Virus record (IMG/VR): IMGVR_UViG_3300017613_002246
Span: 1-40,546 of that record
Length of the DNA: 40,546 bases
Source of the DNA: a virus
Direction: 5' to 3' (one strand)
The notes under the pieces are model-generated. The model saw only the letters and a list, made by a program, of their open reading frames with translations, was not told the DNA's origin and did no database searches. The first letter of the stretch is position 1. Each line of letters starts with the position of its first letter. The translations under genes and the position numbers were made by a program. Positions 1 to 40,546 of this stretch are shown here, one piece after another.

Positions 1-2
1 GT

Positions 3-80
3 CTATGTAAAGATCATATGAACGACTACAAACAAGTACAAAATAATATATTAGAAGGTTATGGATACAAATATCCTTAG
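3..80 (+). CDS. 3' end of a gene cut by the left edge
   Basis: An open frame enters from the left edge and ends at TAG 78-80, giving 25 residues that end in EGYGYKYP. The mix of Asn, Tyr and Lys codons resembles the neighbouring genes, but the piece is too short to assign. The next 160 bases have no comparable frame, so if real this is the last gene before the leader region. It could also be a chance frame. Confidence 0.3.
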   Translation, partial: LCKDHMNDYKQVQNNILEGYGYKYP

Positions 81-101
81 CCAAACAGACAAAATGATGT
101 T

Positions 102-201
102 GTGTTATAGCATGTCATGTCATACTATCCTCGCAGTGGGGTATATAAATATAAGTTTGCATACTATACGGGGAATGATGTGACATGGTATGCTATAGCA
201 C
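102..201. repeat. imperfect inverted repeat in the left non-coding leader
   Basis: The arms are 102-122 and 181-201. Arm one begins GTGTTATAGCAT and the reverse complement of arm two begins GTGCTATAGCAT; 18 of 21 positions match by eye. The 58-base centre holds a TATATAAATA element (142-151) and two further copies of CATACTAT (121-128, 160-167). This could be an operator for early transcription or part of a replication origin. The sequence shows only the symmetry; the role is inferred. Confidence 0.55.
142..151 (+). promoter_or_regulatory. TATA-box-like element TATATAAATA
   Basis: This AT-only element lies inside the leader inverted repeat, 43 bases before an ATG at 185 that opens a 21-codon frame (185-250). 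The box-to-start distance matches the other TATA-like elements in the window. The short frame has no convincing ribosome-binding site, so the promoter may instead drive the downstream genes. Confidence 0.35.
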
Positions 202-212
202 ACCACACAAAC

Positions 213-220
213 TATTTATA
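213..220 (+). promoter_or_regulatory. TATA-box-like element TATTTATA
   Basis: The box starts 45 bases before a CTG codon at 258 that follows a good Shine-Dalgarno sequence (GAGGTGAT, 244-251). In archaeal promoters the TATA box sits about 26 bases before the transcription start, so the spacing would leave a short leader containing the Shine-Dalgarno site. The function is inferred from position only. Confidence 0.4.
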
Positions 221-257
221 CTCGACAATACATACATTTTTTTGAGGTGATGACAAA

Positions 258-404
258 CTGAAGGACAAAACCTGGCTTTCTTATTCATGCATTCCATCTT
301 TCCTCCCCGTTGGTTCTTTTGTTTTTGTTCCTTCAGCTTCTCAGCCTCATTCTTTCCTTGATGATTTCTTAACTAATATTGGTAGTAGTATGGAGTATGA
401 TTAG
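258..404 (+). CDS. possible 48-aa protein with a CTG start
   Basis: The frame is open from just after an upstream stop to TAG 402-404 and contains no ATG, GTG or TTG until close to its end. A perfect GAGGTGAT lies 6-8 bases before CTG 258, and a TATA-like box lies 45 bases before it. The product would start with KDKTWLSYS after the initiator and end in IGSSMEYD. Codon use is rich in T-ending codons like the later + strand genes. It may instead be the decayed end of a gene. Function unknown. Confidence 0.35.
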   Translation: MKDKTWLSYSCIPSFLPVGSFVFVPSASQPHSFLDDFLTNIGSSMEYD

Positions 405-448
405 ACGAACAAAACCTTAATATGTAAAGGAAATGTTAAGGTGAAAAA

Positions 449-580
449 ATGAAATGTGCAGATGTTGAAACAAGAATGGAATTGTCAGAGTTGATAAAGA
501 TACTTATTGAGAAAGATATAATATCAAATGATGATTTGAATAGACTTATTAGAGTTCATAAAGGAAAAATAAAGGGATAA
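449..580 (+). CDS. small hypothetical protein (43 aa)
   Basis: ATG 449 follows AAGGTG (439-443 region) at close spacing. The 43-residue product (begins MKCADVETRMEL) is mostly charged helix and could be a small regulatory or DNA-associated protein. It lies two bases before the next small gene, and both precede the sugar locus. No family recognised. Confidence 0.5.
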   Translation: MKCADVETRMELSELIKILIEKDIISNDDLNRLIRVHKGKIKG

Positions 581-581
581 T

Positions 582-734
582 ATGGAAGAAGAAAAAAGAA
601 AAGTTTATCGAATTGACATATATGATTTTAGAAAAAAGTTTCCAAAGATTGAAGGAAAAATATTGTCAGTAATAAAAACTGATTTTGTTGGAGAAAGAAG
701 ATTTGAACATATTGAGATTGAAACAGTATTGTAA
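582..734 (+). CDS. small hypothetical protein (50 aa)
   Basis: The product begins MEEEKRKVYRIDIYDF and ends IEIETVL. It follows the previous gene directly in the same direction, which suggests one transcript. The alternating hydrophobic pattern at the C-terminus suggests a beta strand pair. No family recognised. The opposite strand also has an open frame here, but it lacks a ribosome-binding site and runs against the operon. Confidence 0.5.
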   Translation: MEEEKRKVYRIDIYDFRKKFPKIEGKILSVIKTDFVGERRFEHIEIETVL

Positions 735-743
735 AGGATTTGA

Positions 744-935
744 ATGAAAGAAACAATTTGTATAATATTATGGTTTATCTTTGTGATAGGATTTGGCATA
801 TCAGTTATATGGGGGATACTTCATAGGGGTCCAGACAGTAATGTTATAGTGTTAATACCTTGTGTTATATGTCTCATTGGTGCTATACTTTCATCTGCTG
901 GTATAAGTGGAGTTCAAACAGAACATATTTTATAA
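744..935 (+). CDS. small membrane protein, two predicted helices (63 aa)
   Basis: Two hydrophobic segments, about residues 4-25 and 34-53, are separated by a short polar loop (HRGPDSN), giving a hairpin in the membrane with a polar tail (SGVQTEHIL). AAAGGA 733-738 is a plausible ribosome-binding site. It sits just upstream of the nonulosonate synthase; whether it helps in envelope glycan work or is an early membrane effector cannot be told from sequence. Confidence 0.55.
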   Translation: MKETICIILWFIFVIGFGISVIWGILHRGPDSNVIVLIPCVICLIGAILSSAGISGVQTEHIL

Positions 936-952
936 AGGAAAAAGTGGTATAA

Positions 953-1915
953 ATGAACAAACAAAATAAGGATAATATGGTTAAACAAAATTACAGGGAA
1001 ATGGTGGACACTTTACACCCTGCCGTCTCCGAGAAGGGTCCCGACAAAACCGACAAAACCTTACATTTTAATAAAATGCCATACATCATTGCTGAGATCG
1101 GTATTAATCACAATGGATCCTTGGACAAAGCACTAGACTTGATTGATATGGCGTGTCGTTGTGGTGTTGATGCTGTCAAGTTCCAGAAGCGGTCTGTTGA
1201 TTTGGTTTATAGTAAAGAGTTCCTCGACAGTTCTCGTGAGTCCCCGTTTGGTTCTACCCAGAGGGATCAGAAGTTTGGTCTGGAGTTTGGTTTGGAGGAG
1301 TTTGATACGATAGATGAGTATTGTTCTCGTAAGGGTATTGATTGGTTTGCTTCTTGTTGGGATATTAATAGTCTTCATGTTATGTTGGGTCGTTATACTT
1401 GGCGTCATAATAAGGTTGCGTCTGCTATGGTGACAAACCTTCCTTTTTGTAAGCAGGTTGCTTCTTATAAGATTCATACTTTTATATCTACTGGTGGTTG
1501 CACTTTGGAGGAGGTGGGTGATGTCGTGACTATCTTCCGGGATGCTGGTTGTAGTTTTACTCTTATGCATTGTACTGCTTTGTATCCTTGTCCGACAAAA
1601 GACTTGAATCTTTGGATGGTTCAGACTCTTGCGACCAAATTCCCGTTGCCTAACGTAGATTTCGGTTATTCTGGTCATTCCTCTGGTATCATGGATGGTG
1701 TGGCTGCAACAGTATTAGGAGCTACAGCTATAGAAAAACATATCACTCTTGATCGTTCCAGTTATGGTTCGGATCAGTCTGCAAGCCTCGAAGAACCGGG
1801 TCTCCACAAAATGATAGAATATATTAGGTTTGTTGTTGATGCTTTGGGTGATGGTGTTAAGATTGTTAGTATTGATGAACAAAGTGTGATGGATAAGTTG
1901 AGGTATTGGAGATGA
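953..1915 (+). CDS. neuB: NeuB-type nonulosonate (sialic-acid-like) synthase
   Basis: This protein belongs to the NeuB family, which condenses phosphoenolpyruvate with a six-carbon amino sugar to make a nine-carbon 2-keto-3-deoxy acid such as N-acetylneuraminate, legionaminate or pseudaminate. Visible hallmarks are EIGINHNG (48-55), VKFQKR (75-80), ISTGG (178-182), HCTALYPCP (206-214), GYSGHSSG (239-245, metal ligand His242), EKHITLD (261-267, second metal His263) and DQSASLE (274-280). At 320 aa it lacks the C-terminal SAF/antifreeze-like domain usual in the family, and it carries about 40 extra, probably disordered N-terminal residues. A later start at 1076 would remove these but has no ribosome-binding site. 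The cytidylyltransferase two genes on is the expected next enzyme. The exact sugar cannot be read from sequence. Confidence 0.9.
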   Translation: MNKQNKDNMVKQNYREMVDTLHPAVSEKGPDKTDKTLHFNKMPYIIAEIGINHNGSLDKALDLIDMACRCGVDAVKFQKRSVDLVYSKEFLDSSRESPFGSTQRDQKFGLEFGLEEFDTIDEYCSRKGIDWFASCWDINSLHVMLGRYTWRHNKVASAMVTNLPFCKQVASYKIHTFISTGGCTLEEVGDVVTIFRDAGCSFTLMHCTALYPCPTKDLNLWMVQTLATKFPLPNVDFGYSGHSSGIMDGVAATVLGATAIEKHITLDRSSYGSDQSASLEEPGLHKMIEYIRFVVDALGDGVKIVSIDEQSVMDKLRYWR

Positions 1916-2163
1916 ACCTTTTAGAAAAAGATTCAGCAAAAAACGATTGGAGTTTAAAGGATAAGGATTGGGCATTTATCGATCAATACAAAAACGATTT
2001 AGGTAGATGTTATCCAATAATATATATTGAAACTCTCCGCCAGAAATTGATTGAAGATATGCACAATCTTATAGGCATTGAAGATTCCATCTCGGATATA
2101 ACAAAGGACTTATTATATCAAAGAATAAATAAAACAATAAATAAGAGGTTCGGAGTAAAATGA
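1912..2163 (+). CDS. hypothetical protein between neuB and the cytidylyltransferase (83 aa)
   Basis: ATG 1912 overlaps the end of neuB and follows GAGGT (1900-1904) at good spacing; a TTG at 1906 is a weaker choice. The acidic N-terminal half (KDSAKNDWSLKDKDW) is followed by a helical part ending in NKTINKRFGVK. No family recognised. Its place inside the NeuB-CMP transferase pair, with translational coupling, suggests a linked role or expression. Confidence 0.6.
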   Translation: MNLLEKDSAKNDWSLKDKDWAFIDQYKNDLGRCYPIIYIETLRQKLIEDMHNLIGIEDSISDITKDLLYQRINKTINKRFGVK

Positions 2164-2174
2164 ACGGTGACTAA

Positions 2175-2798
2175 ATGAAACTTTTAGCTCTTATTCCAGC
2201 TCGTGGTGGCTCTGTCCGTATCCCACGTAAAAATATCAAAGAATTGTGTGGCAAACCATTAGTCGTCTGGTCCATCGACTCGGCTCTTGAGTCTAAGCTT
2301 ATCGACAAAGTGTTGGTTTCTACTGATGACAGTAGCATTGGATCTATTGTTGCTAATAATGGTGCTGATGTGTTGTATCGCCCTAGTGATTTGAGTGATG
2401 CTGATGCCAGTTTGCAGCCTGTTATTTTTCATGCTGTGTCTAAGTATCCTATGTTTGATGCTGTGGTTGTTTTGAATCCGACAAGCCCGATTCGTATTCA
2501 TGGTTTGGTCGACAAATGTATCAGGCGTTTTGTGGCTGATGGTTGTGATGAGTTGGTTACGGGTTTTTATTCGGTTGAAAGGGCGTATCCTCATCCGGAT
2601 ATAGCCAGCCATTTATTGTTGCCTCATTTTGTCTTCAACGGCTCGGTTAGGATTCTAACAAAAGAGTTGGTTCTTTCCGGTAAGCCATTTGGCGACAATA
2701 TCACTATGTTTGAGACGGGAAACATTTATAACCATGAGGTTGATACTATGGATGATTATGATGATATGGTTGATAGGATCAGGAGGTTGGGGTTGTGA
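2175..2798 (+). CDS. neuA: CMP-nonulosonate cytidylyltransferase (NeuA/PseF type)
   Basis: This enzyme joins CTP to the nine-carbon sugar made by NeuB, giving the CMP-activated donor. The N-terminus shows the family signature: IPARGGS (7-13), RIPRKN (15-20), then CGKPLV. Later conserved pieces are VSTDD (about 49-53), LNPTSPIR and EVDTMDDYD near the C-terminus, which hold metal- and sugar-binding residues. At 207 aa it is a single catalytic domain without the extra esterase domain of some homologues. GGTGAC at 2165-2170 is the ribosome-binding site. Its stop overlaps the GTG start of the next gene. Confidence 0.9.
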   Translation: MKLLALIPARGGSVRIPRKNIKELCGKPLVVWSIDSALESKLIDKVLVSTDDSSIGSIVANNGADVLYRPSDLSDADASLQPVIFHAVSKYPMFDAVVVLNPTSPIRIHGLVDKCIRRFVADGCDELVTGFYSVERAYPHPDIASHLLLPHFVFNGSVRILTKELVLSGKPFGDNITMFETGNIYNHEVDTMDDYDDMVDRIRRLGL

Positions 2799-3886
2799 CC
2801 TATTCTCCTTTTGAGCCTAAGTCTATGCATGCTGCTTTTGGTATTGAATGGAAAAGTGCTTCTGATTATATGGTATCGGCTAATGGACAAAATAATATTG
2901 ATTTTAGCAGTGGTATTTATTGTGCTGGTTTAGGTCATGATTTCTTAAATCATAAATTAATGGATTATTTGGAAGAATATCCCGCTTTAACACATTCCTG
3001 GCAATTTCCGACAGAAATTCGGACAAAATTCCTGAAAAAACTGGTTTCTTTTTTCCCCCGTTACCTGAATAGGGTGGCTCTTTTTTGTGAGGGAAGCATG
3101 GCTAACGAGAAAGCCATCCAGCTTGCGGAGGCGTTTACAGCCCGACAATTCTGTCTTCGGAATCCAGCCTCCTTCCACGGCAACACCCATCTCCTTCGTA
3201 ACCTACCCCACGAAATAAACGGGGTCCCTGCTGCGGTTATCTTGGAGCCTTATATTGGTTTTGCTGCGGAGTTTCATGAGAAGGATTCGTTCAGCAACTA
3301 TGTCAAGGGTCTTCAGGAGTCGGGTATTGTCGTTATCATGGATGAGATTCAGGCTGGTTTTGGGCGTACTGGTCGTATGTTTGGTTACATGTGGTATGAT
3401 GTTAAGCCTGACTTGGTTAGTTTTGGTAAGGGTGTGGCTAATGGTATGCCACTTTCAGGAGTTATTGGTCGTAAGGATATTATGGAGTGTTTAGATGGAC
3501 GTGAATATATATGTAATACCCATAGTGGCAATCCTGTGTGTTGTGCTGCTGGACTTGCTACTTTGGAAGAGCTTCAAAAGCTGGATTTGCCAGTTATTAG
3601 AAAGAGTGGACGGACAATTAGCAAAAGATGTAATGAAATTACAGAAAGATATGATTGTGTTTCGGGTTCTGCTGGACGTGGTTATGTTCACGCTATTCAT
3701 TTCACTGATGAAGATAGCTGCAAACATGTAACTCGTTCTTGTCTGAAGCATGGTTTGATGCTTGTGAACAATATCAGTAGGAGTACGTTGAAGATTTGTC
3801 CTCCGTTGATTACTCCGTTGAATGTGGTCATGGATGGACTTGATATAATAGAAGAGGTGTTAAAGAGTGAAAATAAAAGGAATTAG
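2795..3886 (+). CDS. class III PLP-dependent aminotransferase
   Basis: A fold-type I aminotransferase of the class III group (related to acetylornithine, ornithine and glutamate-1-semialdehyde aminotransferases). Visible motifs are EGSMANEKAIQLA (99-111, PLP phosphate binding), SFHGNTH, the cofactor-binding Asp in IMDEIQAGFGRTG (181-193) and the Schiff-base Lys212 in FGKG. It has 363 residues against the usual 400-450, with shortened loops in the first half. GTG 2795 follows AGGAGG (2781-2786) and overlaps the neuA stop. In this place it probably aminates a keto sugar or another precursor, but class III substrates vary widely. Confidence 0.85.
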   Translation: MTYSPFEPKSMHAAFGIEWKSASDYMVSANGQNNIDFSSGIYCAGLGHDFLNHKLMDYLEEYPALTHSWQFPTEIRTKFLKKLVSFFPRYLNRVALFCEGSMANEKAIQLAEAFTARQFCLRNPASFHGNTHLLRNLPHEINGVPAAVILEPYIGFAAEFHEKDSFSNYVKGLQESGIVVIMDEIQAGFGRTGRMFGYMWYDVKPDLVSFGKGVANGMPLSGVIGRKDIMECLDGREYICNTHSGNPVCCAAGLATLEELQKLDLPVIRKSGRTISKRCNEITERYDCVSGSAGRGYVHAIHFTDEDSCKHVTRSCLKHGLMLVNNISRSTLKICPPLITPLNVVMDGLDIIEEVLKSENKRN

Positions 3887-4172
3887 GCATGTTGGTATAC
3901 ATGTGGATAATAAGAATTTTTCAAAGATGAAATCTAATTACAAAGCATTAGGTGGAACCATAATTTCTGATAATTGTTATGATGGACGACCTTATGTTGG
4001 TTATGGTGATATTCATACTTGTAAGATTCAATTTGATGATGGCTCGATTTTGGAACTTACAACTGATGTGAATCATATTGCTTATAATGTGACTGGTTGG
4101 GGTTCTGAAATTTCTTGGGATAAAGATAGATGTGGTAATGAAATGGAGCTAGTGAAATGCAAAAAGAAATAG
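3867..4172 (+). CDS. VOC (glyoxalase/bleomycin-resistance fold) single-domain protein
   Basis: The opening IRHVGIHVDN (residues 5-14), the central ALGG turn and the ending GNEMELV are the pattern of a vicinal-oxygen-chelate module, where paired modules hold a metal for isomerase, epimerase or dioxygenase chemistry. At 101 aa it is one module and would have to dimerise. GTG 3867 follows GAGGTG (3854-3859), and the gene overlaps both neighbours. A sugar or keto-acid epimerase role would fit the locus but is a guess. Confidence 0.65.
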   Translation: MKIKGIRHVGIHVDNKNFSKMKSNYKALGGTIISDNCYDGRPYVGYGDIHTCKIQFDDGSILELTTDVNHIAYNVTGWGSEISWDKDRCGNEMELVKCKKK

Positions 4173-5059
4173 AATCTTGGGTGAATGGCAGTTGGGTTCC
4201 TAACAGCAAGGTAGGTTGCAGTCTATATTCATCTCATTATATGCTTGGGATTGCTGCTTTTGATGCACTTCGTACTTACAATCATAAGATTTTTAGGTGT
4301 GATGAACATATAGATAGGTTTCTGCAATCCATTAAGAGTATGGGTATGGAGACAAACTTTCCTAGTGAATATATTAAAAGAGTTCTTGTAGAAGTTATGG
4401 AACACAATCAAAAATTCTTTGACGGTGATGAATACCGTTTCATGATTTATTATCAACCTGGCAGTTTCAAGATCTATAAGGATATTGTGCCGTCTGAGCC
4501 TGTGTTGACAATCAATGTCACACCTTGCAGTAGGTATGCTCCGTTTGTCTACCCATACTTAGAAGACGGTATCACTACCCAGATATCTTCCATCCCTCAG
4601 ATTCCTACCCGTTTCCTGGATCCTCAGATTAAGAACGTCAGCCGTCTTCATTACTGGCTTGCTTGTCAGGAATGTGGTGAGAATGAGGCTATCCTTCTGG
4701 ATGAGCATGGTCATCTGGCTGAGGGAAGCGGTTACAACCTTGGTTTCTTTAAAGGTAATCGTCTTCATGTTCCTCATGGTGATAATCATCTTCAGGGTGT
4801 CACTATTGCGTCTTGTTGGAATCTTTGGCAATCTGGCTATAAGGGCATGTATAGTCCTTATGATTTGATTAGTGCTGATAGTATTATTTTGTCTTCTACT
4901 TTTCGTGGTATTATTCCGTCTTATCGTTTGGTTTGGCGTGGTCGTGAGTATGTGTTGCCTAATGTTGATGATTGTGCTAACAAACTTATGGATAAGTTTA
5001 GTCAGCATGTTGGTTTGGATGTTAAGGAGCAGTGGAAAGAATGGATGAAAAAGAAATAA
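4157..5059 (+). CDS. class IV PLP aminotransferase (branched-chain/D-amino-acid/ADC lyase type)
   Basis: A fold-type IV PLP enzyme. The N-terminal part has the typical VNGSWVP and a SLYSSHYMLG...FDALRTY run. The PLP Lys159 lies in PQIKNVSR, and LAEGSGYN (188-194) holds the conserved Glu189. The length of 300 aa is normal. Members move amino groups between branched-chain, D- or aromatic amino acids and keto acids, or cleave aminodeoxychorismate. The start overlaps the VOC gene. The nearby DAHP synthase makes a link to aromatic or keto-acid supply possible, but the substrate is not evident. Confidence 0.85.
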   Translation: MQKEIESWVNGSWVPNSKVGCSLYSSHYMLGIAAFDALRTYNHKIFRCDEHIDRFLQSIKSMGMETNFPSEYIKRVLVEVMEHNQKFFDGDEYRFMIYYQPGSFKIYKDIVPSEPVLTINVTPCSRYAPFVYPYLEDGITTQISSIPQIPTRFLDPQIKNVSRLHYWLACQECGENEAILLDEHGHLAEGSGYNLGFFKGNRLHVPHGDNHLQGVTIASCWNLWQSGYKGMYSPYDLISADSIILSSTFRGIIPSYRLVWRGREYVLPNVDDCANKLMDKFSQHVGLDVKEQWKEWMKKK

Positions 5060-5289
5060 AAAAGTTTAGAAAAGCTGTGAAAGAGTTTTGGACTGAGAAA
5101 ATGTCATATCGTATAGATAGTGGGGAACTTGATAAATCTATAAACAATTTTTTAAATGGTGATATATTTGAGTTTAATTGGCATATTGAATTTTTACCTA
5201 ATGATGTAATATTTATGCGTTCTCTGTTAGAAATAGAAACACCTTCAATTATAATTGACAAGATACATAAAAAATGGGATATAGAATGA
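5041..5289 (+). CDS. hypothetical protein (82 aa)
   Basis: ATG 5041 is preferred over GTG 5032 because AAGGAG (5023-5028) lies too close to the latter. The product is mostly charged helix at the N-terminus (DEKEIKKFRKAVKEFW) with a hydrophobic-alternating C-terminus. The stop overlaps the start of the radical SAM gene as ATGA. No family recognised; it may be an accessory subunit, like the other small genes placed between enzymes in this locus. Confidence 0.55.
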   Translation: MDEKEIKKFRKAVKEFWTEKMSYRIDSGELDKSINNFLNGDIFEFNWHIEFLPNDVIFMRSLLEIETPSIIIDKIHKKWDIE

Positions 5290-6074
5290 ACTGTTTCAAC
5301 GGGTTAAGCACTATAAACATCGAGTTGACAAGCAAATGTCAGAAAGACTGTCCTATGTGTGGTAGGCGTAAGATGGAACGTGAACATCCTGAGCTATGCA
5401 GATGGGGTAATATGAGTTGGGATATCGTCCTTAAGCTAGCCGACCAGATACCAGAAGACGTTGTCCTTCAGTTTCATAACAACGGTGAACCATTGATTTA
5501 TCCTTATCTTAATCATGTGTTGAAAAAGTTCCCTAATAATATCAAGTCTTTCAATACTAACGGTATTTTGCTGTTGGATCGTAGTCATGAGTTTGTTGGT
5601 CTTGTGGATACTGTGGTTGTGTCTGTGATTGAGGATGATGATGAGCAGTATGAGACGGTTAAAAAGTTTATTGAGGTTAAGGGAAATGAGAAGCCGTTTA
5701 TGATTTACCGTCTTCTGGGAGACGAACCGAGTCCTGCTAAGTGGAGTGCGTTGCCTGGTTTGGTTTGCAAACGGATTCTTCATAGTCCAGATGGTAGTTT
5801 CGGTTACGAACGTCCAGTTACGGTTCCGGAGATAGGCATCTGTCTTGATCTCCTTCATCATCTGTCGATAGATAGATACGGTAACGTCTTTCCTTGTGTC
5901 CGTTTTGATCCTTATCAGTATAATCTTTTGGGTAATGTTAATGATGAGTCTTTGATTGATATCTGGAATAGTGTGAAAAGGAAGAGTATGATTAGTGAGC
6001 ATGTTAAGGGTAATCGTGCCTGTAGTGAGTTGTGTCGACAATGTGAGTTCTGGGGGATACCTCGTGGTGTTTGA
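5286..6074 (+). CDS. radical SAM enzyme with SPASM-like C-terminal domain
   Basis: Cys18, Cys22 and Cys25 (CQKDCPMC) form the CxxxCxxC site for the radical SAM 4Fe-4S cluster. The C-terminal third has a SPASM-like cluster region: CLDLLHHLSIDRYGNVFPC, then LGNVNDESLIDIW, then CSELCRQCEFWG. Such proteins modify peptides, sugars or amino acids by radical chemistry. ATG 5286 overlaps the previous stop. The gene continues the sugar operon and overlaps a methyltransferase, so a sugar or peptide modification is the best guess; substrate unknown. Confidence 0.8.
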   Translation: MNCFNGLSTINIELTSKCQKDCPMCGRRKMEREHPELCRWGNMSWDIVLKLADQIPEDVVLQFHNNGEPLIYPYLNHVLKKFPNNIKSFNTNGILLLDRSHEFVGLVDTVVVSVIEDDDEQYETVKKFIEVKGNEKPFMIYRLLGDEPSPAKWSALPGLVCKRILHSPDGSFGYERPVTVPEIGICLDLLHHLSIDRYGNVFPCVRFDPYQYNLLGNVNDESLIDIWNSVKRKSMISEHVKGNRACSELCRQCEFWGIPRGV

Positions 6075-6630
6075 AGCTCGTGGTTTCTTGGTAGACAAAT
6101 TCAAGTTGTTTTCATTGTTGTTCCATAAGGCGTTTGACAAGATAGTTGATCCAGATGTGGGTTTGTATGTAAATCTTGGTAGTGGTCTTGTCTATCGGAA
6201 GGGTTGGAAGAACCTGGATTTTGTTTCTCGTTGGTATGGTAGTCGTTGGTTGCGTAGGTTGGTGTTGGATTATAATCATGACTTAAGTTCATATAGAATG
6301 TTACCTTTTGGAAGTAATTGTGTTGATGGTTTTTATTGCCGGATGGTTTTTGAACATCTTGAGGATGAAATGGTTCGTACAGTAATGTGTGAAGTACATC
6401 GCTGTCTTAAAGTTGGTGGCACGTTTGAAATTATCGTGCCACATCCTGATATTGATGTCTCACAATACACAGGTGACAAATACGATCCAAATGTTTGTGG
6501 TCATCATATTAATACTTTTACCCCTGATAAAATGTTATCTATGTTGTCATCTTTTGGTTTTGAGATAGAGGATTATGATAGCACTTATCATGGTAATTTG
6601 AATGCTCAATACTTCAGGGTGAGAAAATGA
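6067..6630 (+). CDS. class I SAM-dependent methyltransferase (COG4627-like)
   Basis: A Rossmann-type methyltransferase core: YVNLGSG (SAM loop), GWKNLDF, an acidic second-strand end, DLSSYRMLPFGSNCVDGFY, then FEHLEDE and CLKVGGTFEIIVPHPD, typical of methyltransferases clustered with glycosyltransferases. The start is GTG 6067 (or 6064), 9-12 bases after a G-rich site at 6051-6055; the longer upstream frame lies inside the radical SAM gene. A related methyltransferase occurs at 24328-25008 in the tail module. The likely target is a sugar hydroxyl, amine or carboxyl, unproven. Confidence 0.75.
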   Translation: MFEARGFLVDKFKLFSLLFHKAFDKIVDPDVGLYVNLGSGLVYRKGWKNLDFVSRWYGSRWLRRLVLDYNHDLSSYRMLPFGSNCVDGFYCRMVFEHLEDEMVRTVMCEVHRCLKVGGTFEIIVPHPDIDVSQYTGDKYDPNVCGHHINTFTPDKMLSMLSSFGFEIEDYDSTYHGNLNAQYFRVRK

Positions 6631-7625
6631 ATGATATAATATTTATCACAGCACCGATACATCTTCATCGGTTGATACAATTTCTTGAAGAATACCCATC
6701 AGACAAGTTTACTCTTATCTGTCCATCTGAACTGGCTCCTTTCTGTCGTAAATATACCGACTGTCGGGTGATTGTTCCTTGGATGCATCCTAATCTGTTT
6801 ACAACAAAGAACTTGTTAAGCCTTCCACTTAACATAGTACGTCTGTATCGTAACTGGCATCATTATTTTGCTGGTGTTAGAAAGAAGAATATTCATGTGT
6901 TCTTTACTGGTTGGGCTGTCAGCTATATGTATTTTATCAAGAAGTTGCATAAACATAATATTGTGACCTTATGGCTTCCTTATGACAATTTTGCTAAGGT
7001 TCCTGATTACTTTCCCGAACAAAAGGATTTGGTGTCGGCGTCTATGCGTTGGTTCGCAAGAATATTTCTGCGTCTTAATACAAAGGTCATGGATAAGTCG
7101 GTTCCTGCTTATGAGATGAACCGTGACCGTTATTATCAAAAGTTGTTTGATCCTGATAAGATTAAAGTATGGGGGAAGTTTTCTAAGGAACATAAACTTG
7201 TTAAGGATATGGATTGTTTGTTCCTTTCTGAAAATGTGACTACTGAGGGTGCTGATCTGGCGTCTGTTAATAGTCTTTCTACTATGCTTAAATGGGAACT
7301 TGATAAAAAGTTTGGTGATAGATGGTGTCTTAAAGGTCATCCTCGTGAGCATGATACTTATGGCGAGTTTAAGAATGCTACAAACACTCTTTCACCATAT
7401 ATTATAGCTGAAGTTTTATATGGTCATCCCTGGAAGATTATCATGTCTTATTATAGTGAGGCTTTGATTTCTGCTTCTAAGTTGACTGATGCTAAGGTTG
7501 TTTCTTTGGTTAATTTGTTTGATTGGGGTAATAAGACGTTGTTGTCTTATTGGCGTAAGCGTATGAAGGAATATGGTGTGTTGTGTCCTAAGAATTGGAA
7601 GGAGTTGACGGAGCTTTTGAAATGA
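6627..7625 (+). CDS. sialyltransferase-like glycosyltransferase (GT52/polysialyltransferase-like)
   Basis: The N-terminus reads DIIFITAPIHLHRLIQF, a first beta strand and helix of a GT-B type enzyme. The second half has CLFLSENVTTEG (197-208), LKGHPRE (235-241, HP at 238-239) and a late PYIIAEVLYG with an acidic residue. This layout of an acidic/SE motif, an HP motif and a later P-E segment is that of bacterial CMP-sialic-acid transferases. With NeuB and NeuA upstream, the simple reading is transfer of the CMP-nonulosonate to a glycan. The distant similarity is recognised by eye only. Confidence 0.55.
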   Translation: MNDIIFITAPIHLHRLIQFLEEYPSDKFTLICPSELAPFCRKYTDCRVIVPWMHPNLFTTKNLLSLPLNIVRLYRNWHHYFAGVRKKNIHVFFTGWAVSYMYFIKKLHKHNIVTLWLPYDNFAKVPDYFPEQKDLVSASMRWFARIFLRLNTKVMDKSVPAYEMNRDRYYQKLFDPDKIKVWGKFSKEHKLVKDMDCLFLSENVTTEGADLASVNSLSTMLKWELDKKFGDRWCLKGHPREHDTYGEFKNATNTLSPYIIAEVLYGHPWKIIMSYYSEALISASKLTDAKVVSLVNLFDWGNKTLLSYWRKRMKEYGVLCPKNWKELTELLK

Positions 7626-7933
7626 GAGGTTTTTTTGTTTTTTTATTTAAATCAGGCAATATATTTATTATACGTGAGAGAAAACATGAAAGTATTATTA
7701 AAAAGTTAAATCTGGATTGGGATGATGATAATATAAAATGGTTACGTGGTGGCATTCATTATTTAAGAGACCCACAAGATTTAAATAAAAAATTTTGGGT
7801 GTTTAAGCCTTTTAATCCTCCTTGGTGGTATCTTCGTAATAAAAGTTGGTATGATAATATTGTATTGGATGAGTTTGATAAGAAATATTTACAGAAAGCG
7901 AAAAAACTTGGTTTTGGGAAAGTGATGATGTGA
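7622..7933 (+). CDS. hypothetical protein (103 aa)
   Basis: ATG 7622 overlaps the previous stop. The product has a short hydrophobic N-terminus (FFVFLFKSGNIFII) and a Trp/Tyr-rich middle (FKPFNPPWWYLRNKSWYDN). It is basic overall and could bind the membrane face or a glycan. No family recognised. Its stop overlaps the GTG start of the second radical SAM gene, so it is coupled to it. Confidence 0.55.
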   Translation: MRGFFVFLFKSGNIFIIRERKHESIIKKLNLDWDDDNIKWLRGGIHYLRDPQDLNKKFWVFKPFNPPWWYLRNKSWYDNIVLDEFDKKYLQKAKKLGFGKVMM

Positions 7934-9180
7934 GATCATTAATAGTGTATCCTAATAATCCTATGCAGTTCAGTCTTCCACATTCTATAGCCCAACTCAG
8001 TTCATGTGCCAAGTTAGCAAGTGACACGGTAGAGATATTTGATACTACATTTTTTAAAACTACAGACAAAATTGACGATTCAAAACGGGTTGAAATAGGT
8101 GGCGTCAAACCATTCAAGCTCCCTGAGTTCGAAAAAGAGGATGTATTCACAGCATTCAAAAGAAAGGTAGATGAGTTCAGACCGGATCGTATACTGCTCT
8201 CAGTTGTGGATAATACAAAAGAATTAGGTGAACAATTAATTACAAAATTAAAAAAGAATATAAATATATATACTGTCGTTGGTGGAGTATCAGTTATTCT
8301 CAATCCTGAAGAGTTTGAAAAGAAAAAAATATACAACAAAGTTTTTACTGGTACAGCTATGGATTTTTATTTCCCACGATACCTGTTCAATGAACGTATG
8401 GCTTTTGATGATTGGACTATCTTTCCTGAAGACCGTATGTATAGACCGATGGATGGTAAATATTATAAGACACTACCTTTTATCACCGAGTACGGGTGTC
8501 CTTATAGTTGTGGTTTCTGTTGTGCACCACAACTGAGGAAATGTATGGGTTACAAAAAAAAACCTATCGAGTTCATCAAAGCTGAGTTGGAATATCAGAT
8601 AAAGCTACATCAACCTGAGTTTATCTATTTTAGTAGTGAAACATTTCTTACAGGAAACTTTAAAGAATTTTATGATATCTATATAAAATATAAGATACCG
8701 TTCTGGTGTCAGACACATGTTAACACGCTGAATGAGGAACGTGTTAAGATGCTTAAGAAGATGGGTTGTCATCGTGTCGCTATCGGTATTGAGTGTGGTG
8801 ATCCTCATTACCGTAAGCATATGATAGGTAAAACCTTTTCTAATAAGCATGCTGTCGAAGTGTTCAACTTGTTGTATAATTATGGTATTGGTGCGTCTGC
8901 AAATAATATTATAGGGTTGCCGATGGAGACACCATCTATGATTGCTGATACTATTGCGTTGAATCGTGAGCTTTATGCTGTTCATCCTGATATGCAGATT
9001 AATTGTTATATCTATCAGCCTTATTATGGGACTGCTCTCAGGGATTTTTGTGTTGAGAAGGGTATCTTGTTGGGTGAGCCAGATACTGTCATGGGAATGC
9101 CTGTCATCGGGAATCCTTATATACCTAACGAGGATATAGTTACGCTTAGAGATGAGTTTGTAAAAATGGTGAAGTCATGA
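7930..9180 (+). CDS. B12-binding-type radical SAM protein
   Basis: Residues 1-165 look like the Rossmann-type cobalamin-binding domain found before radical SAM domains (strand, VDEFRPDRILLS, then TVVGGVSV), but the DxHxxG cobalamin ligand motif is not seen, so B12 may be bound base-off or not at all. The radical SAM core has CPYSCGFC (Cys190, 194, 197), then SSETF, VAIGIECG and NIIGLPMET. The length of 416 aa is typical. Relatives include methylases, ring-forming enzymes and lipid or sugar modifying enzymes. GTG 7930 overlaps the previous stop and the gene overlaps the following methyltransferase. Confidence 0.8.
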   Translation: MRSLIVYPNNPMQFSLPHSIAQLSSCAKLASDTVEIFDTTFFKTTDKIDDSKRVEIGGVKPFKLPEFEKEDVFTAFKRKVDEFRPDRILLSVVDNTKELGEQLITKLKKNINIYTVVGGVSVILNPEEFEKKKIYNKVFTGTAMDFYFPRYLFNERMAFDDWTIFPEDRMYRPMDGKYYKTLPFITEYGCPYSCGFCCAPQLRKCMGYKKKPIEFIKAELEYQIKLHQPEFIYFSSETFLTGNFKEFYDIYIKYKIPFWCQTHVNTLNEERVKMLKKMGCHRVAIGIECGDPHYRKHMIGKTFSNKHAVEVFNLLYNYGIGASANNIIGLPMETPSMIADTIALNRELYAVHPDMQINCYIYQPYYGTALRDFCVEKGILLGEPDTVMGMPVIGNPYIPNEDIVTLRDEFVKMVKS

Positions 9181-9734
9181 TTATTAGAAACATCTTAAGA
9201 CGGGTTGCTGAACGGTTCTATCCTTTGGCTGTCGCCCGTCCGTTCACAAAGTATATTATGAATCTTAACCGTAAGGGTTTGTTGGGTGTTGAGATAGGTG
9301 TGCAGCGTGGAAGGAACGCTTATAATATGCTACGACTACTGGATATGCGTATGTTATGGTTGGTTGATCCTTATATATGGTATAAAGGTTCAACGGAATC
9401 AAAATCAGATAGTCCTCGTATATGGTATAATATTGCAAAAAGGAAACTTCGACATCATCATTGTAAATTTCTTATATATCATTCAAACGTAGTAAATCAT
9501 TATTTTAGAGATGATACTCTTGACTTTGTTTACATAGACGGCAACCATAATTATGGATATGTTAAAGAAGACATTGAATTATACTATCCTAAACTTAAGG
9601 TGGGTGGTATCCTTGGTGGTCACGACTACACAGCCAGTTTTCCTGGTGTTGCTCGTGCTGTTCATGAGTTTGCAGATAAGAAGGGGTTGAAGATTTATGG
9701 TCATGGTATTGACTGGTGGGTGGTGAAAGAATGA
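9177..9734 (+). CDS. class I SAM methyltransferase (Methyltransf_24/3-like)
   Basis: The SAM-binding loop is GVEIGVQRGRNA (about 37-48), followed by LWLVDPY, then LDFVYIDGNHNYGYVKEDIELY and a glycine-rich GGILGGHDY, the pattern of O-methyltransferases found in glycan and antibiotic clusters (TylF/CmcI-like and catechol-type). The DGNH motif usually helps bind a metal. The protein has 185 residues and overlaps the radical SAM stop. It probably methylates a product of this locus; substrate unknown. Confidence 0.75.
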   Translation: MIIRNILRRVAERFYPLAVARPFTKYIMNLNRKGLLGVEIGVQRGRNAYNMLRLLDMRMLWLVDPYIWYKGSTESKSDSPRIWYNIAKRKLRHHHCKFLIYHSNVVNHYFRDDTLDFVYIDGNHNYGYVKEDIELYYPKLKVGGILGGHDYTASFPGVARAVHEFADKKGLKIYGHGIDWWVVKE

Positions 9735-9774
9735 GCTTTTTAATTAAAAAGTTCACAAAAAATGTGGTGGTATA

Positions 9775-10164
9775 ATGGGATGGAAAGTGAATAAAAGCAT
9801 TGAAAAAGTACGTGCTGCCAAATATTATCAAGAACATAGAGAAGAAATAAAAGCACAAAAAGCTAAATATTATGCTGAACATAGAGAAGAAATAAAAGCA
9901 CAAAAAGCTAAATATTATCAAGAACATAAAGAAGGACGAAAAGCATATGATGCTAAACATAATGCTAAATGGCGTGGTAAAATGTATTTAGCTATGATTC
10001 CTATTGATATTTTTCCTGATAATATTCCTGTAGTGGCACATCATTATAATAAATTATTTGTTTTTCCTGTTCCTCTTGTAACACATATAACAAAACATGG
10101 TACTTGTAATGATTGGATTAAACAAAACTTATTTCCTGATATTGATGAGGTGTTATCACCATGA
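9775..10164 (+). CDS. protein with AKYYQEHREEIKAQK repeats
   Basis: Three 15-residue units near the N-terminus (15-59) form a charged helix. The C-terminal 65 residues (KWRGKMYLAMIPIDIF, later VVAHHYNKLFVFPVPLV and HGTCNDWI) look globular. YYQ-N/H-REKI type repeats often precede HNH nuclease domains in phages and may bind DNA, but no HNH triad is clear here. ATG 9775 follows GGTGG at 9766-9770. The gene interrupts the sugar operon, so it may be a late insertion; function unknown. Confidence 0.55.
   Translation: MGWKVNKSIEKVRAAKYYQEHREEIKAQKAKYYAEHREEIKAQKAKYYQEHKEGRKAYDAKHNAKWRGKMYLAMIPIDIFPDNIPVVAHHYNKLFVFPVPLVTHITKHGTCNDWIKQNLFPDIDEVLSP
9817..9951 (+). repeat. 45-bp tandem repeat, three units
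   Basis: Three in-frame units of 45 bases encode the AKYYQEHREEIKAQK helix repeat. Units one and two are nearly identical at DNA level; the third has drifted (KEGRKAYD at its end). The period of a whole number of codons means copy-number change would keep the frame. Confidence 0.8.
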
Positions 10165-10865
10165 AGCGTTTTCTTGCTCGGATGGTAAACCGATTGGAAC
10201 GGTTGGAAAAGAATGATAACATTCCAATGACTTTAGAATATAACAGTGTATTTATATTAGGTACTGGTCCATCAATTAACAAAATTACAGAAAAAGAAGG
10301 TCGTAGGTTATCACAACAGATGAAGATTGGTGTTAATGGTATATATAATAGATATAAATGTGATGTGTATTGTTGTGCTGATAAAGTATATATTGAACGA
10401 CATTATAATGAAATGTTTAAACATAAATGTTGGTTTTTATTTGAATCAGCTAAAACATGGTATAAAAAACAGCCTTGGAATAGAAAAGATTGGCATACAT
10501 ATACACATAAAGGTAATTGTGTTGACTGGGATAATATAACTTTTAATATAGACAGAGGTTGTTATTCTGGTAATACGGTTATCATAGAGGCGATCCAAGT
10601 AGCAATATCACTAAAATGTAGACATATATATCTGCTCGGAGTAGACTTGGATTATACAAAAGATTCTTATTTTTATGGGGATGATAATCCTAATCCTAAA
10701 TATCCTGAAGGAAGGGAAGATATTAAACCGCTTGTTGATGCATTTGCTGTTGTAAAAAGAGAATGTGATAAATATGGTATCGAGATAGTCAACCTTAATC
10801 CAGACAGTAAGCTTAATGTCTTTCCTAAGATGTCTTTAAAGGAGGTGTTTAAGTGGCGTTGGTGA
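10161..10865 (+). CDS. MptE/DUF115-like (6-hydroxymethylpterin pyrophosphokinase-like fold) protein
   Basis: The N-terminal strand-loop [12 protein letters not shown] (30-41) and the middle [28 protein letters not shown] are the hallmarks of the DUF115/MAF group. That fold includes archaeal MptE and flagellin-modifying glycosyltransferases that attach nonulosonates, and is related to GT42 sialyltransferases. In this locus a second nonulosonate transferase is the most attractive reading. The 234-residue length is normal. ATG 10161 overlaps the previous stop. Confidence 0.65.
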
Positions 10866-11545
10866 TGGCTGGTCCTTGTGTTGTCGAGAACTATGGCACA
10901 CTGTTGGAGATTGCTCATGTTGTGAAGGATGCTGGTGCTCAGTATCTGCGTGGTGGTGCTTATAAGCCTAGGACAAGTTGCCATAGTTTTCAGGGACTTG
11001 AGGAGAAGGGATTGGGTTATCTTCGTAGGGCTGCTGATGAAGTCGGGTTGAAAGTGGTGACTGAAGTTATGAGTGAAAAAGATGTTGGTGTTGTTTCTTT
11101 ATATACTGATATGATTCAGATAGGCTCCCGTAATATGATGAATTATAGTTTGCTGAAAGAAATATCACCAATTAAGATTCCTATATTATTTAAACGTGGT
11201 TTTATGTCGACAATTGACGAATGGATAAATGCATCTCAATATCTTGATAGCAACAAGATTTATTTTTGTGAACGTGGCATCCGCACCTTCGACCATACAT
11301 TTCGTTTCAACTTTGACATCAATGCTGTTGCATATATGAAGAGTTTAGGTTACAAAATTATTGCTGATACAAGTCATGGAACAGGTAATAGGGATTTGGT
11401 TGTTCCTGTTGCCAAGGCTGCTTTGGCTGCTGGTGCTGACGGGTTGATGATTGAGGTTCATACCAATCCTGATGAGGCGTTATCTGATGGAGACCAGAGT
11501 CTTAATCCAGAACAGTTCCGACAGCTTATGGAGGATATAAAGTGA
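10853..11545 (+). CDS. aroF: class I-beta DAHP synthase (3-deoxy-7-phosphoheptulonate synthase)
   Basis: The sequence follows the AroF/AroG I-beta pattern closely: GPCVVEN (7-13), [10 protein letters not shown] (33-42), [47 protein letters not shown] and [20 protein letters not shown]. The four expected metal ligands (Cys in GPC, His in SHGTG, Glu in IEVH, Asp in LSDG) are all present, so activity is likely. It condenses PEP with erythrose 4-phosphate, the first step to aromatics, or makes a seven-carbon ulosonic acid. It has 230 residues, with no N-terminal or ACT regulatory domain, so probably no feedback inhibition. GTG 10853 follows AAGGAGGTG (10838-10847). The aro symbol gives the family, not proof of an aromatic role. 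Confidence 0.9.
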
Positions 11546-11667
11546 CATATTATAAAGCATATGGATACGAAGGAAAGCTGTTGACGTATTGTAAATCTTG
11601 TTTCTATAAAAAATGGGGTTATCTGGGTAGAGAATATTGTGAACAATGGAAAGTGGTAGTTAAATGA
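11542..11667 (+). CDS. small Cys-containing protein (41 aa)
   Basis: GTG 11542 overlaps the end of the DAHP synthase gene and follows GAGGATAT. The product has YCKSCFYKK and a later EYCEQW, so three Cys that might bind a metal, perhaps as a dimer. Its end overlaps the next small gene as ATGA. No family recognised. Confidence 0.5.
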
Positions 11668-11753
11668 AGAAAGAACTTGAAGAGGTGCATGGCATAGCTA
11701 TGTTTCTTGTTGATAAGATAGAAAAACTAATCCAGATGGAGATGAAAGAATGA
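11664..11753 (+). CDS. very small helical protein (29 aa)
   Basis: The frame runs from ATG 11664 to TGA 11753 and overlaps genes on both sides by four bases. The product (begins [15 protein letters not shown]) is one amphipathic helix. The precise fit into the chain of coupled starts is the main evidence that it is translated. Confidence 0.4.
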   Translation: MKKELEEVHGIAMFLVDKIEKLIQMEMKE

Positions 11754-12085
11754 AGGAATCAGAAAAAATAGCATATGAATATTTATCTTCTATTGGATGG
11801 GATGTGTGTTTAGGTTATTCAAAAAATCCGTTTGAAAGTGGTTATGAATGTGGGATTCCTGATTTTAGAAATTATAATAAAAAACAATATGCTGAAATTA
11901 AAACACCTATTACTGGTCCAGCTCCTCATCAATTAGAAAAAATGAGAGAGTTATTTATTGATAAAAACCAAATATATTTATGTTATGTATTAAGAGACGG
12001 ATATACACTTGATTACAAAAATTCTGATTTATTTATTTTTAGATTAGAAAGGATTGTTAAGAAAAAAGATGAGGTGTTTCAATGA
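11750..12085 (+). CDS. PD-(D/E)XK nuclease, VRR-NUC-like
   Basis: Residues 35-51 give GIPDFR then, after a short turn, YAEIKTP: the Asp38, Glu49 and Lys51 arrangement of a PD-(D/E)XK nuclease, followed by HQLEKMREL (60-68), common in VRR-NUC and phage resolvase-like members. The length of 111 aa matches a stand-alone domain. A role in replication forks, recombination or genome processing is likely. It lies between a sugar gene group and the helicase group. Confidence 0.75.
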   Translation: MKESEKIAYEYLSSIGWDVCLGYSKNPFESGYECGIPDFRNYNKKQYAEIKTPITGPAPHQLEKMRELFIDKNQIYLCYVLRDGYTLDYKNSDLFIFRLERIVKKKDEVFQ

Positions 12086-12738
12086 TTATAAAAGCAGTAA
12101 TACCCATAAAAATCCAAAGCAAGCGACTACCTAAGAAGAACCTATTGAAGATAAACGACAAGCCACTTGTAGAATGGGCTATCAGTGCACTGGATGGAGT
12201 GAAAGGATGTGAAGAGACCATAGTGTACTGTAGTTACAGCTACCTGATAGACAAGTACATCACGAGTCCACATAAAACAATCAAAAGATGCACATGTCTA
12301 GACACACCAGACAGTAACTTCCATTCAATTATGAAATATCTGACTGAGGTGGATGAACAACATGCAGATGTATGGATATGGCATCATGCCACATCACCAT
12401 TCATCACAACAGAGACGATACAGGACATGCTAGATAAGGTGATGGATCCGAAAACACCTTATGATTCTGCGTTTGCCGTCTATAAGCTACCTAAGTTTGC
12501 TTGGTATATGGGACACCCACTTAACTTTACTCCCAGTGATATCGGTTTCACACAGACAGTCGAGCCTATCTATATCGAGACAAGTGGTCCTTGGATATTC
12601 AGCGAGAAACATTTCAAGGAGACAGGTAAACGTGTGACTAAGCAGCCGTATATGAAGGTTGTTTCCTTTGAGGAGGGTATTGATATTGATACCCGTGTTG
12701 AGTTTGAGCTGGCTAGGAAAATCAAGGAGGCTGAATAA
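12082..12738 (+). CDS. second CMP-sugar cytidylyltransferase-like protein
   Basis: The N-terminus VIPIKIQSKRLPKKN (6-20) matches the cytidylyltransferase 3 family with the first glycine-rich loop altered (IKIQSKR instead of ARGGSKR), while DKPLVEWA, HATSPF and a final EGIDIDTRVEFELA keep the family pattern. Such enzymes activate nonulosonates, Kdo or related acids with CTP. It lies near the DAHP synthase, so the two could form a second synthase and activation pair. Codon use here has more A- and C-ending codons than in the first cytidylyltransferase, hinting at separate acquisition. Start overlaps the nuclease stop. Confidence 0.8.
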   Translation: MIIKAVIPIKIQSKRLPKKNLLKINDKPLVEWAISALDGVKGCEETIVYCSYSYLIDKYITSPHKTIKRCTCLDTPDSNFHSIMKYLTEVDEQHADVWIWHHATSPFITTETIQDMLDKVMDPKTPYDSAFAVYKLPKFAWYMGHPLNFTPSDIGFTQTVEPIYIETSGPWIFSEKHFKETGKRVTKQPYMKVVSFEEGIDIDTRVEFELARKIKEAE

Positions 12739-13008
12739 TTGGTCGAGGTAGTTTGTTCTAATTGTGGATCAGAAAGATATATAAGACAGAGCCTGTATGA
12801 AAAAAGTGTGACAGGAATATTCTTCTGTGATATGGCTTGTAAAACAGCATGGCGGAAAAAGAACCCACCATATTTTGAGCAGAAAGGATATACATCTAAC
12901 AGTCTGGAGAAGATAAAGCTCCTTGCAAAACTTAATAAAGAGTTAAAGAATGGAGGTAGTAAAAACGAAATACGAGAAAAGTATCACCGTGAATTTGGGC
13001 AACTATGA
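12739..13008 (+). CDS. zinc-ribbon protein (89 aa)
   Basis: TTG 12739 directly follows the previous stop and sits 8 bases after AAGGAGG (12724-12730), which decides the start. CSNCGSE (6-12) and FFCDMAC (about 28-34) give a Cys4 zinc knuckle like those of HNH-associated and phage DNA-binding proteins. The C-terminal half is helical and charged (KLLAKLNKELKNGGSKNEIREKY is its core region). It could be a DNA-binding regulator or the relic of an HNH nuclease. Confidence 0.6.
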   Translation: MVEVVCSNCGSERYIRQSLYEKSVTGIFFCDMACKTAWRKKNPPYFEQKGYTSNSLEKIKLLAKLNKELKNGGSKNEIREKYHREFGQL

Positions 13009-13144
13009 AAGTTTGAAAGTCGGTGTGTCAGATGCACCGAGCTATAATGAGTGTGACAAGGCGATAAATGAACATCTGAATAATCTTGGTATTGAAGTTA
13101 CCAATGGAATAAAGAGGTCATTAAAATGGAATGGGAAGAAGTAA
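12950..13144 (+). CDS. hypothetical protein (64 aa)
   Basis: The frame overlaps the zinc-ribbon gene by 59 bases. The core ITVNLGNYESLKVGVS, then YNECDKAINEHLNNLG, looks like a genuine beta-then-helix fold of a type often found beside single-strand-binding proteins in phages. The ribosome-binding site for ATG 12950 is weak, and GTG 12989 is an alternative inner start. Function unknown; a replication accessory role is inferred from position. Confidence 0.55.
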   Translation: MEVVKTKYEKSITVNLGNYESLKVGVSDAPSYNECDKAINEHLNNLGIEVTNGIKRSLKWNGKK

Positions 13145-13506
13145 AAAGCAGTATGAAATACGTAGTATTTGATGAATACAAAGCAGAAAAAGATCAGGCA
13201 CAACAGTTCTTGATGAAGAAAGATCAGAAACTATTTTGTATAGTAGGACTAATAAACGACAGCCAGTTCCTACCTGGAAAGAAATACATCATGCTGGAAC
13301 TGACAGACGAAAAAGGAAAACTACTGGAGGAACAGGTAAGCATAACACCACCTACATATCTGGAGCTTATGCTAGGATTGAATCCAGATCATGAACAGAA
13401 ACGTAAGGTAGAGACAGGAGACCGACTGATGATACAGTATCTAGGACGGATAGAAGCAAAAGAAGGAAAGCCATACAGCTTCAAGATTGCTTACGGAAAA
13501 AAATAA
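13126..13506 (+). CDS. possible single-stranded DNA-binding protein (126 aa)
   Basis: The C-terminal segment GDRLMIQYLGRIEAKEGK, followed by PYSFKIAYG, resembles the G-D-x-I-x-Y-L-G ... Y-x-x-F-K motif near the end of phage OB-fold ssDNA-binding proteins, and the middle GKKYIMLELTDEKGK is beta-rich. It lies just before the AAA+ helicase-like gene, a usual neighbour. AAGAGG (13111-13116) precedes ATG 13126. The call rests on a short motif and context. Confidence 0.45.
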   Translation: MEWEEVKSSMKYVVFDEYKAEKDQAQQFLMKKDQKLFCIVGLINDSQFLPGKKYIMLELTDEKGKLLEEQVSITPPTYLELMLGLNPDHEQKRKVETGDRLMIQYLGRIEAKEGKPYSFKIAYGKK

Positions 13507-13529
13507 TATCCCCCGAAGGTAGTGAGGGG

Positions 13530-13643
13530 ATGTGTAAAAAAGTTAATAAACCGTCAGGACGGTATGTGATATGGTTTGACCATGAGACAGGAGAATGCTA
13601 CAGTACAAACAGCTACTTCTGGTATCATTTCTTTACAGATTGA
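13530..13643 (+). CDS. small aromatic-rich protein (37 aa)
   Basis: The product begins MCKKVNKPSGRYVIWF and ends NSYFWYHFFTD. GAGGGG touches the ATG directly, closer than usual, and the same bases pair with TCCCC at 13509-13513 to form a small hairpin (loop 13514-13525) that would hide the site. This may be real translational control, or the frame may not be translated. No family recognised. Confidence 0.35.
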   Translation: MCKKVNKPSGRYVIWFDHETGECYSTNSYFWYHFFTD

Positions 13644-13650
13644 GGATTAA

Positions 13651-14916
13651 ATGACTAAACTACAGGATGACCTTGTGAAGGAACAGCATGAAAAAGGGAT
13701 GCGAGATCTTACAGAATATTATGACAAACGCCCGAAATCCTTCCAGGAACTTTTTGAACGGCTCGGCAAGTGGCTGTTCCTTCCAAGGACAGATTATATA
13801 GAAGTAATCCTCGCTACAGTCATCAGCAACCAGTATAAGGAAGGCAGCCCGTTGTTCACATTTATCATGTCGCCAAGTGGTGATGCAAAGTCAACTATTG
13901 TCAAGGCTCTTGAGGGACTGGATGGATATAAAGTCAAACGTCTCGATAGGATAACGAAGAACACTTTTGCTACAGGTATGACTGTACGTAAAAAAGGAGG
14001 AAAGGTAGAAAAACTTCCTGATCTTGGAGACCAGCTTAAAGATACCTCGACAATCCTTTTGATTCCTGACCTTGCGTGTATGACAAGCCTTCGCAGTGAG
14101 GATAAGAAAGAGATATGGGGTACATTCCGCACTCTGTATGATGGTGATATCACTAAGGATACAGGTAGTGGTGTCCATACAATGTATAGTAATTGCCATG
14201 TCACTATTGTTGCATGCAGCACTACTGCTTTAAAGAGTGAGGTGTTGATTCATCAGCATCTAGGCAGTCGTGAGCTTATATATGAGACACCGACAAACAA
14301 GAAACATAATAAGAGGAAGATGCAGATGTCTCGTAAGAATTTTAAGAGGCGTGCTGAGATGAATAAGGATATCAGGTATCTTATCCAATCTTTTCTTTCT
14401 GGCAAAAAGTTCAACGATGACTATGATATACCTGACCATATCTTCAGTAAGATAGAGGATGCTTCTGAAAAGTTGTCTATCCTTCGTGCTCATGCTCCTG
14501 CTGATTACCGCAGTCAGTATAAGGAGTTGATTGAGGATGTCTCTCCTGAGGTTCCTGTACGGTTATGTGAACAGTTGCAGCTTATGTATTATAGTCTTCA
14601 TAGTCTGGATCCTGATTATCCAGATAAAAACTTCCTGCGTATCATGGAACGCATGGTATACAGCAGTAGTAATGCGATACGATATAAGATTTATAACTAT
14701 TTTGAGCAACATCAAAAAGATTATTACACCGTTGGTGACTTACATGTTACCTTTAAAGTAGGAAGAAAACCCATATCTGGTGAGTGTGAGGCACTTGTTA
14801 ACATTGGTGTGCTTGATAAGGATGTACGTGAAGAAAATGTGTTCGGAAGGATAGTTGACACCTCATATTATAGGTGGCATGAACCAAGAATTGAGCAAAA
14901 AAGAGTGGATAGTTAA
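13651..14916 (+). CDS. AAA+ ATPase with MCM-like motifs, probable replicative helicase
   Basis: Walker A is SPSGDAKST (74-82), close to the MCM form with A-K-S; Walker B is ILLIPD (135-140); sensor 1 is probably VACST (187-191), and LGSRELIY (205-211) resembles the MCM arginine-finger segment SRFDLIF. The last 90 residues form a winged-helix-like part (YFEQHQKDYYTVGDL onward). No MCM N-terminal zinc/OB domain is present. The Walker B Asp is followed by Leu instead of the usual Glu, which may shift the catalytic acid. It is the only replication motor seen in the window and the last + strand gene. The MCM relation is remote and by eye. Confidence 0.65.
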   Translation: MTKLQDDLVKEQHEKGMRDLTEYYDKRPKSFQELFERLGKWLFLPRTDYIEVILATVISNQYKEGSPLFTFIMSPSGDAKSTIVKALEGLDGYKVKRLDRITKNTFATGMTVRKKGGKVEKLPDLGDQLKDTSTILLIPDLACMTSLRSEDKKEIWGTFRTLYDGDITKDTGSGVHTMYSNCHVTIVACSTTALKSEVLIHQHLGSRELIYETPTNKKHNKRKMQMSRKNFKRRAEMNKDIRYLIQSFLSGKKFNDDYDIPDHIFSKIEDASEKLSILRAHAPADYRSQYKELIEDVSPEVPVRLCEQLQLMYYSLHSLDPDYPDKNFLRIMERMVYSSSNAIRYKIYNYFEQHQKDYYTVGDLHVTFKVGRKPISGECEALVNIGVLDKDVREENVFGRIVDTSYYRWHEPRIEQKRVDS

Positions 14917-14919
14917 AAT

Positions 14920-14946
14920 TTTTGAAAAAAAAAATATTTTTTAGAG
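14920..14946. terminator. AT-rich bidirectional terminator between converging operons
   Basis: The 33 bases between the two converging genes hold TTTTT and TTTTTT runs on the + strand and a run of ten T on the - strand (opposite A 14928-14937). There is no GC stem. Archaeal RNA polymerase stops at such oligo-T stretches; a bacterial intrinsic terminator would need a hairpin. The position makes termination from both sides likely. Confidence 0.6.
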
Positions 14947-14949
14947 AGT

Positions 14950-15135
14950 CTATTTGGTGAGTTCTTTGCCTGTGAAAACACGAAGAACTAAGTTGACCAA
15001 AAGTATTATTGCAGCTTGCTCTTCTGGCTTCATTATAAAACCATTATAGCTCTGCCATATCAAAGATATGATGAATAGTATATCTATCCATATTGTCTTA
15101 GATAAATACCATGGTTTACTTCCGTTATCTGGCAT
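14950..15135 (-). CDS. small membrane protein, holin candidate (61 aa)
   Basis: The N-terminus PWYLSKTIWIDILFIISLI matches a common phage small membrane protein pattern (SKTIW followed by a helix), and a second helix covers EEQAAIILLVNLVLRVF. Two helices, short charged ends and a place at the end of the tail operon fit a holin. AAAGGAGGTGAAC lies just before the start. No endolysin is recognised beside it. Confidence 0.55.
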   Translation of the reverse strand: MPDNGSKPWYLSKTIWIDILFIISLIWQSYNGFIMKPEEQAAIILLVNLVLRVFTGKELTK

Positions 15136-15155
15136 AGTTCACCTCCTTTTTTTCT

Positions 15156-15251
15156 TTATAAACCCATTAATCCAAGGATTTTATACAGACCGAATATAAC
15201 GACAAGACCAAGTATCCACGTACTTAGATCGCCGAGTGTTTTTGTTTCCAT
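15156..15251 (-). CDS. very small membrane protein (31 aa)
   Basis: ATG 15251 follows an excellent ribosome-binding site (AAAGGAGGTGAAAT). The product begins METKTLGDLST and the rest (WILGLVVIFGLYKILGLMGL) is one membrane helix. It lies between two other holin candidates and behind a TATA-like box, so it may belong to the lysis group. Confidence 0.6.
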   Translation of the reverse strand: METKTLGDLSTWILGLVVIFGLYKILGLMGL

Positions 15252-15286
15252 ATTTCACCTCCTTTCCAATGCTAATACATTTGTTG

Positions 15287-15294
15287 TTTATATA
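15287..15294 (-). promoter_or_regulatory. TATA-box-like element TATATAAA
   Basis: On the - strand the box reads TATATAAA, preceded by CAAAAC, and its first base lies 43 bases before ATG 15251. The 51-base gap between genes is otherwise mostly leader with the Shine-Dalgarno site. This would let the small membrane proteins be expressed apart from the tail operon. Confidence 0.5.
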
Positions 15295-15302
15295 GTTTTG
15301 TG

Positions 15303-15512
15303 TCAAAACCAGAACGATTTAACCGCTAATGCTGCGACAATCGTAGTCAGCACAACTAATGTGCCTTTGTTGAAGTAAATCGTCCTGATATGTTGTTCAC
15401 AAGGAAGATTATCAAGCCTTTTGATGGCATAGATAACCAAATCTTTAATCGGATAATCATTATTACCGTTTTCTTTCTTAAAATCTTCAACCGCTTTCCT
15501 TATTCTATCCAT
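15303..15512 (-). CDS. small protein with C-terminal membrane helix (69 aa)
   Basis: ATG 15512 overlaps the tail fibre stop as TAATG and follows GGAG; a longer in-frame start lies inside the fibre gene. Residues 1-45 are charged (MDRIRKAVEDFKKENG), and the end GTLVVLTTIVAALAVKSFWF is one membrane helix. The layout, N-terminal soluble helix and C-terminal anchor, suits a spanin-like, holin-like or virion-tail anchor protein. Confidence 0.6.
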   Translation of the reverse strand: MDRIRKAVEDFKKENGNNDYPIKDLVIYAIKRLDNLPCEQHIRTIYFNKGTLVVLTTIVAALAVKSFWF

Positions 15513-17131
15513 TATGTTTTCTCCTGAACTATATACCAAGTATCCCCATCACCTTTACTCATAACAGTAACACTATCATATTGATCTGAAAGTCTATATG
15601 TCGTGCTACCATCAATCGTGTCACCACCAGTCCCATCAAGAGTTACCCAATGGCCAGTTGGTGCATCTTCATCTATCTTTTTAACTGTTATTGCAGTCTT
15701 CATTCCTTGAAATGCATGAAATGCTGGTAAAGTTATTGTAATAGAAGCACCTGACGCATCAGCTATTATTGTTTCACCCATTACAGCAGTATGATCACCA
15801 GTAATACTAGAACACAAATCAGAAACAATAGTGTTACGTTCAGCATCTATTATAAAATTACCACTACTCCAAGGTATGCTGCCAAGATGCACACCACCAG
15901 CAGGAGCACAACCAATATTATTATCGCCAATATAACTGTTTCTTATATCGTCAAACATCATACAAACACCTGTCTGGACACCAGTACCAATAATATTATT
16001 ATTAGCAACTGTCCACCAATTTCCATCATCAGCCGTTTGTTTTATGAATGTACAATTACTTTGAGGACCTTGAACACGATAGACATTATCAGTAACACTA
16101 AGATGATCTGTACCATTAGCATAAATAGTTGTATTATTATCACCATTGATATTAAAATTATTATTTGATATACATCCACCTATCACTTCCCAAATAGCGA
16201 TATCGGTAGTTGAAGACTCTTCATTTACAAAAGCATTATTGCTGATATTTGCATATGTTGAGTCAATATCTAAACCACAATCATTATATCCACCTATTCC
16301 ACAATTTGTTATTCGTAATTCACCTGTATCTCTAGTGTATATAGCAGTATCACAATTTGTAAAAAAGCAATTAATAATACCTATATATTGTCCATAAGTT
16401 ATTTCTATACAATAAGTAGCATCATTACTACCTGAACCACTAAGTTGACAATGATCTATAACAGAACGACTAGGTTCCCCTGTAGAACCAGAAGCTCCTA
16501 ACAGGCGTATTGGATATTCTCCATAAATATAACAATCTCTTATTGAAGAAAATTTTCCGCCATGTTTAAGTGTTATCATATTATACACTGCTCTGGTTCC
16601 AACATTTCTTGTTCTAAGATTATAAATATCGGCACTCACAGATCTATAAAAACTAGCGAAAATCTCATTGGTGTTTGTTTGATCTCCGTCCACCTGGCAG
16701 TTTCTTATACCACAACCCATTAGACTTGAAGAATCAGCATGAAAAGTAGCATTATGCCAGTAAAACACGCTGCAGTTAGATGAAGAGATATCGAACGTGG
16801 CGTTACTACCATCAATATATACCTGTTGATCTGTAAAAGTAACAGTAGAACCACCTGTACCTGTTCCAAAAGTATATGTTGTATCACCAGCGAAACCTAT
16901 AGTAGCCTCTGCATCAATATCAGCAGCGACAGCATTCAAAACAGTCTCAACTTTTGCAGCAGAACTCACCTCACTTCTGGTATTACATTTATGTGCATAA
17001 TAGGTAGAACCATCCTTATATACATAATAATCAAAACCAGGAGTCCTGGTCTGTATATAAGTAGTCATAGTATTATATTCAGCTGCTGGTAGAGTATCAA
17101 CACCATCTACCTTGGTATCCGTCCATGCCAT
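15512..17131 (-). CDS. tail fibre/tailspike with right-handed beta-helix
   Basis: The central 350 residues carry many short repeated turns such as ITNCGIGGYND, ISNNAFVN and VTDNVYRV, the pattern of a right-handed parallel beta-helix as in phage tailspikes and pectate-lyase-like proteins. The C-terminal part ITITLPAF, ITVKKIDEDA, VTLDGTGGDTIDG and WYIVQEK is a domain common at the ends of phage tail fibres. The N-terminus (VDTLPAAEYNTM) resembles fibre attachment segments. It is the last gene of the tail module and the best candidate for host-glycan recognition. Catalytic residues are not evident. Confidence 0.8.
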   Translation of the reverse strand: MAWTDTKVDGVDTLPAAEYNTMTTYIQTRTPGFDYYVYKDGSTYYAHKCNTRSEVSSAAKVETVLNAVAADIDAEATIGFAGDTTYTFGTGTGGSTVTFTDQQVYIDGSNATFDISSSNCSVFYWHNATFHADSSSLMGCGIRNCQVDGDQTNTNEIFASFYRSVSADIYNLRTRNVGTRAVYNMITLKHGGKFSSIRDCYIYGEYPIRLLGASGSTGEPSRSVIDHCQLSGSGSNDATYCIEITYGQYIGIINCFFTNCDTAIYTRDTGELRITNCGIGGYNDCGLDIDSTYANISNNAFVNEESSTTDIAIWEVIGGCISNNNFNINGDNNTTIYANGTDHLSVTDNVYRVQGPQSNCTFIKQTADDGNWWTVANNNIIGTGVQTGVCMMFDDIRNSYIGDNNIGCAPAGGVHLGSIPWSSGNFIIDAERNTIVSDLCSSITGDHTAVMGETIIADASGASITITLPAFHAFQGMKTAITVKKIDEDAPTGHWVTLDGTGGDTIDGSTTYRLSDQYDSVTVMSKGDGDTWYIVQEKT

Positions 17132-17155
17132 ATTATCAACTCCAACTTTTTATTT

Positions 17156-17674
17156 TTAAAACTCATGTATAAAATCCAAAGGAAAAGCATAAGGAAAACT
17201 AGCTGTCGTAGCCGAGGCATGCTCCCCGAAAGCCAATACCTCAGTATGCATATGCGTATAGTTAGTGGACGCTGGAGGAGGCACTATAGCACCAGCGACC
17301 TTCTCCATAGACAACGTCCAACCATACATCCCAGGATATCCTCCTGCTTCTCCATAATCAAACGATTTAATCTGATATTTAACATTATATGTATTATCTT
17401 GAAGGCGTCCTACCTGAACAGGATAGCCTCCCTGAACTATTTTTTCCATGTTAGATAGTCTAACAATAGCTCTCTCCGAGGTAGCATCTGAATCAAATAC
17501 TTCCCTACCGGAAAAATATATCTCCTCAGAACTCTTCCCACGGTCTATAACTGTAGTGCTCGACCAGAAATACAGACGGGATAACTGTTTCGATTTTTTG
17601 TATTCTATGATTTCCGGGTAGGAAAGCCATGCCGTCCCACTGCTTGTCGTCATGCTAATATAGTTTACAGCCAT
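17156..17674 (-). CDS. distal tail protein (172 aa)
   Basis: The N-terminal 120 residues are beta-rich (WLSYPEIIEYKKSKQ, later GWTLSMEKV) and resemble the C-terminal end of the next upstream gene, which also ends in WNMILEKY. After a PPPAS linker comes one copy of THMHTEVLAFGEHAS, the same motif as the 20-aa repeats of the 604-aa protein at 25937-27751. It probably belongs to the tail tip or baseplate. Confidence 0.55.
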   Translation of the reverse strand: MAVNYISMTTSSGTAWLSYPEIIEYKKSKQLSRLYFWSSTTVIDRGKSSEEIYFSGREVFDSDATSERAIVRLSNMEKIVQGGYPVQVGRLQDNTYNVKYQIKSFDYGEAGGYPGMYGWTLSMEKVAGAIVPPPASTNYTHMHTEVLAFGEHASATTASFPYAFPLDFIHEF

Positions 17675-19065
17675 CAGTATTTCTCCAATATCATATTCCA
17701 GCTATATACAGTCGGTGAAGACGATTGTCTCCTGAAAGAAAAATCTTGGATAAGCCAGTCACCATCATATATTGATGACAAGTCATCTATAGTCACCGGG
17801 TTCTCATAATCAAGAATGTTAAGGATGTTATCCATCCGTGTATCCCCTTCTGATCCTGATTCTACACCACTCATAGTTATAGTATCGTTCGTAAGGTTGA
17901 TGTCATATACCTCTCTGCTTCCATCCCAAAAGTTCTGCATCCCGACATCACGTGAATGATTCCTAGAGATACTTATAGGCTTATTCAAGTAGTATGTACT
18001 TGTAGATGGGATATGGTTGACTTTTGCGTAACATTGAGTGGTCCGTATCTGTGGACTCACAGGCTCAGAATAATATACAACAGCATATATCTGTGTTATC
18101 GCTGCTCTACGGTCTCCTGCAGCACCAGTCACAGAATTTTTTGATACAAAACCTATCTGCATACTGTCGATAGCATCCCAAGTCCAAGCACTACTGTCAC
18201 TTGGCTGGCTTGCCCAATTATAACTATGTGTCTGCCAATTATTTAATTCACAACGAATATAGTCACCATAATGTGAACCTGTGCTACATATATTTATGAT
18301 AGGAGCCACATCAAACTCTCTAGTGCCTGAGTAAGCCAATCTTGCTATCCTATAAAATATACTGACACTATTGATTGTACCTGTCTCAGTGGTATGATCT
18401 GGTATGTTATATGAATCCCCTATGGTTCCTGTACTACTATAATAAACATAACCATGACCACCATTTTCATCATCAGGAGTTTCTTCATCCACATATGTAT
18501 AATTTGAACCACCGAATAATTTATAATGGCGTTGCATATCACCAGCAGCATTCGGTCTTAGTATTAATGTCCTTCCGTCTCCATCTGTCAAAGGACTGCT
18601 GCACATGACACCTATCTGAAGAGCATCAATATCAGCCCAAGTCCAATCCCCTGAATCATAAGGTCGAGTTGTCCACAAGTTGCTATATGTAGTATAATCG
18701 GTTGTTAAATTAAAACTATCTGAATAATATTGTGTCTCGTTACAATCAACGATTGCTTTATATACTGCGTCACTACTAGCAGGATAAATATTGGATTTGC
18801 CACGCAGATACACCTGAACATTATTGATAGTGCCAGATTCAGTACTATGATCTGGTAATATATATCTATCGGATACTACAGAAGTATTAGTGGTATAGAC
18901 ATAAGTGTTTGTGTCAGGCAGGCTTTTTTCTTCATCAATAGCCTTATAGTTAGAGCCTGTGTCACCCACCATAGTCAACGCTATATCTGCCGTATCCCCA
19001 TATGGATAAAGAAACAAGTTCTTTGAGGACGGAGTGAAAGTTAAACTAAAACTTGCAGCAGACAT
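17674..19065 (-). CDS. distal tail protein with duplicated beta domain (463 aa)
   Basis: Two similar segments follow one another: YILPDHSTESGTINNVQVY to WTWADIDALQIGV, and YNIPDHTTETGTINSVSIF to WTWDAIDSMQIGF. Each looks like a jelly-roll-type module of roughly 140 residues, possibly glycan binding. The last 120 residues form a separate tail-like domain ending SWNMILEKY. ATG overlaps the upstream stop (TAATG). Place in the operon after the tape measure points to the tail tip. Confidence 0.6.
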   Translation of the reverse strand: MSAASFSLTFTPSSKNLFLYPYGDTADIALTMVGDTGSNYKAIDEEKSLPDTNTYVYTTNTSVVSDRYILPDHSTESGTINNVQVYLRGKSNIYPASSDAVYKAIVDCNETQYYSDSFNLTTDYTTYSNLWTTRPYDSGDWTWADIDALQIGVMCSSPLTDGDGRTLILRPNAAGDMQRHYKLFGGSNYTYVDEETPDDENGGHGYVYYSSTGTIGDSYNIPDHTTETGTINSVSIFYRIARLAYSGTREFDVAPIINICSTGSHYGDYIRCELNNWQTHSYNWASQPSDSSAWTWDAIDSMQIGFVSKNSVTGAAGDRRAAITQIYAVVYYSEPVSPQIRTTQCYAKVNHIPSTSTYYLNKPISISRNHSRDVGMQNFWDGSREVYDINLTNDTITMSGVESGSEGDTRMDNILNILDYENPVTIDDLSSIYDGDWLIQDFSFRRQSSSPTVYSWNMILEKY

Positions 19066-19655
19066 TATAACACGAAAGGTATAGTTATCTTAAAATCTTC
19101 AGTAGTCGCCCAGTTCCAATGAGACAAGTCAGCAGTAACATCAGAACTATCAGCACCACTTACACCAACATCCCATTCGACCTTGACGACTATACGTTCA
19201 TTTTCACCAAGCTCTTTAGGCTCATCAACATCAATCCAGAAAGGAAACACACGTTCAAACTCGACACCACCAGTAGTCGGATAGCTGGCAGATATATTTA
19301 TCACACCTGTAGTGGCCAATTCCATCTCAGTGGTATCAGTATGCATCTTCCATATGCTGACACGATAATCACTGACTTGAGAAGTAACAACACTATGAAC
19401 AGCATGTGTCGCACTTGCAAAAGTCAAGTGTCCTTCGACAACTCCCTCTATCCAGTATTTCTGTTTTATCCGGTGAGGATAGAAAAACTTTGTTCCACTT
19501 GAACTCCAGGGAGTCTTAGAGGCACAACTGCAAGCGTCCGAAAGATAATCCTTGACCAGATGAGTTTCATGGTCGGTGAGAGAACCGAAAGCAGATGACC
19601 AATCGTCTGTCCGGATTCCATAGAAGGTCTCATAGTAACGTGTGTCACTCGTCAT
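19065..19655 (-). CDS. distal tail protein (196 aa)
   Basis: First gene after the tape measure, where siphoviruses usually keep the distal tail protein. It is beta-rich with a Cys pair (DACSCAS, about 41-46) and ends FKITIPFVL. No motif proves the role; assignment is from position. Confidence 0.5.
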   Translation of the reverse strand: MTSDTRYYETFYGIRTDDWSSAFGSLTDHETHLVKDYLSDACSCASKTPWSSSGTKFFYPHRIKQKYWIEGVVEGHLTFASATHAVHSVVTSQVSDYRVSIWKMHTDTTEMELATTGVINISASYPTTGGVEFERVFPFWIDVDEPKELGENERIVVKVEWDVGVSGADSSDVTADLSHWNWATTEDFKITIPFVL

Positions 19656-19657
19656 TT

Positions 19658-22345
19658 TTATCTCATCCCATATTTACTTGTATCCGTAGATAAAATATTG
19701 TTCTTGACAGCAAGGGCTATCTGGCTACCGAGATCCTCGATATCCGTATAGTTCCTTATCTCAGAAATATTGATGTTTATGGTAGCGTTCATGCGTCCTC
19801 CACCACCAACACCTCTAGGACTACCAGCAGGAACTATCTTTTCTCCCTTATGGACGATAGCTGGACCTGTACGAGGGACATAATGGGTTCCTCTTTGAAA
19901 TCCCCAACCCTCATACATCTTACGTCTTCTCCAATATGAAGGTGTCCGTGCTGTAGAAATAGTTCCTGCTCCACCAGAGGAACTTGTATATGTCATAGCA
20001 TTAATTTTATCTAAAAAATCCTGAACTTCCCCCATAATCTTTGACATGTCATAACCAGCAAGCTTAAATGCAGCTACGGCTCGTGGACTTAACATTATAC
20101 TTGTAATCAAATCCATTTTTGCCTGCACTATCTTACCTATATTATTCATGGTGATGTCCCACCATTCTTCACGTGTATTTAAAGCTATTTTTTCATCATC
20201 AATAAACTGTTGTAAATCAAACAGTTGTTGGTCATATGTATATTTTAAACGAGATACTTCTTCTTGACGTTTAGCAAGTGTCTTATCGATTATATTCATT
20301 TCGTCTTCAGCAGCAATACGACTTTCCAAAGAAGAAATCCTTAACATCTTCATACGTTGCTGTTCATTACGGGTAAGACCACGCCTTCGTCTCATACCTC
20401 TAAGTTGAAGTTTCATTATTTCAAGACTATTTTCTTTCTGTAAATCATTATAGTCTCGCATATTTGTTATAGCTTCATGAAGTCTTTTGTTGTTTGTAGC
20501 CCAACCTTGATTGACACCTTCTAACCCATATTTTATGTCATATTGGACACCAGCAAGATCTTTTTCAGCTTCAAGAGTCTTTAATTTAAAACCAAGAGTT
20601 CCTGCGTAATCTGCTCCGAATGCTTCTTCTATTGTCTTTCCTTGAAAACCGAATTGAATAGGTTTTTCAAGTTCATCTTTCAACCGTTTAAAATCACGTT
20701 GTAATAATAATAAATCATCTTCAAGTTTAGCCAGCTCATTATCATATTCAGATACAGCACCAGTGATTGCTTCAAAATGAGGACGTAAAGCTACCTGTGT
20801 TTCTTCCAATGTTGCAGTTTCTGTATTCAACTCGTCTAAAGTAATATTTAAATCACTGACAGTTTTTGCCCATTCTTTCCATTCTTCACTCTGAAATTCT
20901 GTGGCACTTCTACCAACAAGATTTAAACCGTATATATCTTTATACTCTGGTTCCATGGCTAGTAATGCTTTGCGTTCTTCTGTCTTCTTCCAGAGGTCTT
21001 CACCTATCTCACCTGCTCTTATAGAATTATTGATGTATTCTGTTACTTTAGCTATGTCTGCATTGTCAACTGTTATCGTCTGAAATGCAGCAGAAGCACC
21101 ACCCTCTATCAATCTAAGATGTTCTTCAAGTTTGGATAATGCAGCATCAGCATCACCACCAGATAGAAGAGTACCCCACCAGACTTGAGATTTTTTCCAC
21201 CAGATATCAAACTCGTTCCATGTCTCACCTATCTGTCTCTCAAGATATTCCATCTGCTGTGTGAGCACATTCATAGCGAACTGTGCTGTATTCATCATCT
21301 TTTCCATAGCAGTGTTGGTTGCACCTACAGCACCTTCAACAAGCTGTAAGTCAGTAGCAAAACCTTCAAGTCCTTCGTCACCTGCAAGAACCATAGCGAC
21401 ACGAAGGCTACGCATGTTTTGGATAAGATCAGGAATTATTGTTTTTCCAAACTCTTTTGTTTTTGCATTAAGTTCTGCGAACCATCCCTGCAACCCTAAT
21501 ACACGCAAAGCAAGAGCATTCATCTCAATGCCGTATTCACGAGCAGATTCTTTAGCACTCTCTGTTGGGTTAACTATATTCTGGATGACAAGAGCAAGAC
21601 CACGAGACGTCATATCAAGACGCAAACCATGACGAGTAGCTGTTGATAACGCAGCCATAAGTTCTTCAAATTTAATTCCTGCTTGTGCAGCAATAGGAAC
21701 TACATATTGCAGTGCAGAAGCAAGCTCTTGAAATTGGAATTTACCACGAATAACTGACTGAAAAAGAATATCCGATATACGGGATGCCTCACCAGCAGCC
21801 ATACCATAAGAGTTAAGAATTGTCGTAAGGATATCTACAGATTCCCTGACAGTAGAAAGACCAGCTATAGACGCTTTAACAGCATTGTTTAAAAGACCGA
21901 TAGCATCTTCGGCATTGAAAGCAGCAGAAAGGATATCATAAAGACCTTTAGCCATGTCAGATGTTGCTTGTCCGAAACGGATAGCAAGTTGTTCCACTCC
22001 TGCTGTAAGAGAAGGAAGCAAATGCATACCAACATCAGAAAGAATTGTGGATACCTCAGCCATCCTTACTTGAAACTCACGGAACTTGACTGATGTACCT
22101 TTTATCCATGCTGATAACTTTGAAAAAGCTGTATAAGCACCAGTCGCAGCGACAGCCATTCCAACAAGACGACCACTAAGAGCATGTGTCCGTTTACCGA
22201 CAGTACCTATTTGTTTTGCTGCTTGAGCAGCACCAGGAGCACCAACACCAATACTTACCATATTACTAGCAGAAAATGAACTACCACCAGCACTCATACT
22301 ACCAGGACGTCCTCCTCTTATTCCTGATGTACTAAATCCAGGCAT
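19658..22345 (-). CDS. tail tape-measure protein
   Basis: Residues 100-330 match the TP901-type tape-measure core: GLYDILSAAFN, LTTILNSYGM, ASRISDILFQSV, FQELASALQYVVPIAAQAGI, ELMAALSTATRHGLR and a later MRSLRVAMVLAGDEG. A long coiled middle (TATLEETQVAL to RSLEEQ-like stretches) and a C-terminal HKGEKIVPAGSPRG, typical of tape measures, follow. At 895 aa and about 1.5 angstrom per residue a tail of roughly 130 nm would be expected. Its start overlaps the stop of the tail assembly frame. Confidence 0.9.
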   Translation of the reverse strand: MPGFSTSGIRGGRPGSMSAGGSSFSASNMVSIGVGAPGAAQAAKQIGTVGKRTHALSGRLVGMAVAATGAYTAFSKLSAWIKGTSVKFREFQVRMAEVSTILSDVGMHLLPSLTAGVEQLAIRFGQATSDMAKGLYDILSAAFNAEDAIGLLNNAVKASIAGLSTVRESVDILTTILNSYGMAAGEASRISDILFQSVIRGKFQFQELASALQYVVPIAAQAGIKFEELMAALSTATRHGLRLDMTSRGLALVIQNIVNPTESAKESAREYGIEMNALALRVLGLQGWFAELNAKTKEFGKTIIPDLIQNMRSLRVAMVLAGDEGLEGFATDLQLVEGAVGATNTAMEKMMNTAQFAMNVLTQQMEYLERQIGETWNEFDIWWKKSQVWWGTLLSGGDADAALSKLEEHLRLIEGGASAAFQTITVDNADIAKVTEYINNSIRAGEIGEDLWKKTEERKALLAMEPEYKDIYGLNLVGRSATEFQSEEWKEWAKTVSDLNITLDELNTETATLEETQVALRPHFEAITGAVSEYDNELAKLEDDLLLLQRDFKRLKDELEKPIQFGFQGKTIEEAFGADYAGTLGFKLKTLEAEKDLAGVQYDIKYGLEGVNQGWATNNKRLHEAITNMRDYNDLQKENSLEIMKLQLRGMRRRRGLTRNEQQRMKMLRISSLESRIAAEDEMNIIDKTLAKRQEEVSRLKYTYDQQLFDLQQFIDDEKIALNTREEWWDITMNNIGKIVQAKMDLITSIMLSPRAVAAFKLAGYDMSKIMGEVQDFLDKINAMTYTSSSGGAGTISTARTPSYWRRRKMYEGWGFQRGTHYVPRTGPAIVHKGEKIVPAGSPRGVGGGGRMNATININISEIRNYTDIEDLGSQIALAVKNNILSTDTSKYGMR

Positions 22346-22602
22346 TATAATTCTCCTTTAGCTCTTTTAATCATATCTTTCTGACTCTCTTTTAATTGTT
22401 TATGTGGTGTCTTCTTATTTTGTATGGTTGCAAACTCTGATATATCATAGAAATCCCAAGGACTCATATTCAGAATATCTTCTATATTACCCACTTTAAG
22501 GAACAGGCTGTAGATAGCCTCATTAAAATTTTCAAGATGTTCTTCGGGATAAATTGTTTTACTTCGTACGAAAGGATGTACCACCCTTTCCCACTCGCCC
22601 AC
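22345..22602 (-). CDS. downstream frame of the tail assembly chaperone pair
   Basis: The frame overlaps the upstream one by 44 bases and ends exactly at the tape-measure start. GTG 22602 has no ribosome-binding site, and the frame is open further upstream to about 22625, so it is probably made as a fusion by ribosomal frameshift. The part ESQKDMIKRAKGEL and WDFYDISEFA are helical, like GT-type extensions. The shift needed is +1 or -2. Confidence 0.6.
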   Translation of the reverse strand: MGEWERVVHPFVRSKTIYPEEHLENFNEAIYSLFLKVGNIEDILNMSPWDFYDISEFATIQNKKTPHKQLKESQKDMIKRAKGEL

Positions 22603-22834
22603 TGTTCCACAACTTAGAAAAGAAATCTATGTAATCATCTGGATGCATAGTCTCTATATGTTCAAGAGTGACAGAACTATCAAGTGTTTGAAGAGAAAGA
22701 AGAACAATCTTCTCATTGAAGAGTTGACTGTATTCCTCTTCAGGCATCTTTTTATGCTCTGCCATTTGTTTCATTGCTTCCCTATGCAACCGTAAAGTCA
22801 TACGGGGGATTTCAAATTCTTTTCCTTTGTTCAC
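22559..22834 (-). CDS. tail assembly chaperone, upstream frame (gpG-like position)
   Basis: A 91-residue, mostly helical acidic protein between the tail tube and tape-measure genes, the fixed place of gpG-type chaperones. It begins MNKGKEFEIPRMTLRLH and ends GTSFRTK. No sequence motif defines these proteins; position, size and the overlapping second frame give the call. Confidence 0.65.
   Translation of the reverse strand: MNKGKEFEIPRMTLRLHREAMKQMAEHKKMPEEEYSQLFNEKIVLLSLQTLDSSVTLEHIETMHPDDYIDFFSKLWNSGRVGKGGTSFRTK
22586..22592 (-). other. GGGAAAG heptamer in the overlap of the two chaperone frames
   Basis: On the - strand the upstream frame reads GTG GGA AAG GGT, so the heptamer is in the G-GGA-AAG phase of a slippery site, the same heptamer used for -1 slipping in lambda G/T. 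Here, though, a -1 shift opens only about 33 codons before a stop, while the long second frame needs +1 or -2. It may be the site of a -2 slip, or a coincidence. Confidence 0.35.
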
Positions 22835-22875
22835 GAATGGTAGTTTGTATTTCGTTATCTATTTCACAACCTCTC

Positions 22876-22882
22876 AAAAAAA
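22876..22882 (-). terminator. oligo-T stretch after the tail tube gene
   Basis: A run of seven T on the - strand starts about ten bases past the stop of the tail tube gene, with no GC stem before it. In an archaeal-type system it would stop part of the transcripts and give more tail tube than the genes downstream. Confidence 0.4.
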
Positions 22883-22892
22883 CTTATGAGCC

Positions 22893-23819
22893 TTATGGTG
22901 CTTCAGTACAGGTAATCTGTTTAGCAGTCCAAGGACAACTCTCCATCATCCCCTCATTAGCCTCCGATACATCAATGCTTGAACTATCCCAACGCAAGTC
23001 GGTCAAAGTAAGCATCGGAGCACTACTACCTAGATGACCAAGATACACCCTCAGTCCGGTATTTGCTGAATCAATCACGTCTCCAAAGTGGAATGCACCA
23101 CCTTCATCAAGACTGATGTCACAGCTACCTGTAATATCCCTAGCACACGCTATTGCAGCCTGTTTATCACGATCACCAACTGTCCATACATCCTGTATGT
23201 TATGATTCACAGTACAATCAAAACTGCTTGTAACATACGCAAGATCATTACCACTACTATTAGTGACTTTACTTGCTACGTTAAACATACATAGATGATC
23301 GCTTTTATCATAAGATGCTGTACTGTATAATGATGTAGTTGTTGATGTAACTATACTTTGTACTGAAAAATCAGCACTGATAGTCCAAGGTTCATCATAA
23401 CTGCCGCTTATCGTCACTGTTTTACATTTACATCCTGTCATAAGGTAACATGAGTTTGTACCCTCTGAGTTTGCGACAACCTCTATGCTCATGCTTCGTA
23501 CTGTTCCACCACTACGGTCCACAAGAAAATCACATAATGTATCGTCATGATGCGGACTGTATTCCAGATGGAATGTGTAATCTACAGCTTTCTGTGTAGC
23601 GACAGATATATCTATACTGTCTATCCCTCGGTAGTAAGCATTTACGTCACCTGATTCAATCCGTGCTACTTTCACAACAGATGAAACAGACTGAGTAACT
23701 ACACTAGCTATGTATGGAACGCTTTGTGCACTGAGTGTTCCGTATGTCTGTTCAGCTTTCCAGACTATACTACCTTGGTATGGTCTTCCAATATCTGACC
23801 ATCCCTTTTTGAATTGCAT
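22893..23819 (-). CDS. major tail tube protein
   Basis: A 308-residue beta-rich protein with many Ser/Thr, located three genes before the tape measure. The N-terminus GWSDIGRPYQGSIVWKAEQTYGT and repeated strand pairs (TVTISGSYDEPWTISADF, MLTLTDLRWDSSSIDV) fit tail tube or phage-tail-1-like folds. A good GGAGGAAAAAAATAATG start and the oligo-T stretch after the gene suit a highly expressed structural gene. Confidence 0.7.
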   Translation of the reverse strand: MQFKKGWSDIGRPYQGSIVWKAEQTYGTLSAQSVPYIASVVTQSVSSVVKVARIESGDVNAYYRGIDSIDISVATQKAVDYTFHLEYSPHHDDTLCDFLVDRSGGTVRSMSIEVVANSEGTNSCYLMTGCKCKTVTISGSYDEPWTISADFSVQSIVTSTTTSLYSTASYDKSDHLCMFNVASKVTNSSGNDLAYVTSSFDCTVNHNIQDVWTVGDRDKQAAIACARDITGSCDISLDEGGAFHFGDVIDSANTGLRVYLGHLGSSAPMLTLTDLRWDSSSIDVSEANEGMMESCPWTAKQITCTEAP

Positions 23820-23848
23820 TATTTTTTTCCTCCATATATTTTTTATTC

Positions 23849-24331
23849 TTATTTTTGATAATTCAGGGCAAAAACTTCTACTACCCTATGAAAGACAACC
23901 GAACCAGAATAATCCTCGATTATCTCTCTTGAACTGTTAAGAACATCCACCCAATAAGTAGATGTTACAGATGTTTTATATGTATCAAGTAATTGGACTA
24001 TTTTATCAGCTACATCCCGTCCAAAGGAAGTAGCACTTAAATTATCTGTAGCGACATAATAGATATTGAAATCCAGATAAGATTCATCCCGATTTGTATC
24101 TCCACTAAGATTCAAAGTATAAGACGGAGCATTGACAAGCGTCATCTCAATGAAAGGCATCTCAGGAAGTTCACCTGTTCGACATTCACCCGGTAGAAAC
24201 AATGGAACGTAAATCCATTCATCATTGCTGTCCTTAACCGAGACAGTTGAACAGTCGACGCCATCCACTTCCCAATCGAAACCAATGGTTGTCCGTAGAT
24301 GATGTCTTATATCGCCACTATATTTCGTCAT
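23849..24331 (-). CDS. tail completion/terminator-like protein (160 aa)
   Basis: ATG 24331 overlaps the upstream stop; the longer frame start inside the methyltransferase gene is less likely. The core VNAPSYTLNLSGDT, YYVATDNLSATSFGRDVADKI and RVVEVFALNYQK fits the small alpha/beta tail terminator proteins that precede the tail tube gene. Assignment is mainly by position. Confidence 0.5.
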   Translation of the reverse strand: MTKYSGDIRHHLRTTIGFDWEVDGVDCSTVSVKDSNDEWIYVPLFLPGECRTGELPEMPFIEMTLVNAPSYTLNLSGDTNRDESYLDFNIYYVATDNLSATSFGRDVADKIVQLLDTYKTSVTSTYWVDVLNSSREIIEDYSGSVVFHRVVEVFALNYQK

Positions 24332-25008
24332 TGTTTTTTTGCCTCTATAAATATACTCCACTCGTTCCTTGATACACCATCTCTTTCATCAACTCTGTCA
24401 AAATTAATAGAAGGATCAACCAACGCTGGAAATGCAGATTCTTCTCTTATAGTTTCATGAATATCAATATATCCTATTTTTTTCATTTTTGATTCTAATT
24501 GTTTATATGACAATTTTGTTAATATTCTATAACTAACATATTTGTTGATATCCCCGATTTCATCAGATGTCTTTTTATATCTCTCGGGTGCTTTATTAAA
24601 ATCAATAACAACTAACCTTATCAATGAATTTTTTTTCATACAACGATAACATTCTTCCAATAAATAATCAACTTTTTCTGGAAATAAATAGTAAAGTAAA
24701 TGAGAAATAAAAAACACTTTAACAGTATTGTCTGCAAATGGTAATATATATTCTTTATTGAGATTCATATGAAAAGTAATATTATTATGTGGTTCCAAAT
24801 CAATAGTTTCCCATCCAACTCCTAACCAATTTCCCGAACCAATATTAACAAATCTATTATTATAATCAATAGGAAACATTTGTTTCCATAAAGATGTAAA
24901 TAATAGATAGCTATATCTCTTTCCTTCTGCTTTTGCATATTTATCAATATCAACTGCTGAGTACATTTTTGTTTCTTCAACTACTAAAATATTATTCCCT
25001 TGTATCAT
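24328..25008 (-). CDS. SAM-dependent methyltransferase inserted in the tail module
   Basis: The SAM loop is FVNIGSGNWLG (53-63), followed by GWETIDLEPH, ILPFADNTVKVFFISH and LEECYRCMKKNSLIRLVVID. This is the same subgroup as the methyltransferase at 6067-6630 (NLGSG, GWKNLDF, FEHLEDE). The gene is richer in A and T than its neighbours, and the tail genes on both sides form a normal series without it, so it is probably a later insertion. Target unknown. Confidence 0.7.
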   Translation of the reverse strand: MIQGNNILVVEETKMYSAVDIDKYAKAEGKRYSYLLFTSLWKQMFPIDYNNRFVNIGSGNWLGVGWETIDLEPHNNITFHMNLNKEYILPFADNTVKVFFISHLLYYLFPEKVDYLLEECYRCMKKNSLIRLVVIDFNKAPERYKKTSDEIGDINKYVSYRILTKLSYKQLESKMKKIGYIDIHETIREESAFPALVDPSINFDRVDERDGVSRNEWSIFIEAKKQ

Positions 25009-25010
25009 AT

Positions 25011-25937
25011 TTATGGTCTCCCCATAGAAGCTATCGGCTTTCTAATCAAAGCCATCAACCGCTTATACTCGAAATAGAACCGCTTATCATCCTTAATAAG
25101 GATAGGTGAGTTCCTATTGATATCAGCTATCGTAATCCTATCCGGCTGTTTAAGACGCATCATGATATAATGAGCAGCCAAGTATGCAACAGCCTGCTGG
25201 AACAAGTCTTCATCATATGATTCATATTTACTATAGTAATCCAGATACAAACCCTCATAATTAGATGGGATAGCAGTTAACCCGTCTGTCTGATACAGTT
25301 CTATAGTACCGTTATCAGCATTCGTTATCGCAATATCACATTTAGAGAACGCACCACTTGAATTAATCCACCAGCCGTCAACATCAGTAGCACAACTTGT
25401 TACATTACCAGTAACAGAACCATCACCATTAATATCAGCGATAGGAAAACTTTTTGTCTGGAAATAGACATTACTTCCATCTACAAGAATGCCAGTGTTG
25501 ACATTAGGTTGTGGAGCTTCTTTATAATGATGAAGATAAACCTCCTTAAGAGCACGTTTGTAACTCATCCAGCAGATGTTCTCCAGATCATTATCAGATA
25601 TAGTCTTCTCGTCACCTATACCAGTAATCTGACGGACCTCCTTAGCGACATCCCAAGGCATAACAAAAAACTCATCCTTAAACGTAGCAACAGTAGCAGA
25701 ACTACTTTCACCAGCAGTCTTAACATCATACCTACCATACGTTGCAGTTGATGGTATATTATAATAATAATAATATTGACCAGTACCTGTCTTACCCATA
25801 GAAGCATTTGACACAACCTGTCTGCCACATGGATCTTTTATAGTTTCTAATATAACAGCAGGATCAACCTTAGTGTTATTTCTGTCTTTTATCGTGACAT
25901 GATGAGAATAACTCTCACCTCTTTGATAGATCGCCAT
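25011..25937 (-). CDS. head-tail connector-like structural protein with a Ca-loop motif (308 aa)
   Basis: Residues 1-95 form a beta domain (SYSHHVTIKDRNNTKVDP to FKDEFFVMPW). Then VRQITGIGDEKTISDNDLENICW starts a helical part as in phage head-tail connectors, interrupted by a beta insert that contains DINGDGSVTGN, an EF-hand or dockerin-like calcium loop. The C-terminal helix YLAAHYIMMRLK and FEYKRLMALIRK return to the connector pattern. Place between capsid genes and tail terminator agrees. Confidence 0.55.
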   Translation of the reverse strand: MAIYQRGESYSHHVTIKDRNNTKVDPAVILETIKDPCGRQVVSNASMGKTGTGQYYYYYNIPSTATYGRYDVKTAGESSSATVATFKDEFFVMPWDVAKEVRQITGIGDEKTISDNDLENICWMSYKRALKEVYLHHYKEAPQPNVNTGILVDGSNVYFQTKSFPIADINGDGSVTGNVTSCATDVDGWWINSSGAFSKCDIAITNADNGTIELYQTDGLTAIPSNYEGLYLDYYSKYESYDEDLFQQAVAYLAAHYIMMRLKQPDRITIADINRNSPILIKDDKRFYFEYKRLMALIRKPIASMGRP

Positions 25938-27751
25938 TAATATTTCCTCTTTTTAATCTTATATAATTGCTCTTTCGAGCCGTTAATCTTATATAACTGT
26001 TCCAATGTGGAATCAATCTTATATTTTTCTTCGTTGCTGCTAGTTATTCTCACTGGAAAATCAAGTTCAGCCAGCAGTCCAATGACACCAGCAGCATGTT
26101 CTTTTATCTTCAACAGTTCAGTAACTGTCTTCTGGAATGCAGCCGTCCTGTCTATTGACTCTTTTAAAGCCAGATAATCTGTTATGACTTTAGAAAAACT
26201 GTTGACACGACTATGATGCTCTCCAAACCCAAGAGGCTCGGTTACCGTCATAGCTTTACTGACTATACTACTATAATGTTCTCCTAACCCAAGATCTTCA
26301 GTTACCGTCATAAATCGTTGACGTATAGGTTGACCTTGCTCATCAAAGCTTAGTGGTTCGGTTACTGTTTTTGCGAATGTACCGACACGACCAGGATATT
26401 CCGCAAACGCAAGATAATCAGTGACACTTTTTACGAATGTACCCACTCTTCCTATAGCTTCATCAAAAGCCAGTTTCTCTGTATGTGTATGTGTAAATGC
26501 TGTACCACTGGGAACAACATATGTTGCATGTTCAGCTAGTTGAAGCAGTTCAGTTACGGTTCGTGCTATAGCAATTATATGACTATAGTGTTCTGCGAAC
26601 TGTACCTTATCTGTAACACCATGAGCAAACGCAGTTGCTCGTTGTGCCTGCTCATCAAAACTTAGTGGCTCAGTGTGTGTATGTGCGAAAGTGCCTACTC
26701 GACTATGATGCTCAGCAAGCTGAAGCACCTCAGTAACAGTTATCGCTTTGCTGATGATCTTTGAAAAATGTTCAGCGAACTGTAGATTCTCAGTGACAGC
26801 ATGTGCAAAAGCAGTTATTCGCTGGCATTGTTCATCAAAGCTTAGTGGCTCTGTATGTGTATGTGCAAATGCAGCAGTACGCTGTCCTTGCTCATCAAAG
26901 CTTAATGGCTCTGTGTGTGTATGTGCAAATGCAGCAGTACGCTGTCCTTGCTCATCAAACTGAAGTTTTTCAGTGAAAGTCTTAGTTCTATGACGTATCC
27001 TCTGTGCCTGCTCATCAAAACTTAATGGCTCTGTGTGTGTATGTGCGAATGCAGCAACTCTTTGACCTTGTTCGTCAAATTGGACTTTATCGGTATGTGT
27101 ATGAGCATATGCAGCAAGTCTCTGTCCTTGCTCGTCAAAACTTAGTGGCTCTGTGTGTGTATGTGCATAAGCAGCAAGTCTCTGTCCTTGCTCATCAAAG
27201 CTTAGTGGCTCTGTGTGTGTATGTGCAAATGCAGCAACTCTTTGACCTTGTTCGTCAAATTGGACTTTATCGGTATGTGTATGAGTAAAAGCAGTACCAC
27301 CAGCGACATCACCATAAACATCAAAAATCTTAAATGATACAAAGGCACCAAATATAAGAGTTCTAGAAGCATCTTCAGTATCTTCAATTTCTACTTTTAC
27401 ATATCTACCTTTACCAGCAGTATCTAAAGTTATCTCTCTATCGCCTGTCCAATCATTTGTATCCTGCCAAGTATTTATTGTTTCATGACATACATCCTCT
27501 ACAGGTGGTGGATTAGTGTCACTAATATAAATATTTACATCAGTAGGATCATCAAGGGATAAACTACGACCACGTACTCTAGTAATATCATATGTTTCCC
27601 CTAAATCAAGAATGAAAAAATGATCTTCATCTGCGGTGTGCATCCATAGTCCATTACCATCCAATGCATCCTCTATATCACTAACTGGACCATCATCACC
27701 ACAATCAGAAATTAATTCAGAACTTCCAATATCTAACCAAGCATCAGCCAT
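25937..27751 (-). CDS. 604-aa virion protein: F5/8-like domain plus twenty 20-aa repeats
   Basis: Residues 1-150 look like a discoidin (F5/8 type C) carbohydrate-binding domain: HFFILDLGETYDITRVRGR, VNIYISD, then GRYVKVEIED. Residues 157-560 are twenty tandem units of about 20 aa with the core T-E-x-L-x-F-x-E (for example HTHTEPLSFDEQGQR); unit 13 has four extra residues. The last 44 residues hold three YKI units. The repeats probably form an extended rod, and the protein may be a head or neck fibre that binds sugars. One copy of the motif also occurs in the tail protein at 17156-17674. Confidence 0.7.
   Translation of the reverse strand: MADAWLDIGSSELISDCGDDGPVSDIEDALDGNGLWMHTADEDHFFILDLGETYDITRVRGRSLSLDDPTDVNIYISDTNPPPVEDVCHETINTWQDTNDWTGDREITLDTAGKGRYVKVEIEDTEDASRTLIFGAFVSFKIFDVYGDVAGGTAFTHTHTDKVQFDEQGQRVAAFAHTHTEPLSFDEQGQRLAAYAHTHTEPLSFDEQGQRLAAYAHTHTDKVQFDEQGQRVAAFAHTHTEPLSFDEQAQRIRHRTKTFTEKLQFDEQGQRTAAFAHTHTEPLSFDEQGQRTAAFAHTHTEPLSFDEQCQRITAFAHAVTENLQFAEHFSKIISKAITVTEVLQLAEHHSRVGTFAHTHTEPLSFDEQAQRATAFAHGVTDKVQFAEHYSHIIAIARTVTELLQLAEHATYVVPSGTAFTHTHTEKLAFDEAIGRVGTFVKSVTDYLAFAEYPGRVGTFAKTVTEPLSFDEQGQPIRQRFMTVTEDLGLGEHYSSIVSKAMTVTEPLGFGEHHSRVNSFSKVITDYLALKESIDRTAAFQKTVTELLKIKEHAAGVIGLLAELDFPVRITSSNEEKYKIDSTLEQLYKINGSKEQLYKIKKRKY
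26072..27283 (-). repeat. 60-bp tandem repeat array, twenty units
   Basis: The units encode the 20-aa motif. Those nearest the N-terminus (units 1-8, about 26800-27283) are almost identical at DNA level, sharing stretches such as CTCATCAAAGCTTAGTGGCT on the + strand, while the later ones have drifted. This gradient suggests recent unequal duplication at the N-terminal side of the array. Confidence 0.9.
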
Positions 27752-27754
27752 CTA

Positions 27755-28156
27755 TTATGCCTCTAACTCTGCAAGAATAGCAGTAGCCAAGGCATCTCTA
27801 TGTGTCTGAGAAATATTTGTAATAACAGGAACATCAAGTTCAGAGTCCCAATAATTGTTCTGGAGACCTGTCATTATAACACTATTGATGTTCTGCAAAG
27901 ACGTTATAGCACCAGTCAAACCATCTGCAAACTCAGGATACCTAGAAGCAAACCATACACCATAATCCGTATTGAAAGTATTCATAGCATTATATAAAAC
28001 AACAAAATTATTCCTGAATGATAATAACTCAGTAGTGGAATATGTTATGGTAGTCTTTTGTAACTGCAAAACCAGATGATTGATATTACTCCATAATCTA
28101 GGCAACCTCTTTATTATTTGCACTGCTGTTGACTCTCTCTGAAGTTTATATATCAT
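27755..28156 (-). CDS. hypothetical structural protein (133 aa)
   Basis: Mainly helical (IIKRLPRLWSNINHLVLQLQK; later DALATAILAELEA). It sits between the decoration-like protein and the repeat protein, with four bases to the next gene. Possibly a neck or fibre-attachment protein; no family recognised. Confidence 0.5.
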   Translation of the reverse strand: MIYKLQRESTAVQIIKRLPRLWSNINHLVLQLQKTTITYSTTELLSFRNNFVVLYNAMNTFNTDYGVWFASRYPEFADGLTGAITSLQNINSVIMTGLQNNYWDSELDVPVITNISQTHRDALATAILAELEA

Positions 28157-28168
28157 AGCATTATCCTC

Positions 28169-28177
28169 AAAAAAAAA
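28169..28177 (-). terminator. oligo-T stretch after the 128-aa gene
   Basis: A run of nine T on the - strand lies in the 37-base gap downstream of the gene ending at 28194. No GC-rich stem is present. It may reduce transcription into the fibre gene group. Confidence 0.35.
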
Positions 28178-28193
28178 TAATAAGGATTAAAGA

Positions 28194-28580
28194 TTAACCC
28201 TGTTGTGCTTCTATATAATAAGTCAAAGCGAACGTATCAGATGCAGTAACACTGACATGACTCCATACAACATGAGAAACAAGCGTTGCAGAAGCACCTA
28301 CACCAGCAGAAATACCACCCTCAGCTATGGAACCGGTTCCACTGAAACTGAACGTGTTTGTGAACTTCATACTAGGTGCACTACTGAAATCAACAGTACC
28401 AGTAGCATCAGCTTCCTGAGCACCGAAAAGTGCATCGTCACCACCCATAGTGGTATCAGAAACAGCAGCAGCAGTCATATGTGTACCTATACTAATCCAG
28501 TTAAGACTTGTCCAACCAGCAGAAGCATCAGATACAAGATAACCAGCTATATTTTCCAAACCAGCCGTAGTAAGCGTCAT
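28194..28580 (-). CDS. small beta-rich virion protein (128 aa)
   Basis: The product begins MTLTTAGLENIAGYLV and has a Gly/Ser/Ala-rich beta pattern with SFSGTGSIAEGGISAGVG and a final FALTYYIEAQQG. It resembles short phage proteins annotated as head decoration or fibre components, which often open with an L-T-x-x-G-L-x-x-I phrase. Place after the capsid genes supports a virion part. Confidence 0.5.
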   Translation of the reverse strand: MTLTTAGLENIAGYLVSDASAGWTSLNWISIGTHMTAAAVSDTTMGGDDALFGAQEADATGTVDFSSAPSMKFTNTFSFSGTGSIAEGGISAGVGASATLVSHVVWSHVSVTASDTFALTYYIEAQQG

Positions 28581-28763
28581 CTATTTCCTCCCTTTCTTCG
28601 TGGAACTATGCCACGGTTTTGCTTTCGTTCTATACGGAACTATCTCACTGACACCAACATCCTGCTTGTAACCATGTGCTAATTTTTCAATAGCCATATT
28701 TTCAGCATCCGTTGGATTATCTGCATCAACCTTCAAACCGAATGTGACTTTATATTGTTTCAT
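28581..28763 (-). CDS. hypothetical protein (60 aa)
   Basis: Begins MKQYKVTFGLKVDADNPTD, a beta strand then a helix (AENMAIEKLA), ending in a basic tail (SSTKKGRK). The opening resembles small proteins whose strand-helix unit binds RNA or partner proteins, but no family is certain. Its start overlaps the previous stop as ATGA. Confidence 0.55.
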   Translation of the reverse strand: MKQYKVTFGLKVDADNPTDAENMAIEKLAHGYKQDVGVSEIVPYRTKAKPWHSSTKKGRK

Positions 28764-28891
28764 TTTTTCTCCTCAAAAAGAATAGTTTCCTCTCCATTTT
28801 CTATTTTTTTCTTAAGCTTAAGACGACCTGTCTTTTTATCACGAAGCTCAATAAGAACTCCCTCGACAAGCCCTATACTCTGCGTGGTCAT
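28760..28891 (-). CDS. hypothetical protein (43 aa)
   Basis: Start overlaps the upstream stop (ATGA) and the stop overlaps the next start. The product begins MTTQSIGLVEGVLIEL and contains RDKKTGRLKLKKKIENG, a beta-hairpin-like element seen at the base of phage fibre or decoration proteins. The coupled overlaps support expression. Confidence 0.5.
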   Translation of the reverse strand: MTTQSIGLVEGVLIELRDKKTGRLKLKKKIENGEETILFEEKK

Positions 28892-29010
28892 GTATATATC
28901 ATCTCCTGCCAGTCATCATTAGACTCCAAAGAACATACCAAATGTTTATCTTTCTCATCATCAACAGTCATCCTTTTACCTGTCTTTTTATTTCTGAATT
29001 TTCTTTTCAT
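28888..29010 (-). CDS. hypothetical protein (40 aa)
   Basis: Starts at ATG 29010 after AGGTGTGAT. The basic N-terminus (MKRKFRNKKTGKRMTV) and acidic C-terminus (SNDDWQEMIYT) suggest a small partner protein. It is the first gene after the capsid gene and its poly-T stretch. Confidence 0.5.
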   Translation of the reverse strand: MKRKFRNKKTGKRMTVDDEKDKHLVCSLESNDDWQEMIYT

Positions 29011-29024
29011 TAGTATCACACCTG

Positions 29025-29052
29025 AAAAAAAGAAAAAAAGAAAAGAAAAAAA
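29025..29052 (-). terminator. poly-pyrimidine T tracts after the capsid gene
   Basis: Directly after the capsid stop the - strand has four T runs of four to seven bases separated by single C, with no stem before them. This is the form of an archaeal factor-independent terminator and would set a high capsid level compared with the genes after it. Confidence 0.55.
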
Positions 29053-29058
29053 TCTTTT

Positions 29059-30024
29059 CTATCCGTTCACAATATGACAAATAGCACTTTTGTCTAAGTG
29101 AGCAGTACCCCAGTACATCAGCAAGACTTCTTTATAGTAGTCACACTCGCTTTCGTATGTCTCTGTGTATTTAGGTCGCATACCCCAAGCTTCACCAACA
29201 GCCCTGCTTGAATCAATAATGACCGCTACTGTAGCAGCAGAAGTCGCATGACAAGCATGAGCATTACAACACTCGATAACATCAAGACCAGCAACATGTG
29301 TAAGCTTACCAGTACCACTATCAAACTTGATAAGTGCATCAAGTATATGGTTGTCGAAATTGATCTTCAGGAACGCAGCTATATTCGGGTTGATAATCAA
29401 CGTATCCGGATTATACGCAGCGTTACGCATACTACCTACACTATGCACAATAGCATCATACAGGTTGATAGCGTTCTCACCTATCGCAGATCCCATGACA
29501 CCAACAGACCCACTGGATTGCCGATACCATTTAGGGAAGAAACCACCGAAACATTTCAAAGCAGACGCCATAGACTGACTGAAACCAGGAGCACCAAGAC
29601 TTGTACTACCTATCGCAGCATAAATATCTATATCACGCTTTTTAGCCAGACCTTTCGCCATCTCATTGAGTATAGCAGCTTTAACATTACCGCAAGATTG
29701 GAACAGTCCGAATCCTGTCATAGTGTCATAGTCACCATATGTACTTAATGTGATGCTGTAAGTCGTTAGTGTTGAAGATGTAGCAGACAGACAGTTAGCT
29801 ATACTTGTCGAAGTATCACCAAGGGCTTGTGCTGTTCTTGCAGGAACACTACGTACCTGAACTATTTTTCCCTGACAACCAGTAAAGTCATGGTTCACAG
29901 CAGTAATTACACCAGATAGTTGCCCGTAACATACAGCAGCTTCAAGAATAAGATCCAGATAACTGTCTACAGGTATCCAGCTTGTTTCCTCAGTTGATGT
30001 AGTAAGTTCGATCATACTTTTCAT
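29059..30024 (-). CDS. major capsid protein (HK97 fold)
   Basis: A 321-residue protein after a protease and a scaffold-like gene. Features of the HK97 fold are the long spine-helix region ILNEMAKGLAKKRDIDIYAAI, the central MRNAAYNPDTLIINPNIAAFLK (the typical P-D-x-L-V-x-x-P phrase before the A-domain) and the late IIDSSRAVGEAWGMRP. The end (DKSAICHIVNG) resembles other capsid proteins. Cysteines are frequent. A cleaved N-terminal delta region is not obvious, so the separate gene before it probably scaffolds. Confidence 0.85.
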   Translation of the reverse strand: MKSMIELTTSTEETSWIPVDSYLDLILEAAVCYGQLSGVITAVNHDFTGCQGKIVQVRSVPARTAQALGDTSTSIANCLSATSSTLTTYSITLSTYGDYDTMTGFGLFQSCGNVKAAILNEMAKGLAKKRDIDIYAAIGSTSLGAPGFSQSMASALKCFGGFFPKWYRQSSGSVGVMGSAIGENAINLYDAIVHSVGSMRNAAYNPDTLIINPNIAAFLKINFDNHILDALIKFDSGTGKLTHVAGLDVIECCNAHACHATSAATVAVIIDSSRAVGEAWGMRPKYTETYESECDYYKEVLLMYWGTAHLDKSAICHIVNG

Positions 30025-30026
30025 GT

Positions 30027-30497
30027 TTAAGCACCTGGTGTATCGTCACACATGGACATTTCTTCTACTTGCTCTTCATATGTTTTGCCAGTTAGTTCTT
30101 TTGATTTGCCGAACATCCGTTTGGTATCCCGTTCTACAAGTTTCTTGAAAGTCTGGTAATCATCTACAAAGACTTGTTTAGTCTCAGGTGTACCAGGAAT
30201 GTCGTTCAGCTTGACACCGTTATATTTCATTCTGATGGCTTTGCTGTTTTTAAGCACTTCCTGATTGGTGACTTTTTCTTGTCCGTCTTCGACCCTGGAT
30301 TCTTCACCAAGTTCTTTGACCAGCTTCTCTCTTTCCTCTTCATGTATCTCCTTACGGAGCTTTTCCTCAGCCTCTTTTTTAACGAGTTCTTCAACTTTCT
30401 TGGATTCCTCTTTTGCCGCAGCAATCTTTCTTTCAAGATTCTGCTTCTCAAGCAAGTCCAGTTCAGCCTGTAACTCCTCTTTGGTTTTTTCAACCAT
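30027..30497 (-). CDS. scaffold-like coiled-coil protein (156 aa)
   Basis: Residues 1-70 are an almost continuous charged coiled coil rich in Glu and Lys (KTKEELQAELDLLEKQN onward). The rest has KQVFVDDYQTFKKLVERDTKRMFG. Its position between the prohead protease and the capsid gene, plus the coiled coil, is the usual setting of an assembly scaffold. Confidence 0.65.
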   Translation of the reverse strand: MVEKTKEELQAELDLLEKQNLERKIAAAKEESKKVEELVKKEAEEKLRKEIHEEEREKLVKELGEESRVEDGQEKVTNQEVLKNSKAIRMKYNGVKLNDIPGTPETKQVFVDDYQTFKKLVERDTKRMFGKSKELTGKTYEEQVEEMSMCDDTPGA

Positions 30498-30499
30498 AA

Positions 30500-31282
30500 T
30501 TATATTTCCTCCTTAAGCTTCAATTTCTTAATAGCAATTCGAAGCTTCATTTTTTCAATCTCATCAGATTCTACATATTCATTATCCACTAACGAAACAG
30601 TAGCAGAATCGTTCTTCAGCCCTACACCACACCCACCTTCAGGAGAACAAGCTCCACGAGAGACAAGTGCTAAATGATCCGCACGAAGGTCCTTGGCAAC
30701 TACTCTAGTTTCACCATTCTCCAAAGTTTCCTCTTTCCTAGTTGCATACACACCTACAGACACTTCAGGAACAGCACCAGCATTTTGACGTGCCCTAATG
30801 TACTTCAACGCATTCTCTGACTCAGGATAACCATCAATAACAGGTTTCATAGTCAACCGTTTTGTCCCCTTGTCATAATGTGTTTCTGTGACATCACCCA
30901 CAGCATCCTTCACACTATCGGAATGATCGTAAACAATCGGGACGCTATCCCAACTGAATAATGATTTTTCAACTTCATCTGCTGGGAAAAAGATACCGTT
31001 GTATGTACCATCACCTACAAGCATAGTAGTCCTATCAACACAAATCTCAGTGTCGCCAGCCTCATTCAAGATAGCAACATGAGCATTCAGTTGCCCCCTC
31101 AGACGAAGTAAAACTCTTTCATCCATTTTTTCACCTTTATGTTTTTTCCTCCATTGATCGTAAATTCCTTCACATTTTTTATATGCATGTCCCTTACTTT
31201 TTATTCCTCCTTCCTTGATAACATAAGGGATACATCTGTTAATAAAACTTTTTTTAGACTCACCTGATTTTGGACTAGGCAT
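30500..31282 (-). CDS. prohead protease-like protein
   Basis: ATG 31282 overlaps the upstream stop (TAATG). The first 45 residues (SGESKKSFINRCIPYVI and YKKCEGIYDQW) form an N-terminal segment common in phage capsid proteases. Then VPIVYDHSD (possible catalytic His), the Val/Ser strand VPEVSVGVYA (possible Ser) and DLRADHLALVSRGAC follow, as in DUF2213/prohead proteases. It would trim scaffold and capsid proteins during head maturation. Confidence 0.75.
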   Translation of the reverse strand: MPSPKSGESKKSFINRCIPYVIKEGGIKSKGHAYKKCEGIYDQWRKKHKGEKMDERVLLRLRGQLNAHVAILNEAGDTEICVDRTTMLVGDGTYNGIFFPADEVEKSLFSWDSVPIVYDHSDSVKDAVGDVTETHYDKGTKRLTMKPVIDGYPESENALKYIRARQNAGAVPEVSVGVYATRKEETLENGETRVVAKDLRADHLALVSRGACSPEGGCGVGLKNDSATVSLVDNEYVESDEIEKMKLRIAIKKLKLKEEI

Positions 31283-31815
31283 TACCACCCACGCCTCTTT
31301 TTTTCTTTCTGAGTCTCCTCATCAATAATCTTATGAATCTTAGCATACTGATGTTGGGGAACAAAAATATTTTCATCAGGACCGAGTTCATGATCGGTTA
31401 TCTTTCCTTCATCCCTGAGTTTAGCCGTATTTACTTTTGTATCCGTCCAACGGTTAATATACCAATTTTCAGGCTCTTCATAATATTCATCAAGCAACGG
31501 CATCAACGTATCCTTCTGATCCAGAATATTCTTAATTATCCAGAAGAAAGGATCACGATAAGCCGTATCTTTAAGCATAATCCACAAAAAGAACTCACCC
31601 ATATCTTTGATTAAAGCATTCTGATATTTCTCATCAATGTTGTCAGCAGTCTCATAAAGAAGTTTATGTATCCTTCTAATCACAGGATTACCACAATTAG
31701 CTATATCATTATGTATCTCAGGTGCTTTCTTCCCATCAGCATATTTCTTTCTCGCCCACCACAACGCAAGACGAAAAGTACGTTTCTCACTATCTCCGAA
31801 TCCTATATCAATCAT
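31282..31815 (-). CDS. hypothetical head-module protein (177 aa)
   Basis: ATG 31815 is preferred because GGTGAT lies four bases before it; the longer GTG start at 31824 lies inside the mini-NrdD gene. The product is helical with many Trp and Tyr (RLALWWARKKYADG, FFLWIMLKD, ENWYINRWTDTKVN). It ends in a basic KEKKRRGW. No family recognised; a head assembly role is inferred from position. Confidence 0.6.
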   Translation of the reverse strand: MIDIGFGDSEKRTFRLALWWARKKYADGKKAPEIHNDIANCGNPVIRRIHKLLYETADNIDEKYQNALIKDMGEFFLWIMLKDTAYRDPFFWIIKNILDQKDTLMPLLDEYYEEPENWYINRWTDTKVNTAKLRDEGKITDHELGPDENIFVPQHQYAKIHKIIDEETQKEKKRRGW

Positions 31816-31948
31816 CGTTATCACCAGTATTAAAAAGTTTTCTATCTTTGTATTCCTGTCGTTTACCTAGATTCCATTGGTCAATCGGTCTAAGATAACC
31901 AACAACCCTGGAATAGACTTCACATTCAGTTCTTGCTTTTTTTGTCAT
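31808..31948 (-). CDS. mini-NrdD: stand-alone C-terminal domain of anaerobic ribonucleotide reductase
   Basis: The 46-residue product is TECEVYSRVVGYLRP (7-21) followed by QWNLGKRQEYKDRKLF (24-39). This matches the very end of class III ribonucleotide reductase (NrdD), including Gly17 in RVVGYL at the glycyl-radical position and the single Cys9 in place of the usual zinc-site pairs. Similar short genes occur in other phages and may supply a spare radical domain to a damaged host enzyme, in the way YfiD repairs pyruvate formate-lyase. It overlaps both neighbours in the head operon and indicates an anaerobic host. Confidence 0.75.
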   Translation of the reverse strand: MTKKARTECEVYSRVVGYLRPIDQWNLGKRQEYKDRKLFNTGDNDD

Positions 31949-32357
31949 TTACACTCGGCATCTCAGCAGCCGTAGGCATACCAAGCTCCTCATCAATATC
32001 TTTAAATCGCAATTTAAGGAAACGAAATACAGTCAAAGCAGAACCTTCATATTCATCCATCTTATGTTTAATCTGCCCGTTAACACCCTTAACCGCATTC
32101 TCCATCATGTCAATCTGTGACACCATCTCAGTGATGACTTCTTTCCTATCATTTTTAGGAATAGTCTTAAACACATTCTTCCCTATAGCACGAATAATAG
32201 GGAAACCACGACCAGCACGAACATTCTTAAGCTCAGTATGAATATTTTTCAAACCGTTCTCAAGTTCAGCTTTCTGCTTCAACAAGGCAACATACTCATT
32301 ATTCATAGCCACCATCGCATTCACAGCCATAGCCTCTTTAGGTTCAAACTGTTTCAT
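31926..32357 (-). CDS. hypothetical coiled-coil protein (143 aa)
   Basis: Mostly helical with heptads at residues 20-45 and 70-100 (EYVALLKQKAELENGLK; EMVSQIDMMENAVKG). It ends ELGMPTAAEMPSVND. Coupled to the mini-NrdD gene by a 23-base overlap. Possibly a second scaffold or portal partner; no family recognised. Confidence 0.55.
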   Translation of the reverse strand: MKQFEPKEAMAVNAMVAMNNEYVALLKQKAELENGLKNIHTELKNVRAGRGFPIIRAIGKNVFKTIPKNDRKEVITEMVSQIDMMENAVKGVNGQIKHKMDEYEGSALTVFRFLKLRFKDIDEELGMPTAAEMPSVNDKKSKN

Positions 32358-32485
32358 ATTTTCAACCTTGCCAGCTCAATAGTTTTGCCATCGAAGTCAT
32401 CAGTTATGATTGCTACGCCATCTACCATCGTTACAACAGGACAGCCTCTACAGTTTGGTTTACCACATAGTGTTACTTTTTCCAT
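32354..32485 (-). CDS. small CxxxxCxxC protein (43 aa)
   Basis: ATG 32485 follows AAGGAGGTAAAACT. The Cys pattern LCGKPNCRGCPVV (6-18) is followed by a beta stretch VAIITDDFDGKTIELA. The motif recalls small anaerobe and phage proteins with C-P-V-V and D-D-x-G phrases. Three Cys could bind iron or zinc, or serve as a redox partner, and it lies close to mini-NrdD; this link is speculative. Confidence 0.6.
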   Translation of the reverse strand: MEKVTLCGKPNCRGCPVVTMVDGVAIITDDFDGKTIELARLKI

Positions 32486-32497
32486 AGTTTTACCTCC

Positions 32498-32911
32498 TTA
32501 CATCTTCTTAAATAAATGCTTTGAGAGTATTGATTGAGCCATACGCCTAGCAGCAAGAGCCGCAGGACGCATAAAAGGTCTGAAACAATATTTACCAGAA
32601 GTGCTCACAGCACCAATAGGCGAATCAGGAGTACCAGCAGGCATATGTATAGTGCCATACTCATTATAAACAGCATAATGACGACCATTCTCGTCAACAG
32701 GATCAGTCAAAATTGTATAACTCGCAGGACCAGTACGGAAATAACGGATATCCTGAGCCATACGACCAGTCATCTCAGGAGCATAACGCTTCGCCATATG
32801 CATAGCAAATATAGCAAGCTCCTGCATAGCATCATCATACGCCTGAATATCAGACAAGCTACCAAGCATCTTATTTACTTGGTCTATCCCCTTTACTTCT
32901 ACCTCTATCAT
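32498..32911 (-). CDS. HK97 gp10-like head-tail protein
   Basis: The 137 residues follow the gp10 family: IEVEVKGIDQVNKML at the start, a long helix, AKRYAPEMTGRMAQDIR (P-x-x-T-G-x-x), then YAVYNEYGT (the typical Y-x-x-x-x-E-F/Y-G-T) and RPFMRPAALAA. The protein usually sits at the head-tail joint. It overlaps the portal gene by 41 bases, which is earlier in the operon than common. Confidence 0.75.
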   Translation of the reverse strand: MIEVEVKGIDQVNKMLGSLSDIQAYDDAMQELAIFAMHMAKRYAPEMTGRMAQDIRYFRTGPASYTILTDPVDENGRHYAVYNEYGTIHMPAGTPDSPIGAVSTSGKYCFRPFMRPAALAARRMAQSILSKHLFKKM

Positions 32912-34274
32912 CCTGCTCTTTAATTATATCCTCACCAAGCTGTTTCAACTCAGCGATACGTTCCTTCTCACGTTCAGTCAAAGGACGCCATACATTCTCC
33001 TTTTTTTCTGCTGTCTTCTTAGGGACAGCAGTAGGATTAGACCCTGGAACACCGACAGCAGGCTCCTCAACTTCCTTGATATCATCAGGAATAGTATCCG
33101 GATCAAAATCAATGATACCGTCCTTTATAATCTTACGGGATTCTTTCTGACCGATAACCTCAGACAGATAAGATTCTTTTGCTGCAAGTGCGCGCTTCCA
33201 CATAATATTAGCTTCAGATGTCTCATCAACATAAGTCGGAAGCCATACAAGCTTATACTGCCATTTCCTACCCTTACTGTTCAATAATTCTTCAAATAAA
33301 TCCTCAAATAAAGGCGTAAACGTCATATCCTGATCGTTACGCAAATCCTTATGATAATCAGCTATACCCGTCTCCCCACCCATATCCTTACCTGGCTGAA
33401 CACCAGTCAAAACATGCTGAGGCATCTCAAACATAGCAGCTATCTTAACATAAAAATAATCAAAGAAAGACTTAGGCTCACCCATACGAGGATTCTCAAC
33501 CTTAAGCTCATAATTCTCATCATGAATATACCAATGATTACCCTCCTTCACAAGCTTATTCATATACTTTTCTTGCTCAGGAGATGAATTAACAATCGTG
33601 AAGTCAAGGATACCATGACTACTCCAATCAAGAATCTCACCAGTAGCCGTATCCGTATTCATAACCGACTTAAGGATGTTCTTAAGACTCTCTACCTTAG
33701 ACAACCCGAAATCAGAATAAGGCAAACCCTCACGGAAATGCATAATACGACTAGGATGAATCAACTTATCATCAACACCAGTAGCACGATAAACATAATA
33801 TTTCTGACCCTTAACCACTTTCATAGTGGTAATGTGTTCAGCATCCAAAACCTTCAACCCAATAGGCTCAGCATTCTTAGGAGGAGGCGACTCAACACCA
33901 CGCCCCTTAGTCTCAAGATAAATCTTCTCGATAAAACCATCGCCATAAATATCCTTAGAAACACCAGCAACCTGAGACTTCTGCTTCATACGAGTCCTAC
34001 GTTGAAACTCATTAATGATACGGACATCCTCCTTAAAAGGCTCACTATCATCAAGCTTTTTAATAATAAACCAGTTCTGCAAAGCATCACGGTTCTTCTT
34101 ATGAGTAGCCTTATAAAACAACGACTCATGCTCAGCCACATAACGCAACTGCTTAGCACTCAACGTCTCCTGCTTACCAGACTGACCATAAAGATCAGCA
34201 GACTTACCAGCGACAACTTTGCTTTTAGGTTCAGCTTTCTTAAACTTCGATATCTCGTATCCCAACAGTTTCAT
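32871..34274 (-). CDS. portal protein
   Basis: A 467-residue portal of the DUF1073-like type: early SKDIYGDGFIEKIY, then IMHFREGLPYSDFGLSKVE, a tunnel region MNTDTATGEILDW, and FFDYFYVKIAAMFEMPQHVLTG followed by GGETGIADYHKDLRNDQD. The C-terminus carries a charged tail rich in Lys and Arg. It forms the ring through which DNA enters. Its start overlaps the terminase stop as ATGA. Confidence 0.85.
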   Translation of the reverse strand: MKLLGYEISKFKKAEPKSKVVAGKSADLYGQSGKQETLSAKQLRYVAEHESLFYKATHKKNRDALQNWFIIKKLDDSEPFKEDVRIINEFQRRTRMKQKSQVAGVSKDIYGDGFIEKIYLETKGRGVESPPPKNAEPIGLKVLDAEHITTMKVVKGQKYYVYRATGVDDKLIHPSRIMHFREGLPYSDFGLSKVESLKNILKSVMNTDTATGEILDWSSHGILDFTIVNSSPEQEKYMNKLVKEGNHWYIHDENYELKVENPRMGEPKSFFDYFYVKIAAMFEMPQHVLTGVQPGKDMGGETGIADYHKDLRNDQDMTFTPLFEDLFEELLNSKGRKWQYKLVWLPTYVDETSEANIMWKRALAAKESYLSEVIGQKESRKIIKDGIIDFDPDTIPDDIKEVEEPAVGVPGSNPTAVPKKTAEKKENVWRPLTEREKERIAELKQLGEDIIKEQDDRGRSKGDRPSK

Positions 34275-35479
34275 CGGAATCTACCTCCAATAGGCAATAC
34301 AGGTTTCCTAAACGGATTAAAATCAGTTACACCATAACGCAAAGCATCACAAGCATGGTCATACTTCTTCAAAGGACGTTCTGTCTTGTTTTTAGTGATA
34401 TGGTCCTTCTCATACCTATAAGACTGCAACTCCTTAATCAGGTTTTTACAGCCGAAATCAACACTAATGATTCCATTCTTAAAAAACGATTTAACTTTCG
34501 AGATGCCACTATCTATATCATTGTTCGCTTCCATAACCCTGATACGTTTCTGTTTTAGCATCTCAATAATATGTTGTGCAGAAGGATCACAATACAACTT
34601 ACGCATAGGAAACACCTTATTGACCTCGTTTATCTCCTCTGCAAGATAACCATGGTCCTTCTCCTTCACGTACATCTCATCAACAACGAACAGGTGTCTG
34701 TCTTCATCAACACCCATGACCAACAAGCAGGCTGGATTACGGTATCCGTCATCATAACCACCTATATAATACTTATATTTACCATCTCTGAAACTGCCGA
34801 CATCCCTGTCAATCTGAAAATCCTTATAAATAAGACCCTCAAACTCACCCCACTCACCCATAAGATACCGATTGGCATAATCAACATCAAACGAGTTTTC
34901 CATCCCAGTTACATAATCCTGGGGAAGAAACGTGTTATCATAAGTAGTCGTCTGAACAACCTTATATTCATCCGTAGGATCCTCAAAGAACTTCTGATAC
35001 ACCCAGTTGCCGTATCCGGAAGGATTACCAGCCATAATCATAAACCGATGTTTGGTATGCATCCCTCTCATACGACCCTGAAGCATGAGGAAAACCTCCT
35101 CACCTATATCAACAGGTTCGTCAATAGCGACACCATCAAGATTCAACGACTTATATTTAGACGGATCATCACAAGAACGGAACACCACCCGACTCCCGTT
35201 CCAGAAATCATACGTCATAATAGAAGGACGCCACCTTTTCTCTAATTTAAACTTAAATCCAGCTTTAGTGAACGATTCCTGCCACAAGTCTGCCTCCTCC
35301 AAGAAAGTACGGACAACCGTATCCCTAAGCTGAGGCACAGTCTGAGCACCAGCGAACCAGAAACTACCAGGATTATTAATACACTCCCTGATAATCACAT
35401 TGCAAAGCAATAATGTCTTACCAGCACCATAAGCTCCAGAATACATGACGAATTTATGCTTGCATGTAGCCTCTAACAC
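34271..35479 (-). CDS. terL: terminase large subunit
   Basis: ATPase part: Walker A GAYGAGKT (15-22), Walker B VAIDE (117-121), and IMAGNPSGYGNW with the coupling Asn. Nuclease part: IGGYDDGYRNPAC (first Asp), KLYCDPSAQ and KYDHACDALRYGV (last Asp pair). The frame continues open for about 20 codons upstream of GTG 35479 and reads AKLQYPRLFLPKQVEV, a normal terminase N-terminal adapter, but no ATG, GTG or TTG occurs there. An ATT at 35530 just after GGTGAT might be the real start. No small terminase is recognised. Confidence 0.9.
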   Translation of the reverse strand: MLEATCKHKFVMYSGAYGAGKTLLLCNVIIRECINNPGSFWFAGAQTVPQLRDTVVRTFLEEADLWQESFTKAGFKFKLEKRWRPSIMTYDFWNGSRVVFRSCDDPSKYKSLNLDGVAIDEPVDIGEEVFLMLQGRMRGMHTKHRFMIMAGNPSGYGNWVYQKFFEDPTDEYKVVQTTTYDNTFLPQDYVTGMENSFDVDYANRYLMGEWGEFEGLIYKDFQIDRDVGSFRDGKYKYYIGGYDDGYRNPACLLVMGVDEDRHLFVVDEMYVKEKDHGYLAEEINEVNKVFPMRKLYCDPSAQHIIEMLKQKRIRVMEANNDIDSGISKVKSFFKNGIISVDFGCKNLIKELQSYRYEKDHITKNKTERPLKKYDHACDALRYGVTDFNPFRKPVLPIGGRFR

Positions 35480-35538
35480 TTCTACCTGTTTAGGAAGAAA
35501 AAGCCTTGGATACTGGAGTTTGGCGATAATATCACCGT

Positions 35539-35688
35539 TTAATGTTCTCTACGTCTCGTAGCAGTAGGACCACTCACAGCAAGCTGCGGAACGCAAATGC
35601 TGTCTGTATCACTAGAAGGACCAGCAGTACATTTAACCCGTGCTGTACTAACTGTCTTACTGGTTTTAATACTTACTCCTTTTGCCAT
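35539..35688 (-). CDS. small hypothetical protein before terL (49 aa)
   Basis: ATG 35688 follows AAGGAGTT at good spacing. The product (begins MAKGVSIKTSKTVSTARV) is Ser/Thr-rich with two Cys and a basic end (TATRRREH). It is the first gene of the packaging group, nine bases before the possible upstream start of terL. Too small for a normal small terminase; function unknown. Confidence 0.5.
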   Translation of the reverse strand: MAKGVSIKTSKTVSTARVKCTAGPSSDTDSICVPQLAVSGPTATRRREH

Positions 35689-35761
35689 AATAAATAACTC
35701 CTTAAAATTGTATTAAGCCCACCAACCTTCCCGTTAATGCTTAACACTCCTATTGACTGGG

Positions 35762-35778
35762 AAAGGGGTCGAACCTTT
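35762..35778 (-). other. tRNA T-arm-like hairpin
   Basis: On the - strand AAAGG, loop TTCGACC and CCTTT form a 5-bp stem with a 7-base loop that fits a tRNA T-arm, followed by CCCAGTC as a 3' acceptor strand would be. No matching GACTGGG lies upstream, so there is no whole tRNA. It could be an attachment-site core derived from a tRNA 3' end, or chance. The 98 bases around it (35689-35776) hold no gene. Confidence 0.3.
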
Positions 35779-36043
35779 ACCAATCATTTTGCCCTTCATG
35801 TGGATTATATTCAGTTGGTGCATCATTTTTTTGTGCGTCTATTAATGCTTTTGCACCTAAATCGTTGTATATAATTTTACGAAACATTTTTTCATCAACA
35901 ACAATTCCACAAGACATACATTTATAAGTATCTGGTGTCATACGATTATTTTCTATATCTTCTTCTGTAAAATATTCAAAATAGTTACCATTGCCACATT
36001 CGGTGCATAATACACCTGTGTCATAATCAGATTCACTAATCAT
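35777..36043 (-). CDS. zinc-ribbon protein (88 aa)
   Basis: ATG 36043 follows GGAGATAT and overlaps the upstream stop. CTECGNG (about 13-19) and CMSCGIV (about 42-48) form a Cys4 zinc ribbon as in small transcription-factor-like proteins. The C-terminus is acidic and polar. Possible regulator of transcription; partner unknown. Confidence 0.6.
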   Translation of the reverse strand: MISESDYDTGVLCTECGNGNYFEYFTEEDIENNRMTPDTYKCMSCGIVVDEKMFRKIIYNDLGAKALIDAQKNDAPTEYNPHEGQNDW

Positions 36044-36359
36044 AAGATATATCTCCATTAATTATTTCATCTTTGTATTGTGGATAAAATGCATGATTAT
36101 TATGTTTAAAACATTTTGATGGTAATGCTTTATATTTGTTAACCCGATATCCTAATCTTTTACATTCAATAAATTTTAGGATTTCTTTATCTTGCTGAGG
36201 ATTACCTAAACGTGTTAAATGTCTTCGTTTATACCTATGTTTATTTTGTCGCCACCATTCTCTTTTTTGATTGTTTTGTATTTCTTTAGCACATACACTA
36301 CAATATTTAGAGTTGTAGTGTTTATCAAAAATAGTTTGCTGACAGTTAACACATAACAT
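36036..36359 (-). CDS. zinc-finger protein (107 aa)
   Basis: MLCVNCQQT and YCSVCAKE (Cys3, Cys6, Cys20, Cys23) form a zinc knuckle, followed by a very basic stretch (NQKREWWRQNKHRYKRRH), as in HNH-type or DNA-binding phage proteins. No HNH triad follows. It is the first gene after a TATA-like box and a structured gap, so it starts a transcription unit and may be a regulator. Confidence 0.55.
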   Translation of the reverse strand: MLCVNCQQTIFDKHYNSKYCSVCAKEIQNNQKREWWRQNKHRYKRRHLTRLGNPQQDKEILKFIECKRLGYRVNKYKALPSKCFKHNNHAFYPQYKDEIINGDISYD

Positions 36360-36395
36360 AGAAACAGAGTTCTCATATAATAGGTGCTAGAAAAA

Positions 36396-36403
36396 GTATA
36401 TAA
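36396..36403 (-). promoter_or_regulatory. TATA-box-like element TTATATAC
   Basis: On the - strand the box begins 44 bases before ATG 36359 in a 109-base gap between genes. Between the box and the gene lie no strong bacterial -35/-10 pair. The same spacing is seen at 15287-15294 and 213-220. Confidence 0.45.
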
Positions 36404-36417
36404 GAAGGAGGAATAGA

Positions 36418-36462
36418 GTGGCTTTATAAAAAAAGCATCACATCAGCCACCCTAAATGTGAT
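36418..36462 (-). ncRNA. pseudoknot-like pair of inverted repeats
   Basis: ATCACAT (36437-36443) pairs with ATGTGAT (36456-36462), and GTGGCT (36418-36423) pairs with AGCCAC (36445-36450). The two pairs interlock, giving the order of an H-type pseudoknot with linkers of 5, 1 and 13 bases on the - strand. It lies directly after the stop of the 66-aa gene and before the TATA-like box. It could be an RNA element at the 3' end of the upstream transcript or overlapping protein-binding sites. Confidence 0.4.
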
Positions 36463-36468
36463 TATAAT

Positions 36469-36669
36469 TCAATCAGATGTCTTCGTAGCATATAAACCAT
36501 TTAATCTTGAATTATACAACATATCTCGTCTTGCGATCTCCAATTGATAATATATATTAGGTGTATATTTACCACCTTTTGAATAATATCCAAATGTTCT
36601 ATCACACTCCTTGTGTTTATACACATAAAATAGTATATCATGGTCTGCTGGTATATCTTTTTTTTTCAT
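36469..36669 (-). CDS. hypothetical protein (66 aa)
   Basis: Begins MKKKDIPADHDILFYVYKHK and has a Tyr-rich middle (TFGYYSKGGKYTPNIYYQ). Start overlaps the stop of the glycosyltransferase gene by four bases. Last gene before a structured gap. No family recognised. Confidence 0.5.
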   Translation of the reverse strand: MKKKDIPADHDILFYVYKHKECDRTFGYYSKGGKYTPNIYYQLEIARRDMLYNSRLNGLYATKTSD

Positions 36670-37466
36670 AACATCAACACCTCTTCTTCAAAATACTTTC
36701 TCCAAATTTTAACTGTATAATCCTTATAATCCATAATTATTGGCAGATTGCAAACAAACGGCTTGCCGAACCTCACCGCCTCGAACATAGCACCACAACA
36801 CTTCGTAACACCATAATACTCCCTAGTAACACGATTAGTACCCTTAGTAGGATTTCTAAGTGGAGCAACAACAGCACGACAACCACGAAGAATATCATCA
36901 TAAAGATATTGAGGTACAAAGTCATCGAAGTAAAGGTCAGCTCTTTTAACAATCAACCTTCCTCGCTTACCGACAGGACATCCAAGATAACAAATCGGCT
37001 CATATCCCTCAAGTAAACTGTAATCCCTACGAAAGGACTCGATTCGACCAGGAACAACATAGTACGGATTATAAAAGCTTCTTTCGGGATGACCTTCAAA
37101 TAAAGCAAACGGAATCGTGAAGATCTTTCCTTTATAATATTTTTTTGCATACTCTTTGATTGGTTCATAAGTCACCGCAATAGCATCAAACTTCTTAAGG
37201 ATAGGATTCCAACGTAGTTCCGAGTTTGCCTCGTGGACGGTAAGAACCGTCTTACATCTAGGATTCCAGCCGATGAACTTAACCCAATCCATCGGAAGGT
37301 TCTGAACGGTATTAACGAACAAGATATCCACATCTGGATTACGGGGAAGGTAATCATATGTAACAACTTCATGGTTTTTACACAACCTTTGTAAAGTCTT
37401 GATATACTGATGATGATAATGCCACTCACAGATGCCTACTTTAAGCTTTTGTATATCTTTTCCCAT
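36666..37466 (-). CDS. GT-B type glycosyltransferase
   Basis: The start LKVGICEWHYHHQYIKTL, the linker strand TVLTVHEANSELRW and the second-domain features YLGCPVGKRGR, GCRAVVAPLRN and GAMFEAVRFGKPFVCNLP fit a GT-B fold close to GT4 (E-A-x-x-x-G-K-P phrase). At 266 residues it is short, with a reduced N-terminal domain. It probably adds a sugar to a glycan together with the GT2 gene nearby. A 69-bp part (37053-37121) is repeated exactly at the right edge. Confidence 0.7.
   Translation of the reverse strand: MGKDIQKLKVGICEWHYHHQYIKTLQRLCKNHEVVTYDYLPRNPDVDILFVNTVQNLPMDWVKFIGWNPRCKTVLTVHEANSELRWNPILKKFDAIAVTYEPIKEYAKKYYKGKIFTIPFALFEGHPERSFYNPYYVVPGRIESFRRDYSLLEGYEPICYLGCPVGKRGRLIVKRADLYFDDFVPQYLYDDILRGCRAVVAPLRNPTKGTNRVTREYYGVTKCCGAMFEAVRFGKPFVCNLPIIMDYKDYTVKIWRKYFEEEVLML
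37053..37121 (-). repeat. 69-bp exact repeat, internal copy
   Basis: Identical to 40478-40546, base for base. It encodes the phrase FTIPFALFEGHPERS and on to PYYVV within the GT-B gene. The base before the shared part differs (G here, C in the other copy), and the other copy runs into the window edge, so the true length may be greater. Confidence 0.95.
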
Positions 37467-37681
37467 AATATCCTCAAAGGAGTATCTGCTGTAATAGTAT
37501 GCTCAATAATATCATCAATCATCATAAAGACACCAATACCCACTAATGCGTACCATAGAGGAAACAACTCCTCTATATTATCATAACCCATTATTAGATT
37601 GAAAATACCGAATGCAGTTATCCAAATACCATGGTAAAGATGATGATTACCTTTTGGCTTAAACGGAACCTTTGGTCTCAC
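37436..37681 (-). CDS. small membrane protein, two helices (81 aa)
   Basis: Two hydrophobic helices, about GIWITAFGIFNLIMG (18-32) and LWYALVGIGVFMMIDDII (42-59), with basic ends (RPKVPFKPKG; WEKIYKSLK). It overlaps the start of the GT-B gene by 31 bases and the cupin gene by four. Possibly holds the glycosyltransferases at the membrane; inference from neighbours only. Confidence 0.6.
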   Translation of the reverse strand: MRPKVPFKPKGNHHLYHGIWITAFGIFNLIMGYDNIEELFPLWYALVGIGVFMMIDDIIEHTITADTPLRILWEKIYKSLK

Positions 37682-38037
37682 TTACATCCACTCTCCTGAA
37701 TACGAAAACTATCATCATCAAAATGCTGAGAAGAAAACTCAATCAACACACTATCCAACATACCAGTAAAACGATGCTGAGTACCAGGAACCAACCTCAT
37801 AGACTCACCAGCCACCAAGACACGGGTCTCCCAAGGATGACGCTGCAAAACATTACCAGGAGGATACTTATACTCCATCTGCACACGACCACTTAAAACA
37901 TGAAAAGTCTCATCCTTCTTCTTATGATAATGAATAGAACAATAACAATCCTTATGAAGATGAAGCAATTTACCGCAATACAGCTCGTTATTGACGATTA
38001 TCTCCTCAAAACCCCAAACTTTGTCTACTTTTTCCAT
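37678..38037 (-). CDS. cupin-domain protein
   Basis: ATG 38037 (MEKVDKVWGFEE) is preferred to the longer frame inside the GT2 gene. The metal-binding cupin motif is HYHKKKDETFHVLSG (His36, His38, Glu43) with His88 in PGTQHRF, all four ligands present. Single-domain cupins with W-G-x-E-x-x at the start often isomerise or epimerise sugars (mannose-6-phosphate isomerase-like, lyxose isomerase-like), fitting the sugar group around it. Exact substrate unknown. Confidence 0.75.
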   Translation of the reverse strand: MEKVDKVWGFEEIIVNNELYCGKLLHLHKDCYCSIHYHKKKDETFHVLSGRVQMEYKYPPGNVLQRHPWETRVLVAGESMRLVPGTQHRFTGMLDSVLIEFSSQHFDDDSFRIQESGCK

Positions 38038-38623
38038 AGATATACCCGAAAGCACTGAAAACACACCGAAACACCATTAAACCCGTTATTTCCCTGATTT
38101 TTGGCTTATTTAGCTTGATTTTATGTTTAGCCTCAAACTGAGCCCAACCATAACCATACCAGAAGGACTGACGCAAGAAAGACCGAAAATTCTGAGGACC
38201 ATAATGCATAAAGATAAGACCAGGATGGTAATGAATGACACACCCTGATTTAACAGCACGATAATTCAAATCAATATCCTCAGCAGTTTTGAAAGACTCA
38301 TCAAAACCACCAAGCCTCCTAAAAACGTCAGAACGATAAATAACATTACAAGAAGGAACGTTGATGTTCTGACCATCAAAGACAAGACTACGTCTAGGAG
38401 TTGTATATTTAGCACGCTTAACATTTTCAGGACCAAAAATAATATCATAGTTTTTCTCCATCAACTCCTTAAGAGTATGAAAATAATTATGGGAAGTGTA
38501 ACCGTCTGAATCCAAGAAGACATAATAATCAGCATCACTCTGACGACACAGATAATTACGAGCCTCAGCACGATTCATACCAGGCTGACCGTCTTTAGAA
38601 ATCTTAATGATTTTGTATTTCAT
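38006..38623 (-). CDS. GT2-family glycosyltransferase lacking its first strand
   Basis: RAEARNYLC (18-26), the DxD-type LDSDG (37-41), later LGGFDESF, and KTAEDIDLNYR (the E-D catalytic-base region) define a GT-A, family 2 enzyme. The usual N-terminal strand with P-x-Y-N and the first nucleotide-binding half is missing: the protein starts only about 35 residues before the DxD motif. It overlaps the cupin gene by 32 bases. It may be a natural short form or a 5'-deleted gene. Confidence 0.75.
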   Translation of the reverse strand: MKYKIIKISKDGQPGMNRAEARNYLCRQSDADYYVFLDSDGYTSHNYFHTLKELMEKNYDIIFGPENVKRAKYTTPRRSLVFDGQNINVPSCNVIYRSDVFRRLGGFDESFKTAEDIDLNYRAVKSGCVIHYHPGLIFMHYGPQNFRSFLRQSFWYGYGWAQFEAKHKIKLNKPKIREITGLMVFRCVFSAFGYIYGKSRQSLGF

Positions 38624-38629
38624 TATTAT

Positions 38630-38830
38630 TCACTTTTTCTTTTTTTCTTTTGCATCCAATTCCATTAATTTGATAACTGTATGTGCTAGTGTATCTAAAT
38701 CCCAGTTTGCACTTGTACATGGATTGTATATGTGATATTCACATCCAGAACATCCTTTTTTATCTTTTCTCTTACAATCCCATATTTTGTTTGTGTTGTT
38801 GTGATACTTGTCACATATACTCATTACCAT
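38630..38830 (-). CDS. small Cys-rich protein (66 aa)
   Basis: Cys residues in SICDKYH, DCKRKDKKGCSGCEYH and NPCTS could hold a zinc or iron-sulfur site, followed by an amphipathic helix (TLAHTVIKLMELDAK) and a Lys tail. AAGGTGGATAT precedes ATG 38830. The spacing differs from the known zinc ribbons in the window. Function unknown. Confidence 0.55.
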   Translation of the reverse strand: MVMSICDKYHNNTNKIWDCKRKDKKGCSGCEYHIYNPCTSANWDLDTLAHTVIKLMELDAKEKKKK

Positions 38831-38879
38831 ATATCCACCTTTTTGCTGAATCTTTTACTCGAAAAGGTTCTATGCTATC

Positions 38880-39134
38880 TTAAAATAATCCAAACAGATG
38901 TGCACCGTAACAGAACACGCACACCCAAATAATAAACAGAACAGGAATATGGAAAGGACGGGACATCTTGAAATATCTTGATACAAGATGGTCCACATCA
39001 ACAAGAACCCCAACCACCCCAAACAAGCAGAGAATAAAAAGTGGGTGCACATACAACGAACCATATAACTCAGGGAATAATCCATGAAATATTTTTTCGG
39101 TATACCAAAAAATGTCCGAAAGAACTTCATACAT
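38880..39134 (-). CDS. membrane protein (84 aa)
   Basis: ATG 39134 follows GGAG and overlaps the upstream gene. The product has three hydrophobic parts, about PLFILCLFGVVGVLVDV, and FHIPVLFIIWVCVFCYGAHL, with an LVDVDHL phrase as in YdjM-type membrane hydrolases, though too short to be one. Another frame (38870-39130) also encodes a hydrophobic peptide; this frame has the better start and ribosome-binding site. Confidence 0.55.
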   Translation of the reverse strand: MYEVLSDIFWYTEKIFHGLFPELYGSLYVHPLFILCLFGVVGVLVDVDHLVSRYFKMSRPFHIPVLFIIWVCVFCYGAHLFGLF

Positions 39135-39348
39135 CAACCTTTTCTCCACAGAAAGGACAATAATTTATTAAAATATCTTTACCAAGTGGTTCATGCATAT
39201 TATCTTCACTATATTTGTTGAAATAAACATTACTACCATCAGAAAAAACACTAAGATGTTTTTTTGCCTCATTACAACACCACTTAACATCCACATCAAC
39301 AGAATACATTTTTTCCATCCATTCTTTCCTCTTTTTAACCACTTTCAT
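39127..39348 (-). CDS. small Cys-containing protein (73 aa)
   Basis: ATG 39348 overlaps the epimerase stop (ATGA). WCCNEA and the C-terminal YCPFCGEK give two Cys pairs, a split zinc ribbon of the type found in small phage proteins that end in C-P-x-C-G. The middle is polar and Asn-rich. Function unknown. Confidence 0.6.
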   Translation of the reverse strand: MKVVKKRKEWMEKMYSVDVDVKWCCNEAKKHLSVFSDGSNVYFNKYSEDNMHEPLGKDILINYCPFCGEKVDV

Positions 39349-40307
39349 TCTAACTTCTCCTTCCAAAACTTAATCACCTTATCCAAACCCACCGACAGAC
39401 TCACCTTCGGCTTCCACCCGATAGTATCAAAAAGAAGCTTATGAGAACTGTTAAGGTAAAAAATTTCACCAGCCCGATGCTCACGAGTATACCAGTTTAT
39501 CTTGCCTTTCCAGTTGAGCTTGTCTCTGATGAAGAACGCGAGATGCTTAATAGAGGTACCGTTAGGAGGACCGACACAAAAAGAACGCCCAAGAATTTTA
39601 GAATCTGAATCAAAGAGTTTAAAGTATAAATCTGTAAGGTCATCAATATAAATGAAATTACGAACAGGCTCAGGATTACCGAAATCAACACTTTCACTTT
39701 TAAGCATCGCAGTAACGAACGCTTCAACCACGAAATAATCATTGTGTTTTCTCCCATAAGTATTAGTCTGACGCAAACACACGCCAGGAAAATCATAAGC
39801 ATAATGCAAATACTTAACATACTTCTCAGCAGCAATCTTAGCAACCGCATAAGGACACGCAGCCATCTGAGGAGTCTCCTCCGTAAAAGGCAAAAAGCTC
39901 TTATGCATCTCCGGCTGATGACCATAAGTCTCCATAGAAGAAGCAAAAATGAAACGCTTCAGATTAGGGACATAACGCTTAAGGCACTCAGTAAGGTTGA
40001 TAGTACCAAACAAGTTAGTATTAACAACTTCCCAAGGATGGTCAAAACTGTATGATACAGGTGTAATAGCACCAAGATGCAAAACATAATCAGGCATCAC
40101 ATCACGCACAATGTTAACAAGACTCGAATACGAAGTAAGGTCTCCCTCATAGAATTTCACTTTTCCCTTTAAAGGGGCTAAAGACGGACTCTGAGACACT
40201 TTCTGCCTAATAAGCCCATAGACATCAAAACCCTTATCAATCGCTTTCTGGGCGGCGTGAGAGCCGATAAAACCCGAAACACCCGTTATAAGAAGCCTAG
40301 ACTTCAC
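39345..40307 (-). CDS. NAD(P)-dependent sugar epimerase/dehydratase (extended SDR)
   Basis: GTG 40307 after GAGGT is the best start; the frame extends 18 codons upstream inside the preceding gene. GVSGFIGS (9-16) binds NAD(P), Asp56 lies in GDL, and SSM with Tyr153-x-x-x-Lys157 (YAVAK) form the catalytic triad. RQTNTYGR and FIYIDDL are typical of GDP-mannose 4,6-dehydratase and UDP-sugar 4-epimerase relatives. It makes a nucleotide sugar for the glycosyltransferases downstream. The exact substrate is not determined. Confidence 0.85.
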   Translation of the reverse strand: MKSRLLITGVSGFIGSHAAQKAIDKGFDVYGLIRQKVSQSPSLAPLKGKVKFYEGDLTSYSSLVNIVRDVMPDYVLHLGAITPVSYSFDHPWEVVNTNLFGTINLTECLKRYVPNLKRFIFASSMETYGHQPEMHKSFLPFTEETPQMAACPYAVAKIAAEKYVKYLHYAYDFPGVCLRQTNTYGRKHNDYFVVEAFVTAMLKSESVDFGNPEPVRNFIYIDDLTDLYFKLFDSDSKILGRSFCVGPPNGTSIKHLAFFIRDKLNWKGKINWYTREHRAGEIFYLNSSHKLLFDTIGWKPKVSLSVGLDKVIKFWKEKLE

Positions 40308-40437
40308 CGTTACGACCTCGCATGTACTTCCAAAAAGAATAACAAGCCTCAATCTCCCCAATCAACTGAAAGAACAGGTTGCGTTCCTCTATCTCCGAAA
40401 TTTTAATCTCCGTCTCACTCACTTGCGTTATCTTCAT
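40297..40437 (-). CDS. small hypothetical protein (46 aa)
   Basis: The frame begins MKITQVSETEIKI and is mainly one helix rich in Glu (EIEERNLFFQLIGEIEACY). It overlaps the start of the epimerase gene by 11 bases and the end of the cut gene before it. No ribosome-binding site is clear; translational coupling is possible. Confidence 0.4.
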   Translation of the reverse strand: MKITQVSETEIKISEIEERNLFFQLIGEIEACYSFWKYMRGRNGEV

Positions 40438-40546
40438 CGTCATCATCGTCTAAATTGAAAAAGTGCTTGATCCAAGCAACAACATAGTACGGATTATAAA
40501 AGCTTCTTTCGGGATGACCTTCAAATAAAGCAAACGGAATCGTGAA
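40415..40546 (-). CDS. 3' end of a cut gene containing the repeated GT-B segment
   Basis: Entering from the right edge, 23 codons repeat the GT-B gene exactly (FTIPFALFEGHPERS to PYYVV). Then 20 different residues follow, AWIKHFFNL with an acidic end DDDDDEDNASE, before TGA. The frame stays open across the junction. Either a second, shortened paralogue exists beyond the edge, or assembly joined an unrelated gene tail to the repeat. Confidence 0.45.
   Translation of the reverse strand, partial: FTIPFALFEGHPERSFYNPYYVVAWIKHFFNLDDDDDEDNASE
40478..40546 (-). repeat. 69-bp exact repeat, copy at the right edge
   Basis: Same 69 bases as 37053-37121 in the same orientation. It runs to the last base of the window, as contig ends often do at an unresolved repeat. 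Confidence 0.95.

Follow-up and report, generated by a model that had tools for sequence, protein, structure and literature searches.

The window, that is the whole stretch of DNA analysed here (40,546 nucleotides, a 40.5-kb virus record), carries its structural genes on the minus strand. Two short overlapping ORFs, called tacN and tacC below, lie between a tail protein gene and the tape-measure gene, and the same gene order is observed in relatives. The features of the locus are the following:

19658..22345, minus strand: tape-measure gene, downstream of the pair, with matches to PHROG tail length tape measure proteins (best E 7e-35).
22345..22626, minus strand: tacC, the second frame, placed by its coordinates, a match to the tacC HMM and alignment with relatives.
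22559..22858, minus strand: tacN, the first ORF, chaperone-like, placed by its frame and by homology to the relative L106.
22568..22576, minus strand: proposed slip site UCC_UUU_CGU; UUU_C is in frame in 51/52 pairs and UUU_CG in 3/3 members with a +1 tacC frame.
22570..22590, minus strand: 9-bp stem predicted by folding, GAAAGGGUG-GUA-CAUCCUUUC, with the slip site as its 3' arm.
22586..22592, minus strand: heptamer G_GGA_AAG, in phase and not conserved (2/52 members).
22893..23819, minus strand: tail protein gene, upstream of the pair, matching PHROG 290 (annotated minor tail protein, E 1e-12) and with relatives in the family contigs.

The tail protein gene at 22893..23819 is taken as the major tail protein gene from its position. 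Also among the tail genes, an ORF at 24328-25008 (minus strand) resembles by eye a SAM-dependent methyltransferase. A 604-aa ORF at 25937-27751 (minus strand) is made up of many repeats, each about 20 residues long and resembling AFAHTHTEPLSFDEQGQR. No tRNA genes were found in the window and an Rfam scan of positions 22300-22900 gave no match.

The first-pass annotation had listed the first ORF at 22834-22559 (minus strand), from GTG 22834 to the TAA stop at 22561-22559. The tacN frame is open upstream of this GTG and homology with L106 extends eight codons further, up to 22858, where ATA ACG AAA TAC of the window aligns with ATG ACA AAA TAT of L106; this alignment places the tacN start very probably upstream of GTG 22834, and the homologous start would probably be the ATA at 22858-22856. 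Neither the window nor the relative L108 has an ATG, GTG or TTG close to where the tacN homology begins. Both have ATA at that place (22856-22858, minus strand, in the window), in L108 a few bases past AGGAG and just before the tacN core, and this ATA may represent a rare start codon or a sequence error.

The tacC ORF runs from its first GTG at 22602 to 22345 (minus strand), with a further in-frame GTG at 22584, and its frame is open from 22626. The two frames overlap by 44 nt counted from GTG 22602, as had been annotated, and by 68 nt counted from the frame opening at 22626. The tacN and tacC starts are offset by 232 nt, which equals 1 mod 3, so that the tacC frame is +1 (or -2) relative to tacN. 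This frame geometry is directly established by the coordinates and upholds the first-pass annotation, which had also correctly noted GGGAAAG in phase in the overlap (22592-22586). Read by eye, the DNA before GTG 22602 has no clear ribosome-binding site.

Relatives were collected through terminase and portal searches, then through the tape measure and then through tail-protein alignments, and the pairs were located with HMMs of both ORFs. The initial scans with the tape measure and with the terminase each gave at least 80 matches. In the first set 83 loci were examined, of which 39 had both ORFs and 36 remained after identical loci (L111, L112 and L139) were removed before counting; L118 had too little sequence. 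From the second set 25 of 61 loci, those on contigs new to the sample, were examined and 10 had both ORFs, while 9 of the 49 loci of the third set were examined and 6 had both. L262 of the third set shares its contig with L211, whose second-set locus had too little sequence. In total this gives 52 distinct pairs including that of the window, nearly all on metagenomic virus contigs; they are not independent since some of the members with a -1 tacC frame are closely related. A scan of genome contigs returned one relative, L188 (contig JAGMCL010000020.1). This contig lies in the bin of a MAG assigned to candidate division WOR-3, and a host and a binning error are indistinguishable here.

Several searches gave little. 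The tape-measure query used on its own against the viral contig collection returned zero relatives, a DNA pattern for tacC matched the G003 contig only, and on G017 (L107) a distant tape measure was found with no tacN-tacC-like pair seen. Among named phages tacC and the tail protein had no match and tacN nothing better than E 0.3; the tape-measure and terminase matches were distant, with a best identity of 35% and all below 60%.

The two ORFs are named chaperones from their gene position and architecture. PHROG scans of 31 tacN and 31 tacC members revealed no common family: the matches were scattered, each being limited to one or two members. With Pfam, the tacN members showed one weak match in 1/31 and again no common family. 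Predicted models were obtained with a mean pLDDT of 93.5 for tacN and of 86.2 for tacC (pTM 0.55). In structure searches of tacN against BFVD and PDB and of tacC against BFVD no match reached E 0.001. Several of the weak BFVD matches of tacN, which all have E > 0.1, carry the name tail assembly chaperone (E 0.28 to 4.0); tacN against PDB and tacC against BFVD gave nothing useful. A chaperone function is thus not established by the PHROG, Pfam and structure searches.

Across the 52 pairs, the tacC frame is -1 relative to tacN in 49 and +1 in three, namely the window, L137 (contig G003) and L134 (contig G014). The overlap, whose loss in relatives had been regarded at first pass as a sign against a frameshift, is lost in 0/52 pairs. 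Within it an in-frame UUU_C is found in 51/52 pairs (22573-22570 in the window). Indeed, TTT C occurs in the tacN frame in 36/36 pairs of the first set, compared to 1.2 expected from codon shuffles, in 9/10 of the second and in 6/6 of the third. The sole pair lacking it, L215, reads TCT TTT TTA, which fits the form U_UUU_UUA, its slip site having been placed by hand. This conservation of UUU_C is directly established, and so is the link between the frame and the base before UUU: this base is U in 49/49 of the -1 pairs (the hand-set site of L215 included) and A, A and C in the three +1 pairs. Furthermore, all three +1 members, with tacC in the +1 frame, have in common UUU_CGN in the overlap, the codon after UUU, in the A site, being CGT, CGA and CGA. 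In L137 the overlap is just 26 nt (AGG AAG TCT GAT ACG AAA TTT CGA TGA), and TTT CGA is a plausible +1 site there.

We therefore consider it probable, from the frames and the conserved codon, that the pair codes for a tail assembly chaperone and for a version of it extended by frameshifting, the latter being made by a +1 slip of tRNA-Phe from UUU onto UUC. That slippage takes place, that it goes +1 and not -2, how often it occurs and that the proteins act as chaperones are what we infer from the observations presented here. The following points, detailed below, weigh against this reading: the +1 members number three and fall in one clade of the chaperone tree, their A-site codon is not rare, neither an internal Shine-Dalgarno sequence nor a downstream stem accounts for enough shifting, and the window and L134 have start codons in the tacC frame ahead of its core.

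A -2 slip like that of Mu, either at G_GGA_AAG, as proposed at first pass, or at another point of the overlap, could also lead into the tacC frame. The frame relation permits it, the window has the heptamer in phase and phage Mu uses -2 according to part of a published survey (PMC5009743). However, across the aligned pairs the heptamer is in phase in 2/52 only, the second carrier being L122, a -1 member, and it is absent from the other +1 members L137 and L134. No site permitting -2 re-pairing is common to the three +1 members, G_GGA_AAG occurring among them in the window only. Moreover, tRNA re-pairing after a -2 slip at GGGAAAG would be poor, and at UUU such a slip would land tRNA-Phe on CCU or AAU, whereas a +1 slip at the UUU_CGN shared by the three +1 members offers perfect re-pairing on UUC. 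Given these observations a -2 slip appears very unlikely, and the heptamer was rejected as the slip site.

The second possibility is that tacC is translated on its own, without fusion, from GTG 22602 or GTG 22584, where ribosomes would initiate or re-initiate. Start codons in the tacC frame ahead of its core are indeed present in the window, as both of these GTG codons, and in L134, which has ATG codons there too. Against this, 48/52 pairs, including the +1 member L137, have no ATG, GTG or TTG before the conserved part of tacC; the window, with its two GTG codons, is among the four exceptions. This lack of a start in most relatives is directly established and means that a frameshift is required in those 48. 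By eye, GTG 22602 has no clear Shine-Dalgarno sequence and GTG 22584 directly adjoins a purine run. Separate initiation seems most improbable. Of the first-pass proposal, the chaperone-like pair at the expected place, with its unusual +1/-2 frame and its dependence on a frameshift instead of a separate start, is hence retained, while the -2 slip at GGGAAAG is abandoned.

Trees were computed from the tape measure (35 rows), from the chaperones only (34 rows, L105 and L109 excluded) and from the tail protein (43 rows, the nine pairs without a usable tail protein excluded). In the tape-measure tree the +1 members fall in three places, which requires at least 3 changes, and their union in a single clade is rejected (AU p 4e-9 for the three +1 members together, 3e-7 for the window with L137). 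In the chaperone tree, on the other hand, they form one clade with 93/92 support (below the tool's star), and in the tail-protein tree one group with 100/98 support. Three independent switches to +1, as read from the tape-measure tree, were dropped given the single clade of the two other trees, which suggests that the direction changed about once. The conflict between the tape-measure tree and the two others means that a cassette has seemingly been exchanged against the tape measure, and suggests that the tail protein and the chaperones travel together as this cassette. Since the three +1 members form one clade, the association between the frame and the base before UUU represents one independent contrast.

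In the tail-protein tree five -1 pairs (L108, L116, L131, L133 and L136) form another group with 100/98 support, and these five together with the three +1 pairs are split from the other 35 rows with 100/99 support. The five display folding z values from -0.3 to 0.9, so that a downstream stem is not evident in them. In the simplest interpretation the change of direction occurred beside lineages without a downstream stem; any order of the -1 and +1 events that we infer is read from unrooted trees.

An assembly or sequencing error, namely a base lost from a true -1 pair, would turn -1 into +1 and 49/52 pairs are -1, but it is hardly credible here since the +1 frame is common to three divergent contigs grouped in two trees, all three of them without U before UUU and with TTT CG kept in the tacN frame, and since a base lost further downstream would not remove that U.

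The surroundings of the slip site were examined for stimulatory elements. Over a 33-nt stretch, 32/49 of the -1 pairs reach -6 kcal/mol or better while 17/49 do not, and in 24 of those 32 the first stem begins 5 or 6 nt past UUU. The downstream stems of the -1 pairs vary in sequence, with GGGTC/GACCC, GGGG/CCCC, GGGCG/CGCCC, GGAGG/CCTCC and GGCGG/CCGCC being observed. In the 40 nt after the codon following UUU the mean z is -1.84 over the 49 -1 pairs, 25 of which are below -2, compared to a mean of about 0 over the three +1 pairs with 0/3 below -2; hence no downstream stem stands out in the three +1 pairs. The stem GAAAGGGUG-GUA-CAUCCUUUC of the window has a z of -3.8 over 41 nt and of -1.0 over 110 nt, and pairs the purine run GAAAGGG with CAUCCUUUC, that is, with the slip site. 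A similar stem over the slip site is weaker in L134 (z -1.5) and none is found in L137 (z 0.9). We give no role to the 9-bp stem because its 3' arm is the slip site itself and it could hardly form with UUU in the P site. An internal Shine-Dalgarno stimulator was likewise rejected, p < 0.05 being observed in 0/3 of the +1 and 2/49 of the -1 members.

A rare A-site codon was ruled out for the +1 members by codon usage, which was counted with L105 excluded, and this speaks against simple stalling. Indeed, among the CGN codons of the window CGT is the most frequent (70%), and CGA, which is not rare, represents 9/21 of the CGN codons in L134 and 30/85 in L137. In the -1 members the Arg codons counted after UUU are CGC or CGG in 27/27 cases, codons that are scarce in the same contigs, and 0/20000 draws were as low when codons giving a stop in the -1 frame were excluded. 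Since the third base of the A-site codon also begins the next -1 codon, a protein constraint may underlie this preference; the CGC/CGG after UUU could reflect pausing or the need for a Gln or Glu codon in the -1 frame.

Returning to the +1 slip on UUU_C, the proposed course of events would be as follows. A ribosome, presumably that of a bacterial host, would translate tacN and arrive at UCC_UUU_CGU (UCC 22576-22574, UUU 22573-22571, CGU 22570-22568, minus strand); tRNA-Phe would then move forward from UUU onto UUC, and the next codon read would be GUA 22569-22567. When UUU occupies the P site and the next codon starts with C, forward re-pairing on UUC would be open to every UUU_C member, while backward re-pairing on UUU would be available only with a preceding U. 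The -1 relatives could slip back onto UUU because their preceding base is always U, and in many of them the same tRNA would be aided in doing so by the stem 5 or 6 nt downstream. In the +1 clade this U is missing, which would leave a backward slip mismatched and good pairing only forward, on UUC. According to the portions of two studies considered here, backward slip on 70S ribosomes in vitro required a structure downstream together with an identical base bridging the E and P sites, and +1 was favoured by a duplex upstream (PMC6321510), and among the -1 tetramers of E. coli U_UUC and U_UUU come next after A_AAG (PMC4066793). As far as those portions go, the scheme would agree both with the tetramer ranking and with the 70S results (PMC4066793, PMC6321510).

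The frameshift heptamer of phage lambda is GGGAAAG. Lambda shifts by -1, whereas the window has a +1 frame and UUU_C as the conserved element, and no sequence family joins the lambda proteins with tacN or tacC. The architecture is nevertheless that of lambda G/GT as described in part of the survey cited above, with two short overlapping genes just before the tape-measure gene and a second gene that is an extension of the first, here without a start of its own in most relatives (PMC5009743). Phage Mu has the same kind of gene and the same destination frame, as far as two partly consulted sources describe it (PMC5009743, PMC3498833), but here no -2 site is conserved and the common site favours +1.

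Sites of the same sequence have been described elsewhere. In the sections of the reports used here, UCC_UUU_CGU is the +1 site of influenza PA-X (PMC3498833) and UUU_CGN the +1 motif of plant amalgaviruses (PMC5052127). These share with the present pairs an in-frame UUU_CGN in the overlap, the nine bases of the window being identical to the PA-X site, but they are read by eukaryotic ribosomes, whereas this is a phage pair in which most relatives are -1. The -1 relatives resemble the bacterial -1 tetramers (U_UUC and U_UUU, known from IS elements) by their U_UUU and, in many, by a stem 5 or 6 nt downstream; the window, in contrast, has neither a U before UUU nor a downstream stem. A gene family that is mostly -1 with some +1 members is described in part of PMC5009743, the Rab-GDI displacement factor of Pezizomycotina, which is however fungal and nuclear.

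It is known, from the portions of PMC5009743 and PMC3498833 drawn upon, that tailed phages use -1, -2 or +1 for tail chaperones and that UUU_C serves as a +1 site. A phage chaperone family with one UUU_C site for both directions was not found in the open-access literature, which does not prove its absence. Within this limited search, a single chaperone family shifting either way at its conserved UUU_C looks new.

Taken as a whole, we lean towards the view that one tail-chaperone family uses a single slip codon, UUU_C, for both directions of frameshifting, that it is a natural counterpart of the bidirectional model studied in vitro, and that the switch passed through a stemless state. In this one gene family the direction goes with one base, a correlation that comprises about one independent change, and a downstream stem is lacking in the closest -1 relatives. 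Simple paired constructs would thus be possible for asking what sets forward against backward slip on the bacterial ribosome. The finding also raises the question of how the chaperone ratio of a phage is maintained as the shift changes sign.
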